Part shown: positions 1-64,000 of the stretch, one piece after another
Numbering within the stretch: the stretch's first letter is position 1
Layout of the letters: every line of letters starts with the position of its first letter
Source of the DNA: Bryobacteraceae bacterium
GTDB lineage: Bacteria; Acidobacteriota; Terriglobia; Bryobacterales; Bryobacteraceae
Reading direction: 5' to 3'
Length of the DNA: 64,000 bases
NCBI GenBank assembly: GCA_026002875.1
Contig: BPGE01000001.1
Coordinates: 1,240,001 to 1,304,000 of the forward strand
Position numbers and translations under genes: made by a program
The notes under the pieces: generated by a model
Database searches by the model: none
The model's input: the letters and a program-made list of their open reading frames with translations, nothing else
Told to the model about the DNA's origin: nothing

Positions 1-1748
1 TTCTCCCTCTCCCTGTCCCGCTTGCGCGCGTCCTCCGCCGTGACCGTCTCCTTCTTCCCTTGCTTCTCGAACACCCCCACCGGCTCGCCCAGCTCGCGGC
101 TGCCGATCCCGGAAACCGCATAATCCAGCCGCCGCGCGCCGAACACGAACTGCTCGAAGAACCAGTCCATGTTCCGCCCCGACACTTCATTCACCGTCTG
201 CTGGAAATCCCTCGAGTGCGGGTGCCGGAAGCGCCACCGCTGATGATAGGCGCGCATCACGCGCGCCATCGTCTCTTCGCCCAGCAGCGCCTCCAGCGTC
301 CTCAGCGCCACCGCGGTGCGCGAGTACGAACTCACCGAGTAGCTCGACCCGTCGTAAAACTCCCACGCCCGCGTCGCCAGCGGATCGCGCACCGGATAAC
401 CCGCGTGCGCCGCCCGGTCCATCGACGCCTGCGTCAGCTTCGGCAGCCGAAGCCACGACCAGAGGTTGCGCCCGAACACCATCAGCGGCAGCGCCGTTCC
501 CCCGTACACCTTGTCCACGATCTTGCCCGTCGAATACGTGTTGAACCCCTCGTCGAGCCACGACTCCTCGAACTCGTTGCTCGCCACCAGCTGCATCCAG
601 AACTGATGCCCGAACTCGTGCACCGTCACGATCTCCAGCATCAGCACGTCCGCCGGCGCCCTGTACGACGTTCCCGCCGTGATGAACGTCGGATACTCCA
701 TCCCGCCTGCGCCGCCCGCCCCGTGCGGCGGATCCACCACCGTGATCGTACGGTACGGATACCGCCCGTACCACAGCCCGAAATACTTGAGCGCCGCCGC
801 CAGCGCGTGAAAATGGCGCTCCGTCTGCTCGGCATGCTCCGGCTGGATCAGCGCGATCATCTTCACGTCCGACAGCCGGACATCGTCGATGCGCAGCCCG
901 TGCAGCTTCGCCGCCGCGGCCAGCTCCTCCTGCGTCGTCTGCTTCGCCGCCTCGAACATCCGCTCGAACCGCAGAAACCCCGGCTGCGCCGTCCATGCAA
1001 AGTCGGTCACCGAAGGCTGGACGAACACATAGGTGGATGTGCCGCGCTTCGCGTCATCCGTCTTCCGCACCAGCTCCCCCGTCGCCCCCACCACGAACCG
1101 CGACGGCACGGTCAGCTCCGCGCGGTAATCTCCGAAATTCGCGTAAAACTCGGAATTCGCGTGAAACTGATGGCAATTCCAGCCGCTTTTTTCCGCATAC
1201 CGGAAGCCCCTGGTTTCCCAGACCCCGATTTTCGGAAACCACTGGCCTGCCAGATGGAAATCGCCACGGTAGCCCGTCCGCGCGAACACCCTGGGCAGCT
1301 GCGTCGTGAATTTCATCCGCACCCGCAGCGCCGCTCCCGGCTGCACCGGCGCGGGCAGCGGAACTTCGATCACCGTGCAGTCGTCCCGGTTGCCGTCGTC
1401 CGGCGAAATGCATTGGATGCGCGGCGTCAGATCGGTCCCGTCCTCCAGCTTCATCGAATGGATCTCGATCCAGCCCCAGCCGTCCTCCGCCGCCCGGTCG
1501 CCGCGCAACTGCCCGCCCGACTCGCGGAAAAACGTCGAGCGCGAATTCCGGAACGCGTTCATGTAGAGATGGAACTGCAGCGTCGGAACCGTGTCGGGCG
1601 AATCATTCACCCAGTCGAGCGTCTGTTCGCCCGCGATGACATGCTTGTCCGCGTCGAGCGTCGCACGGATGTCGTAGCTCGCGATCGGCCGCGCCAGCTG
1701 CGCGCACAGGGGCAGGGAAGCGGCAATCAGGATCAGCCAGTGTCGCAT
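1..1748 (-). CDS. M1 family metallopeptidase (aminopeptidase), 3' end beyond the window
   Basis: Zinc aminopeptidase of the M1 (gluzincin) family, read leftward from an ATG at 1746-1748; no stop is reached, so only the first 582 residues are present. A signal peptide is visible (MRHWLILIAASLPLCAQ), indicating export. The family hallmarks are clear: a GGMEYP segment matching the GxMEN exopeptidase motif, then HEFGH at residues 377-381 and the third zinc ligand E400 in WLDEG, exactly 18 residues after the second histidine. These show a catalytically complete enzyme that removes N-terminal residues from peptides in the periplasm or outside the cell. The downstream rhodanese gene's start lies 405 bases upstream on the same strand. 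Substrate cannot be told from sequence. Confidence 0.88.
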   Translation of the reverse strand, partial: MRHWLILIAASLPLCAQLARPIASYDIRATLDADKHVIAGEQTLDWVNDSPDTVPTLQFHLYMNAFRNSRSTFFRESGGQLRGDRAAEDGWGWIEIHSMKLEDGTDLTPRIQCISPDDGNRDDCTVIEVPLPAPVQPGAALRVRMKFTTQLPRVFARTGYRGDFHLAGQWFPKIGVWETRGFRYAEKSGWNCHQFHANSEFYANFGDYRAELTVPSRFVVGATGELVRKTDDAKRGTSTYVFVQPSVTDFAWTAQPGFLRFERMFEAAKQTTQEELAAAAKLHGLRIDDVRLSDVKMIALIQPEHAEQTERHFHALAAALKYFGLWYGRYPYRTITVVDPPHGAGGAGGMEYPTFITAGTSYRAPADVLMLEIVTVHEFGHQFWMQLVASNEFEESWLDEGFNTYSTGKIVDKVYGGTALPLMVFGRNLWSWLRLPKLTQASMDRAAHAGYPVRDPLATRAWEFYDGSSYSVSSYSRTAVALRTLEALLGEETMARVMRAYHQRWRFRHPHSRDFQQTVNEVSGRNMDWFFEQFVFGARRLDYAVSGIGSRELGEPVGVFEKQGKKETVTAEDARKRDRERE

Positions 1749-1784
1749 GCAGGGAACTGGCCGCCCAGCATACCGCAGCGCGCG

Positions 1785-2153
1785 CTATTTTTCCACCGGC
1801 AGGCCGCGCTCCACCCAGTCGCGCCAGCCCCCGGCCAGAGAAAGGCAGTTCGTGTAGCCCATCTTCTGCAGGTTGTCCGCCGCCAGCGCGCTGCGGTAGC
1901 CGCCGCCGCAGTAAAGAACCAGGGTGGCCGAGGGATCCGGAACCAGCCGCTCGATGTCGCGCTCGATGACTCCCTTGCTCAGATGGATCGCGCCCGGAAT
2001 GCGCCCGGCGTTCCACTCGCTCTCCTCCCGCGTGTCGACGAGGATGTGCTGCCGCCCGCTATCGCGCCACTCGAGATACTCGGGAATCGTGATCTCGCGG
2101 ACGCGCGTCTTGGCGTCTTCCACCAGCTTCAGGAATCCAGGCGAGTGCTTCAT
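1785..2153 (-). CDS. single-domain rhodanese-like protein
   Basis: A 122-residue protein consisting of one rhodanese fold. The active-site loop reads YCGGGYRS with the presumed persulfide-carrying cysteine at C82, and the DTR motif near residue 40 is typical of the family. Such stand-alone rhodaneses (GlpE/PspE type) move sulfane sulfur between thiol acceptors; the real partner is unknown. No signal peptide, so cytoplasmic. The reading frame stays open further upstream, but the ATG at 2151-2153 (MKHSPGFLK) begins the conserved part and the upstream extension has the composition of non-coding DNA. It sits 36 bases upstream of the peptidase gene on the same strand and may be cotranscribed with it. 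Confidence 0.85.
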   Translation of the reverse strand: MKHSPGFLKLVEDAKTRVREITIPEYLEWRDSGRQHILVDTREESEWNAGRIPGAIHLSKGVIERDIERLVPDPSATLVLYCGGGYRSALAADNLQKMGYTNCLSLAGGWRDWVERGLPVEK

Positions 2154-2178
2154 CGAACCCGATTGTACCGGATCGCCA

Positions 2179-2214
2179 CAAAAAAGGGGACAGGAACACA
2201 ATTGCCCTTTTTTG
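2179..2214. repeat. inverted repeat CAAAAAAGGG / CCCTTTTTTG
   Basis: Perfect 10-bp inverted repeat (2179-2188 and 2205-2214) around a 16-base loop that begins GACAGG. It lies just upstream of the rhodanese start. The A-run, G-run and T-run make it look like a bidirectional terminator hairpin, but the GGGGACAG word ties it to the repeats further right, so a REP-like palindrome is the other reading. Confidence 0.6.
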
Positions 2215-2300
2215 AGCGCCTGATTGTGCGCCCGCACCACCGGTCTTCGCTCCCTTTCGCCGCCGTCGCCGATCCGCCCGTCACGCTTCCGGACAGAGTC

Positions 2301-2336
2301 GAGAATCGGGGACAGAATCGGGAGAATCGGGGACAG
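2301..2336. repeat. tandem direct repeat GAGAATCGGGGACAG
   Basis: The 15-mer GAGAATCGGGGACAG occurs at 2301-2315 and again at 2322-2336, a 21-base period. A short GGGGAC/GTCCCC inverted pair follows at 2368-2373 and 2384-2389. The GGGGACAG core is the one found in the neighbouring hairpins, which suggests a cluster of degenerate repetitive extragenic palindromes. Confidence 0.5.
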
Positions 2337-2641
2337 CCTGAATTGAGCGCTTTGTCTCCGGAGCCTCGGGGACGGAGCGGTGTGTCCCCAGCCTGCGGCA
2401 ACAGGACAATCCGGTTCTGACAAACCAGCCGAGACTGCCAGAGAAAGCTGTCCCGTTCGCGCAGCAGCGGTTGTTCGGAAAGGCGGGCAATTCCTCCCGG
2501 CTCCCTGGCGCCGCTCCTTTCCGTGCATACGGTAGTCGAGCCTGCACGGGCCGCCCGGAAACCGGTTCTGGCAACATCAGGAATCCCCGGAAACCGGCCC
2601 TCTGGCCCGCACGGTTTCGCCATCCCTGGCAAGAAACCGCC

Positions 2642-2702
2642 GGGGGACAGAGCGCCGTATCCCAGAGCCGCGGGACACAACGCTCACTTCAGGCTGTCCC
2701 CC
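2642..2702. repeat. inverted repeat GGGGGACAG / CTGTCCCCC
   Basis: Perfect 9-bp inverted repeat (2642-2650 and 2694-2702) separated by 43 bases. Paired GGGGACAG/CTGTCCCC arms are the arrangement expected of REP/BIME elements mobilised by REP-associated tyrosine transposases. No transposase gene is in the window. Confidence 0.5.
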
Positions 2703-3546
2703 ATTCCGGCCCCGCTTCCAGGATCCGGGAAGCGGCGAGAAAACCTGCGGACGGCTCGTTTCCGCAGCGCCCATCACAAACGATGTTTCCAATCGAATCA
2801 ATCACTTGGCCCCTCCGTGTTTGCGCGGCCGTGCAATACTCTCTGGTGCGGGGATACGAATCTCTGGCCAGATTCCCCCGCTTGGAACCGGACTGCCTGG
2901 TAGGGCGGCCGCTCCGGCGGCTTTCTCCATTCCAGGCAGCCTCGTCGCTTCGGCGGCAGGATAGCGGATGTCCCAAGGTAAGACCTGATGAGCCTGAACA
3001 AATACGGCCCATTCGGTGCCGCGCCTCGACGGAGGGCGGACACGCGGCCGGGCTGCGCATCGGCGCGTTCCGGTTGACACGCGCGAGGCCAACGGCGCCG
3101 GACTCCTCGAATGGATCCGGCGCCGCGCCCGCCTGCATCAACCCCTTCGCCCCGCCTCGACTTTCTCCACTTCCCGCACCCGAAGTGTATCCACAGAGAC
3201 GGGAATGGTAACTCATCGCCCTTTTTCCGCGCGCCCGGTTGATCGCCCGGGCAGCCTCCTCTGTCCCTGCAGCCTGACGGCGCAGGTACGCCCGTCGCGC
3301 TTGCGGCGGCAGGCGTGGAGGAGTGGACAGGGAAGGAAAACCAGCCGCCTGCCCGCTCCCAATGTCAACCTCCCCCGAGATTCACGTTTTGGAGCGGGCC
3401 GGCGGCCGAACTGCTTCCACTGTAAACCGCCCCGTCATGCGGCCGCCAGTGCGAACAGCGTGCCCAGCGGCGATTTCAACAGGATTTTTCTGTTTTCCCT
3501 GCAACGCGTTAGACTGTGAATGGCGTGGACGCCCTGTGCATAAAAC

Positions 3547-4704
3547 GTGAATGCCATGAAATGTTCTGGAATTGACGCCCTCACCGGCGAGGCTGTCGAG
3601 GTGCGCGGGGAGCGAGGCGTGATCACCTCCGTCGAACCGCTCCTGGACCGCCCTGCCTCGCTGCCCTGGCTGGCGCCGGGCTTCATCGACTTGCAGGTGA
3701 ACGGCTATGCAGGCGCCGACTATTGCTCGGCAGAGACGCCTCTGGAAGCGATCGAAGCATCGCTGAAGGCGCAGTTCGCCTGCGGCACGACGCGCCTGTT
3801 GGCCACGGTGATCACCGGCTCGCCGGAGGGCATGCTGGCGGCGATCCGCCATCTGGCGCGGGCGCGGCGCGAGCTGCCGCACGGAAGCGCGATCGCAGGC
3901 ATCCATGTCGAAGGGCCGTTCATTTCGCCGAAAGACGGCCCGCGCGGCGCGCACCCTCGCGAGCATGTCCGTCCGCCCGACCTGGACGAATACCGCCGAT
4001 GGCAGGACGCGGCCGAGGGCATGGTGCGCATGGTGACGATCTCGCCGGAATGGCCCGGCGCGCTCAAGTTCATCGAAGCCATCATTGGCGAGGGCGTCGT
4101 CGCGGCCATCGGCCACCTCGACGCCACGCCGCAGCAGATCGAGGATGCCGTCCGCGCCGGCGCGCGGATCTCCACGCATCTTGGCAACGGCTGCCATGCG
4201 GTGCTGCCCCGCCACCCGAACTATCTCTGGCATCAGCTTGCCGAAGACCGCCTGGCCGCATCGTTCATTGTCGACGGGATTCATCTGGGAGCCGACTTCC
4301 TCCGCGTGGCCCTGCGAGCCAAAGGCGTGGAGCGCAGCGTGCTCATCACGGACGCCGTCGCCCCGGCTGGATGCCCGCCGGGGCCTTACCGCCTGGGTGA
4401 AGTCGACGTCGAGCTCCATCCGGAAGGCAGGGTGACGCTGCGCGGCCTGCCGCGGCTGGCCGGCAGCGCGCTGCGCATGGACCGCGGCGTCGAGAACCTG
4501 ATGCGCATCGCCGGCCTGAGCCTGCAGGAAGCGCTCACCATGGCGGCGCGGAACCCGGCGCGTCTCGGCCGCATCGAGCACCGTCAGCGCGGCCTGCAGC
4601 CGGGCGAGCGCGCCGACGTGATCGAGTTTGATTTCGACCCGGCCGCGAAGTCCGTGCGCATCCGCCGCACCTGGCTGGACGGCCAGCCCGTCTGGCAGTG
4701 CTGA
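3547..4704 (+). CDS. NagA-like N-acetylglucosamine-6-phosphate deacetylase
   Basis: A 385-residue amidohydrolase-superfamily enzyme of the NagA type, which removes the acetyl group from GlcNAc-6-phosphate in amino-sugar and cell-wall recycling. Visible motifs: APGFIDLQVNG near residue 43, HVEGPF at 120-125 (metal-binding glutamate), IGHLDAT near 186, THLGN near 209 and LITDAVAPAG near 270 (catalytic aspartate). The HLGNG version, in place of the HLFNAM of the enterobacterial enzyme, suggests a divergent subgroup, so substrate is a family-level assignment. The frame opens with GTG at 3547; ATG at 3556 is equally possible, and neither has a strong ribosome-binding site. No amino-sugar neighbours: the gene stands alone, convergent with the OmpA-like gene. 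Confidence 0.82.
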   Translation: MNAMKCSGIDALTGEAVEVRGERGVITSVEPLLDRPASLPWLAPGFIDLQVNGYAGADYCSAETPLEAIEASLKAQFACGTTRLLATVITGSPEGMLAAIRHLARARRELPHGSAIAGIHVEGPFISPKDGPRGAHPREHVRPPDLDEYRRWQDAAEGMVRMVTISPEWPGALKFIEAIIGEGVVAAIGHLDATPQQIEDAVRAGARISTHLGNGCHAVLPRHPNYLWHQLAEDRLAASFIVDGIHLGADFLRVALRAKGVERSVLITDAVAPAGCPPGPYRLGEVDVELHPEGRVTLRGLPRLAGSALRMDRGVENLMRIAGLSLQEALTMAARNPARLGRIEHRQRGLQPGERADVIEFDFDPAAKSVRIRRTWLDGQPVWQC

Positions 4705-4759
4705 AAGCCGGCCTGGCCTGCATTCCGCCCGCCCCATTCAGGCTGCCTCCAACGACAAA

Positions 4760-4788
4760 GCCCGCTTCCGGCCGGGCCGGAAGCGGGC
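4760..4788. terminator. hairpin terminator between convergent genes
   Basis: Perfect 13-bp stem GCCCGCTTCCGGC / GCCGGAAGCGGGC (4760-4772, 4776-4788) with a 3-base loop. It lies between the ends of the NagA-like gene and the OmpA-like gene, so it can serve both directions. T-tracts are short (TTTG on the minus side, CTTG on the plus side). Confidence 0.6.
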
Positions 4789-4823
4789 CTTGCGATTCAG
4801 GTGCGCGGGAGCCGCGTCCCTGG

Positions 4824-6686
4824 TTACTTCGGGCAGCCGAGCCGCTTCAGCAGCTTCTCGTCGAGCTGCTTGGCGTCCTTGAACGCCGGCGGCATCTTGG
4901 TTCCCTTCGGCACCAGCCAGACCTCGACGCGCCGGTTCTGATCGGCTGTGGAGACCATCTGGCCGGCGCGCTCCTTCGAAGCGGCGCGGGCGGCGGTGCC
5001 GCAGAGGCCGGGCTGCATGTCGGAGACCTGCTCGGTGCCGACCCAGGTGACCTTGATGCGCGACTTGTCGACGTTGGCGCAGGTGCCGCCGCCGGCGGTA
5101 AGGACCGCATAGGCGTTCAGCACGCGGCGCATGTCGAGGTCGCTCGGCCGGCCGGTCCGGGAGACTTCGTCCTGATCGATGTGGCCGATCAGCACGACCT
5201 CGTAGTCGGGATCAGCAGCCTTCGGCGCGACTTCTTCGAGCAGGATGCGCTTGCCGCAGTTGTTGACGCGGGCGCTGTTCTTGCTGAAGATCACGTCGGA
5301 GTAGCGGATCGAAGTCGGCACAAAGTCGACCTTGATCTGCGCCGTGCCCGTGGCGGAAGCGCCGCGGTCGTCGGTGACGCGCACGGTGGCCGTGACGGTC
5401 TTGGACTGGATCTTGCCGCCCTGCTCGAACTTCACCGCCTTGCTGTCAAACGTGGCGGTGGCGGAAGTCGGGTTCTGCACGGCGCCCTCGGTGACCGTCC
5501 ACTGGAAGCTGATGGTCGAGCAGGCGCTGCCCGTGCCCTGCGCGCTCAGCGCCGCCGTCTGCCCGTACTGGATCGTTGCCGGGTTGGCGGTCACGTTGGA
5601 CACGGTGGGCGGGTTGTAGGGCTGCACGTTCAGCGACAGCGGAGGCGCCGAGGCGACGCGAACCGGGTGGTTCGGGTTGTTTTCGGCTTCGACGTCCAGC
5701 TCGATCTTGTAATCGCCCGCGCGGTCCGGCGTGAAAGAGAGCTCAGGCGAGTTGCCGCCCATCGGCTGGCCGTTGACCTTCCACTTGTAGGTGAGGGAAC
5801 GGCCCGCAGGGTCGCTGGCGCCCGAGTTGCGCACCGTGATGGCGCGGCCCTGGCACAGCGTGCCCGGCCCGACGCTCAGCGTTCCGGCGTTCAGAGCCGG
5901 CAGCGGACCCGGCGGCGGAGGCGGAGGCGCCGGGGCTTCCGCCTTGCGGCCGATGTAATAAGTGATGCCCGCGGTCGTCTGGATGCCGTGCAGCTTGTCC
6001 CCGCGCGGGATGTAGAGTCCGCCGTTCGGGTAGTCGGCCAGACGGAAGGTCGGATTCTTCGTCCAGAGGCCGCGGGCGTCGAAACGCAGGCCCCAGCGCT
6101 CGGTCAGATGCCACTTCAGGCCGCCGCCGTAGTTCATTGCGGGGTTGATGTTGGCGTCGAGGTTCTGCGCATACAGGTTGGCATTCAGCGGGCTCCTCGC
6201 CCAGCCCTTCGCCGAATCCGTCGGCGCCATATAGACCGCGGAGATGCCGGCGGTCAGGAAGGGGCGGATCTTCGAGCCGCGCTCCGTCCAATAAAAGACC
6301 GGGTTCAAGGAATACTGATAAATCCTGTGACCGAAGTCATACTGCGGCTGGCCGGGCGCCGCCGGCGACTGGAACCGCACGTTGTTCGTGCTGTACGTGA
6401 ACGCCTGTTCAAGGCCCACGTAGCGCCAGATGTTTTCCGTCACGCGGAAGCCGAAGGCCCCGCCGTTGACGAGTTTCGTCCCCAGGCCGCTCGAAACGCC
6501 CTGGAAGAAGCTGCCGCCGCCGAATGCATTGAGTTCGACCTTGTCTGGCAGCTCATCTCCTCCCGACGGTGGCTTGGCCGCCTGCTGCCCTGCCGCGCCG
6601 GGAACGAACACAAGCGCCACAAGAGCGACAGCAAGAATCCACCAACGGTAGCTGGAACAGTATTTGCCTGCACGTGTATAGTTCAT
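4824..6686 (-). CDS. OmpA-like outer-membrane protein with beta-barrel and PKD-like region
   Basis: About 620 residues from the ATG at 6684-6686, which has an AGGTG ribosome-binding site; an in-frame ATG at 6713 overlaps the upstream stop and is less likely. After a signal peptide (WWILAVALVALVFVPGAAGQ) comes an N-terminal region resembling an eight-stranded barrel (aromatic-rich repeats, fitting porin-like proteins), then a Pro-rich linker (PPPPPP), one or two immunoglobulin/PKD-like domains (residues about 270-450), and a C-terminal OmpA-like domain with IRYSDVIFSKNSARVN, LIGHIDQDE and NRRVEVWL. The OmpA domain normally binds peptidoglycan and anchors the outer membrane. It follows the Asp-box propeller gene by 16 bases, so both probably come from one transcript. 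The lipid- or peptidoglycan-facing role is inferred. Confidence 0.8.
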   Translation of the reverse strand: MNYTRAGKYCSSYRWWILAVALVALVFVPGAAGQQAAKPPSGGDELPDKVELNAFGGGSFFQGVSSGLGTKLVNGGAFGFRVTENIWRYVGLEQAFTYSTNNVRFQSPAAPGQPQYDFGHRIYQYSLNPVFYWTERGSKIRPFLTAGISAVYMAPTDSAKGWARSPLNANLYAQNLDANINPAMNYGGGLKWHLTERWGLRFDARGLWTKNPTFRLADYPNGGLYIPRGDKLHGIQTTAGITYYIGRKAEAPAPPPPPPGPLPALNAGTLSVGPGTLCQGRAITVRNSGASDPAGRSLTYKWKVNGQPMGGNSPELSFTPDRAGDYKIELDVEAENNPNHPVRVASAPPLSLNVQPYNPPTVSNVTANPATIQYGQTAALSAQGTGSACSTISFQWTVTEGAVQNPTSATATFDSKAVKFEQGGKIQSKTVTATVRVTDDRGASATGTAQIKVDFVPTSIRYSDVIFSKNSARVNNCGKRILLEEVAPKAADPDYEVVLIGHIDQDEVSRTGRPSDLDMRRVLNAYAVLTAGGGTCANVDKSRIKVTWVGTEQVSDMQPGLCGTAARAASKERAGQMVSTADQNRRVEVWLVPKGTKMPPAFKDAKQLDEKLLKRLGCPK

Positions 6687-6702
6687 GTGGAGTTCACCTG
6701 CC

Positions 6703-8637
6703 TCATCTTCCATTATGCACTTTCGGGATGTTCAAATCCAAGAAAAAAACGCCCGCATCCGGCGTTAAGCCCAACAATCGCTTGCCCTTGGCATCGGGCA
6801 GCAGGAGCTGCCGCAGGCTCACGGCCGGCAGGTCCGCATCCTCCAGAACCCTCCACGTCCGGCCCGCATCCGTGGAACGGTAGATGCGTCCGAACTGTCC
6901 GGCGAACACCTCGCCGCCGCGGCCGGGCCTTGCCGCCAGCGTGCCCACCGTGCCCGGGGCCAGCCCCTGCTCGACCTTTTCCCAGTGCCTGCCTTCATCG
7001 GCCGAAAGATACATGCCATCGGCCGTGGCCGCCAGCAGCGTCGATTCGGTGATGGCCATGCTGTAGACGCTCGAGACGGGAAACAGCATGCTGAGCACGC
7101 GCCAGCTGGCGCCGCCGTCGGTGCTGAGGTAAACCGTGTAGGCGGTGCGGGCCAGGACGCGTCCGCCATCGGCTTGCGCGGCGATCAGTTCCTGCACGGA
7201 GTGCCGGATGTTTGCGGTCGTCAGCCGGACAGGCTGCCAGCTGGCGCCGAGATCCGCGCTGCGCCACAGGCCGATGTCCGTGCCGGCCAACAACACTTCC
7301 TTCCCTGCTGCCATCACGCAGGCCAGCGCCTGGATGCGCACTCTGGCGCCGCCGCCGATGCGAAGCGGAGTCCAGTTCCTGCCGCTGTCGAGGCTGCGGT
7401 AGATGCGCTCGTCGTTGCCCGCGAACAGCAGTTCATCCTTCGAGGGGCAGGCGGCGAGGCGCGTGACATGACCCTCGGGAAATGTTTTCGTCTTCGGCAC
7501 GGGCTGCCAGCCCGCGCCGCCGTCGGCGCTGGCGAACAGGCCCCCCCATTGGCCGTCGCCCGAGATGTTGAGATAGAGCGTGCGGCCTGCCACGGCGAGT
7601 CCGGCCGAGCGCCGGCTGGCAAAACCCTCGTTGATCTGCACGAACGATTCGCCTGCGTCGGCGCTCTTCCAGAGTCCGCCGCCTTCGGTGGCCAGGTAGA
7701 TGCGGCGCGGGTCGCGCGGGTCGAAGGCCATCGAGTAAACGTGCAGGCGGTTGACGCGGCGGAAAGTGGCCCCGCCGTCGGTGGACTTCAGAAGCCCCAG
7801 CGTGGTGCCGGCGAAGATCGTGCCGTTGCGGCCGGGCATCTGACGCACGACGTGGGTGCGGCGCTGCTCGGGCGGGATGCCGCGGAATCGGCTCCAGTTC
7901 CGGCCGCCGTCTTCGCTGCGGTAGATACCGCTGCAGGCGCTGGCCAGCACGCGTTCCGGGCGGGCAGGGTCGATGAAGATCGAGAAAACATCGGAGTCGT
8001 CGATCATCCCGTCATGGATGATCTGCCAGGTCTTTCCGCCGTCAGTGGTCTTCCAGGGCAGATGCGTCGTCCCGGCGTAGATGATGCGGTCGTCGCGCGG
8101 ATCAATCGCGACGGCGGTCACCGACCGCAGCTCGTGATTGTAGGGGGGCGAAATCCGGACCCACGTGCGGCCCGAGTCCTCGCTCTTCCAGACGCCATCG
8201 CGCGTGGCGGCGGCCATCCTGCGGGGATCTTTTTCGTACCAGGCCAGCGCGTGCGTGGACAGTCCCTCGACGCCCCCGGCAGCCTTCCAGGTGGCGCCTT
8301 CATCCTCGCTGTACCAGACGCCCGCCCCGATGCCCTGCGGCGTCTCGGCTGCGGCCAGGTAGAGGCGCGGCTCGGCAGGATGAATCATGACTGCGCTGAT
8401 GGTGGCCGAAAAGTAGCGGGGGAAATTCAGGCGCTCCCACCACGCTCCGCCGTTGACGGAACGGAAGACGAGCGAATTTCTCGCGCCCGCCAGAAGCGTG
8501 TCCGGACGGTGCAGATCCACCCAGACGGAGGTCGCCGAACCGCCCCAGGGGCCGGCGGCCTGCCACTGCGCCGCCGCGGGCGCGCACAAGAGGAGCGCGG
8601 CTGAAACAATTCCGGCGGAAATGATTCTGCGGCCCAA
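6703..8637 (-). CDS. secreted Asp-box (BNR/sortilin-like) beta-propeller protein
   Basis: 644 residues with an N-terminal signal peptide (ending CAPAAAQ). The body is a series of Asp-box repeats of the S-x-D-x-G-x-x-W kind: SEDEGATW, SEDSGRTW, TTDGGKTW, SEDGGRNW, STDGGATF, SADAGESF, SLDSGRNW, SADLGASW, STDGGASW, SADEGRHW, STDAGRTW. Such repeats build beta-propellers seen in sialidases, sortilin/VPS10 and photosystem assembly factor Ycf48; no sialidase catalytic residues are recognised, so it is more likely a binding or scaffold protein. The frame starts at a TTG (8635-8637), eleven bases after the glpD stop, and runs into the OmpA-like gene. Function unknown beyond extracytoplasmic location. 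Confidence 0.75.
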   Translation of the reverse strand: MGRRIISAGIVSAALLLCAPAAAQWQAAGPWGGSATSVWVDLHRPDTLLAGARNSLVFRSVNGGAWWERLNFPRYFSATISAVMIHPAEPRLYLAAAETPQGIGAGVWYSEDEGATWKAAGGVEGLSTHALAWYEKDPRRMAAATRDGVWKSEDSGRTWVRISPPYNHELRSVTAVAIDPRDDRIIYAGTTHLPWKTTDGGKTWQIIHDGMIDDSDVFSIFIDPARPERVLASACSGIYRSEDGGRNWSRFRGIPPEQRRTHVVRQMPGRNGTIFAGTTLGLLKSTDGGATFRRVNRLHVYSMAFDPRDPRRIYLATEGGGLWKSADAGESFVQINEGFASRRSAGLAVAGRTLYLNISGDGQWGGLFASADGGAGWQPVPKTKTFPEGHVTRLAACPSKDELLFAGNDERIYRSLDSGRNWTPLRIGGGARVRIQALACVMAAGKEVLLAGTDIGLWRSADLGASWQPVRLTTANIRHSVQELIAAQADGGRVLARTAYTVYLSTDGGASWRVLSMLFPVSSVYSMAITESTLLAATADGMYLSADEGRHWEKVEQGLAPGTVGTLAARPGRGGEVFAGQFGRIYRSTDAGRTWRVLEDADLPAVSLRQLLLPDAKGKRLLGLTPDAGVFFLDLNIPKVHNGR

Positions 8638-8648
8638 CTCTCAGGCTA

Positions 8649-10217
8649 TCAGACGCCGGGCGGCAGATACCTCCGGGCCAACGTCAGAAATCTCTCCGTT
8701 TCGGCCCGCTCCCAGGCGGCGTCTCTTCCCAGCTCCGCGGCGAGAATCGCCGCCACGCGCGGGGCGGCTTCCATCGCCGCCCGGGCGTTCAGCTGCAGCG
8801 CTCGCGTGCGCCGCTCGAGGACGTCTTCGACGTGCAGCGCCATCTCCCAGCGGGCCGCCCACACGGCTTCGGCTTCGGTGCAAGGCAGCGCGGCGGCCAG
8901 CGGGCGGGCGCGCTCCGGGTGCAGCCGCATCATTTCGCGGATGGCGATGGCGTCGCTGCCGTAGACGGAGAGCGCGCCGAACTGCTCGGCGTGGTGGTGA
9001 TAGCCGTGGATGCGCAGACGGCGCGTGACGCACTCGCGTTCGTCCAGCCCTGCCAGGACGGACGCCTGATCGATGCAGTCCTCGGCCATGCGGCGGCAGG
9101 TGGTCCACTTGCCGCCGGCGATGGTGACGAGGCCGTTGCGGTCGATATGGATGGAATGATCGCGCGCAAGCGAAGCGGTGGACGCGCCCTCGGCAGACTT
9201 CACGAGCGGCCGGATGCCGGCCCAGGCGCTGAGGATGTCGGAGCGCGAGGGCGCGCGGTCGAGATAATCGGCGGCGGTTTCGAGGATCAGATCGATCTCT
9301 TCCTCCATCGGCTGCGGCTCGAGAGAGACATCCTGGAGCGCCGTGTCCGTGGTGCCCACCAGCGCGTGGCCGTGCCAGGGAATGGCGAACATGACGCGGC
9401 CGTCGCGGGTGCGCGGCGCGAGGATGGCGGCTTCGCCGCGCAGGAAACTGGCATCGAAGACGAGATGCACGCCCTGGCTTGGGGCGATCATCGGCCGGGC
9501 TCCGGGATCGCCGAGGCGGCGCACGGCATCGCTGAAGCAGCCGGTGGCGTTGATGACCACGCGCGCCTGGATTTCGAACTCCGAGCCGGACTCCGCGTCC
9601 TCGACGACGGCGCCGGTCACGAGCCCCTGGCTGTCCTTGATCAGTGCGATGACTCTGGCGTAATTGACCAGCGCGGCGCCCTGCTCGGCGGCGGTGCGCG
9701 CCATCTGGATCAGAAGCCGGGCGTCGTCGAACTGGCCGTCGTAGTATTCGACGCCGCCGCGCAGCCCCTCCTGTTTCAGGTTGGGGAGCCGCGCGAGCGT
9801 CTCCTCGCGGCTGAGGATGCGCGATTTGCCGAAGCCGTACTTGCCGGCCAGCAGATCGTAGAGCCGCAGGCCCACGCCGTAAAACGGGGCTTCCCACCAC
9901 TCGTAGTTGGGGACGATGAAGGCGAGGTCCCTGACGAGGTGCGGCGCGTTTTCGCGCAGGATGCCGCGTTCTTTCAGGGCTTCCATGACGAGCGTGACGT
10001 TGCCCTGTTCGAGGTAGCGCACGCCGCCGTGGATCAGTTTGGTGGAGCGGCTGGAGGTGCCTTTGCCGAAGTCGTGCTGCTCGACAAGCGCGGTGCGGTA
10101 GCCGCGGCTGGCGGCATCGAGGGCGCAGGCGACGCCGGTGGCGCCGCCGCCGATGATCAGAATGTCCCAGGCGGCGCGCTCCGAGCGGAGGCGGTCGAGC
10201 ATCTCGGGGCGGTTCAT
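8649..10217 (-). CDS. glpD: aerobic glycerol-3-phosphate dehydrogenase
   Basis: A 522-residue FAD enzyme that oxidises sn-glycerol-3-phosphate to dihydroxyacetone phosphate and passes electrons to quinone at the inner membrane. The FAD-binding GGGATG motif is near residue 22, followed by the family signature KGTSSRSTKLIHGGVRYL, and the C-terminal region matches the DAO_C domain of GlpD. Length is in the usual 500-560 range. The ATG lies one base after the glycerol kinase stop, which together with gene order shows a glpK-glpD operon for glycerol use. Confidence 0.93.
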   Translation of the reverse strand: MNRPEMLDRLRSERAAWDILIIGGGATGVACALDAASRGYRTALVEQHDFGKGTSSRSTKLIHGGVRYLEQGNVTLVMEALKERGILRENAPHLVRDLAFIVPNYEWWEAPFYGVGLRLYDLLAGKYGFGKSRILSREETLARLPNLKQEGLRGGVEYYDGQFDDARLLIQMARTAAEQGAALVNYARVIALIKDSQGLVTGAVVEDAESGSEFEIQARVVINATGCFSDAVRRLGDPGARPMIAPSQGVHLVFDASFLRGEAAILAPRTRDGRVMFAIPWHGHALVGTTDTALQDVSLEPQPMEEEIDLILETAADYLDRAPSRSDILSAWAGIRPLVKSAEGASTASLARDHSIHIDRNGLVTIAGGKWTTCRRMAEDCIDQASVLAGLDERECVTRRLRIHGYHHHAEQFGALSVYGSDAIAIREMMRLHPERARPLAAALPCTEAEAVWAARWEMALHVEDVLERRTRALQLNARAAMEAAPRVAAILAAELGRDAAWERAETERFLTLARRYLPPGV

Positions 10218-10218
10218 G

Positions 10219-11706
<1,488 letters not shown>

Positions 11707-11757
11707 GGCGTGTCTCAGGTGTCAGCCGGTCGTGATGCGCGAACCCCGGCGGCGGGG

Positions 11758-13497
11758 TCACTTCTTCGATGTTCCTTCATCCGGAGCCGGAAAGGCGGGG
11801 GAGCGCTCGACGATGCGGCCGTCGAGCACGACCATCAGCGGCTCGATCGAGCGGATTTCGTCTTCGGGGCACGTGAGAATGTCGCGGTCGATGACCACGA
11901 GATCGGCGAGCTTGCCGGGCTCGATGGAGCCCTGTTCTTTCTCGCTGAAGTGGAGCCAGGCGGCCCAGGTGGTCCACATGCGGATGGCCTCTTCGCGGGT
12001 GACGCGCTCTTCGGGAAACAGGACTTTGCCTTCGGTGGTGCGCCGCGTGAGGGTCATCCACATTCCGAAGAAAGGGTTGTAGGGGTTGACGCCGCGGTCC
12101 TTGTGATGGAACAGCATGTGGTCGCTGCCGCCGGCGGCGGGGATGCCGCGGTCGAGATAGCCGCGCATGGGAAAGAACCAGCGCAGGTTGTTCTGGCCGA
12201 AGACGCGCTCGAGCGCCGGGGCGTCGTAGTGGAGCCAGCCGGGCTGCACGTCGGCGGCGATGCCGAGCCGCTGCATTCGGTCGAGCGACTCGGGGCTCTG
12301 CATGCTGCCGTGCATGACGTGGGAGCGCGTGGGGGCGATGGGCTTCTCTTTGTTGAGCTCCTCGAAGACATCGAGCAGCGCGTCGATGGCGCCGCCGCCC
12401 TGGGCGTGGGCGGTGAGCGCCCAGCCTTTGTTGCGGGCGGCGCGCATGATGGCGAGCAGCTTGCCGGGTTCGACGAAGAGCGTGCCGCGGGCGTCGGGAT
12501 CCGTCTGGCCGTAGAGCTGGCGGCCGAAGGGGCCGTAGGGCATGCGCTGATAGGCCGTGCCGACGCTCTGGCCGCCGTCGAGCGTGACCTTGAATGCGCC
12601 GAACTTGAGCCACTCGTCGCCGAGGTTGGTGCGCCAGGGGCGGGATTCGATTTCGCGGATCAGCTCTTCGGCGGGCCTGTTGGCGGGCAGCCGCCAGGTC
12701 ATGACGGCGCGCACGGGGAGGCGTCCCTGGGCCTTGAGCTTTTCGAACAGGGCGACGTCTTCCGGAGTGACGGCGCGGTCGTGGATGCAGGTCAGCCCGG
12801 CGCGGCGGTAGAGGCGGAGCATCAGCTCCAGAGCCTTGAGCTTTTCGTCTTCCGTGAAAGGAGCGGCGCGGGTGACGCCTTTGAGAAGATGCGCGGCGTT
12901 GCGGAGGATGCCGTTGGGCTCGCTATCAGGACCCTTGACGATTTCGCCGCCCGGAGGATTGGGCGTCGAGCGGGTGATGCCGCTGATTTTCAGCGCCAGA
13001 GTGTTGGCGGACCAGACATAGCTGGCATCGAAGGCGACGGGATGATCGGGGGCGACGTCGAGGTCCTCTCGCGTGGGCATGCGCATTTCCTTCAGCCGCG
13101 GGGGCAGCGTGCGCGGCACGACGATCCACTCGCCTTTGGGCGTGGAGCGGGCGCGCGTGCGGATGTAGTCCTGAATGGCGGCGATCGAGTCGAGCGGCGG
13201 CAGCGGCGCGCGGAGCTCGCTGAGCCCGGACTCGAGGGCGTGGACATGCGCGTCGATCAGGCCCGGCAGGACGGCGCGGCCTTGCAGGTCGACGACGGTG
13301 GTGCGGGGGCCGCGGAATTTTCCGAGAATTTCCTTCGACGCGCCCACGGCGAGCACGCGGTTGCCGCCGATGGCGACGGCTTCGCGGATGGAGAATTTCG
13401 GATCGACGGTGATGATCCTGCCGTTGTGGAGGATGAGACCGGCTTCGGCAGCGTGCAGGTGTAACGCGAGGAGAGCGGCCAGCGCCAGCAATTTCAT
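11758..13497 (-). CDS. exported amidohydrolase (YtcJ-like, amidohydrolase family 3)
   Basis: 579 residues with a short signal peptide (MKLLALAALLALHLHAAEA), so probably periplasmic. The fold is amidohydrolase family 3 as in YtcJ: VLPGLIDAHVHALESG with the metal ligands H84 and H86, a central helical insert, VMHGSMQSPES and AAGGSDHMLFHHKD with the late Asp-containing motif, then GSIEPGKLADLVVID near the end. Family members hydrolyse amide or N-acyl bonds, but substrates are rarely known and none is suggested here. It lies 51 bases upstream of glpK on the same strand, so it may open the glycerol operon, though a separate promoter in the gap cannot be excluded. Confidence 0.8.
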   Translation of the reverse strand: MKLLALAALLALHLHAAEAGLILHNGRIITVDPKFSIREAVAIGGNRVLAVGASKEILGKFRGPRTTVVDLQGRAVLPGLIDAHVHALESGLSELRAPLPPLDSIAAIQDYIRTRARSTPKGEWIVVPRTLPPRLKEMRMPTREDLDVAPDHPVAFDASYVWSANTLALKISGITRSTPNPPGGEIVKGPDSEPNGILRNAAHLLKGVTRAAPFTEDEKLKALELMLRLYRRAGLTCIHDRAVTPEDVALFEKLKAQGRLPVRAVMTWRLPANRPAEELIREIESRPWRTNLGDEWLKFGAFKVTLDGGQSVGTAYQRMPYGPFGRQLYGQTDPDARGTLFVEPGKLLAIMRAARNKGWALTAHAQGGGAIDALLDVFEELNKEKPIAPTRSHVMHGSMQSPESLDRMQRLGIAADVQPGWLHYDAPALERVFGQNNLRWFFPMRGYLDRGIPAAGGSDHMLFHHKDRGVNPYNPFFGMWMTLTRRTTEGKVLFPEERVTREEAIRMWTTWAAWLHFSEKEQGSIEPGKLADLVVIDRDILTCPEDEIRSIEPLMVVLDGRIVERSPAFPAPDEGTSKK

Positions 13498-13530
13498 ACC
13501 CGGATTCTATCGCTAGACTGGAAGAAGAGA

Positions 13531-14637
13531 ATGACCCGCAGGGAACTGCTGGCCGCACTGGGCGCGGCCCCGCTTCAGGCTCTCAACGCTCCGGCTCCTC
13601 CTGTCGCCGTGGCGCGCTGCGCATCGTATGACGAGGATCTGGCGGAGATTCTCGAGCGCATGTTCGATCAGATCGGCGGGGCAGGCGCGCTGGTGAAGAA
13701 CAGGACGGTGACGGTGAAGCTGAACCTCACCGGCAGCCCGGCCAACCGCTGGCAGGGCCGGCCGCTGGGGGTGACGCACTACACGCATCCGCGCACGGCG
13801 CTGGCCATGGCGCATGTGCTGGGCCGCGCGGGGGCGCGGCGCATCCGGTTCGTGGAGAGCTGCTGGGCCACCGCCGGGCCGCTGGAAGAGTACCTGCTGG
13901 AAGCGGGCTGGAACGTGCGGCAGTTGCGCAACGCGGCGCCGGGGGTGGAATTCGCCAACACGAACGCGCGCGGGCCCTACAAAGACTATGCGCGGTTTGC
14001 GGCGCCTGGCGGCGGGCTGATCTATCCGGCGTGGATGCTGAACCGGGTCTACGAAGAGACCGACGTGCTGGTGTCGATGGCCAAGCTGAAGGATCACGCG
14101 ACGACGGGCATCACGCTGGCGATGAAAAACATCTTCGGCATCACGCCGGCGTCGATTTACGGGGACGATGCGGGGCTCGAGGAACCGAATGAAAGCCCGG
14201 AGAAGGGGCGGCTGATCATCTGCCATGAAGGCAAGCGGCAGCCCGCGCCGCCGGCGCCGGCAGAGCGCGATCCATCGTCGCCGCGCGATCCCGGCTACCG
14301 GATGCCCCGGATCGTGGCCGAGCTGAACGCGGCGCGGCCCATCCACATTTCTTTCATCGACGGGATCGAGACGATCGCGGGAGGCGAGGGGCCGTGGGTG
14401 CGGAACCTGCGCCACGTGAAGCCGGGGCTGCTGGTGCTGGGGACGAACGCTGTTTCCACGGATGCTGTCGCCACGGCATTGATGGGCTATGATCCGCGGG
14501 CGCAGCGGGGCGCGCGGCCTTTCGAGCGCTGCGACAACATGCTGCTGCTGGCCGAACAGCTCGGGGTGGGGAGCGCCGATCTGAGCCGGATCGAGGTGCG
14601 CGGGGGGCGGATCGAGGACCTGGCGTTCCGCTTCTGA
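13531..14637 (+). CDS. DUF362 domain protein with a twin-arginine-like leader
   Basis: A 368-residue protein matching the DUF362 family, whose members often accompany iron-sulfur proteins but lack a settled function. Evidence: the segments VTVKLNLTGSP, LGRAGARRIRFVES, SMAKLKDHATTGITLAMKNIFG and FIDGIETIAGGEGP, in the order usual for the family, and the late VLGTNAVSTDAVATALMGYDP. The N-terminus MTRRELLAALGAAPLQA looks like a Tat or Sec export signal. A GAAGAAGAGA ribosome-binding site precedes the ATG. No ferredoxin-type CxxCxxC cluster is present, unlike many DUF362 proteins. It is divergent from the amidohydrolase, with only 33 bases between them. Confidence 0.75.
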   Translation: MTRRELLAALGAAPLQALNAPAPPVAVARCASYDEDLAEILERMFDQIGGAGALVKNRTVTVKLNLTGSPANRWQGRPLGVTHYTHPRTALAMAHVLGRAGARRIRFVESCWATAGPLEEYLLEAGWNVRQLRNAAPGVEFANTNARGPYKDYARFAAPGGGLIYPAWMLNRVYEETDVLVSMAKLKDHATTGITLAMKNIFGITPASIYGDDAGLEEPNESPEKGRLIICHEGKRQPAPPAPAERDPSSPRDPGYRMPRIVAELNAARPIHISFIDGIETIAGGEGPWVRNLRHVKPGLLVLGTNAVSTDAVATALMGYDPRAQRGARPFERCDNMLLLAEQLGVGSADLSRIEVRGGRIEDLAFRF

Positions 14638-14672
14638 GCCGGGGCGGACCGCGGCGGGAAACACCGCATCGG

Positions 14673-14736
14673 GCCCGCAAGCTCTTGACTCTTTTTTTCA
14701 AGCCTGTGAATCTGTAGGTGCAAGGGGCTTGCGGGC
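14673..14736 (+). promoter_or_regulatory. structured leader and possible promoter before the Oar-like receptor
   Basis: A perfect 10-bp inverted repeat GCCCGCAAGC (14673-14682) / GCTTGCGGGC (14727-14736) encloses a TTGACT box (14685-14690), a run of seven T and a weak extended -10-like TGTGAATCT (from 14705). Either the hairpin closes over the promoter as an operator-like palindrome or it is the terminator of the DUF362 gene; the receptor's ATG is 60 bases further on. Confidence 0.4.
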
Positions 14737-14795
14737 AGCCGCGTGCCGGCGGCCGCCCGTTTCCGATCCGCTCTTACAGTTCAGAGGAGATTGCC

Positions 14796-17648
14796 ATGCT
14801 GAGAAGTCTCGCTATGGCCCTGCTTGTCTGCCTGAGCCTGGCCTCGGGCGCATGGGCGCAGTCGGCCGCGATCAACGGCCAGGTGGAGGGCACGGTCACG
14901 GACCCGTCGGGCGCCGCAGTCGCGGGCGCTGAAGTGACCCTGCGCAATGCGGAGACCGGCCTTGTCCGGACGCAGAAGACGGACGCTGCGGGGTTCTACC
15001 GTTTTCCGCTGCTGCCGCTTGGAAATTACGAACTGACCGTGTCGGCGCCGGGCTTTGCGCAGGCGCGGCGCACGGGCATCGTGCTGAACGCCGGATCGAA
15101 TGCGGTGATCGACGTGGCGCTGGCGCTGGCGGCGACGGCGACCGAGGTGGTGGTAACGGCGGCGCCGCCGGCTGCCGAGCCGGGGCGCGTCGACATCGGC
15201 TCGACGCTTTCGGCGACGCAGGTGGCCAACCTTCCGCTGATCAGCCGCAACACGTATAACTTCATCCTGTTCCAGCCGAATGTCAGCGGGCGGCCGAACA
15301 CGGAGCTGGGCGTGCCGCGCAAGGTGAACGCCAACGGCTTCGCGGGGCGCATCAATTATCAGCTGGACGGGGCCAACAACACGCAGGGCGACCGCGCGGG
15401 CATCCGCCTGATGCCGATCTCGAACACGTTCGTCAGCGAGATCCAACAGGTGAACAACGGCTTTGCGCCGGAGTTCGGCAACACGGTGGGCACGGTGTTC
15501 AACTCGATCACGAAATCGGGCTCGAACGAGCTGCACGGCGAAGCCGCGTACCTGTTCCGCCGCAAGAACTTCAACGCGCAGCCGTCGCTGCTGGCGGCCA
15601 ACCGGCCGAAGCCGGAGCTGAGCGTGGACAACTGGTTCGGCAACGCAGGCGGGCGGATCATCGAAGACAAGCTGTTCTTCTTCGGCGGATACGAATCGAT
15701 CGACCGCGACCTGCCGACGGTGATCACGGCCAATCCGGCTGCGGTGACGGCGCTGGGGCTGCCGTCGTCGGCGCTGAATCCGGCGCCGTTCTCGCAGCTG
15801 GCGCGGTTCGCGATTGCGCGGGCGGACTGGAACCTGAACAACCGGCACCAGGTGTTTTTCCGCTACAACTATTTCCGGAACAACTCGCCGTACAACAGCG
15901 TGGTGACGCAGGGGCTGCCGGACACGAGCCACTGGTTCCGCGACCGGGTGCACTCGGTGGCGGCGCAGTGGATCGGCACGCTGACGCCGTCGGTGATCAA
16001 CGAGCTGCGCTTCCAGCTGCCGCAGCGCCTGCAGTGGCGCGAGGCGGGCGACTGGACGGGACCGGGGCCGGTGATCCAGATTACGGGGCAGCTGACGTTC
16101 AACGGCTCTCCGGACGTGGGTTTCCGCGCCGTGGAGCGGACGCCTGAGATCGTGAACAACCTGAGCGTGCTGCGCGGGCGTCATCAGTACCGGATGGGCG
16201 GCAACATCCGCTGGATCCGCAACGAGAACCGGCAGGCGATCTTCGCGCAGTACAATTTCCCGAGCGTGCAGGCGTATCTGGACGCAAGGAACGGAGTCAA
16301 TCCTCGCGGCTATGCGAGTTTCACGCAGAGGCTGGGCAACCCGAACCTGAATTACAACCACCGGTTCAACAGCCTGTACTGGCAGGACACGTGGAAGGTG
16401 CGTCCGAGCTTCACGCTGATCTACGGCGTGCGCTACGACCTGTACTCGCTGCCCGATCCGGCTCCGGACGCTGCGCTGGAGATTTCGCGCTCGTTCCGCA
16501 CGGACCGCAACAACCTGGCGCCGCGGGTGGGCTTCGCGTGGGCGCTGGGGCGGGATCAGAAGACGGTGATCCGGTCGAGCGCGGGGATTTTCTACGACGC
16601 GCCGCAGACGGATATCTACCGCCGGGCGATCCAGAACAGCGGGAATCCGCGCATCTTTAATATCTCAGTCACGCCGGCGCAGAGTTTCGCGCCGAATTTC
16701 CCGAATATTTTCACGGGAGTTCCCTCCGGATTCAGCCTGCCGATCCAGAGCGTGGAGGGGGTGGCGGCGGACTTCCGGAATCTGTATTCAGCGAATGCAA
16801 ACCTGCAGATCAGCCGGGAAATTTTCCGCAATACGAGCGTCAGCGCCGGCTATTTCTTCACGAAAGGCACGGGCCTGCCGGTGTACCGGAACATCAACGT
16901 GCAGCCTGGTCCGAATGCGCTGGCCGACGGACGGCCCATTTTCCTGGCGCAGCGGATCGATCCGCGCTTCAACAACATCATCGTGGCCGAGAGCGTAGGC
17001 AATTCCAACTACAACGGCATGAACCTGACGCTGACGCGGCGGTATTCGGCGGGGCTGGACCTGTTTGCGACCTATACCTGGTCGCACGCCATCGATGATG
17101 CGCCAGAGCAGAACAACATCGACAGCGGCACGAATATTTTCCCTTCGGACCCGACCAACCGGCGGCGGGACCGCGGCAACTCGCTGTCCGACCGGCGGCA
17201 CGCGCTGAACCTGAGCGCGGTGATGCGTCCGCGGACGAGTTCCGGCAACGCCGTGCTGCGCGGGCTGGTGAACAACAACCAGTTCGCCGTTCTGGTGACT
17301 GCGATGAGCGGAGACATCTTCAACATCGGCTCGAACCGGAACCTGAACAACGACCCGACGATTCCGAACGCGCTGCAGCGCCCGCTGTTCATCGGGCGCA
17401 ATACGTACCGCGGTCCGGCGACCAGGCAGTTCGACGTGCGCTACAGCCGCTTTTTCCCGATCCGGGAGCGGTGGCGGCCGGAGTTTTTCGCCGAGTTCAC
17501 CAACCTGTTCAACTCGGTGAACGTGACGGGCGTGAACACGATCGCCTCGGTGGACGCGCAGGGCAACATTCTGACGCCGCCGAACTACGCCTACACGGCG
17601 GCGCTGGACCAGCGGCTGATCCAGCTCGGATTCCGGTTCACGTTCTGA
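14796..17648 (+). CDS. Oar-like TonB-dependent receptor
   Basis: A 950-residue outer-membrane protein. The ATG at 14796 is chosen because AGAGGAGA ends six bases before it and a signal peptide follows (LLVCLSLASGAWAQ). Domains: carboxypeptidase-regulatory-like (Ig-fold) domain at about residues 27-110 (GTVTDPSGAAVAGAEVTL), a plug domain at about 115-230, and a long beta-barrel ending in the outer-membrane sorting signature LGFRFTF. This architecture is the Oar type, very common in Acidobacteria, thought to import or bind large substrates; the substrate is unknown. No TonB box could be assigned with certainty. The gene stands alone and is convergent with the next one. Confidence 0.88.
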   Translation: MLRSLAMALLVCLSLASGAWAQSAAINGQVEGTVTDPSGAAVAGAEVTLRNAETGLVRTQKTDAAGFYRFPLLPLGNYELTVSAPGFAQARRTGIVLNAGSNAVIDVALALAATATEVVVTAAPPAAEPGRVDIGSTLSATQVANLPLISRNTYNFILFQPNVSGRPNTELGVPRKVNANGFAGRINYQLDGANNTQGDRAGIRLMPISNTFVSEIQQVNNGFAPEFGNTVGTVFNSITKSGSNELHGEAAYLFRRKNFNAQPSLLAANRPKPELSVDNWFGNAGGRIIEDKLFFFGGYESIDRDLPTVITANPAAVTALGLPSSALNPAPFSQLARFAIARADWNLNNRHQVFFRYNYFRNNSPYNSVVTQGLPDTSHWFRDRVHSVAAQWIGTLTPSVINELRFQLPQRLQWREAGDWTGPGPVIQITGQLTFNGSPDVGFRAVERTPEIVNNLSVLRGRHQYRMGGNIRWIRNENRQAIFAQYNFPSVQAYLDARNGVNPRGYASFTQRLGNPNLNYNHRFNSLYWQDTWKVRPSFTLIYGVRYDLYSLPDPAPDAALEISRSFRTDRNNLAPRVGFAWALGRDQKTVIRSSAGIFYDAPQTDIYRRAIQNSGNPRIFNISVTPAQSFAPNFPNIFTGVPSGFSLPIQSVEGVAADFRNLYSANANLQISREIFRNTSVSAGYFFTKGTGLPVYRNINVQPGPNALADGRPIFLAQRIDPRFNNIIVAESVGNSNYNGMNLTLTRRYSAGLDLFATYTWSHAIDDAPEQNNIDSGTNIFPSDPTNRRRDRGNSLSDRRHALNLSAVMRPRTSSGNAVLRGLVNNNQFAVLVTAMSGDIFNIGSNRNLNNDPTIPNALQRPLFIGRNTYRGPATRQFDVRYSRFFPIRERWRPEFFAEFTNLFNSVNVTGVNTIASVDAQGNILTPPNYAYTAALDQRLIQLGFRFTF

Positions 17649-17661
17649 GGCGGGAGGGTTG

Positions 17662-19038
17662 TCAGCGGGCCTGCGCGGAGGTTGCGGCCCGCTCGACAAC
17701 GACGAGGGCGAGGTCTTCGACTTTTTCGAGATCGACGCCTGCGCCGTCGTCGACTTCGTAGGTCTCAAGGGCGCGCTCGCCGCGGGCGTCCACGAGGCGG
17801 GCGCGCTGCACGCGGCCGGTGAAGTGCAGCGTGATGTTTTCGACCGGATAGTCGGTGTAGTTGACGAGAACCACGGCCCAGCGGCGGCCATCGGGCGATT
17901 CCTTGAGCGTGGAGAGCATGCCGGGCGCGCCGAAGACGCGGACCCCGTAATTGCGGCGGCCGATGATCGAATTCACTTCGCGCCAGATCTGGTCGAGCTG
18001 CTTGACCTGACTGTCGGTGTAAGTGAACTGGCCCGGCGGAGGCGGTTCGAGCTTCCAGCCGGCGGGACCGTTGACCAGCGTGGCGCCGCGGCGCGCAACG
18101 GCGCGCGCGGCCTCGCGCTGTTCGGGGCTGAGGCGTCCGGGCTCGATGGTGAGCAGCGTGCGGACTTCGCCCGAAAGCCGGGAAAGATCCGCGGGAGGCA
18201 CGGCGCGCAGGGGGATATGTTTGGCGGTGATCATGTCGATGATGCCGCCGGAGACGAGGCCGCCGCTCTGCTCGTCGAGGACGACGGCAAGGGCGGAGGC
18301 GTCTTTCCATCCGACTGGCTCGTGCTGCGCGAAGAACCGCAGAGCGGCGGTGATGCGGGTCCAGTCGCGTTTTCCCTTCGGTTCGTCCGAGCGCAGGCGG
18401 CGCCAGAATTCCGGATCAAAATCGAGAACCCATTTCGCTCCGCAGACGGCGGCGTCGGCGATGGCCTGCACATAGCGGGAGGCGGGCTGGGGTTCCTGCG
18501 GAGCGGGGTGGGCGACCCAGACCGCGGCGTCCGGCGGAGCGGCGGCGCGCAGGAATTTCAGGAAGCCGGAGTTGGTTTCGATCCACGGTCCGCCGGTGGG
18601 CTGGGCTTTGGTTTCGTCCTTTTCGACGCGCACGCCCGCCCAAAGGGCTTCGTGGGTGGCGAGGACTTTCGCGCCGGGGGCGATGCGGAGTTCAGAACGG
18701 GGCAGGATTTCGACCAGGGGTATGTTCCGCTGCTGGATCCAGCGGGCGAGCGGTTCCGAGCGCGGACCTTCGGCGGCGATGCCCCGGGCGCCGGCGTCGA
18801 GGGCGCGGGCGGCAGCCTCCGTGCTTCCGCCGCGCACGACGGCGAGGGGAAGCAGGCCCTGCTGGCGGGCTGCATCGAAGAGCCTCCTGCTCCAGGCGGG
18901 CTCCTCCACCAGGAGGCAGTTCACAGGCGTGCCGCGCAGGAGTTCGAGCGATTCCGGCGCGGCGTCGCGCCAGCGCGCGGGGGTGCAGGTCTCGACGGCA
19001 GGCTGCAGGAGCAGGAGCGCGAGGATCGGCCCGATCAT
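17662..19038 (-). CDS. secreted protein of unknown function
   Basis: A 458-residue protein I do not recognise. It has a short hydrophobic leader (MIGPILALLLLQPAVE) and then alternating alpha/beta segments that read like a TIM-barrel or rearranged deaminase/hydrolase core: EALWAGVRVEKDETKAQPTGGPWIETNS, VWVAHPAP and KWVLDFDPEFW. The C-terminal third (RRWAVVLVNYTDYPVENITLHF) looks like a beta-sandwich typical of the ends of glycoside hydrolases. A carbohydrate-active role is a guess from shape only; no catalytic motif was identified. Translation is intact, with codon use like its neighbours. It is convergent with the receptor, 13 bases apart. Confidence 0.6.
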   Translation of the reverse strand: MIGPILALLLLQPAVETCTPARWRDAAPESLELLRGTPVNCLLVEEPAWSRRLFDAARQQGLLPLAVVRGGSTEAAARALDAGARGIAAEGPRSEPLARWIQQRNIPLVEILPRSELRIAPGAKVLATHEALWAGVRVEKDETKAQPTGGPWIETNSGFLKFLRAAAPPDAAVWVAHPAPQEPQPASRYVQAIADAAVCGAKWVLDFDPEFWRRLRSDEPKGKRDWTRITAALRFFAQHEPVGWKDASALAVVLDEQSGGLVSGGIIDMITAKHIPLRAVPPADLSRLSGEVRTLLTIEPGRLSPEQREAARAVARRGATLVNGPAGWKLEPPPPGQFTYTDSQVKQLDQIWREVNSIIGRRNYGVRVFGAPGMLSTLKESPDGRRWAVVLVNYTDYPVENITLHFTGRVQRARLVDARGERALETYEVDDGAGVDLEKVEDLALVVVERAATSAQAR

Positions 19039-19167
19039 GTTTTTATCGTCGCCGATTCTGTTGCGCGGCGGATCGGGCTGGGGGTAAAGTGAAACGGCGC
19101 GGGGGCCGATCAGGGATTAGCCGCGCGGCCGAGGCCCGGATCGTCCGCTGGCTGGGAGTCCTGCCGC

Positions 19168-20211
19168 ATGACCGCAAAACCCGATGGAGCGCCAGGGGGA
19201 AGCGTGGAAACGCCTCCGTCCCGGCATGAGGGAAACCGCAAAGGCTGGCAAAAGTTCCTCTGGAGGGTGCTTGTCGCCTGGGCGATTCTGTTGGCGTGCC
19301 TCTTTCCTCTGACGCTCACCGAATGGGGCCGGAAGACCCTGGGACGGATCCTGATGGCGACTCACGTCCCCTCGGCCTGGGCCGCCTGGAGGGCCGATAA
19401 TCCGGTCTGTCCATGGTGGCAGGCGGCGCTCGGACTGGAGGAAGCGTCTGCGACCGCGGCCGAGGTGGAGCGCCTGAGGCGAACCAGCCGGCCGATCCGC
19501 ACGGATGAGCACGGGCACCAGCTGTGGGAGACGCCGTTCGGTTCCTGGTGGTATCCGCGCGGGGCGAACAGAGGGAGCGTGCTGTTCAGCCTGGCCCAGT
19601 ATGAGCTGGCGGCCTATCCGGGACTCGAGATCCGGCGTGGCGACGTGGTTCTGGATTGCGGCGGATTCGTGGGAGACTGGACGCACTGGGTGCTGGAGAG
19701 AGGCGCGGCCCGGGTGATCGTGTTCGAACCCGCCGAGGCGCAGATCGAGTGCATCCGGCGCAACCTCGCCGGACCGCTCCGGGACGGACGGGTCGTGCTG
19801 ATCCCGAAAGGCGTGTGGGATCGCGACGAACAGCTGACGCTGTCGCACTGGGAGGACAACCCGGCGGGCCACAGCGTGGTGGATCAGCGCGGGCCCACAG
19901 GCGAAACGATCGCGCTCACGACGATCGATGGCGTCGTGCGCGAGCTGGGACTGCAAAGGCTCGACGTGATCAAGATGGACGTCGAAGGCGCGGAAGTGCG
20001 CGCCCTGCGCGGGGCGCGGGAGACCCTGAACCGATTCCGCCCGCGGCTGGCCGTGGCCACGGAGCACACGAGCGACTACATCCAGAACAACCGGGACGTG
20101 ATTGCCACGGTCAGCGAAGTCGCGCCGTTTTACCGGCACCGCTGCGGGTACTGCCGCCTTGACAGAAGCGGCGTGATCATCCCCGAGACCCTGTACTTCG
20201 ATCCTCGTTGA
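19168..20211 (+). CDS. membrane-anchored FkbM family methyltransferase (copy 1)
   Basis: 347 residues. A single transmembrane segment (VLVAWAILLACLFPLTL, about residues 32-48) is followed by a FkbM-type SAM-dependent methyltransferase domain: GDVVLDCGGFVGDWTHW is motif I, VIVFEPAEAQIECIRRNL is motif II, and LDVIKMDVEGAEVRALRGA is the FkbM signature. FkbM enzymes O-methylate sugars and small metabolites. It is a paralogue of the gene at 34045-34953: both share the layout of short N-terminal anchor, TP(F/Y)G-(S/R)-(F/W)W region, methyltransferase core and a terminal LY-F/L-D/H ending. Acceptor unknown; its orientation with metY is not evidence of a shared pathway. Confidence 0.82.
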   Translation: MTAKPDGAPGGSVETPPSRHEGNRKGWQKFLWRVLVAWAILLACLFPLTLTEWGRKTLGRILMATHVPSAWAAWRADNPVCPWWQAALGLEEASATAAEVERLRRTSRPIRTDEHGHQLWETPFGSWWYPRGANRGSVLFSLAQYELAAYPGLEIRRGDVVLDCGGFVGDWTHWVLERGAARVIVFEPAEAQIECIRRNLAGPLRDGRVVLIPKGVWDRDEQLTLSHWEDNPAGHSVVDQRGPTGETIALTTIDGVVRELGLQRLDVIKMDVEGAEVRALRGARETLNRFRPRLAVATEHTSDYIQNNRDVIATVSEVAPFYRHRCGYCRLDRSGVIIPETLYFDPR

Positions 20212-20275
20212 CGGCCGGAGACCAGGCCGGGAGGCAAAGAGCCGTGCACAGCCACGGGGGGAGCGAGGCCCCTGC

Positions 20276-21616
<1,341 letters not shown>

Positions 21617-21623
21617 GAAGGAA

Positions 21624-21670
21624 CCGCCGGGGCGGCGTTCTGCGGGAGCGCCGCCTGCCGGCGGGGCTTT
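21624..21670 (+). terminator. hairpin terminator after metY
   Basis: Two stacked 7-bp stems (CCGCCGG/CCGGCGG outside GGCGGCG/CGCCGCC, with a two-base bulge) around an 11-base loop, followed by GGCTTT. It starts seven bases after the metY stop. Confidence 0.55.
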
Positions 21671-22013
21671 GCGGGTGGCCGCCGGCCTGAGCGGGCTCAG
21701 ACGGCGTTTGTGCGCGTTCCGCAAGCAGGCGCGCTGCGCCCGTGATCCAGGGAAACAATTGCGGACGCGGCGGGATGCAGCGCTCGCGAACTGCCGGTGG
21801 CAGCCGCGGGTGCGGCTGCGGCAGCCCTCGCGCGAGCGCGAGGGGAATTCGTCGCGCGAGGGGAGACCCGGCGGTCAGGGCCGAGGGGAAACCCGTTGGA
21901 AGAAGCAGGGGGGACACGGCCGGGGACCGTTCGCTCCCGCGGCGCAGGACCCGCGGCGATGTTCCTCGACGCCGATGCGGGGCGGATTGCGGGTACCGAT
22001 GCGGGCGTCCGGC
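21671..22013. other. non-coding gap between metY and ligA
   Basis: Roughly 340 bases between two convergent genes. Frames here give low-complexity Gly/Arg-rich translations and nothing recognisable. Some words (GGGAAACCCGT, CGCTCCCG) recur in the gap near 33.2-33.3 kb, but too loosely to define a repeat. Confidence 0.5.
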
Positions 22014-25031
<3,018 letters not shown>

Positions 25032-27527
25032 TTACTGGCTGAGCTGCGCGAGCCTCTTCCGCAGGCCTGCGGATTTTTCAGGGAAACCGGGGAAGGGTTG
25101 CGGGCAGGCGGACGACTCGCGCTCGGCGCGGGCCAGAACTGCGTTCGCTTCGGCGGAAAACCGGGCCCGTGCTGCGGAGGCCGCGCGGGCGGCCTGTTCG
25201 ACGGCGACTTCGGCCGCGAACAGCATGGCCATGGGGCCGCGGCCGCAACGCGAGTCGCGCTGATCGATGGAGGCGAGTTCGCGGGCGAACTTTTCGCAGA
25301 GGGCGCTTTCCCGGCGCGCCTCCGGAAAATGAGCGAGGCGCGCCTGCACGGTGGCAAGCTGGCAGTGGACGTTGGTGACGCCGTTGAGGATGCGCACGCT
25401 TTTCGGATCCGAGGCGTAAAAGCTGTCGCGGATGGAGGCGGCTTCGGAGAAGTAGCGGAGGGAAGAGCCGAGGTTGCCGCGTTCGCGGCTGATCAGGCCC
25501 AGATCGGAGAGGGCGAAGGTGATGTTGTAGCGCTGGTCCGCGTCGTCCGGATCGAGCTTTATCAGCTTGCGGTCGATGGCGAGGGCCTCGAGGTAGTGCT
25601 TTTCCGCCTCCGCGAGGTTCTTCGGGATCAGGATGGCGCCGAGCCTTTTGTGAGCGAACGCCTGCTGGCTCAGATTGCCGGGCCTGGCAGCCTCTTCGGG
25701 AGGCAGGGAGGCGTAGCCGGCCAGCGCCTGCCGGTACAGTTCCACGGCCCTGTCCTGCTGTTTCAGGCTGGAGAGGATCATGGCGAGCTGGCTGCGGTTG
25801 GTGGCGGCGAGGGAGCGGGCTTCGGGGGTTTGCGGGATCCGGGTGTCGATTTCGCTGATGACGGCTTCGAGCTGGCGGGCGTACTGTCCGGCCTCCTGGA
25901 AGCGGTTCATGCCGCCGGCGGCGAGGGCGGCTTCGACGAGGAGTCCCGAGTGGGCGCGGAGGGAGTCGTAGGAAGGGGGCTCGAGGCGGCGGGCGGCTGC
26001 GACGGCGGCGAGGCCTTTTTCAAACGCCTGCAGCGCCTCTTCCTGGCGGCCGAGGTTGTTGCTGAAGCTGGAGCCGAGGACGTTGCCGAGGCGGCGGTAG
26101 CCTTCGCCGAGCTCGAGCAGGAGGCGGGCGTCGTTGCCGGCTGTGCGGACGGCGCCGTCGAAGAACTTCATGGCGCGGCCGAGCAGGAGGGCGCGGGCCT
26201 CGGTGGAACCGGGCAGCCTGTTCAGGATGGAGTGCAGTTCGAAGACGAGGGAGCGGGAGAACTGCTGGATTTCGAGGGCGCGCTGCTCGGCCCGGCCGCG
26301 CGCGAGGTGCGCCTCGCGGGCCTGCCAGGCGGTGGCGACGCCGCCGGCGAGGATGGACACGGCGAGCGCGGCGAGCGCGGCGGCCATTGTGCGGTTGCGC
26401 CTGACCCAACGCGCGAGGCGGTACTGCCACGAAGGCGGGACGGCGGAGACGGGACGGCCCGCGAGCCAGGATTCCAGATCCTGGAGAAGAGCGGCCGCGC
26501 TCGAGTAGCGCTCGGCCGGGTCCTTGCGCATGCACTTGAGGACGATCTGGTCGAGGTCGCCGCGCAGGGCGTCGCGGCTTTCCGGGGGCGCTGCGGCGCT
26601 GGGGGGGCGGGGATCGCTTTCCAGCACGCGGCGCATGGCTTCGAGCGGCGGCAGGCCGGCGAGGTCGTAGGGACGGCTGCCGGAGAGCAGAACGTAGAGC
26701 AGCACGCCCAGCGAGTAGACGTCGGTGGCGGTGGTGGCGGGCGCGCCGCTGATCTGTTCGGGGCTGGCGTAATCCGGCGTCAGCACATACATGCCCGTGC
26801 GCGTGGCCTCGGGCGTCTCGCCGAAGTCGTCGGCCAGCACCTTGGCGATGCCGAAGTCGAGCAGTTTCGGGCGGCCTTCGGCGGTGACGAAGATGTTGCC
26901 GGGCTTCAGGTCGCGGTGGATCACCAGGCGCTCATGGGCGTGCTGGACGGCGCGGCAGACCTCGATCATCAGTTCCACGCGCTGGCGGACGCCGAGGCGC
27001 CTGTCGCGGCACCACTGGTCGATCGGCGTTCCTTCGACGAACTCCATGACGAGGTAAGGAAGGCCGTTTTCGGTCGTGCCGCCGTCGAGCAGCGCGGCGA
27101 TGCCGGGGTGGGCGAGGCGGGAGAGGATGCGGCGCTCGAAGCGGAAGCGCTCGATGAGCTGGGGCGTGACGAGGCCGGCGCGGATCAGTTTGAGGGCGAA
27201 GCGCGCCTGGAAATCCCCGCCATCGCGGACGGCTTCGAAGACGACGCCCATGCCGCCGCGGCCGATTTCGCGGACGAGCTTCCAGGGACCGATGGTCTGT
27301 CCCGGCTGGACGGAGGAGAAGAGATCCTCGAGGAGCGCATTGGCGGCGGGCTCCGGGTGTTCGAGGAAGTCGCCGGATTGCGAGTACTCGTCGAGCAGGC
27401 TGAGGACTTCTGCGCGGACGGCGGGGACGGGGCAGGCTGAATCGAGCCACGCGCTGCGCTGATCGGCAGGCAGTTCCAGCGCCTCGCCGAAGAGCCGCTT
27501 CACCTCCTGCCACTGCTGCGTGTCCAT
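25032..27527 (-). CDS. transmembrane Ser/Thr protein kinase with C-terminal helical repeats
   Basis: 831 residues. An N-terminal helical segment (1-75) leads into a Hanks-type kinase domain: GRGGMGVVFEA glycine loop at 89-99, lysine K113 (FALKLI), catalytic HRDLKPGN at 204-211 and DFG at 224-226, so all catalytic residues are present. A single transmembrane helix (ALAALAVSILAGGVATAW, near residue 400) separates it from a long C-terminal region with TPR-like helical repeats. The ATG at 27525-27527 is used because MDTQQWQEVKRLF is the usual start of this acidobacterial kinase family. It begins four bases after the stop of the ECF sigma gene, so the pair is cotranscribed and the kinase may act on signals that the sigma factor answers. 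Confidence 0.9.
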   Translation of the reverse strand: MDTQQWQEVKRLFGEALELPADQRSAWLDSACPVPAVRAEVLSLLDEYSQSGDFLEHPEPAANALLEDLFSSVQPGQTIGPWKLVREIGRGGMGVVFEAVRDGGDFQARFALKLIRAGLVTPQLIERFRFERRILSRLAHPGIAALLDGGTTENGLPYLVMEFVEGTPIDQWCRDRRLGVRQRVELMIEVCRAVQHAHERLVIHRDLKPGNIFVTAEGRPKLLDFGIAKVLADDFGETPEATRTGMYVLTPDYASPEQISGAPATTATDVYSLGVLLYVLLSGSRPYDLAGLPPLEAMRRVLESDPRPPSAAAPPESRDALRGDLDQIVLKCMRKDPAERYSSAAALLQDLESWLAGRPVSAVPPSWQYRLARWVRRNRTMAAALAALAVSILAGGVATAWQAREAHLARGRAEQRALEIQQFSRSLVFELHSILNRLPGSTEARALLLGRAMKFFDGAVRTAGNDARLLLELGEGYRRLGNVLGSSFSNNLGRQEEALQAFEKGLAAVAAARRLEPPSYDSLRAHSGLLVEAALAAGGMNRFQEAGQYARQLEAVISEIDTRIPQTPEARSLAATNRSQLAMILSSLKQQDRAVELYRQALAGYASLPPEEAARPGNLSQQAFAHKRLGAILIPKNLAEAEKHYLEALAIDRKLIKLDPDDADQRYNITFALSDLGLISRERGNLGSSLRYFSEAASIRDSFYASDPKSVRILNGVTNVHCQLATVQARLAHFPEARRESALCEKFARELASIDQRDSRCGRGPMAMLFAAEVAVEQAARAASAARARFSAEANAVLARAERESSACPQPFPGFPEKSAGLRKRLAQLSQ

Positions 27528-27531
27528 GGGG

Positions 27532-28131
27532 TCAGCTACCGGACGATGCTCCGGAGGGACCGCCGGACAGGCGGCGCCGGATCCAGGCTTTGGCCACAAG
27601 CCAGTCGCGCTTGACGGTGGCCGGGCTGATCCCCGTGGCGTGGGCGGTTTCCTCGATGCTCAATCCGCCGAAGTAGCGCAGCTCGACGATGCGCGCCTGT
27701 TGCGGATCGAGCTGTTCCAGCTCGTTGAGGGCGATGTCGAGATCGAGCAGATCGACGGGATCGGAAGAGGGCGCCGCCGGGGAGGCGGAGCCGTCCAGGG
27801 TGACGTGATCGGCGCCGCCGCCGCGCTTGGCGGCATTCTGGGCGCGGTAGTGATCCACGAGAATGCCGCGGATGACGCGGGCGGCCACGGCGTAGAAGTG
27901 GGTGCGATCGGTCCAGTGGATGTCCTGGCGGCCGACCAGTTTCAGATAGGCCTCGTGAACCAGAGCGGTGCTCTGCAGGGTGTGGGCGGCGTTGTTCTGA
28001 ATGTACCTCGAGGCGATCCGGCGCAACTCGGGGTAGACGAGCTCGATCAACTCGTTGAGTGCGGATTCGTCGCCCGAGCCCCATCTCTGCAGAAGCCGGG
28101 TGACCTGGTGCTGCTGCCCGCTGTCGCCCAT
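27532..28131 (-). CDS. ECF-type RNA polymerase sigma factor
   Basis: A 199-residue sigma-70 family protein with regions 2 (ELIELVYPELRRIASRYIQNN, THFYAVAARVIRGILVDHYR) and 4 (IVELRYFGGLSIEETAHATGISPATVKRDW, a helix-turn-helix). It fits the TIGR02999-type ECF group that in Acidobacteria is often encoded next to Ser/Thr kinases with helical-repeat tails. Anti-sigma genes are not seen nearby, so regulation may run through the adjacent kinase gene, which begins right after it. A TACAAT -10-like box lies 20 bases upstream of the ATG at 28131. It should direct transcription of a regulon that is not visible here. Confidence 0.9.
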   Translation of the reverse strand: MGDSGQQHQVTRLLQRWGSGDESALNELIELVYPELRRIASRYIQNNAAHTLQSTALVHEAYLKLVGRQDIHWTDRTHFYAVAARVIRGILVDHYRAQNAAKRGGGADHVTLDGSASPAAPSSDPVDLLDLDIALNELEQLDPQQARIVELRYFGGLSIEETAHATGISPATVKRDWLVAKAWIRRRLSGGPSGASSGS

Positions 28132-28183
28132 GCGCCTTTCTGGGCATTGTATCTCTCCGGGGCGTTCAGTTGCCGAAAAGGGA

Positions 28184-28455
28184 GCGCCCGGCGGCGGACC
28201 TCCTCCCGTCCGCCGCCGGGCGCCGTCTGCAGGCGCTGTCAGCAGTGAGGCTGGTGATAGCGCTCGGGATCCAGGGCCGGTCCTCCTCCTGACCGGCGCC
28301 GGATTTCGCCGGGCGGCCCGGAAACGCCGCCTGGCGTCCTCCTCCGATGTCTACCGGGCCGCGCCTACATCTTCATGACCGGAATCCGGCGGAGAAATGG
28401 CTCAGCCCGGCACGAAAAAATTCCGACCTGGGCGGGAATTTTTCTGCCGGGTTTT
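28184..28455 (+). ncRNA. candidate small RNA with CUCCUCC hairpin loops
   Basis: Non-coding gap of about 320 bases between the sigma factor and the transglutaminase gene. A perfect 16-bp stem (28184-28199 / 28208-28223) shows an 8-base loop CTCCTCCC; a second stem GCCGGTC/GACCGGC (28276-28282 / 28291-28297) shows loop CTCCTCCT; a third CCTCCTCC lies near 28338 inside a GCGGCCCGG/CCGGGCCGC stem. The plus-sense end is the terminator at 28406-28455. Repeated CUCCUCC copies mimic the anti-Shine-Dalgarno of 16S rRNA. No clear plus-strand promoter was found, and the first stem could instead belong to the sigma factor's leader on the other strand. Confidence 0.35.
28406..28455. terminator. bidirectional hairpin terminator
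   Basis: CCCGGC and GCCGGG outer arms with an inner AAAAATTCC/GGAATTTTT stem; a TTTTC run follows on the plus side (28452-28456). It lies directly behind the transglutaminase stop on the minus strand, so it can end that gene and also a plus-strand RNA from the gap. Confidence 0.65.
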
Positions 28456-30578
28456 CAGGCGCGGCGACCGGGGAGCCGTTCGACCCGTTCCAGCCAGGCG
28501 GCCAGCTCCTGTGCAGCGCGCGGGTCGGCGCCGAAGCGGAAAGCGTGATAGGCTCTGGTGAAGCCGCGGACGGCGGCGCCGGTTTCGCCCTCAGGCAGGC
28601 AGGCGGCGAATTCCGCGGGAGTCATCCACGGAGGCTTTTCGAAGCCCAGGGAGCGGAGCCTGGCCATCATCCGCTCGTAGACGGCTGAGGCGTCGTGCGG
28701 AGAGGCGGCGCCGCGGCGCAGTTTGCGCCCGCCCTCCAGCATGCGCCACCGTTTGAGAAGGGCGGCGCGGTAGCGGTAGAGGGCGAAGCAGAGAATCAGG
28801 GCGATGACGGCAGCCGCGAGGAACGAGGCGCCGCCGCGGGCGTCCGGCGAGCGGAAGTTGCGCAACCATTGCGGCCAGCGCATCCACTGGAAGCGGCGGC
28901 GGGATTGCTCGACCTGCATGGCGAGAGAAAGCTGGCGGTCGAGGTCGTAGCCGAGGACCCACTCCTGCCAGAAGACGCCGAGCGCATCGGACCAGAGCGA
29001 GAGGCGGTCCCAGAGGCTGGCTGCCTGCTGCTCGGGATCGGGGGGCGTGGGGTCGAATTCGGTCCAGCCGCGGCCATCGATCCAGGCTTCGACCCAGCTG
29101 TGGGCGTCGGAGGCGCGGACGACATGCCAGCCGGTCAGCGAGTTGAAGCTGCCTTCGCGATAGCCGACGGCGACGCGCGAGGGCACCCAGACGGCGCGCA
29201 GGAGGACGGCCATGGCGGAGGCGAAGTATTCGCAATGGCCCTTCTTTCCTTCAAAGAGGAAATAGGCGAGCGGATCGTCGACTTCGCGGTCGAGGGGCTG
29301 GAGCGAGTAGCGGTAATTGGCCAGCAGCCAGGCTTCGATGCGGGCGGCGCGCTCGGCGTCGGACCGGGCGCCGGCGGTGATGCGGCGCGCCAGGTCGATG
29401 ACTCTGGGATCGACCACGGGCAGGCGGAGGTAGAAATTGCGCTCTTCGGGTTTCAGCGCCGCATGGAGGGGCGTTTCGGGCAGCGTGGCGTGCACGACAT
29501 AGCGGAAGCCTTCGCCGCCGGCCAGAGGGACGCGGTAGCCGGTGGCATCGGACTCGAGCACGAGCGGAGTGGAGACGCGCAGGTACTCCGGCCTGCCGGC
29601 GAGGAACAGCCAGTCCGAGTTGGTGTTGTGCAGGAGGACTTCGTAGGTGAAGCGCCTGCCGGGCAGGCGGAGCTGCTCGTCGTCGAGGAGCTTGACGAGC
29701 CCGTCGACCGGGCGGAGCGCGCGGCCTTCGCGCGCCTGGGTGCTGTACCAGCGCCAGCCGTCGAACTCGCCCAGCGCGGTGGCGCGCCACTTGAGCGCGG
29801 GAAGGCGGCGGTCGAGGAAGCGGGCGTGGAACACGGTGGCGGTCTGGCGGCGGATCTCGCCCACCTGGCCGAGCAGGACCTCCGAGGCGAAGCCCGAATT
29901 GCGGTACGAAGGCTTCAGCAGGTGCTCAAATGCGGCCCGGGCGGTGCGGGGGAGGAAGAAAAAGAGCGCTGCGGTCAACGCGAGGACGGTGAGCGTGGAG
30001 ACGGCCGTGAGGCGGGCCAGGCGCGCCGGGAGCCGCGCCGCGCCGGGCGTGACGAGCCGCCGGCCGGCCTGCGCGCGGAGAATCTCTTCGCTGGCCAGGG
30101 CGGCGATGGCGGCTGCCAGGAAGAGGCAGAGAAAGACGAGATAGGTGAGGCTGGCCGAGACGATGGAGGCAGCCAGCAGCCCGAGGAACGCCACCAGCTT
30201 CAGAAGAAGGAAGTCCCGGGGCGTTCGCGCCGTCAGGATCTTGACGACGAACACGAAGAAGACGAGATGGAGGGTGGCTTTGAGGAAATCCTGCGAGATC
30301 CAGACATAGTCGGCGGGGTAATACAGCAGGTACAGGATTGTGGCGATGTTGGGCCAGCGCGGCGATTCCGGCAGACGGGCCAGTCCTGCAAGCGCGAGAG
30401 CGCGCAAGAGAAGTGCGGCGCCGGCCGCGGCGAGAAACAGCAGATCCTGGGGATCGTGCGAAAGGAACCCGGAGCCAGCCAGCGCGCTCCAGGCGGCGCC
30501 GAGCATGATGAGGACGGCCGACTCGTGGAAGCGTTCCGGGGCGCCGGAAGTCCGGGTCAGCGGCCCGTTGCCAGCCAT
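28455..30578 (-). CDS. TgpA-like transglutaminase-domain membrane protein
   Basis: 707 residues. The N-terminal third has about six transmembrane helices (TgpA N-terminal domain), then a periplasmic loop, a transglutaminase-like cysteine protease domain with C449 (KKGHCEYFASA), H493 (SDAHSWVEAW) and D509 (TEFDPTPP) forming the catalytic triad, one more transmembrane helix near residue 600 (ASFLAAAVIALILCFALY) and a DUF4129-like C-terminal tail. Proteins of this family are bacterial periplasmic transglutaminases; in Pseudomonas the TgpA gene is essential. The physiological substrate is unknown. Its start overlaps the lipoprotein stop by 22 bases. Confidence 0.88.
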   Translation of the reverse strand: MAGNGPLTRTSGAPERFHESAVLIMLGAAWSALAGSGFLSHDPQDLLFLAAAGAALLLRALALAGLARLPESPRWPNIATILYLLYYPADYVWISQDFLKATLHLVFFVFVVKILTARTPRDFLLLKLVAFLGLLAASIVSASLTYLVFLCLFLAAAIAALASEEILRAQAGRRLVTPGAARLPARLARLTAVSTLTVLALTAALFFFLPRTARAAFEHLLKPSYRNSGFASEVLLGQVGEIRRQTATVFHARFLDRRLPALKWRATALGEFDGWRWYSTQAREGRALRPVDGLVKLLDDEQLRLPGRRFTYEVLLHNTNSDWLFLAGRPEYLRVSTPLVLESDATGYRVPLAGGEGFRYVVHATLPETPLHAALKPEERNFYLRLPVVDPRVIDLARRITAGARSDAERAARIEAWLLANYRYSLQPLDREVDDPLAYFLFEGKKGHCEYFASAMAVLLRAVWVPSRVAVGYREGSFNSLTGWHVVRASDAHSWVEAWIDGRGWTEFDPTPPDPEQQAASLWDRLSLWSDALGVFWQEWVLGYDLDRQLSLAMQVEQSRRRFQWMRWPQWLRNFRSPDARGGASFLAAAVIALILCFALYRYRAALLKRWRMLEGGRKLRRGAASPHDASAVYERMMARLRSLGFEKPPWMTPAEFAACLPEGETGAAVRGFTRAYHAFRFGADPRAAQELAAWLERVERLPGRRA

Positions 30579-30988
30579 TCTGCTTCCAGTTTGGCAGAAA
30601 ATTCCGCCAGGGCTGGCGCTGGTTCAGTGGCGGAAGAACAGACGACGAGCAGGTTTTTCCAGTGAAAGGCCATCGAGCCCGGAGCGTTCCGCCACTTCTG
30701 GCGAGCCTCGAACGCTACGGCTTCCGACGGCATGCGGAACGCGTCGACGGCGATGGTGGAAGCATTGGAGCGGTAGCTGGCGCGGAGCCATTCGACCGGC
30801 TTCCACCGCCGGACGTCCTCGGGCGCTGAGGCGGGGGCAGGGTGTTCCAGCAGTTCGCGCTTCCATCCTCCGGACAGCGCTTCCGGCGGTCCGGGGATCT
30901 CCTGTTTCTGCTGGCGCGAACAGGCGCAGGCCAGCAGAATGGCGAGGCACGGGAAGAAGGCGCGGCGCCGCGGAATCATCTTCCGCAC
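30557..30988 (-). CDS. small lipoprotein upstream of the transglutaminase
   Basis: A 143-residue protein with a lipobox: MRKMIPRRRAFFPCLAILLACACS, the likely acylated cysteine being C21 or C23, so it is probably anchored in a membrane. The rest is a compact alpha/beta domain (WKPVEWLRASYRSNASTIAVDAFRMPSEAVAFEARQKW) that I cannot place in a family. The 22-base overlap with the transglutaminase gene points to translational coupling and a shared function, perhaps as a partner of the periplasmic domain. The start is GTG at 30988 or ATG at 30979; both precede the lipobox. Confidence 0.65.
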   Translation of the reverse strand: MRKMIPRRRAFFPCLAILLACACSRQQKQEIPGPPEALSGGWKRELLEHPAPASAPEDVRRWKPVEWLRASYRSNASTIAVDAFRMPSEAVAFEARQKWRNAPGSMAFHWKNLLVVCSSATEPAPALAEFSAKLEAEWLATGR

Positions 30989-31050
30989 GATACCATTGCG
31001 GGCGCGGGCGTGTCCTGCGCGAGGCGGGCTCGCATAGAATGTAGGACGCC

Positions 31051-32151
31051 ATGATTGCCCGACGTGAATTTCTCTCCTTGCCGCTGATCGCCGCCCTGCA
31101 GACGGAAGAGACCGGGTTTGCGCCGCTGACAGAATGGGTAGCGGTGGATGCGCCGGAGTCGGCCTTTTTCGTGCGGGGCGACGCCGTGGAGGTGCAGGCG
31201 CACGCCTCGTTTCCAGCCTGGCTGCGGTCGGCGAAATCCTACATGAATTTCGACCTGCGCGGAGAATTTCTGGTGGACGGATGGAACGATTCCGGCATTT
31301 ATCTGCACGCTCCCCTGCACGGATATCCGACGGAGGCGGGCGTTCAGATCAAGGTGTTCCACCAGGCGGAGGAGCGTCCGAACGCCTATTCCTGCGGGGC
31401 GGTATTTCCGGTGATCGCGCCGAAAAAAGTGACGGTGCGGAAGGGCTGGAATGAATTCCGGATTCTGGCCGACGATCCGGTTCTGCGCGTCTGGATCAAC
31501 GGAGAAATGGTCCAGGACCTGAACCAGCGCACGCACCCGGAGCTGCGGGACCGGCTGCGCTCGGGCTACATCGGGATCGCGGGGGCGTCTTCGGTGGTGC
31601 GTTTCCGGAGGCTGCGGATCAGGGAGCTGCCCGGAAGCGAGCCGTGGAAGGTGCTGTACGGGAAGGCGGAAGACCTGGAGGCGAACTGGCGCCCGACGGT
31701 GGGCAAGCCGGTGGCGCACGCCATCGGGGAGGTGCTCCGGCTGGACGGCGACGGACTGCTGGGCACGAAGGAGCAGTTCCGCGACTTTTACCTGCAATGC
31801 TACATACGGGGATGCCCGCAGCATAACAGCGGCGTGATTTTCCGCAGCGCGGGCAAGGGAACCAATCCGGCGTACGCGTATGAGATCCAGCTGCATCCGG
31901 TGCCGGATGCGCATTTTCCAACGGGGTCGCTTTATCATTTCCAGCGGGCGAAATATCCGCGGATCGAAGATGAAAAATGGTTCCTCTTCGAGCTCAAGGT
32001 TCAGGGCAGGGACTGCAAGGTGCGGATCAACGGCGAGACGGTGATGGAATACGGCTTCCTGATGCGGACCGAGCCGGGCTTCATCGAGCTGCAGGCGCAC
32101 CGGCAGGGCTACTGGGTGGAGTTCAAGCAGATCCGCGTGCAGGAGCTTTGA
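31051..32151 (+). CDS. protein with two DUF1080-type (3-keto-disaccharide hydrolase-like) domains
   Basis: 366 residues with a twin-arginine-type leader (MIARREFLSLPLIAAL), so exported. Two copies of the concanavalin-like DUF1080 fold appear: residues about 25-185 (FDLRGEFLVDGWNDSGIYLHA, NEFRILADDPVLRVWINGEMVQDL) and about 190-366 (FYLQCYIRGCPQHNSGVIFRSAGKG, LFELKVQGRDCKVRINGETVMEYG). DUF1080 proteins are common in Acidobacteria, Planctomycetes and Verrucomicrobia and include glycoside or 3-keto-sugar hydrolases; catalytic residues cannot be assigned here. No related sugar gene is adjacent. Convergent with the coiled-coil gene. Confidence 0.8.
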   Translation: MIARREFLSLPLIAALQTEETGFAPLTEWVAVDAPESAFFVRGDAVEVQAHASFPAWLRSAKSYMNFDLRGEFLVDGWNDSGIYLHAPLHGYPTEAGVQIKVFHQAEERPNAYSCGAVFPVIAPKKVTVRKGWNEFRILADDPVLRVWINGEMVQDLNQRTHPELRDRLRSGYIGIAGASSVVRFRRLRIRELPGSEPWKVLYGKAEDLEANWRPTVGKPVAHAIGEVLRLDGDGLLGTKEQFRDFYLQCYIRGCPQHNSGVIFRSAGKGTNPAYAYEIQLHPVPDAHFPTGSLYHFQRAKYPRIEDEKWFLFELKVQGRDCKVRINGETVMEYGFLMRTEPGFIELQAHRQGYWVEFKQIRVQEL

Positions 32152-32177
32152 CCGCGGGCCGGCGGGCCGGCCCGCGG
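32152..32177. terminator. hairpin between convergent genes
   Basis: Perfect 12-bp stem CCGCGGGCCGGC / GCCGGCCCGCGG with a 2-base spacer, between the DUF1080 gene and the coiled-coil gene. Lacks a T-run, so its strength is uncertain. Confidence 0.45.
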
Positions 32178-32188
32178 CGTACGGCTGT

Positions 32189-33082
32189 TCAGCGCGACGT
32201 CTGCACTTTGGGCGTGGCCAGGTAGCCGACGATGACGTCGCGACCGACCTCGTTGACGACAATCTCGTAGGGCTGGCGGGCCTTCGAGGTATAGAACTGG
32301 ATCGGCTCGTTGATCGTCCGGTCCTTCTTCTCCACTTTCTTGTCGTCGGCGATGATGTCGATGGTGAAGCGGTTGCGCTTCTGATCGGTGCGCTTGAGCT
32401 GGATCATGACGTCGCCGACGCGCTGGGGCTGCTTCGTCTTGCCGAGGTTGAACTCGAAGTAGTTTCGCTCGCCGAGCGCCTTCAGCGCAGCCAGTTCTTT
32501 CGAGTTGGTGGCGATCAGTCCGCTCTGGACGCCAAGATCGCCGGCGACGCTCTTCAGCTGGGCGATCGTTTTCTCAAGCTCGGACTTCGTGCTGCTGAGC
32601 TCGGTTTTGACGGAGCCGACTTCCGTGGAAACCTCGCCGAGCTTTGTTGTCGTGGCCTGCTCCACCTGGGAGATCTGGCCGCGGAGCTGGGCCTCGGCCG
32701 CCTTCTGCTGCTGAGCGAGGCGCGCGGCGAGTTCCTCGGCGTGCTTCTGCGCTTCCAGCTTGGCCTGGCCCGTTGCCGTGGCTACCTGGCGGCGGGCGGC
32801 TTCCAGTTCATCCTTCAGCGCGTCGATATTGCGCTGCGCCGCGGCGGAGGTGACCGTGGAGGCTTCGCGGGCCTTGGTGACTTCGGCCAACAGGGTCTCG
32901 CGGTTCAGCGCCATTTCCTTCTTCAGGGAGTCCACCTGAAGAAACAGATACACGTTGGCCGCAACGAGCGCGATCACCGCGCCGAAAAGGATGGCCGTCT
33001 TGACCCCGCCTCCGCTGCTCTGGGGCGGATAGACATAGTGGGGCTGCTGGCCCTGCGGAGGAATGTAGTTGGGATCGCTCAC
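32189..33082 (-). CDS. membrane-anchored coiled-coil protein of unknown function
   Basis: 297 residues: a Pro/Gln-rich N-terminus (PPQGQQPHYVYPPQSSGGG), one transmembrane helix at about 29-48 (TAILFGAVIALVAANVYLFL), a long coiled coil (about 50-185, Ala/Glu/Lys/Gln-rich heptads), and a globular C-terminal domain of about 100 residues (YFEFNLGKTKQPQRVGDVMIQLKRTDQKRNRFTIDI...). The C-terminal domain reads as a beta-rich fold that might bind a partner in the periplasm. It resembles the general design of conserved acidobacterial membrane proteins but no named family was recognised. Confidence 0.7.
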   Translation of the reverse strand: MSDPNYIPPQGQQPHYVYPPQSSGGGVKTAILFGAVIALVAANVYLFLQVDSLKKEMALNRETLLAEVTKAREASTVTSAAAQRNIDALKDELEAARRQVATATGQAKLEAQKHAEELAARLAQQQKAAEAQLRGQISQVEQATTTKLGEVSTEVGSVKTELSSTKSELEKTIAQLKSVAGDLGVQSGLIATNSKELAALKALGERNYFEFNLGKTKQPQRVGDVMIQLKRTDQKRNRFTIDIIADDKKVEKKDRTINEPIQFYTSKARQPYEIVVNEVGRDVIVGYLATPKVQTSR

Positions 33083-33374
33083 TCCTGATGCTCCTTCAGA
33101 TGGGATGGACGCTAACTGACATTAACAGGTTATCATCGTGGCCGCAGGGGCCTGATCGAGGGCGCCGGTTCCCGGGAAAAGCGCGCAGCAGGCGGGGGGG
33201 CGTTCAGCGGGAAATCGCCCGCTGGCGGCTGGGCCGGGCGGGTGAAGGCCCGCTCCCGGGCGGCGCAGCCAAACACGGTTGGGATGCAGCCGCCGCCCAA
33301 GGGCGGCGGGAAACCCGTCGCGGGAGGCTGCGGGGACATTCGTCGATGCGGATGACCCGCAGGGAGAGCGGGGC
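33083..33374. other. non-coding gap with short hairpins
   Basis: About 290 bases between the coiled-coil gene and tdk. It contains several short GC-rich hairpins (for example CAGCGGG/CCCGCTG and CCGCC/GGCGG) and no open frame resembling a known protein. Confidence 0.5.
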
Positions 33375-33986
33375 CTATTCGGAATTCAGGCTGCGGGGAC
33401 GGGCGAAATCGAGATACTCCTGCCTGGGCGCGCCGGGCTCGAAGCAGCGGCGGCAACGGGCCTCGTAGACGCCGGCGGCCCCGACAACGATCAGGTCGCC
33501 GCTCTCCACCAACCGCTGCGTGTGCTTGGCCGGATTGCCGCAGCGCATGCAGATGGCGAGCGTCTTGGTGATGGACTCGGCCAGGCAGAGGAGGTCGGGA
33601 ATGGGCGCGAAGGGGCGGCCCATGTAATCGGTGTCGAGTCCGGCGATGATGACCTGCTTGCCGGAATCGGCCATCTGCTGGGCCACGGAGACGAGATCCT
33701 GGCCGAGGAAGTTGGCCTCGTCGATGCCCACCACCTGCGTGCGCCAGTCGAGGCGGTCGAGGATTTCGCGGGGGGAGGAGACGACCTCGGACTTCATGCG
33801 GACGTCGCCGTGGCTGACGATTTCATCAGGCGAATAGCGGTTGTCGAGGACAGGCTTGAAGACCTGGACGCGCTTGCGCGCGATGAGAGCCCTGCGCAGG
33901 CGGCGGATGAGCTCCTCGCTCTTGCCCGAGAACATCGGGCCGCAAATCACCTCGATCCAGCCGAGGTGTCCCATCATGACTTCCAT
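33375..33986 (-). CDS. tdk: thymidine kinase
   Basis: About 203 residues of a type II thymidine kinase, which phosphorylates thymidine with ATP for salvage. Walker A GPMFSGKSEEL, the catalytic DEANFLG segment, the lasso-loop region DTDYMGRPFAPI, and two zinc-binding CxxC pairs (CMRCG near the middle of the C-terminal half and CRRCF) are all present. The ATG at 33984-33986 begins MEVMMGHLGWIEVI; the adjacent ATGs at 33977 and 33974 are also plausible, the last two having a better-placed GGAAG. The frame runs further upstream to 34052 and would overlap the divergent FkbM gene, which I consider spurious. Confidence 0.9.
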   Translation of the reverse strand: MEVMMGHLGWIEVICGPMFSGKSEELIRRLRRALIARKRVQVFKPVLDNRYSPDEIVSHGDVRMKSEVVSSPREILDRLDWRTQVVGIDEANFLGQDLVSVAQQMADSGKQVIIAGLDTDYMGRPFAPIPDLLCLAESITKTLAICMRCGNPAKHTQRLVESGDLIVVGAAGVYEARCRRCFEPGAPRQEYLDFARPRSLNSE

Positions 33987-34044
33987 CACCTGACAGGATA
34001 CGATGCGCGGTGGCCGCGGCATCGCGCATGCTAGCCTGAGGGCA

Positions 34045-34953
34045 GTGAGCAAGTGGATCGCGCTTCTGATGCTGCTGGCAGGCGGAGCCTTCGGCGGGTG
34101 GCAATACGAACCGCTCCGGTATTACCTGCTCGCCAGTTTCGGCGACAGCCGCGGCTGCCCGCCGCGGCAGGCGTGGCAGATCCCCCGCCACAAGCGGCAG
34201 CTCATGCAGGTGAAGGATGAAATCCTGGCTCAGAGCCGGCTTCTGCAGAAGGAGTATGAAGGGCTGGAGCTCTACGCGACTCCGTACGGACGCTTCTGGA
34301 CGCCGCCGGGCAGCCAGTATACGCTGCCCTTCAACCTGGCCGAGCAGGTAGTGCACCTCTACGGCAGCGGAGCGCATTTCGTCCGGAAGGGCGACACGGT
34401 GCTGGATTGCGGGGCCAACGTGGGCGTCTTCACGCGCTTCGCGCTCAATGCCGGCGCGGCCCGGGTCGTGGCCATCGAACCGGCGCCGGACAATGTGGAG
34501 TGCCTGCGCCGCAATTTCGCCGACGACATTGCCGCCGGCAGGGTCGTCGTGGTTCCCAAGGGGGTCTGGGACGAGCCGGACGAGCTGGAGCTGAAGATCG
34601 AGGACGGCAACGAAGCGGCGGCGACCTTCGTGATGAACCTCTCCAGGGTGACGCGCACGGTGCGCGTGCCCCTGCTGCCGATCGATTCCCTCGTCCAGGA
34701 GCTCGGTCTGCAGCGCGTGGATTTCATCAAGATGGACATCGAGGGGGCCGAGGTCCGCGCGCTGAAAGGGGCCCGCCGAACCCTCCAGCAGCACCACCCG
34801 CGGATGTCGATCGCGGTCTATCACGACTGGGCGCACCCGGTGGAAGTGCCGCGGACGGCCCGGGAAGCCTGGCCGGACTACCGGGTCACCTGCGGCCCCT
34901 GCGATGCTCCCGAACGCCGCTGGGTGCGCCCGGAGGTGCTGTACCTCCATTGA
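34045..34953 (+). CDS. membrane-anchored FkbM family methyltransferase (copy 2)
   Basis: 302 residues from GTG 34045 (SKWIALLMLLAGGAFGGW), which reads as a short N-terminal membrane anchor. The methyltransferase core has VLDCGANVGVFTRF as SAM-binding motif I, VVAIEPAPDNVECLRRNF, and the FkbM-specific VDFIKMDIEGAEVRALKGA. Shares domain order, motif spacing and an LYLH/LYFD-type C-terminal end with the gene at 19168-20211. The upstream 42 bases of the same frame are not used because they overlap the tdk leader and carry no family similarity. The methyl acceptor is unknown. Confidence 0.82.
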   Translation: MSKWIALLMLLAGGAFGGWQYEPLRYYLLASFGDSRGCPPRQAWQIPRHKRQLMQVKDEILAQSRLLQKEYEGLELYATPYGRFWTPPGSQYTLPFNLAEQVVHLYGSGAHFVRKGDTVLDCGANVGVFTRFALNAGAARVVAIEPAPDNVECLRRNFADDIAAGRVVVVPKGVWDEPDELELKIEDGNEAAATFVMNLSRVTRTVRVPLLPIDSLVQELGLQRVDFIKMDIEGAEVRALKGARRTLQQHHPRMSIAVYHDWAHPVEVPRTAREAWPDYRVTCGPCDAPERRWVRPEVLYLH

Positions 34954-34999
34954 GGCCCGGCGCGGCCCGCACCGCCTGCGCCTTCTGACGAATCTCCGC

Positions 35000-35104
35000 C
35001 CGGAAATGAATAGGCCGGTGAGGACTCGGAGGAAGATCCTCACCGGCAGACAGCCAGCCAGAATCGGAGGAAAACGCTGGCGTTGCAATCAGCGTACGCT
35101 GTTG
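35000..35104 (-). ncRNA. candidate small RNA with UUCCUCC loops, minus strand
   Basis: Transcript predicted to start near 35104 under the promoter at 35111-35138. An 11-bp perfect stem (35014-35024 / 35037-35047) displays, on the minus strand, a 12-base loop TCTTCCTCCGAG. A second TTCCTCC lies near 35065-35072 in the loop of a GCCAG/CTGGC hairpin, and the perfect palindrome CAGCGTACGCTG lies near the 5' end. The 3' end is uncertain because the sequence after the stem (CTATTCATTTCC) is only moderately T-rich. Located between the ends of two convergent genes, where no mRNA promoter is needed. Confidence 0.45.
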
Positions 35105-35110
35105 GTGGCC

Positions 35111-35138
35111 ACTATATCACACCTGGACGTCTGGTCAA
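35111..35138 (-). promoter_or_regulatory. strong sigma-70-type promoter between convergent genes
   Basis: Minus-strand TTGACC (35133-35138), 16-base spacer, extended -10 TGA-TATAGT (35111-35116). It points away from the 35197-35886 gene and toward the hairpins at 35014-35047, so it does not serve a protein gene in the window. Confidence 0.6.
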
Positions 35139-35196
35139 GGGGGGATCTTCGCCCAATTGAGGGAATCTGCTCAGCCCCGGCGGACCCTGGGCAATG

Positions 35197-35886
35197 TCAG
35201 AGGTAGAACAGGCTCAGGCGCGGCAGGCCGGCGGCTTCGTAGATCTTGCGGTCGAGGAAGGACTTTTCGAGCCGCGCCAGCTGTTCAGCGCTCATGCGGC
35301 TGCGGTAGGGAGCGATATCGCGGTCGAGCTCGCGCCGCATCGAGAGAAGCTGCTCCTCGCTGAGGCGCGTGCGGGCGATGGAGGCCATTTTGTCCTCGAG
35401 CGCCGTGAGGCGCAGTTCAAGTTCGCGCAGGTCGGCCGCATGGCGGTCGAAGTCGGCAAGGATGGCCTGGAGCGAGGCGGCGATGCCGGAGTAGCCGTCG
35501 AGGGCGGCGAGGGCGGCAGCGCCTTTTTCGAGATGCGCGCGCACCGCATCCGGCGCGAGGCCCGCTTCGCCACCCGCCGGGCCCGCGCCAGCCTGGTTGC
35601 GGGCCATGGCTTCGGCCTCCTGCATGACGGCCTGGGCGCAGTAGGCAAGGCTGTTGATGCGCTGGGTGCGCTGCCGGCGCGAGCGCCACTTTTCGAACGC
35701 GGCATCGATGCCTCGCAGAACGGCCTCGAGCGGGACGCCGGCGTTTTTCCAGGATTCGACCAGCGCCCAGTCGAGCGGCGACATGAGGAACAGCCCCGTG
35801 CCGCGGGCGCGCTGGAAATGTTCCTCGACTTCCGTGAAATAGCTGAAGTAATTCAGCTTCCATTCGGCGTCTTCGGGCGCGGTCAT
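35197..35886 (-). CDS. conserved coiled-coil protein encoded behind coaX
   Basis: 229 residues, probably cytoplasmic (no leader). Features: an N-terminal helical domain (AEWKLNYFSYFTEVEEHFQRARG, SPLDWALVESWKNAGVPLEAVLRGIDAAF), a basic stretch KWRSRRQRTQR, then a helical, coiled-coil-prone C-terminal half (LRELELRLTALEDKM...). I do not recognise a named family. The ATG at 35884-35886 overlaps the coaX stop as ATGA, so translation is coupled; function probably related to, or at least co-regulated with, coenzyme A synthesis. The frame extends upstream through coaX as a shadow and was cut there. Confidence 0.7.
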   Translation of the reverse strand: MTAPEDAEWKLNYFSYFTEVEEHFQRARGTGLFLMSPLDWALVESWKNAGVPLEAVLRGIDAAFEKWRSRRQRTQRINSLAYCAQAVMQEAEAMARNQAGAGPAGGEAGLAPDAVRAHLEKGAAALAALDGYSGIAASLQAILADFDRHAADLRELELRLTALEDKMASIARTRLSEEQLLSMRRELDRDIAPYRSRMSAEQLARLEKSFLDRKIYEAAGLPRLSLFYL

Positions 35887-36653
35887 GGACGGTGGTTTTT
35901 CTCCCAGATCAGGCGCAATCCTTCCAGGGTGAGGTCCTCGTCGGCGGTCTTCACCCATTTCGATCCGCGCGTGATCAGCGCCGCGTGGCCCCCGGTGGCC
36001 ACCGTGCGCGCGCCGGGGCCGAGCTCGGCGGCCATGCGCTCGACGATGCCGTCGATCATGCCGATGAGGCCGTAGTAGAGGCCCGACTGCATGCTCGCCA
36101 CGGTATTGGTGCCGATCAGGCGGCCCGGATCGCGGAAATCGACCATGGGCAGGCGGGCGGTTTTCTGGAAAAGTCCGGCGATCGAAATGCCGATGCCGGG
36201 GCAGATGACGCCGCCGAGATATTCGCCGCGGGCGCTGACGGCGTCGAAGGTGATGGCGGTGCCAAGATCGACGACGATGCAGGGGCCGCCGTATTTTTCC
36301 AGGGCGGCCACGGCGTTGACAATGCGGTCGGCGCCGACTTCGCGCGGGTTGTCGTAGAGGATGCTGAGCCCGGTTTCCGTGGTTCCGGTGATCCAGAACG
36401 GCTCGACGCCGAAATAGCGGCGAGCCATCGCTGTGAGGCTGGACTCGAGAGGCGGCACGACGCTGGCAGCCACGACGCCGTCGACCTGCTCGAAGGCGCG
36501 GTTTTCCAGCGCGAAGAGGCTGCGCAGCTGGATGCCCCACTCGTCGGGCGTGCGCTCGTGGACGGTGCGCAGGCGCCAGCGGGTCACGATCTGCGGCCCC
36601 TGGAAGAGGCCGATGGTGACGTTGGTGTTGCCTGCATCGATGGCCAGCAGCAT
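35883..36653 (-). CDS. coaX: type III pantothenate kinase
   Basis: 256 residues. Catalyses ATP-dependent phosphorylation of pantothenate, the first step of coenzyme A synthesis. The family phosphate motifs are clear: MLLAIDAGNTNVTIGLF at the N-terminus (motif with D6), the second DLGTAITFDA near the middle, and GGVICPGIGIS. The start is the ATG at 36651-36653, where the conserved domain begins. Type III enzymes are the usual version in Acidobacteria and are typically not feedback-inhibited by CoA. It is translationally coupled (ATGA overlap) to the downstream coiled-coil gene. Confidence 0.92.
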   Translation of the reverse strand: MLLAIDAGNTNVTIGLFQGPQIVTRWRLRTVHERTPDEWGIQLRSLFALENRAFEQVDGVVAASVVPPLESSLTAMARRYFGVEPFWITGTTETGLSILYDNPREVGADRIVNAVAALEKYGGPCIVVDLGTAITFDAVSARGEYLGGVICPGIGISIAGLFQKTARLPMVDFRDPGRLIGTNTVASMQSGLYYGLIGMIDGIVERMAAELGPGARTVATGGHAALITRGSKWVKTADEDLTLEGLRLIWEKNHRP

Positions 36654-36756
36654 GGCTTCAGAACCTAGGCTAGCATTGCGGCGCGTCCGGGCAGCAGGCG
36701 AAGCGCGGGGCGGACCGCCCCGGCGCGCTCCGGCTGGTGATAGCATCGTAGTCGCT

Positions 36757-37236
36757 ATGCGGATCCGGATGATGATGTCTGCAATTGCGGCGGCGGCCCT
36801 GCTGCTGGCGGGCTGCGGCGGCGCGCCGGCGGAGAAAAAGGCGGAGGCGCCTGTCAAGAAGAAGAAGGTCATCGCCGACGAAACGCACCACTTCCCGGCC
36901 GAGGGGCGCGTGGAAGCCAGGGTCGTGGAGGACCACGTGCTGGGGCGCGAGTTTCTTCCCGGGGGCAACGTGGCGCACTACCGGCGCGGCAAGCAGGAGT
37001 TCGACATGTTCCTGATCCGCACGGCGGTGCCGGAAGCGGCGGCGCTGATGCTGTTCGACTACAAGAAGCGCATGGAGAACCCGAAGCTGATCGCGCATTT
37101 CGGGGGCTATTACGGCAAGGACGGGGACCGGATGGTGTTCGTGTTCGCCAAGGGACCGTGGCTGGCGGGCGTGGCCGGACTGCCGGAGAAGGACGCCGAT
37201 ATGGCGGCGCGCGAGCTGGCGGCGCGGCTGAACTGA
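36757..37236 (+). CDS. putative lipoprotein
   Basis: 159 residues beginning MRIRMMMSAIAAAALLLAGCGG, with a clean lipobox (LAGC; C20), then a short charged linker (EKKAEAPVKKKK) and a compact domain of about 110 residues (REFLPGGNVAHYRRGKQEFDMFLIRTAV...FGGYYGKDGDRMVFVFAKGPWLAGV). No family recognised; the pattern suggests a small periplasmic lipoprotein of the outer or inner membrane. Initiation at the ATG of 36757 or the ATGATG at 36769. No operon partner; it precedes yebC by about 110 bases on the same strand. Confidence 0.7.
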   Translation: MRIRMMMSAIAAAALLLAGCGGAPAEKKAEAPVKKKKVIADETHHFPAEGRVEARVVEDHVLGREFLPGGNVAHYRRGKQEFDMFLIRTAVPEAAALMLFDYKKRMENPKLIAHFGGYYGKDGDRMVFVFAKGPWLAGVAGLPEKDADMAARELAARLN

Positions 37237-37347
37237 ACGGGGGCGGGGTCCGGGAGTCTGGCTCCCGCCGCAGGCCGATGGTATCCTGAGCAATTGGGGC
37301 CGATCGCGCCCCGTCTCGATCGATCCATCCCAGGCGAGAGGTTAGCC

Positions 37348-38082
<735 letters not shown>

Positions 38083-38110
38083 TCCGGCCGCGGCCGGAAC
38101 CGGGGGGCGC

Positions 38111-38596
38111 GTGCGGATACTGGGCATCGACTGCGGCAGCCAGGCGACAGGCTACGGCGTCATCGACAGCGATGGCACGCGCCACCGCATGGTGGCCTGC
38201 GGGGCCATCCGCACGGATGCCGGCGAGGAGTTCCCCCAGCGGCTGAAAACGATCGGCGAGAAGCTGCGCGAAGTGATCGCCGCATATGCGCCCGAAGAAG
38301 CCGCGGTGGAAGACACGTTCACGGGCGAAAACATCCGCAGCGCCCTGAAGCTGACCCATGTGCGCGGCGTGGCGCTGTTCGTCTGCGCCGAGGCCGGCCT
38401 GCCCGTGGCGGCCTATCCGCCTGCGCAGGTGAAGCTGGCCGTGGTGGGCAACGGCCGCGCCGACAAGCAGCAGGTGGCGTGGATGACGCGCGTACTGCTG
38501 AAACTCGATGAAGCCCCGCGCCCGGCGGATGCGTCTGATGCTTTGGCCGTCGCGATCTGCCATGCCGCGCGGCGATCGACACCCGTGCCGCTATGA
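38111..38596 (+). CDS. ruvC: Holliday-junction resolvase RuvC
   Basis: 161 residues; the endonuclease that cuts Holliday junctions during homologous recombination. All four acidic catalytic residues match the E. coli layout (D7, E66, D138, D141): here D7 (ILGIDCG), E67 (AVEDTF), D140 and D143 (PADASDALAVA). Starts with GTG at 38111. Slightly shorter than E. coli RuvC (173). The stop overlaps the next ATG as ATGA, so translation is coupled. No ruvA or ruvB adjacent. Confidence 0.93.
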   Translation: MRILGIDCGSQATGYGVIDSDGTRHRMVACGAIRTDAGEEFPQRLKTIGEKLREVIAAYAPEEAAVEDTFTGENIRSALKLTHVRGVALFVCAEAGLPVAAYPPAQVKLAVVGNGRADKQQVAWMTRVLLKLDEAPRPADASDALAVAICHAARRSTPVPL

Positions 38597-39243
38597 TCCG
38601 CAACCTGACTGTTCTCAGCCTGGCCCTGTGCGCCTTCGCCGCCGATGGTCCGCGGCTCTTCTACTCGAAGACGTTTCCCGGCAGCCGGCCTCCGTATATG
38701 GAAATCCGGCTCGACCGCGACGGGCGCGCCGAGTACCGCGAAGCGCCGGACGAGGAGCACCCGATCGTCTTCCAGCTGCGCCCGCGGGAGGCGCGCGTCG
38801 TGTGGGAGCTGAGCGAGAAGCTCGACCGTTTCCGCAAGCCGCTCGAGTCCGGGCTGAAAGTGGCGCGCATGGGCGACAAGCTGTTTCGCTGGGAGCAGGG
38901 CGGGGAGCGGTTCGAGGCGAAGTTCAACCATACGCTTGATCCGGACGCGCAGCTGCTGCACGACTGGTTCGAGCGGATGTGCGAATCGGCGATTCTGCAG
39001 GCGGATCTCGAGCGTACGGTGAAATACGAGCGGCTGGGAGTGAACCAGGCGATTCTGCGGATCGAAGCCGCCTGGGACCGCAAACGGCTGGTGGGCGTGG
39101 ATCAGTACGTGCCGCTGCTGAAGCGCGTCGCCGCCAACCCCGCGTATCTGAACATGGCGCGGGAGCGCGCTGAGAAGCTGCTCGTGCTGTTCCAGGCGGG
39201 CGAGGAGCAGGAGAACGCGCAGGCGAGCGAGAGGAAGCCGTGA
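38593..39243 (+). CDS. exported protein of unknown function, coupled to ruvC
   Basis: 216 residues with a short signal peptide (MIRNLTVLSLALCAFAADG). The following domain (YSKTFPGSRPPYMEIRLDRDGRAEYREAPDEEHPIVFQLRPREARVVWELSEKLDRF) reads as a beta-rich module repeated across acidobacterial exported proteins, then a helical region to the end. No named family was recognised. Its ATG overlaps the ruvC stop and its own stop overlaps the GTG of the thioredoxin-like gene, so it is firmly embedded in this cluster. Confidence 0.65.
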   Translation: MIRNLTVLSLALCAFAADGPRLFYSKTFPGSRPPYMEIRLDRDGRAEYREAPDEEHPIVFQLRPREARVVWELSEKLDRFRKPLESGLKVARMGDKLFRWEQGGERFEAKFNHTLDPDAQLLHDWFERMCESAILQADLERTVKYERLGVNQAILRIEAAWDRKRLVGVDQYVPLLKRVAANPAYLNMARERAEKLLVLFQAGEEQENAQASERKP

Positions 39244-40493
39244 CGGCGCTCCTGTGGGCGTTCCTGCTGGCGGCGCAGCCTCCGGCGCCGGCGGGCGGCG
39301 GCGAAGACGAGCTGGACCGCGCGCTGGTGGAGGCGGGCTCGAGCGTCATCGATTACGCCCGCGCGCTCGAGCGCCATCTGAAGCAGTATCCCGAATCGCC
39401 GCAGCGCGCCGAGATCGAACGGGTGCTGGCGCAGGCGGCGGTCGATCTGCGCGACCGGCGGCTGCTGCTTGAGTACGGCGTGCGCGCCATCGAGGGCGGC
39501 TCCCGAAGTCTTCAGCTGCTGGACCACGTGACGCGGGCGCTGCTGGATTCGGAGAAGCGCGAAGACCAGGAGCGGGCGCTCCGCTATGCGAAGATGCTCG
39601 CGCAGTCGCTGGAGACGGAGCGGCAGGAGCAGCAGAAGGCCGAGTTCCGCCCGATGCGGGGACGGCGGCTGGACGAGACGGAATACGCGCTGGCGCGGGC
39701 GCTGACGTTCCAGGCGCGGGCGCTGGATCAACTCGGCAGGACTGAGGAAGCGCTGCCGGTGGCGCAGGCGGCATGGCAGCTGTGCCCGACGGTGGAGAAT
39801 GCGCGCGAGCGGGCGCGGATTCTGGAGCGCGCCGGACGCTTCCGCGAGGCGCTCGATGCGGCGGCGGAAGCCGTGGCGCTGGGGGCGGACCGCACGGGCG
39901 AGCCCGACCCGGTGAAAGACCGGCAGCGGCTGGCGGGGCTGGCGCAGAAGGCGCATGGAGAGGAGAGCGCTTTTGCGCCTGCGCTTCTGCAGGCGTGGGA
40001 CCGCGTCGCCGCGATGCAGGAGGCGCGGCGGGCGAGGCTGAAGGCGTTCGATCCGAATTACGGCGCGAGGAGCGTGGAGGAATTCACTCTCTCGAGCACC
40101 ACGGGCGAGAAGCTGGCGCTGGCGAGCCTGAAGGGCAAGGTGGTGGTTCTGGATTTCTGGGCTACGTGGTGCGGTCCGTGCCGGGCGCAGCATCCGCTGT
40201 ACGAGCAGGTGCAGAGGCGGTTCCGCAACCGCAGCGACGTCGTGTTCCTGCGCGTGTCGACCGACGAGGACCGCTCGGCGGTGGCGCCGTTTCTGAAGCA
40301 GCAGGGCTGGGGACCGTTGTCGTATTTCGACGACGGGCTGGCTTCGCTGCTGCGGGTGAATTCGATCCCGACGGCGATGGTGCTGGACCGCCGCGGGCAG
40401 GTCTTCAGCCGCATGAACGGCTTCATCGCCGACCGCTTTGTGGACATGCTGTCGGAACGGATCCGCGAAGCCCTGGAGGCACCTGCGCAGTGA
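39240..40493 (+). CDS. TlpA-like thioredoxin with an N-terminal helical repeat domain
   Basis: 417 residues. The first 270 are helical (TPR-like; LEEAxxx repeats rich in Ala, Glu, Leu, Arg), then a TlpA-type thioredoxin domain with C311 and C314 in the FWATWCGPCRAQ active site and a cis-proline region (VNSIPTAMVLDRRGQV). Probable membrane- or periplasm-facing redox protein (short hydrophobic N-terminus, ALLWAFLLAAQPP, could be a signal). TlpA proteins reduce or transfer disulfides, for instance in cytochrome maturation. GTG start at 39240 overlaps the preceding stop, and its stop overlaps the deoB GTG (coupled). Confidence 0.85.
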   Translation: MTALLWAFLLAAQPPAPAGGGEDELDRALVEAGSSVIDYARALERHLKQYPESPQRAEIERVLAQAAVDLRDRRLLLEYGVRAIEGGSRSLQLLDHVTRALLDSEKREDQERALRYAKMLAQSLETERQEQQKAEFRPMRGRRLDETEYALARALTFQARALDQLGRTEEALPVAQAAWQLCPTVENARERARILERAGRFREALDAAAEAVALGADRTGEPDPVKDRQRLAGLAQKAHGEESAFAPALLQAWDRVAAMQEARRARLKAFDPNYGARSVEEFTLSSTTGEKLALASLKGKVVVLDFWATWCGPCRAQHPLYEQVQRRFRNRSDVVFLRVSTDEDRSAVAPFLKQQGWGPLSYFDDGLASLLRVNSIPTAMVLDRRGQVFSRMNGFIADRFVDMLSERIREALEAPAQ

Positions 40494-41662
40494 GCTTTTC
40501 CCGCGTGATCCTGGTGGTGCTGGACAGCGTCGGCATCGGGGCGATGCCCGACTGGCGCGAGTTCGGCGACGACATGCCGGGCGACACGCTGGGGCATTGC
40601 GCCGAGCGCAGGCGGCTGCGGCTGCCGAACTTCGAGCGGCTGGGGCTGGCCAACATCCGCCCGTTCGCGCATCTCCAACCGGCTGCCGAGCCCGCCGCCT
40701 GTTTCGGACGCAGCGCGCTGGCTTCGCCCGGGAAGGACACGACCACGGGGCACTGGGAACTGGCCGGGGTGATCCTGCAGAAGCCGTTTCCGCTGTATCC
40801 GGACGGATTTCCGCGGGAACTGATGGACGAATTCGAGCGCCGCATCGGGCGCGGAACGCTCGGGAACAAGCCCGCTTCGGGAACCGAAATCATCAAGGAA
40901 CTGGGCGAAGAGCACCTGAGGACGGGCAAGCCGATCGTGTACACGTCAGCGGACAGCGTCTTCCAGATTGCGGCCCATGAAGAGGTGATTCCACTCGCGG
41001 AGCTGTACCGGATCTGCGAAATCGCGCGGGAACTGCTGCGGGGCGAGCACGAGGTCGGGCGCGTGATAGCACGGCCGTTCGTCGGAGAGCCGGGAGCGTT
41101 CGTCCGCACGGCGAACCGCCACGACTACGCGGTCCCTCCGCCGCAGGGCATGCTGCTGGACGCTCTGGCGGCGCGCGGCGTGCCGGTGACGGGCGTCGGA
41201 AAAATCGCCGATATTTACCTCGGACGCGGCGTCTCCCATTCGTACAAGACAAAAAGCAATGCGGACGGAATGGCGAAAATCCTCGAGTCGATGCAGAGCC
41301 ATCCGGAAGGGCTGATTTTCGCCAATCTGGTGGATTTCGATATGCTCTACGGGCACCGCAACGACGCGGAAGGCTACTCGCGGGCGCTGGAAGAGGTGGA
41401 CGCGTGGCTGCCGGCGTTCGAAGCCGCGCTGCAACCGGGCGACCTCGCCATTTTCACCGCGGATCACGGCTGCGATCCGACGACTCCTTCCACGGATCAC
41501 AACCGCGAGTACGTTCCGCTGCTCGCCTTCGGTCCCCGTGCCGCGCGCGGGCGGGATCTCGGCCTGCGCGCTTCGCTCGCCGACACGGGGCAGACGATTG
41601 CGGAAAACTTCGGCGCGTCCGTGCCCGCCGGCGAGAGCTTTCTCCCCGCCCTGCGTCCCTGA
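40490..41662 (+). CDS. deoB: phosphopentomutase
   Basis: 390 residues of the alkaline-phosphatase superfamily enzyme that interconverts ribose- or deoxyribose-1-phosphate and -5-phosphate in nucleoside salvage. Diagnostic segments: VVLDSVGIGAMPDW, DTLGHCAERRRL, KDTTTGHWELAG (phospho-acceptor threonine region) and FTADHGCDPTTPSTDHNREYVPLLAFG carrying metal ligands. The GTG at 40490 overlaps the thioredoxin gene's stop; the upstream extension of the frame is not used. It closes the ruvC cluster and gives a nucleoside-salvage member together with the tdk gene 6.5 kb away, though the two are not linked. Confidence 0.93.
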   Translation: MSFSRVILVVLDSVGIGAMPDWREFGDDMPGDTLGHCAERRRLRLPNFERLGLANIRPFAHLQPAAEPAACFGRSALASPGKDTTTGHWELAGVILQKPFPLYPDGFPRELMDEFERRIGRGTLGNKPASGTEIIKELGEEHLRTGKPIVYTSADSVFQIAAHEEVIPLAELYRICEIARELLRGEHEVGRVIARPFVGEPGAFVRTANRHDYAVPPPQGMLLDALAARGVPVTGVGKIADIYLGRGVSHSYKTKSNADGMAKILESMQSHPEGLIFANLVDFDMLYGHRNDAEGYSRALEEVDAWLPAFEAALQPGDLAIFTADHGCDPTTPSTDHNREYVPLLAFGPRAARGRDLGLRASLADTGQTIAENFGASVPAGESFLPALRP

Positions 41663-41719
41663 CGGCGGCCCCTATCCGGCGGGCGTTTCGGGTATCGTAT
41701 GGGAAAGGAGTCACGCGCT

Positions 41720-41941
41720 TTGACCGGCGAAAAGGACACGGGCATTTCCATCTGGTTCTTCATCGGAACCCTGCTTCTGATCTACGGTGCGATGATCGCC
41801 GGGGCGGATCTGTACTACCACAACCACCCGGGCGTGCATGACGTCGTCATGAAGGAGCTGCGCGCCGGGTTGTGGTGGGGCCTGTGCCTGTTCTTCCTCG
41901 GGGTGTTCTACTGCTGGAAATTCCGGCCGAAGCGCAGCTGA
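41720..41941 (+). CDS. small two-helix membrane protein
   Basis: About 73 residues, start at TTG 41720, chosen because AGGAG at 41706-41710 lies nine bases before it; the ATG at 41699 has no such site. Two hydrophobic helices (ISIWFFIGTLLLIYGAMIAGAD and AGLWWGLCLFFLGVFYCW) flank a short loop (LYYHNHPGVHDVVM). The basic C-terminus (FRPKRS) suggests a cytoplasmic tail. No family recognised; a typical small inner-membrane protein. Confidence 0.6.
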   Translation: MTGEKDTGISIWFFIGTLLLIYGAMIAGADLYYHNHPGVHDVVMKELRAGLWWGLCLFFLGVFYCWKFRPKRS

Positions 41942-41951
41942 CGCGTTTCTT

Positions 41952-42386
41952 TCAGCGCTGCCACGGCTGCCGCACCGCACCCGTGTCGCGTCCCGCGACA
42001 CGGTCGTACAGGTGCTTCTCATTCACAGTGCCGAGTCCTTCGTTATAGAGGCTTTCGAGGCCCAGCAGCTCCACGAGGTCTTCCCGGAAATCATGCAGGG
42101 CGTGCAGGTGTTCGGCCAGAGCGGCCGTGCGCCTGCCGCTGGGCGCCAGGAAGATCTTCTGGAAACCGATGTCGGTGAGGACGGCGAGTTCGTTGCCCAG
42201 CACGAGGCCTGTGTCGACGATCTGCGGCCTGCCGCCCGGGCCTTCTTTCAGCAGCGCCCCAAGCCGGTTTTTCGTCACCAGAGTCGTACCCTGCGGTCCG
42301 GACTGCACCTGATAGCCGGCGCTCTTCAGGTTGTCGAGGTGCTCGGAGAAGCTGAGTTCACGCGGTTTGGGTCGTTTGAAAAACAT
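41952..42386 (-). CDS. conserved hypothetical protein
   Basis: 144 residues without leader or membrane segment. Begins MFFKRPKPRELSFSEHLDNLKSAGYQV, followed by an alpha/beta core (LTDIGFQKIFLAPSGRRTAALAEHLHALHDFREDLVELLGLESLYNEGLGT). The family is unknown to me. Convergent with the small membrane protein, 10 bases from it, and divergent from the cytochrome gene across about 240 bases. Confidence 0.6.
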   Translation of the reverse strand: MFFKRPKPRELSFSEHLDNLKSAGYQVQSGPQGTTLVTKNRLGALLKEGPGGRPQIVDTGLVLGNELAVLTDIGFQKIFLAPSGRRTAALAEHLHALHDFREDLVELLGLESLYNEGLGTVNEKHLYDRVAGRDTGAVRQPWQR

Positions 42387-42624
42387 GGCAAGCCCCGGCC
42401 TGACGGCCTGATTTCATTGTGCCAGATCCGGTGCTTCAGCGTCCCGCGCCGGCACGGCGGCATTCCGGGCAGCGCCGGTCTGCGGACCGGCGGGGAGCGG
42501 CGGGCGGGCTTCACCCATCCGGGTGATGGATGACTCCATATAGGATAAAAGCATCAAAAAACCCCTTGAAAGATACGGATCTTTCCTGCATGATTCTCCT
42601 GTAGCTCTCTCCAGGAGGTTTCCC

Positions 42625-44808
42625 ATGCGTGCGGTTGCCATCGTCCTTGGCATCCTTGCCCTTATCGCCCTCGGGATGGCGGCTCTGGTCGAGCCCCCCG
42701 CCATCAAGATGCCCGGCACCCAGCCCGGGCAGGTCAGCAACCTCGAGACGCCGGACAAGTGCGACAACTGCCACGGCGGCTACAACCGGGCGGTGGAGCC
42801 CTCCTTCAACTGGCGCGGCAGCATGATGGGGAACGCGTCGCGCGACCCGCTGTTCTGGGCGACGCTCGCCGTCGTCGAGCAGGACTTCGACGGGGCGGGC
42901 GATCTTTGCATCCGTTGCCACTCCACCGCCGGATGGTACGGGGGCCGCTCCACTCCCACGGACGGCTCGCGCCTGATGGCAGGGGACGCCGACGGCGTGG
43001 AGTGCGACACCTGCCACAAGATGACCAATCCGAACAACCAGGAGCACCTCGGCGTGATGATCAGCCCGTTCATCGCCAATGACCGGAAGACTCCAGCCAC
43101 CGGTTATTACGGCAGCGGGATGCTTTCGCTCTGGCCGGGTTCGGCGAAGCTCGGACCGTACAGCAACGCCGACGCGCGGCACCAGTTCATGCAGTCGAAG
43201 TTCCACCGCGATGTCAGCTTCTGCGGGTCGTGCCATGACGTGTCGAACCCGGTCACCGGGGATCTGGCGCACAATTACGGCGCGCAGGAGACCAGCGGCG
43301 TCATCGCCAGCGGCAACCTGAATTCGGCCCTCACGGCCAAGGCGGCCTTCAACAACTTCCCCTACCAGTACGGCATCGTGGAGCGGACCTTCAGCGAGTT
43401 CATGGCGGGGGCGATTTCCCGGACTCTGGTCGGGAACTACGCCTCGCTGCCTGCCGACCTGAGGGCTGGCGCCCTTGCGGCGGCCGCCGGCAGCGGCAAC
43501 TACGCCGACGGCACGCCGCGCTTCTTCAGTTGCCAGACGTGCCATATGCGCGCGGTCACGGGCGCGGGCTGCAACAAGGCGGGAGCGCCGATCCGGCCCG
43601 ACTTGCCCCTGCACGACATGACCGGAGGCAACTACTGGACGCCGGACGCGATCCTCTACCAGAACGCCCGCGGCTGGCTGCGCCTGGGCGGCGGGCTGGC
43701 CACGGTGCAGATCGACGCATTGCGGGCGGGCAAGGACCGCGCCCTGCAGCAGCTGAAGCTGGCTGCGTCGTTGTCCGTTTCTGGCAACACTCTGAAGATC
43801 GTCAATCACACCGGGCACAAGCTGATCACCGGCTACCCCGAAGGCCGCCGGATGTGGGTGAACGTCCAGTGGTACGACATCGACGGCAGGCTTCTCCGCG
43901 AGGATGGCAAGTACGATGTCGTCGCCAGCATCAACGGCACGCCAGTGAAGTCGATCGTCGATCCCACCGATCCAAACACGAAGATCTACGAAGCGCACTA
44001 CGGGATGACGCAGGAGTGGGCAGCCCAGCTGCTGAGCCTTGGATACCCGGGCGACATGCCCCTGTCGTTCGACCGCGTCACGGGCGCAGTGGCGTACACG
44101 CTTGGTCAACTGGCGCGACAGACGCCGGGGACTTACCACGACACGTTCCACTTCGTTCTGAACAACACGGTCACCAAGGACAATCGCATCCCGCCATACG
44201 GCTTCACCTTCGAAGAGGCACGCAAACGCAATGCGCTGCCGGTGCCGGCGGAGCAATACCGCAACTCCGACGGCAGTTACCGGTATTACGATGAATTGAA
44301 CCTCGCACCGCCTGATGGAGCGTCTTACGCCAGAATCCGCCTGCTCTATCAGCCCACGAGCTGGGAGTACGTGCAGTTCCTCTATCTCGCGAACCGGAGG
44401 ACGAACGCGTTTCTCGCCAATGAAGGCCAGAAGCTGCTCGACACTTGGCTGGCCACTGGCATGGCCGAACCGTTCGTCATGGCGGAGGCAAGCTGGGGCG
44501 TCCCGCCGGCTCCCGCATGCCAGACGCCCGGCGCCCCGCAGAACCTGACCGCGAAGGCGGGCAAGAAGTCCATCACGCTGAACTGGACAGCGGGCTCGCC
44601 TGCGCCGAATGGCGGCTACCGGATCTACTACGATCAGTCAGGCAAGCTGCAGTTGCGAGCCGAAGTTCCGGCGACGACGCTCACCTACAAGGACAGCGGC
44701 CTTACCAGCCGGGTCATCTACACGTATGTGGTGACGGCGTTCAGCACGTGCAGCCAAACCATCGCCGAAAGCGCGCCCAGCAACACGGCCACGGCCACGG
44801 CCCAGTAG
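42625..44808 (+). CDS. pentaheme c-type cytochrome with C-terminal fibronectin type III domain
   Basis: 727 residues. A signal or anchor helix (VAIVLGILALIALGMAALV) is followed by five CxxCH haem c sites: CDNCH 46-50, CIRCH 95-99, CDTCH 127-131, CGSCH 200-204 and CQTCH 303-307. A large middle region (310-630) has no further haem motif, then a fibronectin type III domain covers the last 90 residues (TPGAPQNLTAKAGKKSITLNW...). Periplasmic or surface electron transfer is expected; the FN3 tail would bind polysaccharide or protein. A GGAGG ribosome-binding site precedes the ATG. No cytochrome-maturation or oxidase gene is adjacent, so the electron partners are unknown. Confidence 0.85.
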   Translation: MRAVAIVLGILALIALGMAALVEPPAIKMPGTQPGQVSNLETPDKCDNCHGGYNRAVEPSFNWRGSMMGNASRDPLFWATLAVVEQDFDGAGDLCIRCHSTAGWYGGRSTPTDGSRLMAGDADGVECDTCHKMTNPNNQEHLGVMISPFIANDRKTPATGYYGSGMLSLWPGSAKLGPYSNADARHQFMQSKFHRDVSFCGSCHDVSNPVTGDLAHNYGAQETSGVIASGNLNSALTAKAAFNNFPYQYGIVERTFSEFMAGAISRTLVGNYASLPADLRAGALAAAAGSGNYADGTPRFFSCQTCHMRAVTGAGCNKAGAPIRPDLPLHDMTGGNYWTPDAILYQNARGWLRLGGGLATVQIDALRAGKDRALQQLKLAASLSVSGNTLKIVNHTGHKLITGYPEGRRMWVNVQWYDIDGRLLREDGKYDVVASINGTPVKSIVDPTDPNTKIYEAHYGMTQEWAAQLLSLGYPGDMPLSFDRVTGAVAYTLGQLARQTPGTYHDTFHFVLNNTVTKDNRIPPYGFTFEEARKRNALPVPAEQYRNSDGSYRYYDELNLAPPDGASYARIRLLYQPTSWEYVQFLYLANRRTNAFLANEGQKLLDTWLATGMAEPFVMAEASWGVPPAPACQTPGAPQNLTAKAGKKSITLNWTAGSPAPNGGYRIYYDQSGKLQLRAEVPATTLTYKDSGLTSRVIYTYVVTAFSTCSQTIAESAPSNTATATAQ

Positions 44809-44934
44809 CGTTGCAGAGCCGCACCAGGCGCCTCTGGCAGAGCGGCGAATGCAGGCCGCGAAGAGGCCGGGAATGAGCGGTCAGCCTCAAGGCAGCGGCG
44901 CCGGGGCCGCTCGTTCCCGCGGCGTTCAGCCGCT

Positions 44935-45855
44935 TCACTCGCGGCTCTGGCCTGAAGAGGAGGCGCCCGTCAGCCGTCCGAGCGACTGCCAGAAATCGGC
45001 GCGCATGGCTTCGGCGTCGATCGAGACGGCGACGGCAACGTCCCGTTGCGTGTTTTCCGGCGGCGTGCGCAGCCTTTTCCACTTCACCAGCCCGGGTTTC
45101 AGGAGCCACTCGGCAGCGGCCAGGTCCCACATGATCCAGGTGGACGAGCCCGGCGCATGCTGCTTCCATCGCGCCAGCAGGAACTCGCCCAGACGCCCGT
45201 GCCTGGCCAGACGCTCCGCCGTGGAAGCGTAGTCGAACGTCAACGCGCGGGCGACGCTGGCGGGCATGACGAACAGCTCGAGCTCCGCCCGGTTCAGCAC
45301 CTCGTTCAGGGCTGGAATGTCATTCAGGCAGTTGAACTCGCTCTTGTCCCAGACGCCTTTGTCGGGATCGATGAATGCGCCCAGCCAGTAAAGGCGCACC
45401 TTCGTGGCGATCGAGGGATCGATCATGAGGGCGGATGCCACGTTGGTCAGCGCGCCGAGGGCGATGACGGTCAGCTTCTGGCCCGCGGGCGTGGCGTGGG
45501 CGGCGCGGATCAGATGATACGACGCCGCCGAGTGGGCCGCGCGCTCGGCGCCCCACCAGTAGACGCCCACGGCGGAGCCGCGCGGATGCGGAATCGACAT
45601 CCTTCCGGCAAGCCCGAGTAGCGCCTCGTTCAGCCGCTGGCTGGCTTCCAGCGTGTTGCCCTCCGCGGCGGGCGATTTGCTCCACTGCGCCGAGCTCAGC
45701 GCCACGATGTCAAGCTCCGGCGCCGCCAGCATGCGCGTGATGGCATACAGGTCGTCAATTTCGTTGGCTGTGTCGGCGTCGATCCAGACGCGGGTCTGGG
45801 CTGCGGACGGAAGACAGAAAAGAAGAGCGGAGAACAGCAGTCTCATGCCCTTCAT
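44935..45855 (-). CDS. exported nucleoside hydrolase-like protein
   Basis: 306 residues of the inosine-uridine nucleoside N-ribohydrolase family, with the calcium-binding motif at the N-terminus (RVWIDADTANEIDD; family consensus DxDxxxDD), ALGALTNVASAL and a DWTxxxxE-like end. These enzymes split nucleosides into base and ribose. A signal peptide (LLFSALLFCLPSAAQ) implies periplasmic action, unusual for the mostly cytosolic family. One of the canonical aspartates reads N/E here, so catalysis needs testing. It starts 18 bases after the stop of the Oar-like receptor, suggesting a common transcript and perhaps nucleoside-related import. Confidence 0.8.
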   Translation of the reverse strand: MKGMRLLFSALLFCLPSAAQTRVWIDADTANEIDDLYAITRMLAAPELDIVALSSAQWSKSPAAEGNTLEASQRLNEALLGLAGRMSIPHPRGSAVGVYWWGAERAAHSAASYHLIRAAHATPAGQKLTVIALGALTNVASALMIDPSIATKVRLYWLGAFIDPDKGVWDKSEFNCLNDIPALNEVLNRAELELFVMPASVARALTFDYASTAERLARHGRLGEFLLARWKQHAPGSSTWIMWDLAAAEWLLKPGLVKWKRLRTPPENTQRDVAVAVSIDAEAMRADFWQSLGRLTGASSSGQSRE

Positions 45856-45873
45856 CCTGACACGCCGCGCCGA

Positions 45874-48800
45874 TCAGAATTTCCAGCGCAGGTGGAGCAT
45901 GCCCTGGCGCGGCGTTCCCGCCGGCAGAAAGATGTGCGTGCTGGTGATGGTGCCGCCCGCCGCGACGTTGACGGTCATGTTCGGCTGGCCGTAGTTGAAG
46001 TGGTTCAGGATGTTGGTGAAGGAGGCGCCCAGCTCGAGCTGCGACTCGCGCGGCATGGGGAAGCGCTTCATGACACCCGAATTGAAGACGATGTAGCCGG
46101 GGCCTTCGATGATGTTGCGGCCGGCGTTGCCGAAGCGGCCGGCGTTGGCCGGAGGCGCGGCGAAGGCCGTGCGGTCAAACCATGCCGCGAGCGTCTTCGG
46201 GTAGGTGAGCGGCCCCACGACGTCGGGGCGCCCGCCGAAGGTGTTCGTATTGGATGGATCGGGTCCGGCAAACTGCGGGTTGAGCCAGTGGCCGGTGCTC
46301 AGATTGAGCAGGAAGTTGAGCTGCCAGCCGCCGAGGACAGGCCCGCGGCCGAACGGGATGTCCCACAGCGCCTGGTTCTGCCACTGGTGGCGGGGCACGG
46401 AGTAGACGTTGGCGCGGTCGCGGCGGCGGTTGTAGGCGTCTTCGATCTGCGTGTTGAGCTCGGCGTTGTTGGTGTCGTCGACTTCGCTGAGCTGCTTGGC
46501 CCAGATCCAGGTGGACTGGAGCTGGAGCCCGCGCGAGTAGCGTTTCAGCACGCCGGCCTGCAGGCCCTGATAACTGTTGTTGGCGCCGTTTTCGGCGAAG
46601 ATCACGTTGTTGTAGATCGGATAGGGGCGGCGCGCCTGCGCGAAGGGCTGGGTGGACGCCAGCGGCTGGTTGATGTTGCGCATGTAGGGAAGCTGCGTGC
46701 CCTTGGCGCCGATGTAGCTGAGACGGACGCCGAGGTTGCGGGCGAGCTCGCGCTCGACGGTGAGCGTGTACTGCAGCGAATACATGTTCCGCAGGTCCGG
46801 CGTCAGGCCGTTGACGTTGAGCGTGCCGGCCGAGCCGGGAACGGCGAAGGGACTGGCAAGCGTGAACAGGGGCTGGCCGGCCGTGATGGCGTTGTTGCTG
46901 GTGGTGGAGACGGCGAACGGGCCGGCCACCTGGTTGCCGAGCGCGGCCACGCTGAAGTGGCCGTAGTAGATGCCCGCGCCTCCGCGGACAACCGTCCTGC
47001 CCTGATCGTCGGCGCGCCAGGAGAAGCCGAGCCGCGGGGCCCAGTTGTTGCGGTCGGCGCGGCGGAGGGTGCGGTTGAATCCGGCATCCTGCGCGGTCTC
47101 CACCGGCAGGCTCGCCGGGTAGAAGGGGCTGACCAGGCGGCGCGCGGCGGCCGAGGCCAGCGTGACGGCGCCGTTGGCCGTATTGAAGTTGTAAAAATTG
47201 TCGTCGCGCGCATAGGGCGGGCCGTTGTATTCATAACGGAGGCCATAATTCAGGCTGAAACGGGGGTGGATTTTCCAGTCGTCCTGGACGAAAAACGAGA
47301 GATCATTCCAGCGGAAATACTGGGCCGCCCAGGGATCGATTCTGGCCACGGTGGTCGGCAGGCCGAGCAGGAAATCTCCGTAGGGCTGGCCGCTGAAGCG
47401 GTTGGTGAAGTTGAAGTCGCCGAACAGGGCCGGGTTGGAGGTGACGTGGCGGTTGACGAACCAGCGGATGTACTCGACGCCGGCCTTCATCGTGTGGCGC
47501 CCCTGGACGCGGGTGAGGTTGTTGGAAAGCTGGAAGTGTCCGTCGATGACCGGATTCAGAAGGATCTGCGTGAAGTTGCTGAGGCCGGCGACGACGAAGC
47601 GCGGCACGCCGGGCGCGCCCGGCCGCGGCGGCAGCCCGCGGATGCCGATGCGGTCGAGCAGATCCTGGCCTTTGACGTCCGCGCTGGAAGAGGATTCCAG
47701 ATGGACCAGCCCGGCGCGGAACTCATTGAACATGGCGGGGCTGAGGGTCCAGGAGTGGCCGGCGACGGCCATGTGCATCTTGCGGACGTTGTTCGAAGTG
47801 CCTGCGGTGACGGGCGGAAGCGGGCTGCGGGCGCCGGGGATGTCGTAATCGCTGTTCTTGTACTGGTAGCGCAGGAAGCCGGACTGTACGTCGGAAAAAT
47901 TGTGGTCGATGCGGCCCTCAAGCAGCGTGTGCGTTTCCGGACCGTTGAACGCAGCGCGGTAGTTTCCGACCGTGAGCGTCTCAGCGCCGAAGTTCGGCAG
48001 GGGGTAGAGCAGGTCCTGCGCCCGTGCGGCCTCCGGCGCGATGCGGGAAGCGGGGATGCGATTGTCGGCGAACGGAGCGTTGTTGGCCAGCGGGTCGCGG
48101 ACGGCGCCTGGGAACTCGCCGCGGCGCAGCGCGAGGGTCGGCACGTTCGATGTGAAGGTGTAGCCGCGCACGCCGCTGGTGATGTCCATCGTGTGGTGGA
48201 AGAACGTCCGGTTGCGGCGGATGGGCCCGCTGAGGGTCCAGCCGGCGTTGTGAATGTTCTGGTGGGCGCGCCTCGCGAGGAACGGATTGCGGGCGTCGAA
48301 TGCGGCGTTGCGGGCGAACCAGAACAGGGAACCGTGCAGGTCGTTGGTTCCCGTTTTCGTCACTGTCGTGACCGTGCCGAGGCCGCTGAATTCGGCGCGG
48401 TTTCCGGCGATATTCGCGGTGAATTCCTCCACCGATTCCATCGACGGCTGCGACACGGGATCGGGGCTGCCGAAATTGCCGAACGTCGTGTCGACGCCGT
48501 CTACCTTCAGCCGCAGCCCGTTGGGACCGGCGCCCGGGGTCATCCAGTAGGCGCCGTTGCCCATCTGCACGACGCCGGGCACGGCCAGCGGCATCAGGTT
48601 GGCGATGAGGCCCGAGTCGCCCGCATTGTTGTAGACGCTGCGCAGGTTGGTGGGCATTTCGAGAATCAGCCGGGAATTCAGCTGCGAGCCGACGCTGGGC
48701 GTCTCGCTCTGGACGACCGGGCTGGCCGCTGCGGTGACCGTCACCTCGGTGGCGGTGGAGGCGAGGTCGAAGCGCACATCCTGCCGCACCGTGCGGTAGG

Positions 48801-49173
48801 CGGCGACTTCGATGTCTGACGCCTCGAACCGGCGGAAGCCCTGCGCCTCGGCGCTCAGGCGGTAAGGCCCCGGCGGAAGGTTGACGAACACGTAGTTGCC
48901 CGCGGAGTTGGTGCGGGTTTCCTGGCGGACGCCGGTGGCCGTGTTCTCCAGAGTGACGCGCGCCTCGGGCACCGGAGCGCCGCTGGGGTCGAGCGCAAGG
49001 CCGGTGACCGCGCCCAGAGGGGACTGCGCCGCCACAGGCAACGCGCCTGCAAAGAGCGCGAGCGCGCATGCCAGGAGCGCAGCAGACGGGCGGAGCGGAC
49101 GGCTCCGCGCCGGGCGGCGCAGCATGAGCCGGCGAAGCGGAGTTTCAGCAGCCAAAGCGAGAATCGGACTCAT
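45874..49173 (-). CDS. Oar-like TonB-dependent receptor, copy 2
   Basis: 1099 residues from the ATG at 49171-49173; an internal ATG at 49125 would also give a good signal peptide (ACALALFAGALPVAAQ). A carboxypeptidase-regulatory-like domain (GAVTGLALDPSGAPVPEARVTLE) is followed by the plug and a long barrel that ends at residues LHLRWKF. Same architecture as the 14796 receptor, but longer and with different loops. Its gene precedes the exported nucleoside hydrolase on the same strand with an 18-base gap, so nucleosides or nucleic-acid fragments are possible ligands; this is inference only. Confidence 0.87.
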   Translation of the reverse strand: MSPILALAAETPLRRLMLRRPARSRPLRPSAALLACALALFAGALPVAAQSPLGAVTGLALDPSGAPVPEARVTLENTATGVRQETRTNSAGNYVFVNLPPGPYRLSAEAQGFRRFEASDIEVAAYRTVRQDVRFDLASTATEVTVTAAASPVVQSETPSVGSQLNSRLILEMPTNLRSVYNNAGDSGLIANLMPLAVPGVVQMGNGAYWMTPGAGPNGLRLKVDGVDTTFGNFGSPDPVSQPSMESVEEFTANIAGNRAEFSGLGTVTTVTKTGTNDLHGSLFWFARNAAFDARNPFLARRAHQNIHNAGWTLSGPIRRNRTFFHHTMDITSGVRGYTFTSNVPTLALRRGEFPGAVRDPLANNAPFADNRIPASRIAPEAARAQDLLYPLPNFGAETLTVGNYRAAFNGPETHTLLEGRIDHNFSDVQSGFLRYQYKNSDYDIPGARSPLPPVTAGTSNNVRKMHMAVAGHSWTLSPAMFNEFRAGLVHLESSSSADVKGQDLLDRIGIRGLPPRPGAPGVPRFVVAGLSNFTQILLNPVIDGHFQLSNNLTRVQGRHTMKAGVEYIRWFVNRHVTSNPALFGDFNFTNRFSGQPYGDFLLGLPTTVARIDPWAAQYFRWNDLSFFVQDDWKIHPRFSLNYGLRYEYNGPPYARDDNFYNFNTANGAVTLASAAARRLVSPFYPASLPVETAQDAGFNRTLRRADRNNWAPRLGFSWRADDQGRTVVRGGAGIYYGHFSVAALGNQVAGPFAVSTTSNNAITAGQPLFTLASPFAVPGSAGTLNVNGLTPDLRNMYSLQYTLTVERELARNLGVRLSYIGAKGTQLPYMRNINQPLASTQPFAQARRPYPIYNNVIFAENGANNSYQGLQAGVLKRYSRGLQLQSTWIWAKQLSEVDDTNNAELNTQIEDAYNRRRDRANVYSVPRHQWQNQALWDIPFGRGPVLGGWQLNFLLNLSTGHWLNPQFAGPDPSNTNTFGGRPDVVGPLTYPKTLAAWFDRTAFAAPPANAGRFGNAGRNIIEGPGYIVFNSGVMKRFPMPRESQLELGASFTNILNHFNYGQPNMTVNVAAGGTITSTHIFLPAGTPRQGMLHLRWKF

Positions 49174-49498
49174 AACTTTGATTGTTTCACAGGCGGCGCG
49201 GCCAGGCCATGCAACAGAGCCAGGCCGTGCGTGTGTTCCGGGCCTGCCCATGACGACCCTTCGCGCAGCCGCCGGATCAATCGGGGATAGCACGAAGCAT
49301 CCATCTGACGGGAAGGTGCGATGAGGCCCTTCCTGAATCGATCCCGCCCTGCCGCCGCCTGGGTGCAGACGGCGTGCCGGAACGGGAGTCTCCGCTTCGA
49401 CTGCCAACCGGCCGGGTATCTCGTTCAGAGCAGTGCGCAGGCGCTGAGCAGTCTCTTCGCCCATCCCAGAGCCTGAGACTGGCGAGGGAACCGGGTTC
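49174..49498. other. non-coding gap upstream of the second receptor
   Basis: About 325 bases. It must hold the receptor's promoter, but no clear -35/-10 pair was recognised. Near 49471-49498 an inverted repeat (CCTGAGA/TCTCAGG) abuts the end of the next gene and may act as its terminator. No open frame with family resemblance. Confidence 0.5.
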
Positions 49499-50740
49499 TC
49501 AGGCGAGGCCGAGCGTCGAGCGGATGACGGAGAAGCCTGCGGCTGTGAGACGTTCCACGGCGCGCATGGCGGCTTCGCGTTTCCTCTGCGCCGCGGCGAA
49601 ATCGCGGTGGACGGCCAGCAGGGCGGCGGCCATTTGGCCGGGTGTTGCGGTGGCGAGGTGGAAGGCCCATTCGCCCAGGCCGATGTCCTCGAACATCTGC
49701 GCCTTCTTGCCGAAGGCCCAGTCGTAGCAGTGCAGGCAGGGCAAGCCATTTGCCAGAGCCATGATGTTGCCGTGGGGTTCCATGTTGAACATCGTGCGCG
49801 AAGCCAGAAAGACGCTGAGGGCTTCGTCGGGCAGCCAGAATGTTCTGCGGAGTTTCAGGAACGGCTTCACGTCGGCGGGCATGGGGTCGATGAGCTGCTG
49901 CCGTCCGAGTTCGATCTCGCGATCATCCTCAGGGGCGACCAGAATGGGGAGCTTCGTTTCGCGGACCCAGCGGATGAGCACTTCGCGCATTTTCTGGACG
50001 TATTCCGCGCCGCGCTCCTTCACGCCGGGGCGGTCGAGCACGGCGTAATGAATGATGGCGACGAGGAACCTGCCGCGTTCGAGTCTTTCCTCGCGGAGGT
50101 ATTCGTTGGCCGCCGCGTCGTTCCGCTGATTGAACTGAAAGGCGATGTCGGGGGCGAAGGCGATGTGCGGTCCCTGCACGCCCGCGGCGCGCAGGACTCC
50201 CGGTGAAATCGATTCCCGCGTGAACAGGAACTTCGCGCCCGAGAGGATCTGGCGCAGGACGATGTCTCCGGGCGGGTCGATGACGTCAAAGGTCTGGGCC
50301 CATGTGCCATACGGTTTGCCGGCGTTCGCGGCGAGATAAAAGGGGATCACGCTGTTGATGGTTCGGCCCATGTCGTACGCGCCATGGAGGCCATAATTGA
50401 TCAACATCCCGGAGTTATAGAGGAGCAGGTCCGTTTCGCGGAAAGCGGCGAGGATTTCGGGCGGCGCCGGTTTGCCGGGAGTCGAGGCGGAACCGTCAAG
50501 GAAAACGGCGTTCGGGAAATCACGGCGGATCATGGCCCGGCCGGGTTCGTCGATGTTCGCGGCCCAGCAGGTGACGTCCGCTTCAGGGATGAAGCGCTGG
50601 ATTGCGGAGAGCATGGCGGGCGTGAAGCAGACATCGCCGATGTTGCGCATCTGCCAGCCAGTGCGGAGCAGGATCTTCCTGCGGGGCTTGCCTTGCGCGA
50701 GCGCCGCGGCAGGAGTGGCGAGAAAAGTCCGGCGTTTCAT
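49499..50740 (-). CDS. polysaccharide pyruvyl transferase family protein with export signal
   Basis: 413 residues starting MKRRTFLATPAAALAQ, a twin-arginine-like leader. The body matches the polysaccharide pyruvyl transferase fold: IGDVCFTPAMLSAIQRFIPEADVTCWAANI, an LLYNSGMLINYG segment, LFTRESISPGVLRAAGV, and a C-terminal FNMEPHGNIMALANGLPCLHC motif typical of the substrate-binding loop. Family enzymes add ketal-linked pyruvate to sugars of exopolysaccharides. Export of such an enzyme is unusual, so the leader or the role may differ from the cytosolic relatives. No exopolysaccharide cluster surrounds it. Confidence 0.75.
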   Translation of the reverse strand: MKRRTFLATPAAALAQGKPRRKILLRTGWQMRNIGDVCFTPAMLSAIQRFIPEADVTCWAANIDEPGRAMIRRDFPNAVFLDGSASTPGKPAPPEILAAFRETDLLLYNSGMLINYGLHGAYDMGRTINSVIPFYLAANAGKPYGTWAQTFDVIDPPGDIVLRQILSGAKFLFTRESISPGVLRAAGVQGPHIAFAPDIAFQFNQRNDAAANEYLREERLERGRFLVAIIHYAVLDRPGVKERGAEYVQKMREVLIRWVRETKLPILVAPEDDREIELGRQQLIDPMPADVKPFLKLRRTFWLPDEALSVFLASRTMFNMEPHGNIMALANGLPCLHCYDWAFGKKAQMFEDIGLGEWAFHLATATPGQMAAALLAVHRDFAAAQRKREAAMRAVERLTAAGFSVIRSTLGLA

Positions 50741-51479
50741 GTTTGGGGGGCTTGAGTGTTGTCTGCCAGTGTATCTGGTCACCTGCGGCTCGCGGAGATT
50801 TCGGGAAGGGCAGGAACCGGGGACTGCAGTTCCTCACGCCCCCACGATTTCCCCGGAGCCGGACCTGCGATCAGGAGTTTCAGGATGTTCCACATTGCCG
50901 GCCTGCAGGCAAGATCGGGACGCGCTGCCAGCGCCGACCACTCTCGGCAAAGGCTGCCGCCAGCTCCGGGCGCGGCCGCGGCACGCAGAGTTGCGCCCCA
51001 TCTTTGCGAGGGATGTTGCGAGTTGGGCGGGAGATCGGGCGGACGCTTGCGGAACGCAGGGGCGGCGCCCGAAGCGGCGTTCGGGTGGCGCATTCCGGGT
51101 TTTTCGGGACTCCGATGAACACGAGGGGAACTCGCCCCACTCGTCTGCTCCCCAAAAGAGCTGATCGAGGCCACACTCCGGTTTCTGGCCCCGGGGCCCG
51201 AGAACGTCCGCCTGACCCGCAGGCGCGGTGGCATCTGCGGAGGCGATTTTTGCCTGATCGAGCAATCGCACGGAAAGAAAGGAGTCCGGTTCTTGCCCCG
51301 CAGGTGCAGCCGGGTCCCGGTGCCGTGCGCTCGGCCGGCTGTTCCCTCCGGCGCGCAATCCACCCGCCGGATGCCGGAGCTTCTCATGCGGTTCGTTGCC
51401 GGTCCGTGTCCAGTGAAACGGCGGGGCAGGGAATAGAACGCATGCTCGCCGCGCACTGCTACAATCGGGGGCGAGCGCC
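50741..51479. other. non-coding gap with a sequence shared with 61.3 kb
   Basis: About 740 bases without a gene that can be supported; frames give Ser/Arg/Gly-rich translations. It contains TTCGGGTGGCGCATTCCGGG near 51080-51100, which recurs with one change near 61351-61370, and a few GC-rich palindromes (GGCCCCGGGGCC). Confidence 0.5.
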
Positions 51480-52238
51480 ATGGCGGAACAGGAATGCCCC
51501 CTGTGCGGGGGGACGGGTTGGAAGATCGTCGAGCGCGAGGGTTTGAGCGCGGCCGAGCGGTGCCAGTGTCTCAACCGGGACCGGTCGGCGGAGATGCTCG
51601 AGAAAGCCCGCATTCCGGCCAATTACCGCAATGACCGGTTCGAGAACTTCTCCGACCGGGGCTCGAACGAGCTGCGCGGGATTCTCACGATGCTGCTGCG
51701 CTACTGCGACGAGTTTCCGGCAGTGGATCCGCCGGGGCTGCTGTTCATCGGCGATCCGGGCACGGGCAAGACGCACCTGGCAGTGGCGGTGCTGCGCCGG
51801 CTGATCGAGAACGGCTTCGCGGGCGTCTTCATGGATTACCAGATGCTGCTCGAACGGATCCGCGCCAGCTACGATCCGGCCAGCGGAGAGAGCCCGCGCG
51901 AAGCCTACGAGACGGCGCTCGAAAGCGAGGTGCTGCTGCTCGACGATCTGGGCGCCCACCGGGTGACCGACTGGGTGGAGGACACGGTGACGTCGATCAT
52001 CACGCACCGCTGCAACGAGCGGCGGCCGCTGATCGCGACCACGAACCTGCCCGATCCCGACATGGGCGGCAAGGTGATCGAGCGGCTGCCCGACGGGGCG
52101 CCGTCGCGCTATGACATCCGCACGACGCTGCTGGACCGGATCGGCATGCGGGCGCGGTCCCGGCTGTTCGAGATGTGCCGCGTGATCCGCATGCCGAAGG
52201 TGGACGATTACCGGATCGTGACGCGCAGGCAGGCGTGA
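51480..52238 (+). CDS. DnaC/IstB-like ATPase
   Basis: 252 residues. An N-terminal zinc-finger-like cluster (C6, C9, C28, C30 in CPLCGGTGW...RCQC) is followed by an AAA+ core with Walker A GDPGTGKT at 91-98, Walker B LLLDDLGAH, and a sensor region (PLIATTNLPD). This is the architecture of replicative helicase loaders (DnaC/DnaI); IstB of insertion sequences is close. No transposase lies beside it, so a chromosomal helicase loader is more likely. The product would act with DnaB in replication initiation. Starts with ATG at 51480, without an obvious operon partner. Confidence 0.85.
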   Translation: MAEQECPLCGGTGWKIVEREGLSAAERCQCLNRDRSAEMLEKARIPANYRNDRFENFSDRGSNELRGILTMLLRYCDEFPAVDPPGLLFIGDPGTGKTHLAVAVLRRLIENGFAGVFMDYQMLLERIRASYDPASGESPREAYETALESEVLLLDDLGAHRVTDWVEDTVTSIITHRCNERRPLIATTNLPDPDMGGKVIERLPDGAPSRYDIRTTLLDRIGMRARSRLFEMCRVIRMPKVDDYRIVTRRQA

Positions 52239-52254
52239 CGCGCGCAGCCGGGCT

Positions 52255-52758
52255 TCAGGCCGTGTCGCCGCTGGGGCCGTAGATGCCCGGAACTTTGCCG
52301 CCCATCGGGCGCAGGTAGGCGGAGAGCTGGCCGCGGTGGTGGATGGAGTGCTTCAGCGCCAGCGCCAGAAAATCGACGCCCTGCGCCTGCATCATCCCGA
52401 AGAAATCAACCGTCCGGGAAAATGTTTCGGCCGGCGCGGCGCGCAGCGCGGCGATGGAAGCCGGCAGATTGGTCTCGTACCAGGCGGCGGCATCCGCGCC
52501 GGTGCGGATGTTTTCGGGCACGCCGCCGGAATCGCCGCCATCGAACTTGCCCGCAAGGATCGAATCGAGGAACCACTTGTCGGCGCTGGCGATGTGCCAG
52601 GCGAGCTTCAGGGCGGGCATGGAGCGCGGGTCGGGCGAGTAGTCTTCCCTGCCCGAGGGCAGCGCGGCCAGCACGGCTTTGGTCGTCTTCATCTCCTGCT
52701 CGAACTGATCGAGGAGGTATCTGGCAATGGAAGCGGCCTGATCGGTCGACAGCGGCAT
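52255..52758 (-). CDS. DinB-family protein
   Basis: 167 residues of the DinB/YfiT four-helix bundle. Metal ligands are likely H55 (WHIASADKW) and the HSIHHRGQL cluster near residues 137-141, the classical three-histidine pattern. DinB proteins are metal-dependent thiol S-transferases or damage-inducible proteins; a specific substrate cannot be told. No leader, so cytoplasmic. Convergent with the DnaC-like gene. Confidence 0.85.
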   Translation of the reverse strand: MPLSTDQAASIARYLLDQFEQEMKTTKAVLAALPSGREDYSPDPRSMPALKLAWHIASADKWFLDSILAGKFDGGDSGGVPENIRTGADAAAWYETNLPASIAALRAAPAETFSRTVDFFGMMQAQGVDFLALALKHSIHHRGQLSAYLRPMGGKVPGIYGPSGDTA

Positions 52759-52867
52759 GGCAATTCCTTTTCAGTGCCATGATCGCATGAATCACGCTCT
52801 CTTGACGCGGCGGACCTCTCTGTCGCTTCTCCGATCCGGCAGCAGGCATATTGCCTGCGGGCCGGGC

Positions 52868-54475
52868 TCAGCGGGATGAAGAGCGGACCGTTGCCCTCGC
52901 CGTGCGCCTCTCCTTTGGGCTGAACTCGATCCGCTCCGCGCCGCTCGAGCGGGAGCGGAAGACGCTGGCGGCATTCACAAGGTTTGCCGCGCCCGAGGGC
53001 AGCGCGATCAGCCGGTACCGTCCAGGGGGAATGCCCGTGATTACGACGGAGCCGCCCTGATCGGACTCGCTGACGAACAGATCCGCAGCCGACGGATAGT
53101 CCGGAAACGGGTCGCGGCCGAGGAGGACAAAGACATAGCCGGCTGGCTGGCCCTTGTCATCGACGGTCTGAACCGATAGCTCCGCGGCATTGCGGCCGAG
53201 AAGCAGCTCGAGTGCGTGTTCGCCGGGGTGAAACACGCTGCGCAGCGCGTCGGCGCCATAAATGTCCGCGGAAACGGCGTAGTAGCCGGGCGGAGTGCGG
53301 AACTGCAAGAGCGAAGGCCCGCCGGCCACTGGCCCGAGTTCGAATGAGCCCGGACGTTGGGCCGTCATCATCGGCTTCTCGAATTCGAACAGAGGCCGTC
53401 CCAGCGGCTCGATCCAGAGCCGCAGCGGGGCGGGGAAGTCCTGGGCCTCGTCCTCTTTCTCGTTTTCTACGCGGATGCGTACTTTCTGCGTCAAAGGAGT
53501 GTGGAAAGGAATGGCTTCGATCCGCGCGCTGCGGTCGGAAATATCGATGGGAATCACGGCGAAAAGCGGTGTTGATTGGGCTTCTTTCCGGGAAGAATTC
53601 AGGACGTAATGCCCCTGGGGCAAACCGCAGACTTCCCAGGCCTGGCCCGGCTCCAGAGCGGTTTTGGCGATGCTGGCCGCGCCCAGGTAGAGGCCGCTGG
53701 TCAATTCCACGGAGACGGGTCCGTCCTGCGGGGCCCTGCCCTGGAGACAGTACGTGCGGGCCTCGACGAGCTCCCATTCCAGCCCGCCTCGCTCTTCGCC
53801 GGCCAGCACGGCAATGGAGCTGGCCAGCGCACGGTCTTCGACGCCCGGGTAGAAAGTGGGCGTCAGGCGCCGGGATGGGTCCGGGAGGGGATCGTCAGGT
53901 GCCCAGTTCCGGAGCCTCCACTGCGGAGCCGGAGGCTCGGCCAACAGAAGATAGGCGCCCTGATCGAGCCCGTCGAGGACGAAATTGCCCTCCTGGTCCG
54001 TTGCCGCAGCGATGGCGCGGTCCGGCAGCTTCCAGACGTCGCGGCCGGGGTCGCGCAGAGCGGAGATGCGAATGGAAGGAACGCCCTGGCCGGCTCGGTC
54101 CCGGATGCGGCCGGACAGCCGCGCGGCCTTTCGGAGGGGAATGACCAGGCCCTCGATTTTCTCGCGGTAGCGCAAATCGACCGGCACTTCCGGGGCGCGG
54201 TAGCCCGACCACGGAGCGACCATGAGGCCATAGCGGCCCGGCGGAAGGCCCTCGATCCGGAAGCGTCCGGATGAGTCCGTGCGGACGGGTTGGGGCTTCG
54301 GCGCGCCGAAGACGTGGATTTCGACTCCCTCGGCCGGCGCCTGGTCGGGCAGGCGGATCACTCTGCCTTCGATCGTGCGCAAGGACTGCGAAGGCTCGGG
54401 AGGCTGGGTGAGGCCGGCAGCCAGAGCAAGAACCGGGACGACGAGAATCAGCATTCGTTGGAATCGAAGCATCAT
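52868..54475 (-). CDS. carboxypeptidase-regulatory-like repeat protein, last gene of the peptide operon
   Basis: 535 residues with a leader (ILVVPVLALAAGLTQ) and several beta-sandwich modules: TIEGRVIRLPDQAPAEGVEIHVFG with GRFRIEGLPPGRYGL near residues 35-85, LSGRIRDRAGQGVPSIRISAL near 120, and a last GSVVITGIPPGRYRLIALP near 490. These resemble carboxypeptidase-regulatory-like or CNA-B folds used for surface binding and stalks in acidobacterial proteins. Two ATGs overlap; the ATG at 54473-54475 lies one base after the stop of the thioredoxin-like gene, so translation is coupled. Role in the peptide locus is unknown. Confidence 0.75.
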   Translation of the reverse strand: MMLRFQRMLILVVPVLALAAGLTQPPEPSQSLRTIEGRVIRLPDQAPAEGVEIHVFGAPKPQPVRTDSSGRFRIEGLPPGRYGLMVAPWSGYRAPEVPVDLRYREKIEGLVIPLRKAARLSGRIRDRAGQGVPSIRISALRDPGRDVWKLPDRAIAAATDQEGNFVLDGLDQGAYLLLAEPPAPQWRLRNWAPDDPLPDPSRRLTPTFYPGVEDRALASSIAVLAGEERGGLEWELVEARTYCLQGRAPQDGPVSVELTSGLYLGAASIAKTALEPGQAWEVCGLPQGHYVLNSSRKEAQSTPLFAVIPIDISDRSARIEAIPFHTPLTQKVRIRVENEKEDEAQDFPAPLRLWIEPLGRPLFEFEKPMMTAQRPGSFELGPVAGGPSLLQFRTPPGYYAVSADIYGADALRSVFHPGEHALELLLGRNAAELSVQTVDDKGQPAGYVFVLLGRDPFPDYPSAADLFVSESDQGGSVVITGIPPGRYRLIALPSGAANLVNAASVFRSRSSGAERIEFSPKERRTARATVRSSSR

Positions 54476-54476
54476 T

Positions 54477-55322
54477 TTAGAGACTCAGATCGGCGGCAAT
54501 CACACGAAATCCGCGCCGCCGAAGTTTCTCCAGCGCCAGTTCGCAGGTCCAGTCATCCAACGGACTGCAATCCAGAATCAGCCGGGCTGCGGGGCCAGCT
54601 TCGTAGCCGAGCCTCATGTCCAGCTCGGACAGAGGGATGTTCATTGCACCGGGCCAGGGATCAGCGGCGAAGGCCGGACGCTCTTCCACACTGACGACAC
54701 GAACGGCGGAATCACTCCGCGAGAGGGCCCGCACCTGCTCGGGGGAAAGCATCGGTTCTCCAGAGGGAAGCCGCCGCTTTCGTGGCTGCGGAGAACCGCT
54801 CCGCACGGCCGCAAGCACCTCCCGCTCGTCCTCCGCCGACAGCGCTCCATACCAGACAGAACGTACGGAGCCCGCCGCATCCAGCAGAGCCACCGCCGGA
54901 ACGCCCGCCGGGCGGCGGATCAGATCCCGGTATGTCTTCACGGCGTCGCAAGGCAATGAGTGCATGGCGAGGTACGAGCGGGACTCGCCGTTCCATTCAG
55001 GGAAAACCAGGATCCTCTGCAAATTCTGCTGCTGTGCTCTCTGCAACAGATTACGATGAAATCCGGCGCTCTGTACGCAGAAAACGCAGGACGGTTTCAG
55101 GATCAGGACGAGGGAGGGCTGCACTCGCTTTCCCATAGACGTAGACGGGAAAAGCGGCCTGCCCCGGCGAATCAGCGGAAGCGAACCGATGCCGGCTTCC
55201 GGGAACCGCGCGGCGGATGCACCGCCGCGCCAAACGCGCACCGCCACCCATCCGGTCATGGAGGCAGCGAGAGCAACGCCCGCCAGGACAATCCATTTCC
55301 TGATATCCGCAGCGATCATCAT
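54477..55322 (-). CDS. membrane-anchored thioredoxin-like protein with C-terminal rhodanese-like domain
   Basis: 281 residues. One N-terminal transmembrane helix (WIVLAGVALAASMTGWVAV, residues 10-28) is followed by a thioredoxin-like domain with C79 and C82 in the CVFC active-site motif, and PAGVPAVALLD as the likely cis-proline loop. The C-terminal third (WPGAMNIPLSELDMRL...LILDCSPLDDW) matches a rhodanese fold with a candidate active cysteine in LDCSP. It would face the periplasm and could make, break or isomerise disulfides. It follows the TonB-C-domain gene by 33 bases and ends one base before the next ATG, so it belongs to the six-gene unit with the Cys-rich peptides. Confidence 0.75.
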   Translation of the reverse strand: MMIAADIRKWIVLAGVALAASMTGWVAVRVWRGGASAARFPEAGIGSLPLIRRGRPLFPSTSMGKRVQPSLVLILKPSCVFCVQSAGFHRNLLQRAQQQNLQRILVFPEWNGESRSYLAMHSLPCDAVKTYRDLIRRPAGVPAVALLDAAGSVRSVWYGALSAEDEREVLAAVRSGSPQPRKRRLPSGEPMLSPEQVRALSRSDSAVRVVSVEERPAFAADPWPGAMNIPLSELDMRLGYEAGPAARLILDCSPLDDWTCELALEKLRRRGFRVIAADLSL

Positions 55323-55355
55323 GCCTCGAGTTCTGCCCGGCGCGGCGGGCCCAGT

Positions 55356-55925
55356 TCAAGGATGCTTCTTTTCGAATACGTTGGGATGTCTCATCCTGCG
55401 GTTTTCTTCGTCCGCCAGATCGACGGCCACGCCTTTTCCGTTACGGATTTCAAAGCGGAAGGCCAGCCGCCCGATGCGGATGCATTTCTCGCAATCCTCT
55501 ATGACGCCATTGCGCCTCATCGCTTCAATCGAGTGGAAGCGCCGGGTCTTGATTGTGTCGATGACGCTGCTGGCGGCCAAGGGATCAAAGGATTCGTGAA
55601 TCAGATGGTCCTGAACCCGGCCGTCCGGCTCCACGGCCAGCCCGATGACCACAAGACCCTGGCGGCCGCTTCTCTGTAATGGTTCCGGATAGGGAGGCAG
55701 AGGCGCGAACGTCGTGTTCATGCGGAACAGTTCAGAGCTGCCGCGGAGCACATCGCGCAATGATCCATACTTGTCCGAGAGCGCCTGCCTCGGCGCGTTG
55801 TTCTGAGCCTGGCCGGACAACAGGGACGGGAAAAGTGCCACCGAAAGCAGTGCAATGGCCCAAAAAGAGAAAAGGCGGGTTGCACCCTTTATGCGGCACA
55901 CGAATTCTCGCACAAGGCGAACCAT
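55356..55925 (-). CDS. TonB-C-domain protein, module A
   Basis: 189 residues from the ATG at 55923-55925. A hydrophobic leader (FWAIALLSVALFPSLLSG) anchors or exports it. Then a TonB C-terminal domain (YPEPLQRSGRQGLVVIGLAVEPDGRVQDHLIHES, FDPLAASSVIDTIKTRRFHSIEA) without the usual Pro-rich linker, and a conserved CEKC motif (C145, C148) unlike classical TonB. TonB-C domains contact outer-membrane partners, here probably receptors or the peptide machinery. It is 47 bases downstream of peptide A and paralogous to the 56465-56998 protein, with the same motif spacing. The four-residue cysteine pair matches the redox theme of the locus. Confidence 0.75.
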   Translation of the reverse strand: MVRLVREFVCRIKGATRLFSFWAIALLSVALFPSLLSGQAQNNAPRQALSDKYGSLRDVLRGSSELFRMNTTFAPLPPYPEPLQRSGRQGLVVIGLAVEPDGRVQDHLIHESFDPLAASSVIDTIKTRRFHSIEAMRRNGVIEDCEKCIRIGRLAFRFEIRNGKGVAVDLADEENRRMRHPNVFEKKHP

Positions 55926-55972
55926 CGACCAGATACCGCCGAATTCTGCGACGAGTGAAAGACGGGAGTGTA

Positions 55973-56182
55973 TTACCCGGGGCAGAGCTTCGTGTAAAAG
56001 AGCACGCATGTGCCGAAGGCGGCCCCCATGCAACCCTTGGATCCCGCGGTCGAGCCCCAGCAGTACGGTCCGTTGCAGCCTTCGGCGCACCCCAGGTAAG
56101 CAGAGCCCTGAAGCCCCGCAGCGCCGCCGGCGATCAGCGCGCAGAACACAACAAGTACCAACTTCTTTGTCATGCTGCTCAT
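55973..56182 (-). CDS. exported Cys-rich peptide A
   Basis: A 69-residue precursor. MSSMTKKLVLVVFCALIAGGAAGLQGSA is a signal peptide with a GSA-Y cleavage site, leaving a mature peptide of about 41 residues (YLGCAEGC...KLCPG) with six cysteines spaced C-x3-C-x4-C-x9-C-x7-C-x7-C, enough for three disulfides. AGGAAAGG-type SD (AGGAAAGGG) lies about 7 bases before ATG 56182; an in-frame ATG nine codons upstream is less likely. Near-identical architecture to the 57081 peptide. No antimicrobial or signalling function is proven; it may be a bacteriocin, a signalling peptide or a structural envelope peptide. Confidence 0.72.
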   Translation of the reverse strand: MSSMTKKLVLVVFCALIAGGAAGLQGSAYLGCAEGCNGPYCWGSTAGSKGCMGAAFGTCVLFYTKLCPG

Positions 56183-56223
56183 GGCGAATCCCTTTCCTGA
56201 GAGCGACATTTCGCCTCATCGCA

Positions 56224-56251
56224 ATTATGCCCCACGCGCAATTCGTGTCAA
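56224..56251 (-). promoter_or_regulatory. promoter of peptide module A
   Basis: Minus-strand TTGACA (56246-56251), 16-base spacer, CATAAT -10 (56224-56229). The sequence continues as in the module-B promoter, but the spacer holds GCGTGGGG instead of a G12 run, so it has near-ideal spacing and should be constitutively competent. Confidence 0.65.
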
Positions 56252-56464
56252 GAATTTTCTCAGTCAAAGACAGCGGGAAGTAAACGGCGAGACGCCCGGC
56301 AAACGCCCCTTGAGAACAGTCCCGGCCCGCGGGCTCAGATCATGTCTGTGTCCGAAGACTGCCGGTGTTCTGGAGGGCGGCCCGCCGCGCCCACTTGCCC
56401 GCCGCCCGCCAGCGCTTATTACCTGGACTCGGCGCCCGGCATTCCACATCCTGGCTGCACCATG

Positions 56465-56998
56465 TCAGTGTTTCGCGCTATCGTAGATGTTCGGGCGTTT
56501 TAGCCTGCGATTTTCCTCGTCAGCCAGATCGATGACAACACCCTTGCCGTTCTGAATCGCAAACCGGAAGGCAAGGCGGCTGATGCGGACGCACTTTTCG
56601 CAATCCTCCATTCCCAGAATCCGTTTCATCTCTTCAATCGAGTAGAAACGCCACATTTTCAGAGCTTCGATGACACTGCCGGCAGCAACGGGATCGAAAG
56701 ACTCATGAACCAGGTGTTCCTTCATCCTGCCGTCCGGGCCGACAACGAGCTCGACGACTACGAGTCCCTGGCGGCCGGCTCTCTGCAAAGGTTCCGGATA
56801 CGCAGGCAAGGGGGCGAATGTGGCGTCCAGCCGCAGGCGTCCGGAACTGCCGCGGAGGACATCGCGGAGTGGGCCGTACTTGTCCGAAAGTGTTTGACCT
56901 GGAGGAACGGCTGGTGACTGGCCGTACAGACCTGTCCAGAGAAGAAATGCGCATCCCGGCAGGATCAATGAACCGCCGTACGGCCATAGCCGAGGCAT
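56465..56998 (-). CDS. TonB-C-domain protein, module B
   Basis: 177 residues from ATG 56996-56998, with a GGAGAGGAA ribosome-binding site. A leader (LILPGCAFLLWTGLYG) is followed by the TonB C-terminal domain (YPEPLQRAGRQGLVVVELVVGPDGRMKEHLVHES, MWRFYSIEEMKR) and the conserved CEKC pair (C133, C136). Closely similar to module A over the whole length, showing that peptide and TonB-C genes duplicated together. It lies 82 bases downstream of peptide B. As in A, the classical Pro-rich TonB linker is missing, so it may not interact with ExbBD. Confidence 0.75.
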   Translation of the reverse strand: MPRLWPYGGSLILPGCAFLLWTGLYGQSPAVPPGQTLSDKYGPLRDVLRGSSGRLRLDATFAPLPAYPEPLQRAGRQGLVVVELVVGPDGRMKEHLVHESFDPVAAGSVIEALKMWRFYSIEEMKRILGMEDCEKCVRISRLAFRFAIQNGKGVVIDLADEENRRLKRPNIYDSAKH

Positions 56999-57080
56999 AG
57001 TTCCTCTCCGCCTGTGAGCCAGCTGGTCTCGGTCCTGGCGACCCCCGACTCGTGGCCGGCGATGGGTCTGCGCCAGGGGA

Positions 57081-57287
57081 CTACGGCGGGCAGAGCTGCG
57101 TGTAGAACAGGACGCAACCCTGAATGGTCTCCATGCACCCCTTCGAGCCCGCGTTGGAACCCCAGCAATACTGCGCCCTGCAACCATCTGCACAGCCGAG
57201 ATAAGCAGAGCCTTGAAGCCCCGCAGCACCGCCGGCGATCAGCGCGGACAACACAACAACTACCAACTTCTTTGTCATACTGCTCAT
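57081..57287 (-). CDS. exported Cys-rich peptide B, first gene of the operon
   Basis: A 68-residue precursor with the same leader as peptide A (MSSMTKKLVVVVLSALIAGGAAGLQGSA) and a mature part of about 40 residues with six cysteines: C-x3-C-x4-C-x9-C-x6-C-x7-C, one residue shorter between Cys 4 and 5 than peptide A. Conserved between the copies are YLGCA-GC, YCWGS-AGSKGCM, GCVLFYT-LCP (as split blocks). AGGAAAGG stands about eight bases before the ATG at 57285-57287; an upstream ATG at 57314 also has GAGG. It is downstream of the G12 promoter and so the gene most directly affected by it. Confidence 0.72.
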   Translation of the reverse strand: MSSMTKKLVVVVLSALIAGGAAGLQGSAYLGCADGCRAQYCWGSNAGSKGCMETIQGCVLFYTQLCPP

Positions 57288-57328
57288 GGCGAATCCCTTT
57301 CCTGAGAACGACATTTCGCCTCGTAGCA

Positions 57329-57360
57329 ATTATGCCCCCCCCCCCCGCAATTCGTGTCAA
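57329..57360 (-). promoter_or_regulatory. module B promoter with a G12 spacer
   Basis: Minus-strand TTGACA (57355-57360) and CATAAT (57329-57334) are separated by 20 bases, CGAATTGC followed by twelve G. Functional sigma-70 spacers are about 16-18 bases, so the present tract length would give weak activity; loss of two to four G would restore it. Confidence 0.65.
57335..57346. repeat. homopolymer tract C12 (G12 on the coding side)
   Basis: Twelve consecutive C on the plus strand between the -10 and -35 boxes of the module-B promoter. It is the longest G/C mononucleotide run noticed in the window and is prone to slipped-strand length change. Confidence 0.85.
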
Positions 57361-57821
57361 GAATTTTCTGAATTCCAAACACCGAGTAATCTCTGGCAAG
57401 CCCGCCGGGCAGAGGCTCCCTGAGAACAACTCCCGCGCGCAGGCTGGCGGATACTGCTGGTGTCCGAAGAAGGTCGGCCGCGCGGAAGGCGGCGAACCGC
57501 ATCCTTCTTCTTTCCGCCCGATTGACTGGCCGTGCCTGGTTGATGCTGGAGTCAGCGGCAGGAGCCGGCGTATCCCCTTGACGGGCGGCCGCCGCATCAC
57601 GGAGGCACCGGCGGGAGGGCGGCGAGGCGCAGGCGCCCTGTTCCGATCACCAGACCTGGCGGCGGGTGTGCATGTCGCGATCGCTTGAAGACGGGCGCCG
57701 CGGCGGGTAACCCCGGCATGGCAGGCTTCGCCGTTGGCAAATGGCATATCAATTCCTTTCCCTTCGCCGCGAGGATGCGATAGAGTATGAGCCAGCAGGA
57801 GCGTAAGGAGTCATCCCAGCC
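57361..57821. other. non-coding gap upstream of the peptide operon and the oxidoreductase gene
   Basis: About 460 bases between two divergent units. Its left 200 bases (to about 57480) are similar to the region upstream of the module-A promoter, showing that the duplication included upstream DNA. The right part holds an AAGGAG site before the oxidoreductase ATG and nothing else that can be supported. Confidence 0.5.
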
Positions 57822-59126
57822 ATGAACCGCCGCAGTTTTGTCATGAGCGCCGCCGGGGCCGCAGGGGTTCCGCTGTTCGGCAGTCCGAATGAGACGATCC
57901 GCGTGGCCGTGGTCGGCCTGCGAGGGCAGGGCAACAGCCACATCCGCGCCTACCAGCGGATGCCGAATGTCGAAATCGCCGCGTTGGTCGACATCGACGA
58001 GTCGATCCTCGATCGCCGGCTCGAGGAGGTGGAAAAGGCCACGGGCAAGAAGCCGGCGCGCTTCGTCGACATCCGGAAGATGCTCGAAGACAAGACGATC
58101 GATTGCGTGTCGATCGCCACGCCGAACCACAGCCATACGCTGCAGACCATCTGGTCGCTGCAGGCGGGCAAGCACGTCTACATCGAGAAGCCGTGCTCGC
58201 ACAATGTTTTCGAGTCGCGCCAGATCGTGGCAGCGGCGAAGAAGTACGGCAAATGCGTGCAGCACGGCGTGCAGGCGCACTCGACCGAAGGGCTTCAGGA
58301 GGCCAAGAAGCTCATCGACGAGGGCGTGATCGGCGACGTCTACATGGCGCGCGGACTCTGCTTCAAGTGGCGGGACACGATTGGCCGCGCAAAAGAAGAG
58401 CCCGTGCCGGCGGGCGTGCACTACGACCTGTGGCTGGGACCTGCGCCCGTGAGGCCGTTCACGCGGAACCGGTTCCACTACAACTGGCACTGGTTCTGGG
58501 ACTACGGCAACGGCGACTTCGGCAATCAGGGCATCCACGAAGTGGACATTTGCCGCTGGCTGCTCGACGTGCGTTTCCCGACGAAAGTCAGCGCCATGGG
58601 CGGGCACTTCATGTTCGACGACGATCAGGAGACGCCCAACGTGCTGGTGGCGACCTATGAGTTTGATGTGGCTGGCAAGAAGAAGTTCATGAGCTTCGAG
58701 GTGCGCCACTGGATGACCAACAGCGAGGCAGGCATCGGCGAGCGGCCGGGCGGCGGCGGGGGAGGCGGCAACACGGTGGGCAACATCTTCTACGGGTCAA
58801 AAGGCTACATGGCCATCGACGGTTACGACACCTACAAGGTGTTCCTGGGCCGGAAAGCCGAGCCCGGTCCGTCGAAGAGGGCCGGCGGTTCTCACCACGC
58901 CAATTTCATTGACGCCGTCCGGGCGGGCAAGCCCGAGATGCTGAACGGGCAGATCGAGGAAGGTGCGATCAGCTGCACACTGATGCACCTGGCCAACATC
59001 AGCTACCGTGTGGGGCGCAGCCTGAAGATCGACCCGGCGACCGGAGAGATCCTGGGCGACTCCGAAGCCGCGGCGCTGATGAAGCGGCAGTACAGGAAGC
59101 CGTTCGTGGTCCCAGACAAGGTCTGA
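57822..59126 (+). CDS. Gfo/Idh/MocA family oxidoreductase with twin-arginine-type leader
   Basis: 434 residues. MNRRSFVMSAAGAAG is a twin-arginine-type signal and GLRGQGNSHIRAYQRMPNVEIAAL the start of the NAD(P)-binding Rossmann fold. The EKPCSHNVFESRQIV segment includes the conserved lysine used by Gfo/Idh/MocA enzymes. The C-terminal region has the alpha/beta domain that forms the active site (GNGDFGNQGIHEVDICRWLLDVRFPTK). Such enzymes oxidise sugars or inositols and several from Acidobacteria are exported. Substrate unknown. An intrinsic terminator follows at 59157-59195. Confidence 0.85.
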   Translation: MNRRSFVMSAAGAAGVPLFGSPNETIRVAVVGLRGQGNSHIRAYQRMPNVEIAALVDIDESILDRRLEEVEKATGKKPARFVDIRKMLEDKTIDCVSIATPNHSHTLQTIWSLQAGKHVYIEKPCSHNVFESRQIVAAAKKYGKCVQHGVQAHSTEGLQEAKKLIDEGVIGDVYMARGLCFKWRDTIGRAKEEPVPAGVHYDLWLGPAPVRPFTRNRFHYNWHWFWDYGNGDFGNQGIHEVDICRWLLDVRFPTKVSAMGGHFMFDDDQETPNVLVATYEFDVAGKKKFMSFEVRHWMTNSEAGIGERPGGGGGGGNTVGNIFYGSKGYMAIDGYDTYKVFLGRKAEPGPSKRAGGSHHANFIDAVRAGKPEMLNGQIEEGAISCTLMHLANISYRVGRSLKIDPATGEILGDSEAAALMKRQYRKPFVVPDKV

Positions 59127-59156
59127 GACCGGCTTTCGTCAACAGGCTTGCCAACC

Positions 59157-59195
59157 GCCGGGCCTCGTGCAGACAGCACGGGGCCCGGCTTTTTT
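59157..59195 (+). terminator. intrinsic terminator after the oxidoreductase
   Basis: GCCGGGCC-t-CGTGC / GCACG-g-GGCCCGGC stem with a 5-base loop (AGACA) followed by TTTTTT (59190-59195). A textbook rho-independent terminator. Confidence 0.85.
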
Positions 59196-59310
59196 CACGC
59201 GTTCCAGGAGGGAGTGCGGGGCTTAGGCTGGCGTACCGCGGCTGAAGCGGGCGGGCAGCTGCGGAGGAACCCCCTGAAGCCCAAGCGGATCCAGGGAATT
59301 CCTTCAGGGC

Positions 59311-59392
59311 AAGAAAAATGGCCGACTGCCGGAGGAGGAAGCAGTCGGCCAGTGTTGGAGGAGGAGATACTTCAGATATCTCTGTTCTCAAT
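59311..59392 (-). ncRNA. candidate small RNA with CCUCCUCC motifs and intrinsic terminator
   Basis: On the minus strand, a GAGATA/TATCTC hairpin (59364-59382) is followed by unpaired CTCCTCCTCC (59357-59366), then an 11-bp perfect stem (59319-59329 / 59341-59351) whose 11-base loop is TTCCTCCTCCG, and then ATTTTTCTT. The stem plus T-run is a clear terminator facing left, so the CCUCC sense strand is the transcribed one. A weak promoter (TTGCGC at 59414-59419, 18 bases, TACATT at 59390-59395) would start the RNA near 59383. Not coding in any frame. Confidence 0.5.
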
Positions 59393-59395
59393 GTA

Positions 59396-59688
59396 GCCTC
59401 GAGGGGGCCTCACGCGCAAGCAGGAACCGGCACGGCAGGAACATTATTTTCCAATCATCTTTTCCGCGACGCGTGCGACGGCTCCGCAGCCAAACCCGGG
59501 AGCACCCGTGCGATCCTTCCGGGAAGACCTCCCCGCCGCTCCCTAAACTCCCCAGCGGGCAGAGCCGATGGAGGATTGTGGGAGCGAATGGAACGTCACA
59601 GCCGCAGGCGGCTGCTGAAGCGCTGCAACTGGAGACGGGGCTCGCCCGGAGCTGCGGCAGGACGGCGGCGGGCGGGCGGATAGGCGCA
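59396..59688. other. upstream region of the membrane-protein gene
   Basis: The frame of the downstream protein extends left to 59473 but its translation here is Arg/Ser/Gly-rich and without resemblance to anything, so I treat 59396-59688 as non-coding. It includes the candidate promoter of the small RNA. Confidence 0.4.
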
Positions 59689-61236
59689 TTGAAGCGCTGG
59701 CTGCAGCCTTCGCTGTTCGATGTGCTGCTGATCGCGGTTCCGTTCTGGTTCTTCAGTCTCGCCGACGGGGGGCTCGGTCTGCTCCTGGCGGACGGTGACA
59801 CGGGGTGGCACATCCGCACGGGCGAGTGGATTCTGGAGCAGGGCCGATTTGTGTACCGGGATCTGTTCTCATTCACCAAGCCCGGAGAGCCCTGGTTCGC
59901 CTGGGAGTGGCTGTCGGACGTCATTCTCGCGCTGCTCCACAAGGCAGGCGGCATTCAGGCCGTCGCCCTGTTCGGGATGGTGGCGGGCGTGGCGTTCTGC
60001 GGGGTGGTTTTCCGCCACATGGTCTGGCAGGGCGCACGGATGTGGATTGCGCTGCCGCTGGCGTTCGTCTGTTTCGGGTCGGCGACCGTGCATCTGCTGG
60101 CGCGCCCCCATATGTTTACGATGGTGCTCGTGCCGGCCGCGGCATGGTGGATCGAGGCGGACCGGAGGAAGCCCGGGCGATCCATCTGGCTCATGGTGCC
60201 TCTTGCTGCGGTCTGGGCCAACCTGCACGGGGGATGGCCGGCCCTGATCGTGCTGCTGGGACTGGCCGCTGTGGGAACTGCGCTGGAGGAGGCGGCGGGC
60301 GGCAGGCGCTGGGAGCGTGCCGGGCGTTACGCGGCGCTGGCGGCGGCGTGCATGGCCGCCACGCTTCTCAATCCCTACGGTTGGAAGCTGCACATGCACA
60401 TCGCTCAGTACCTGCAGGCGGATTACATCCGCAATTTCGTGGGCGAATTCCGGGCGCCGTCGTTCCGCGGCGAGCCGATGATGCACTACGAGCTGGCGCT
60501 GCTGGCGGCTCTGGCCGTGGCCGGCATCATGCTGTCGCGGAGGCAATTCGTGGCCCCCCTGTGGATCCTGTTCTGGGCCCATGCCTCGCTGCAGTCGGCC
60601 CGCCACATCCCGCTCTTCGTGGGCGTGGCGATGCCCTTCGTGGCCGCCTCGATTCAGCGCGCCTGGGATGCCTGGGCTAGGCGGGCGGGCAGGCGGTCGG
60701 CGCCGGCCGTTCTGTCGGCGCTGGCGGAGGAGGCCGCGCCGCAGCTGCAGAGGGTCAGCCTCTGGCCCTCCGCCGTGCTGCTGCTGGTTTGCCTGCGGGT
60801 GATCCCCATGCCTTACTTTGCGGACTTTCCGAAGGAACGGTTTCCTTCGCCCATGGTGGAGAAGCACCGGGATATCTGGGCCGGGGCGAGGATCTTCACG
60901 CAGGACCAGTGGGCCGATTATCTGATTTACCGCCTCTGGCCCTCCGTGACGGTGTTTTTCGACGGGCGGAGCGATTTCTACGGCCGCGAACTCGCCACGG
61001 AGTACATCCGCGCCTACCAGGGCAAGCCCGGATGGGAGGAGGTGCTCGAAAAGTACCGCTTTGACACGGTGCTTGTGCCGCCGGAAGCGGCTCTGGGCAG
61101 CCTGCTGAAGATCAGCCCCTCCTGGCAGCTGGTCGACGACGACGGAAAGGCGCTTCTGTTCCGGAAGCGGACGCCGTCCCCCCAGCAGGCGGCTGCCGCC
61201 GGCGCGAGGCTCAATGATTTGTCCGTCTCCCCCTAA
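59689..61236 (+). CDS. multi-spanning membrane protein of unknown function
   Basis: About 515 residues from TTG 59689 (LKRWLQPSLFDVLLIAVPFW). Eight or more transmembrane helices alternate with short loops up to about residue 340, then the C-terminal 170 residues are soluble (IFTQDQWADYLIYRLWPSVTVFFDGRSDFYGRELATEYIRAYQGKPGW). The GDTGWHIRTGEWILEQG segment after the first helix and the WAHASLQSARHIPLF segment are features of glycosyltransferase-like (GT-C/dolichyl-phosphate-mannose type) membrane proteins, so glycan transfer is possible but catalytic residues are unproven. The exact start is uncertain. The tad locus begins 370 bases downstream. Confidence 0.7.
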   Translation: MKRWLQPSLFDVLLIAVPFWFFSLADGGLGLLLADGDTGWHIRTGEWILEQGRFVYRDLFSFTKPGEPWFAWEWLSDVILALLHKAGGIQAVALFGMVAGVAFCGVVFRHMVWQGARMWIALPLAFVCFGSATVHLLARPHMFTMVLVPAAAWWIEADRRKPGRSIWLMVPLAAVWANLHGGWPALIVLLGLAAVGTALEEAAGGRRWERAGRYAALAAACMAATLLNPYGWKLHMHIAQYLQADYIRNFVGEFRAPSFRGEPMMHYELALLAALAVAGIMLSRRQFVAPLWILFWAHASLQSARHIPLFVGVAMPFVAASIQRAWDAWARRAGRRSAPAVLSALAEEAAPQLQRVSLWPSAVLLLVCLRVIPMPYFADFPKERFPSPMVEKHRDIWAGARIFTQDQWADYLIYRLWPSVTVFFDGRSDFYGRELATEYIRAYQGKPGWEEVLEKYRFDTVLVPPEAALGSLLKISPSWQLVDDDGKALLFRKRTPSPQQAAAAGARLNDLSVSP

Positions 61237-61605
61237 TGAAAATCCATGTCCCTGCCGAAAGAAAACCAGGAGACCGAAATGCCCGTAGCCAGACCAGGGC
61301 AGCCCGCTGTTCCAGACGAGGCCTCCGCGCCCGGAGCCGCCGCGGAGGACTTCGGGTGGCGCATGCCGGGAGGAGAGGATTTGTTGAGATTCGCCCTGTC
61401 GGCCGGACTTGCGACAAGCGACCTTTGGTTGCAGGCGCGTGCCGAAGAAGGGGCGTGCGAACCGGATGGTTGCGGCGCCGCCCGTTCCGGGACAGGAGGA
61501 CGCCCATGAGGCTCTCCTGGTTCGGGGCGTCGTGCGGGCCCGGGGCGGCACAGGCGGCCGGATGCGGTCGTCCGCTTGATGCGGCAGTCGATTGGAGGCT
61601 TTTCC
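61237..61605. other. non-coding gap before cpaB
   Basis: About 370 bases. An open frame at 61246-61509 (87 residues) has no family match and ambiguous codon use; I do not count it. The region holds TTCGGGTGGCGCATGCCGGG near 61351-61370, shared with the gap at 51.08 kb, and the GGAGG site of cpaB just before 61606. A Flp pilin gene, usual in tad loci, is not here. Confidence 0.5.
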
Positions 61606-62553
61606 ATGGATCGTAGGTTCCTGACACTTCTTGCAGTCAGCCTTGTCTTCGCGCTCGTGGTCAGCGCCATCTTCTATTCGATGACTTCGAAAGCGGGCAC
61701 CCAGCCGAAGAAGGCGGAGGCGATTGAGCTGAAAGACGTCGTTGTGGCCGCCCGTCCGCTTTCGGTCGGGCTGACCGTGAAGGCGGCCGACGTCAAGGTC
61801 GTCAAATTGCCCGCGCAGGCGTTTCCCAAAGGCGGCTTCAGCAAGCCCGAAGACGTCCTCGACCGGCCGGTCGTGGCCAATATTCTGGCGGAAGAGCCGA
61901 TCCTCGAGGGCAGGCTGGCGCAGCGGGGCAGCGGCGTCGGACTGGCGCCGGTCATTCCCGTCGGGATGAGGGCGGTGACGGTGCGGGTCAACGACGTCGT
62001 CGGCGTGGCTGGCTTCGTGCTTCCCGGCATGCGCGTTGACGTGCTCATCACGGGCAATCCGCCGGGCAACCGCACGACGGTGACGAAGACGATCCTGCAG
62101 AACATCCTCGTGCTGTCGGCTGGCAAAACGCTCCAGACGGACGCATCGGGCAAGCCCGTCGATGCGCCGAACGTGACCCTCCTGGTGACGCCCCAGCAGG
62201 CCGAGCTGCTGACGTTGGCGGGAAACGAGGGCCGCATCCAGCTTGTGCTCCGCAACGGGGGCGACCAGAACATCGAGAAAACGGCGGGGCTGAGCCTGGC
62301 GGCCATCTACGGCAGGTACGCTCGGATGCAGGCGCTGGCTGACGGAAGCGTGGCGGAAGACGAAGAAATCTTCGACGAAGTCAACCCCCGCCGCCGTTCC
62401 GCCGCGCGGGCGCAGCCTGCCGCATTGCCTCCGCCTCCGCCGCCTCCGCCGGCCCCCGTGCCGGAGCAGATCATCACGATCCGCGGGGTGGAGAAGAAGG
62501 TGGAGACGTTTCAGACGATGAAGTCCGCTCAGGACACAGGGAGGAACCCGTGA
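61606..62553 (+). CDS. cpaB: Flp pilus assembly protein CpaB/RcpC
   Basis: 315 residues. One transmembrane helix (FLTLLAVSLVFALVVSAIFY) leads into a SAF domain (IELKDVVVAARPLSVGLTVKAADVKVVKLP), then a CpaB/RcpC C-terminal domain (VRVNDVVGVAGFVLPGMRVDVLIT) and a Pro-rich tail (PPPPPPPP). CpaB/RcpC is part of the tad (Flp) pilus apparatus, where it is linked to the outer-membrane secretin. A GGAGG site precedes the ATG at 61606. The stop overlaps the cpaC GTG. Confidence 0.85.
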   Translation: MDRRFLTLLAVSLVFALVVSAIFYSMTSKAGTQPKKAEAIELKDVVVAARPLSVGLTVKAADVKVVKLPAQAFPKGGFSKPEDVLDRPVVANILAEEPILEGRLAQRGSGVGLAPVIPVGMRAVTVRVNDVVGVAGFVLPGMRVDVLITGNPPGNRTTVTKTILQNILVLSAGKTLQTDASGKPVDAPNVTLLVTPQQAELLTLAGNEGRIQLVLRNGGDQNIEKTAGLSLAAIYGRYARMQALADGSVAEDEEIFDEVNPRRRSAARAQPAALPPPPPPPPAPVPEQIITIRGVEKKVETFQTMKSAQDTGRNP

Positions 62554-63986
62554 ATCGCCAGTCTCTCTTCCATCGCGGAGCCAAAGCCCTGATCGCGGCT
62601 TCCGCCATCATCATCTCCATGGCGCCGGCCTGGGCGCAGGGCGCGGCCGAGGAGATCCGCGTCACGCTGGGCCGCAGCGTGGTCATCGACTATCCCGAAG
62701 ACGTCAGCCGCATTTCCACTTCGAATCCCGAAGTGGTCGACTACGTGCCCGTGTCGACCCGCGAGATCCTCCTGCATGCGCGCGGCGTAGGCTCGGCCAC
62801 GCTGGTCGTCTGGGCCAAATCGGGGCAGAGGAATTTCTACAACGTCAACGTCGAAATGAACCTCGAGCCGCTGCGGAAACTGCTGCGCGAGACCTTCCCC
62901 GGAGAGGACATCCAGGTCGCGGCGGCGCGCGACTCCATCTCGCTGAACGGAACCGTCTCCTCCCAGGCCGTCGCCGACCGGGCCGCGGCGTTGCTGCAGG
63001 GAGTGACGAAGAACGTCGTGAACAACCTCCGCGCGAAGCCCGCTCCGGCGGACAAGCAGGTTCTTCTGCGGGTGAAGTTCGCTGAGCTGAACCGGAGCCA
63101 GATCCAGCAGTTCGGCCTGAACCTGATTTCCACCGGCGCGGCCAACACGCCGGGGATCGTGACGACGTCGCAGTTCTCTCCGCCGAGGCCAACAAACATT
63201 GACGGAGTGATACCGGGCAGCCTGGCCGGAACCTCCACGAGCTTCAACCTGACCGATGCGCTGAACGTGTTCGCGTTCCGCCCCGATCTGAATCTCGCTG
63301 CGACCCTGAGGGCGCTTCAGCAGCAGGGGTTCCTGCAGATTCTGGCCGAGCCCAATCTGCTGACCAGCAACGGCAAGGAAGCCAGCTTCCTGGTCGGCGG
63401 CGAGTTTCCCGTGCCCGTGCTGCAGGGCGGCGCCAACGCGGGCGCAGTGACAGTGCAGTTCCGGGAGTTCGGCATCCGGCTGACCTTCACGCCGAATCTG
63501 ACCGAGAACGGAACTCTCAAGATGTATGTGAAGCCGGAGGTGTCGACGATCGATCTCGCCAACGCGGTCAGCCTGAGCGGCTTCACCATTCCCGCGCTGG
63601 CCACCCGCCGGGTGGAATCCAACATCGAGCTGGCGCCCGGCCAGAGCTTCGTCATCGGCGGACTCATCGATGACCGGACCACCGAGAACCTGAGCCGCAT
63701 TCCGGGGCTGTCCAGCATTCCTCTGCTGGGCGCGCTGTTCCGCAGCCGCAACGAGAATCGCAGCAAGTCGGAGCTGATCGTGCTGGTCACGCCGGAGATC
63801 GTCGAGCCGATGTCCGCTTCCGATCCGAAGCTGCAGCCGAACATGCCGCTGGGAGTCATGCCGCCGGCCATGCTGCCCCAGGGCATGCCTGGTTCGTCCA
63901 ATGCGGGATCCGGAGCGGCCGGGCCGAAACCGCAGCCCGTGGAACGCCGGAGCGATCTGACGAAGCCATCGGGCCGGCTGCGCTGA
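62550..63986 (+). CDS. cpaC: Flp pilus secretin CpaC/RcpA
   Basis: 478 residues. A signal peptide (AASAIIISMAPAWAQ) is followed by an N-terminal domain (VVIDYPEDVSRISTSNPEVVDY), a BON-like domain (LRKLLRETFPGEDIQVAAARDSISLNGTV) and a secretin domain (LRALQQQGFLQILAEPNLLTSNGKEASFLVGGEFPVPV, and the SELIVLVTPEIVEP signature). The product forms the outer-membrane channel of the tad/Flp pilus. GTG start at 62550 overlaps cpaB, so the genes are coupled. Ends 14 bases before the window edge; cpaE/cpaF would be expected next. Confidence 0.9.
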   Translation: MNRQSLFHRGAKALIAASAIIISMAPAWAQGAAEEIRVTLGRSVVIDYPEDVSRISTSNPEVVDYVPVSTREILLHARGVGSATLVVWAKSGQRNFYNVNVEMNLEPLRKLLRETFPGEDIQVAAARDSISLNGTVSSQAVADRAAALLQGVTKNVVNNLRAKPAPADKQVLLRVKFAELNRSQIQQFGLNLISTGAANTPGIVTTSQFSPPRPTNIDGVIPGSLAGTSTSFNLTDALNVFAFRPDLNLAATLRALQQQGFLQILAEPNLLTSNGKEASFLVGGEFPVPVLQGGANAGAVTVQFREFGIRLTFTPNLTENGTLKMYVKPEVSTIDLANAVSLSGFTIPALATRRVESNIELAPGQSFVIGGLIDDRTTENLSRIPGLSSIPLLGALFRSRNENRSKSELIVLVTPEIVEPMSASDPKLQPNMPLGVMPPAMLPQGMPGSSNAGSGAAGPKPQPVERRSDLTKPSGRLR

Positions 63987-64000
63987 TGGGCCGGGCGGTT

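Follow-up and report, generated by a model that had tools for sequence, protein, structure and literature searches.

A six-gene acidobacterial locus that may be a disulfide-maturation and envelope cassette for exported Cys-rich peptides, with predicted poly-G-spacer promoters

We describe a six-gene locus in the window (the whole 64,000-nucleotide stretch of a Bryobacteraceae contig analyzed here) that, on balance, we take to be a cassette dedicated to disulfide maturation and envelope steps of small secreted peptides rich in disulfides, with poly-G-spacer promoters that are possibly switchable by slippage. It is apparently a member of a wider, undescribed class. All six genes lie on the minus strand and, read leftward with two predicted promoters, are as follows.

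57329..57360, minus strand: predicted promoter B, TTGACA (57360-57355), 20-nt spacer ending in G12 (57346-57335), CATAAT (57334-57329)
57081..57287, minus strand: exported peptide B, 68 aa, with six Cys in the mature part
56465..56998, minus strand: TonB-C protein B, 177 aa, CxxC (EDCEKC); Pfam TonB_C 4.8e-8, above cut-off
56224..56251, minus strand: predicted promoter A, TTGACA-N16-CATAAT, flanks like those of B, tract broken to GCGTGGGG; 11/12 consensus matches and alignment to B
55973..56182, minus strand: exported peptide A, 69 aa, with six Cys in the mature part and a seventh in the signal peptide
55356..55925, minus strand: TonB-C protein A, 189 aa, CxxC; Pfam TonB_C 1.2e-5, above cut-off
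54477..55322, minus strand: predicted membrane-anchored TlpA/ResA-class thioredoxin with a degenerate rhodanese-like C-terminal domain, 281 aa, CVFC at residues 79-82
52868..54475, minus strand: exported carboxypeptidase-regulatory-like (transthyretin-like) protein, 535 aa; Pfam CarboxypepD_reg PF13620 4e-21

This order, the TonB-C identity of both adaptors, the nature of the last gene, and the signal peptide and six mature cysteines of both peptides agree with a preliminary description of the locus. The duplication of peptide and TonB-C gene that it reported was also recovered, but alignment of copies A and B made the repeated unit larger, with the promoter included. Both window TonB-C proteins and all six tested from other loci scored above the PF03544 gathering threshold, and no long Pro-rich linker was seen by eye. 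None of the six locus proteins matched PADLOC anti-phage defence models at E ≤ 0.1. Three features were not part of that description: a poly-G tract in the promoter, peptides that vary widely across the class, and an alternative third gene, TIGR03435/DUF3738.

The mature cysteines are spaced 3-4-9-6-7 in peptide B and 3-4-9-7-7 in peptide A. Peptide B is 72% identical to its orthologue in G004, a genome of the same genus, with a dN/dS of 0.16, and within the genus the window peptides gave values of 0.16 to 0.21 versus 0.15 to 0.21 for neighbor genes, several dS exceeding 1. Both window peptides are under purifying selection. A same-genus genome carries two such loci, one orthologous and likewise flanked by the DinB and ATPase genes, the other diverged; this conservation and the selection on the peptides make the locus more than a chance arrangement. 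Homologues outside the genome, on which the preliminary description had staked its case, were found, although the close peptide family was detected in only two of the five genomes of the genus searched, the window genome (G000) and G004. The 33 compared peptides of the class fell into 20 sequence clusters, and none of these 33, which did not include the peptides of the phylum-wide set, gave a convincing family match in Pfam or NCBIfam scans. The best rows, each with a single member, were discarded as chance (NCBIfam TIGR03055 at 0.0014, Pfam Conotoxin_I2 at 0.0092, and PT-VENN at 0.0089, the last spanning the signal peptide only). The fulvocin C-related NF033852 was matched by peptide B only (12.7 bits, E 0.17, against a cut-off of 35 bits) and did not recur in the class. 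The AlphaFold2 model of the peptide was poor (pLDDT 53 from a 4-row alignment); we therefore claim no disulfide pattern. Against PDB sequences, the peptide profile matched antibody-type chains only, at E 0.22 or worse.

Across the order, 26 of 44 non-seed places (which omit the unfetched G070:C84, G086:C33, and G148:C591, E ~5e-9 or better) had an exported Cys-rich ORF next to the gene for a membrane-anchored TlpA/ResA-class thioredoxin, versus two of 20 generic-thioredoxin controls, the latter being matches at E ~1e-7 to 1e-6 taken non-randomly down the list with some skipped. The Fisher p value was 1.9e-4, or 4.7e-4 if the three peptides flanked by two thioredoxins were counted once, and both values are rough because half of the controls (10) came from one genus, g23. 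Three regions were counted twice because two thioredoxins flank one peptide, giving otherwise 23/41, and the count was 24/40 without four weak places (L119 to L122). The remaining 18 of the 44 had no peptide by the strict test, some having one by relaxed rules, and control L140 (CGWC, 9-Cys peptide) resembles a class member and was still counted as a control. As background, 620 kb of sequence read on one strand contained four exported Cys-rich ORFs; 297 kb of this came from the test regions themselves, read on their opposite strand. In a phylum-wide search, which scored six candidates per genome and left four of 24 non-window places unfetched, the thioredoxin accompanied an exported Cys-rich ORF in 13 of 20 places (strict count), several immediately adjacent. 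Peptide, TonB_C, and thioredoxin-rhodanese protein occurred together in G004, G082, G166, G080, and G315, so that the coherent peptide, redox, and adaptor design put forward in the preliminary description holds up, as does its expectation that these neighbors co-occur with the peptides in related genomes.

The redox protein had no Pfam match at E ≤ 1, but residues 52 to 177 of its AlphaFold2 model aligned with 3gl3 (Z 13.3, rmsd 2.6, 125 aligned; Foldseek/VIA), which supports a predicted thioredoxin fold of the TlpA/ResA/CcmG class; the VIA comparison covers model residues 46 to 178 and thus not the C-terminal half. That half appears only rhodanese-like, as judged from an alignment (read without the L154 row, whose frame is wrong) and from matches to PF00581 in two relatives below the gathering score of 22.2 (L152, 17.3 bits; L162, 14.7 bits), the window protein having none. 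A CxxC and an aligned Pro, presumably the cis-Pro, are present in all eight seed thioredoxins, while the CxxC is missing from several others: L148 has CEFS, the L089 thioredoxin-rhodanese protein CPYS, and L101 and the second thioredoxin of L104 none. MauD (TIGR02661) was weakly matched by five of 30 thioredoxins (best 4.8e-6), and the window protein had no row for it at E ≤ 5 in NCBIfam. TlpA-class proteins of known function are mostly reductases. Because a DsbD-type protein (DsbD_TM) was found in G000, G004, and G082 and VKOR was not, a reducing or isomerizing role fits better than an oxidizing one.

TonB_C adjoined or was fused to the rhodanese-type protein in nine of 11 loci seen, a number that is not the total because the four unfetched places include G547:C54, which also matches the rhodanese part; L162 encodes a TonB_C-rhodanese protein without a thioredoxin in the same chain. 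Most fetched thioredoxin regions had no TonB-C match. A TonB-C alignment scan of genome contigs recovered two loci only, both in the G004 MAG, and viral contigs scanned with TonB-C protein A yielded nothing. At other loci a TIGR03435/DUF3738 gene repeatedly accompanies thioredoxins of this subfamily, as an alternative third gene in place of the CarboxypepD_reg protein of the window locus; G000 and G004 had no TIGR03435 match. Neighbors were counted over 52 places, including seven non-window seed loci (eight places) and excluding the window, and among the controls TIGR03435 flanked 0/20 and CarbReg 1/20, with HMMs that were built from the test loci and so favor them; separate genome-wide TIGR03435 match counts provided an independent check. 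The exported 325- to 377-aa partner of the 11- to 13-Cys proteins gave a passing impression of a beta-propeller, which we set aside, as Pfam and NCBIfam gave nothing convincing.

A consensus scan of positions 52000 to 58500 found two sigma-70-like sites, promoter A being the better; it did not detect promoter B because the 20-nt spacer is too long for the scan. Promoter B has the promoter A sequence with a spacer holding G12. Only three G runs in the 4.86-Mb genome reach a length of 10, and this one, the longest, could be a sequencing error. The flanks of the two copies are near-identical, with an 8-nt broken tract in A versus G12 in B. Two genomes together contain 56 tracts of at least G8, and 14 of these follow a perfect TTGACA, so that a homopolymer lies between the -35 and -10 of promoters predicted from consensus sequence. 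An exported Cys-rich ORF lay downstream of nine of these 14 versus two of the other 42 tracts, and of 5/10 versus 2/42 (p 0.0017) after removal of the four promoters known before the tract search.

In the mechanism that we propose, Sec-type signal peptides would carry the peptides reduced into the periplasm, where the co-encoded membrane-anchored thioredoxin would handle their disulfides by oxidation or isomerization, and the TonB-C and transthyretin-like proteins would serve later envelope steps as carrier, docking, or outer-membrane adaptors. The TTGACA promoter, with its present or former poly-G tract as spacer, would drive the peptide gene, and slippage of the tract would alter the -35/-10 spacing; because of this, peptide B (20 nt) is predicted to be weak or off and peptide A (16 nt, broken tract) locked on. 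We infer the redox direction, the roles of the two envelope partners, secretion past the periplasm, the switching, and the peptide function.

What the peptides do admits several readings. They may be bacteriocin-like antagonistic toxins, with the TonB-C, transthyretin-like, or DUF3738 partner in immunity or export, which would extend the cassette explanation and which we regard as a substantial minority possibility. They are small, exported, duplicated, diverse, and patchy in the genus, with a possibly switchable promoter; the sublancin operon has a dedicated oxidoreductase, BdbB (PMC6391423, available text), and the accessible part of PMC7794033 describes candidate RiPP clusters that contain mauE/mauD homologues. 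However, we recovered no convincing bacteriocin-family match, Pfam recognized no exporter among the six genes, and an arms race within the genus is not suggested because the peptides evolve no faster than their neighbors. We are slightly more doubtful that they are signaling or surface-structural (pheromone-like, adhesive, or sensory) and displayed on the envelope by the cassette. ON/OFF switching is typical of surface features, and the TonB_C and transthyretin-like partners are envelope-type proteins. Such switching would be as in porA (PMC3899988, available text), yet the six genes include no receptor or regulator and no sorting signal was seen in the short peptides. It also seems unlikely that the thioredoxin is a reductase rather than a maturase, with the peptide as a redox-sensing or electron-relay partner or the TonB-C CxxC as substrate: the TlpA/ResA/CcmG fold, DsbD_TM without detected VKOR in G000, and a CxxC shared by the four TonB-C proteins of the genus would suit this, but that position is not kept in L099, L102, and L110, and most of the fetched thioredoxin regions gave no TonB-C match.

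For the promoters, a considerable minority possibility is that the poly-G serves as a fixed element, recognized by a regulator or acting as a DNA structure, in a regulon of exported Cys-rich peptides. Thirteen of the 14 promoters have a tract length of 8 or 9 (the search began at 8), which also fits a fixed element, and the L203/L166 orthologues have exactly G8 with identical flanks; the A/B difference within near-identical flanks and the near absence of runs of 10 or more G otherwise argue against it. That the whole neighborhood is a by-product of heavy paralogy we consider very improbable. CarboxypepD_reg has 77 matches in G000 and TIGR03435 has 110 in G080, but G000 has only 13 TonB_C matches, two of them at the locus (8 to 21 per genome in eight genomes), both TIGR03435 matches of the 6.7-Mb G012 flank a thioredoxin and peptide, and generic thioredoxins lack such neighbors.

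As the preliminary description had stated, no named system matching the locus was found in the family libraries or literature searched. Its likening to NVEALA (which we take to be TIGR04149), the small exported peptide loci of Bacteroidetes, concerned general style, and kinship was not borne out, with no NCBIfam row for window peptides at E ≤ 5 or for the 33 class peptides at E ≤ 0.1. MauD is likewise thioredoxin-like and membrane-anchored, and is dedicated to a periplasmic protein rich in disulfides, and five of the 30 thioredoxins weakly match TIGR02661, but no methylamine dehydrogenase or MauE is among the six genes; in the available text of PMC7794033, MauE may act in disulfide formation and the exact role of MauD is unclear. 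The sublancin operon of Bacillus subtilis likewise joins a Cys-containing secreted peptide with a thiol-disulfide oxidoreductase, but sublancin carries a glycosylation and depends on SunT for its export and processing (PMC6391423, same portion), whereas the window locus has Sec-type signals, an anchored TlpA-class thioredoxin, and TonB-C and transthyretin-like partners, with no glycosyltransferase or SunT-like gene among its six. Bacterial cis-defensins, with one acidobacterial member reported in the part of PMC11561630 available, resemble the small, exported, six-Cys window peptides, but their pattern CX(2,18)CX(3)CX(2,12)CX(4,17)CXC is absent from both and matched by two of the 33 class peptides. 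In Neisseria porA, a poly-G between -35 and -10 has a length that correlates with transcript level (PMC3899988, as above), much like the predicted promoter B spacer; here, in contrast, there is a set of predicted promoters in an acidobacterium, most before exported Cys-rich genes, and the variation seen is that between the A/B paralogues.

A broader and quite tentative picture is that Acidobacteriota hold a large, undescribed class of disulfide-rich secreted peptides, encoded at many loci with a membrane-anchored TlpA-class thioredoxin of their own and with interchangeable partners in the envelope (TonB-C, transthyretin-like, DUF3738), and that in at least one genus the peptides, including ones without a nearby thioredoxin gene, would form a poly-G-promoter regulon expressed as a random subset per cell, a phase-variable arsenal. 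Acidobacteria are among the commonest soil bacteria, and the small secreted proteins of this class are unannotated, none of the 33 scanned having a convincing family match. If the pairing holds, the thioredoxin would be a handle for finding secreted disulfide-rich peptides across the phylum, and the pairing would give functional context to the multiplied TIGR03435/DUF3738 family, whose function is unknown. Switching of the poly-G promoters, if it occurs, would represent a phase-variation system unreported in the phylum, as far as a limited literature search shows. As a separate observation, permeases assigned by eye to the ADOP type, considered as candidates for MacB-like export, are found repeatedly close to some of the thioredoxins, at four loci and also at L154 and L162.

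The six-gene locus proposed in the preliminary description was borne out, with all six ORFs present where it had placed them. Peptides A and B both begin with a signal-like N terminus, follow a plausible ribosome-binding sequence (judged by eye), and carry six cysteines in a mature part of ca. 40 aa, with spacings of 3-4-9-7-7 and 3-4-9-6-7, respectively. Pfam assigned both adaptor proteins to TonB_C and the product of the last gene to CarboxypepD_reg. The fifth protein gave no Pfam match at E ≤ 1, and its AlphaFold2 model (pLDDT 73) predicts a thioredoxin fold of the TlpA/ResA/CcmG class (Foldseek 3.5e-6 for this class, and Z 13.3 to a DsbE). It has a CVFC motif and an N-terminal helix resembling a membrane anchor, and in alignments its C-terminal domain looks like a degenerate rhodanese. 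The duplicated unit consists of promoter, peptide, and TonB-C gene. The dN/dS values, calculated between copies or species and in several cases with dS > 1, were 0.15 to 0.21 for the peptides, TonB-C, thioredoxin, and CarboxypepD_reg-like protein, so all of these behave as real, constrained genes.

Among 41 genomes of the genus, family, and order (self included), the only clear relatives of the peptides beyond the window's own genome (G000) were found in G004, from the same genus. There, L044 is the orthologous locus and has a single peptide gene and a single TonB-C gene, while L045 is a second, diverged locus with unchanged gene order and identities of 30% for the peptide (to A), 42% for TonB-C, and 35% for the CarboxypepD_reg-like protein.

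For the wider search, a profile of eight such thioredoxins, rather than the peptide, was used as the query against 200 genomes of the order. The test set was drawn from the better-scoring group and comprised 44 places in 40 regions; as controls, we took 20 regions surrounding generic thioredoxins. To count a place as positive, we required an ORF on the same strand within 2.5 kb, with a signal-like start, a Shine-Dalgarno-like site, and a mature part with at least 4 Cys and at least 5.5% Cys. Under this strict rule, an exported Cys-rich ORF was present at 26 of the 44 places versus 2 of the 20 controls (Fisher p = 1.9e-4), with a background rate of 4 such ORFs per 620 kb of single strand; relaxed rules recovered extra peptides at places scored as misses. 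Extending the search to 396 genomes of the phylum gave 24 non-window places, of which 20 were fetched and 13 of these passed, the peptide gene directly adjoining the thioredoxin gene at several. The peptides are diverse (33 compared fell into 20 clusters at E ≤ 0.01), and none of the 33 had a convincing Pfam or NCBIfam family (best single matches, 0.0089 and 0.0014, respectively). No further thioredoxin of the class was found in G000 at E ≤ 1e-4. Four thioredoxin loci (L047, L083, L046, and L092) have as exported partner a long protein built of CxxxxxCC-type segments that look knottin-like by eye; in three of these loci it has 26 to 32 Cys.

Clustering of neighbors identified two recurrent partners, both with exported-type N termini: TIGR03435/DUF3738, within 2.5 kb at 15 of 52 places (non-window seeds included) versus none of 20 controls, and CarboxypepD_reg-like proteins, at 10 of the same 52 versus 1 of 20. 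The 6.7-Mb genome G012 has only two TIGR03435 matches, both flanking a thioredoxin and a peptide. These two TIGR03435/DUF3738 matches belong to locus L101 (G012:C1:4418900-4427300), where the thioredoxin-like protein lacks CxxC and the exported peptide has 13 Cys; the locus is thereby well suited to the study of this family.

The rhodanese-like type of the window was seen at 11 loci (the window, L044, L045, L089, L099, L102, L110, L148, L152, L154 [partial], and L162). All except L154 have an exported Cys-rich peptide, and 9 of the 11 (all except L152 and L154) have a TonB_C protein alongside or, at L162, TonB_C fused to the rhodanese domain. Pfam confirmed TonB_C in both window proteins and in all six proteins tested from other loci. 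Since the eight genomes checked contain only 8 to 21 TonB_C matches each, this proximity is not background. The gene order of the window locus (peptide, TonB-C, thioredoxin-rhodanese, CarboxypepD_reg-like) occurs twice in G082. At L162 (G373:C322, 2379-3260), TonB_C and the rhodanese-like domain are fused in one protein, without a thioredoxin and beside an exported Cys-rich peptide, a fusion that connects these two parts of the window locus. By eye, ADOP-like (duplicated permease) genes lie near the thioredoxin or rhodanese gene at L088, L096, L114, L116, L154, and L162, and could provide an export route.

The promoter of peptide A, TTGACA-N16-CATAAT, matches the consensus at 11 of 12 positions. 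That of peptide B has the same sequence with a longer spacer, N20: its spacer finishes with G12 in place of the GCGTGGGG of copy A. The genome contains three runs of at least 10 G, and this one is the longest. In G004, TTGACA followed by G8 or G9 precedes the three thioredoxin-linked peptide genes examined, one encoding an unrelated peptide, and a locus in G022 has a G7 tract after TTGACA. Copy A aside, the remaining 27 of the 33 peptides had no such TTGACA-polyG in the 200 nt upstream.

We then surveyed every run of G8 or longer in G000 (n = 36) and G004 (n = 20). A perfect TTGACA lies at most 22 nt upstream of 14 of the 56 tracts, compared with ca. 0.08 expected from the window's TTGACA density, and 11 to 20 nt from the best −10-like hexamer. 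In G000, these TTGACA-polyG promoters comprise that of peptide B and five others. An exported Cys-rich ORF starts within 300 nt downstream of 9 of these 14 tracts versus 2 of the other 42 (p = 1.2e-5), and of 5 of 10 (p = 0.0017) once the four promoters known beforehand are removed. Two additional promoters qualified by eye: at L172, the Cys-rich frame carries an in-frame stop, and at L203/L212, the Cys-rich ORF comes second, after another gene. The other three of the 14 are L164, L207, and L166; L166 is orthologous to L203 and is truncated where its contig ends. Among the new peptides are two 113-aa proteins, encoded in tandem, that have 11 to 12 mature Cys (G000:1852-1854 kb).

The tract difference between A and B, together with the precedent of porA (PMC3899988), suggests that the promoter may switch by slippage. 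The data also allow the poly-G to be a fixed regulatory element, in keeping with the constant G8-G9 length elsewhere, and the G12 itself could be a base-calling error.

We propose that, after export, the peptide would be folded by the thioredoxin and then handed over to the envelope partners. The thioredoxin may act by oxidation, isomerization, or reduction. The structural matches of the model include SdbA, an oxidase that is called a reductase in its PDB title, but in G000 a DsbD-type protein is present and no VKOR was detected, and some thioredoxins of the class carry CxxS. The locus resembles, in its working rather than by demonstrated membership, sublancin with BdbB (PMC6391423) and the mauD/mauE-associated candidate RiPP clusters (PMC7794033). 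Tests did not support membership in the cis-defensins, fulvocin, or NVEALA, to the last of which it had earlier been likened in style. Among the open-licence papers listed by the searches, no title or abstract opening described the peptide-thioredoxin pairing or such promoters in Acidobacteria.

The tandem 113-aa proteins of G000 lie at L210 (G000:C1:1848000-1859000, 3020-6214) in two units, in each of which the exported Cys-rich protein is followed by an exported protein of ca. 325 aa that belongs to no known family; each unit has a separate TTGACA-polyG promoter (G8 and G9). A related pair occurs at L216 in G004 and a looser one at L211. Two Cys-rich genes of G004 with poly-G promoters look interrupted, by an in-frame stop in the region of G004:C24:47390 (L172/L214) and by a shifted start frame in that of G004:C16:80677 (L167/L216), and are either decayed or assembly errors. 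Other G8-G10 runs of G000 (L185, L187, L188, L192, L199, L202, L204-L206, and L209) sit in a GC-rich element, around ggatgcagccctcg, that recurs and seems to be a family of interspersed repeats, and L183 has five G runs within another repeated element.
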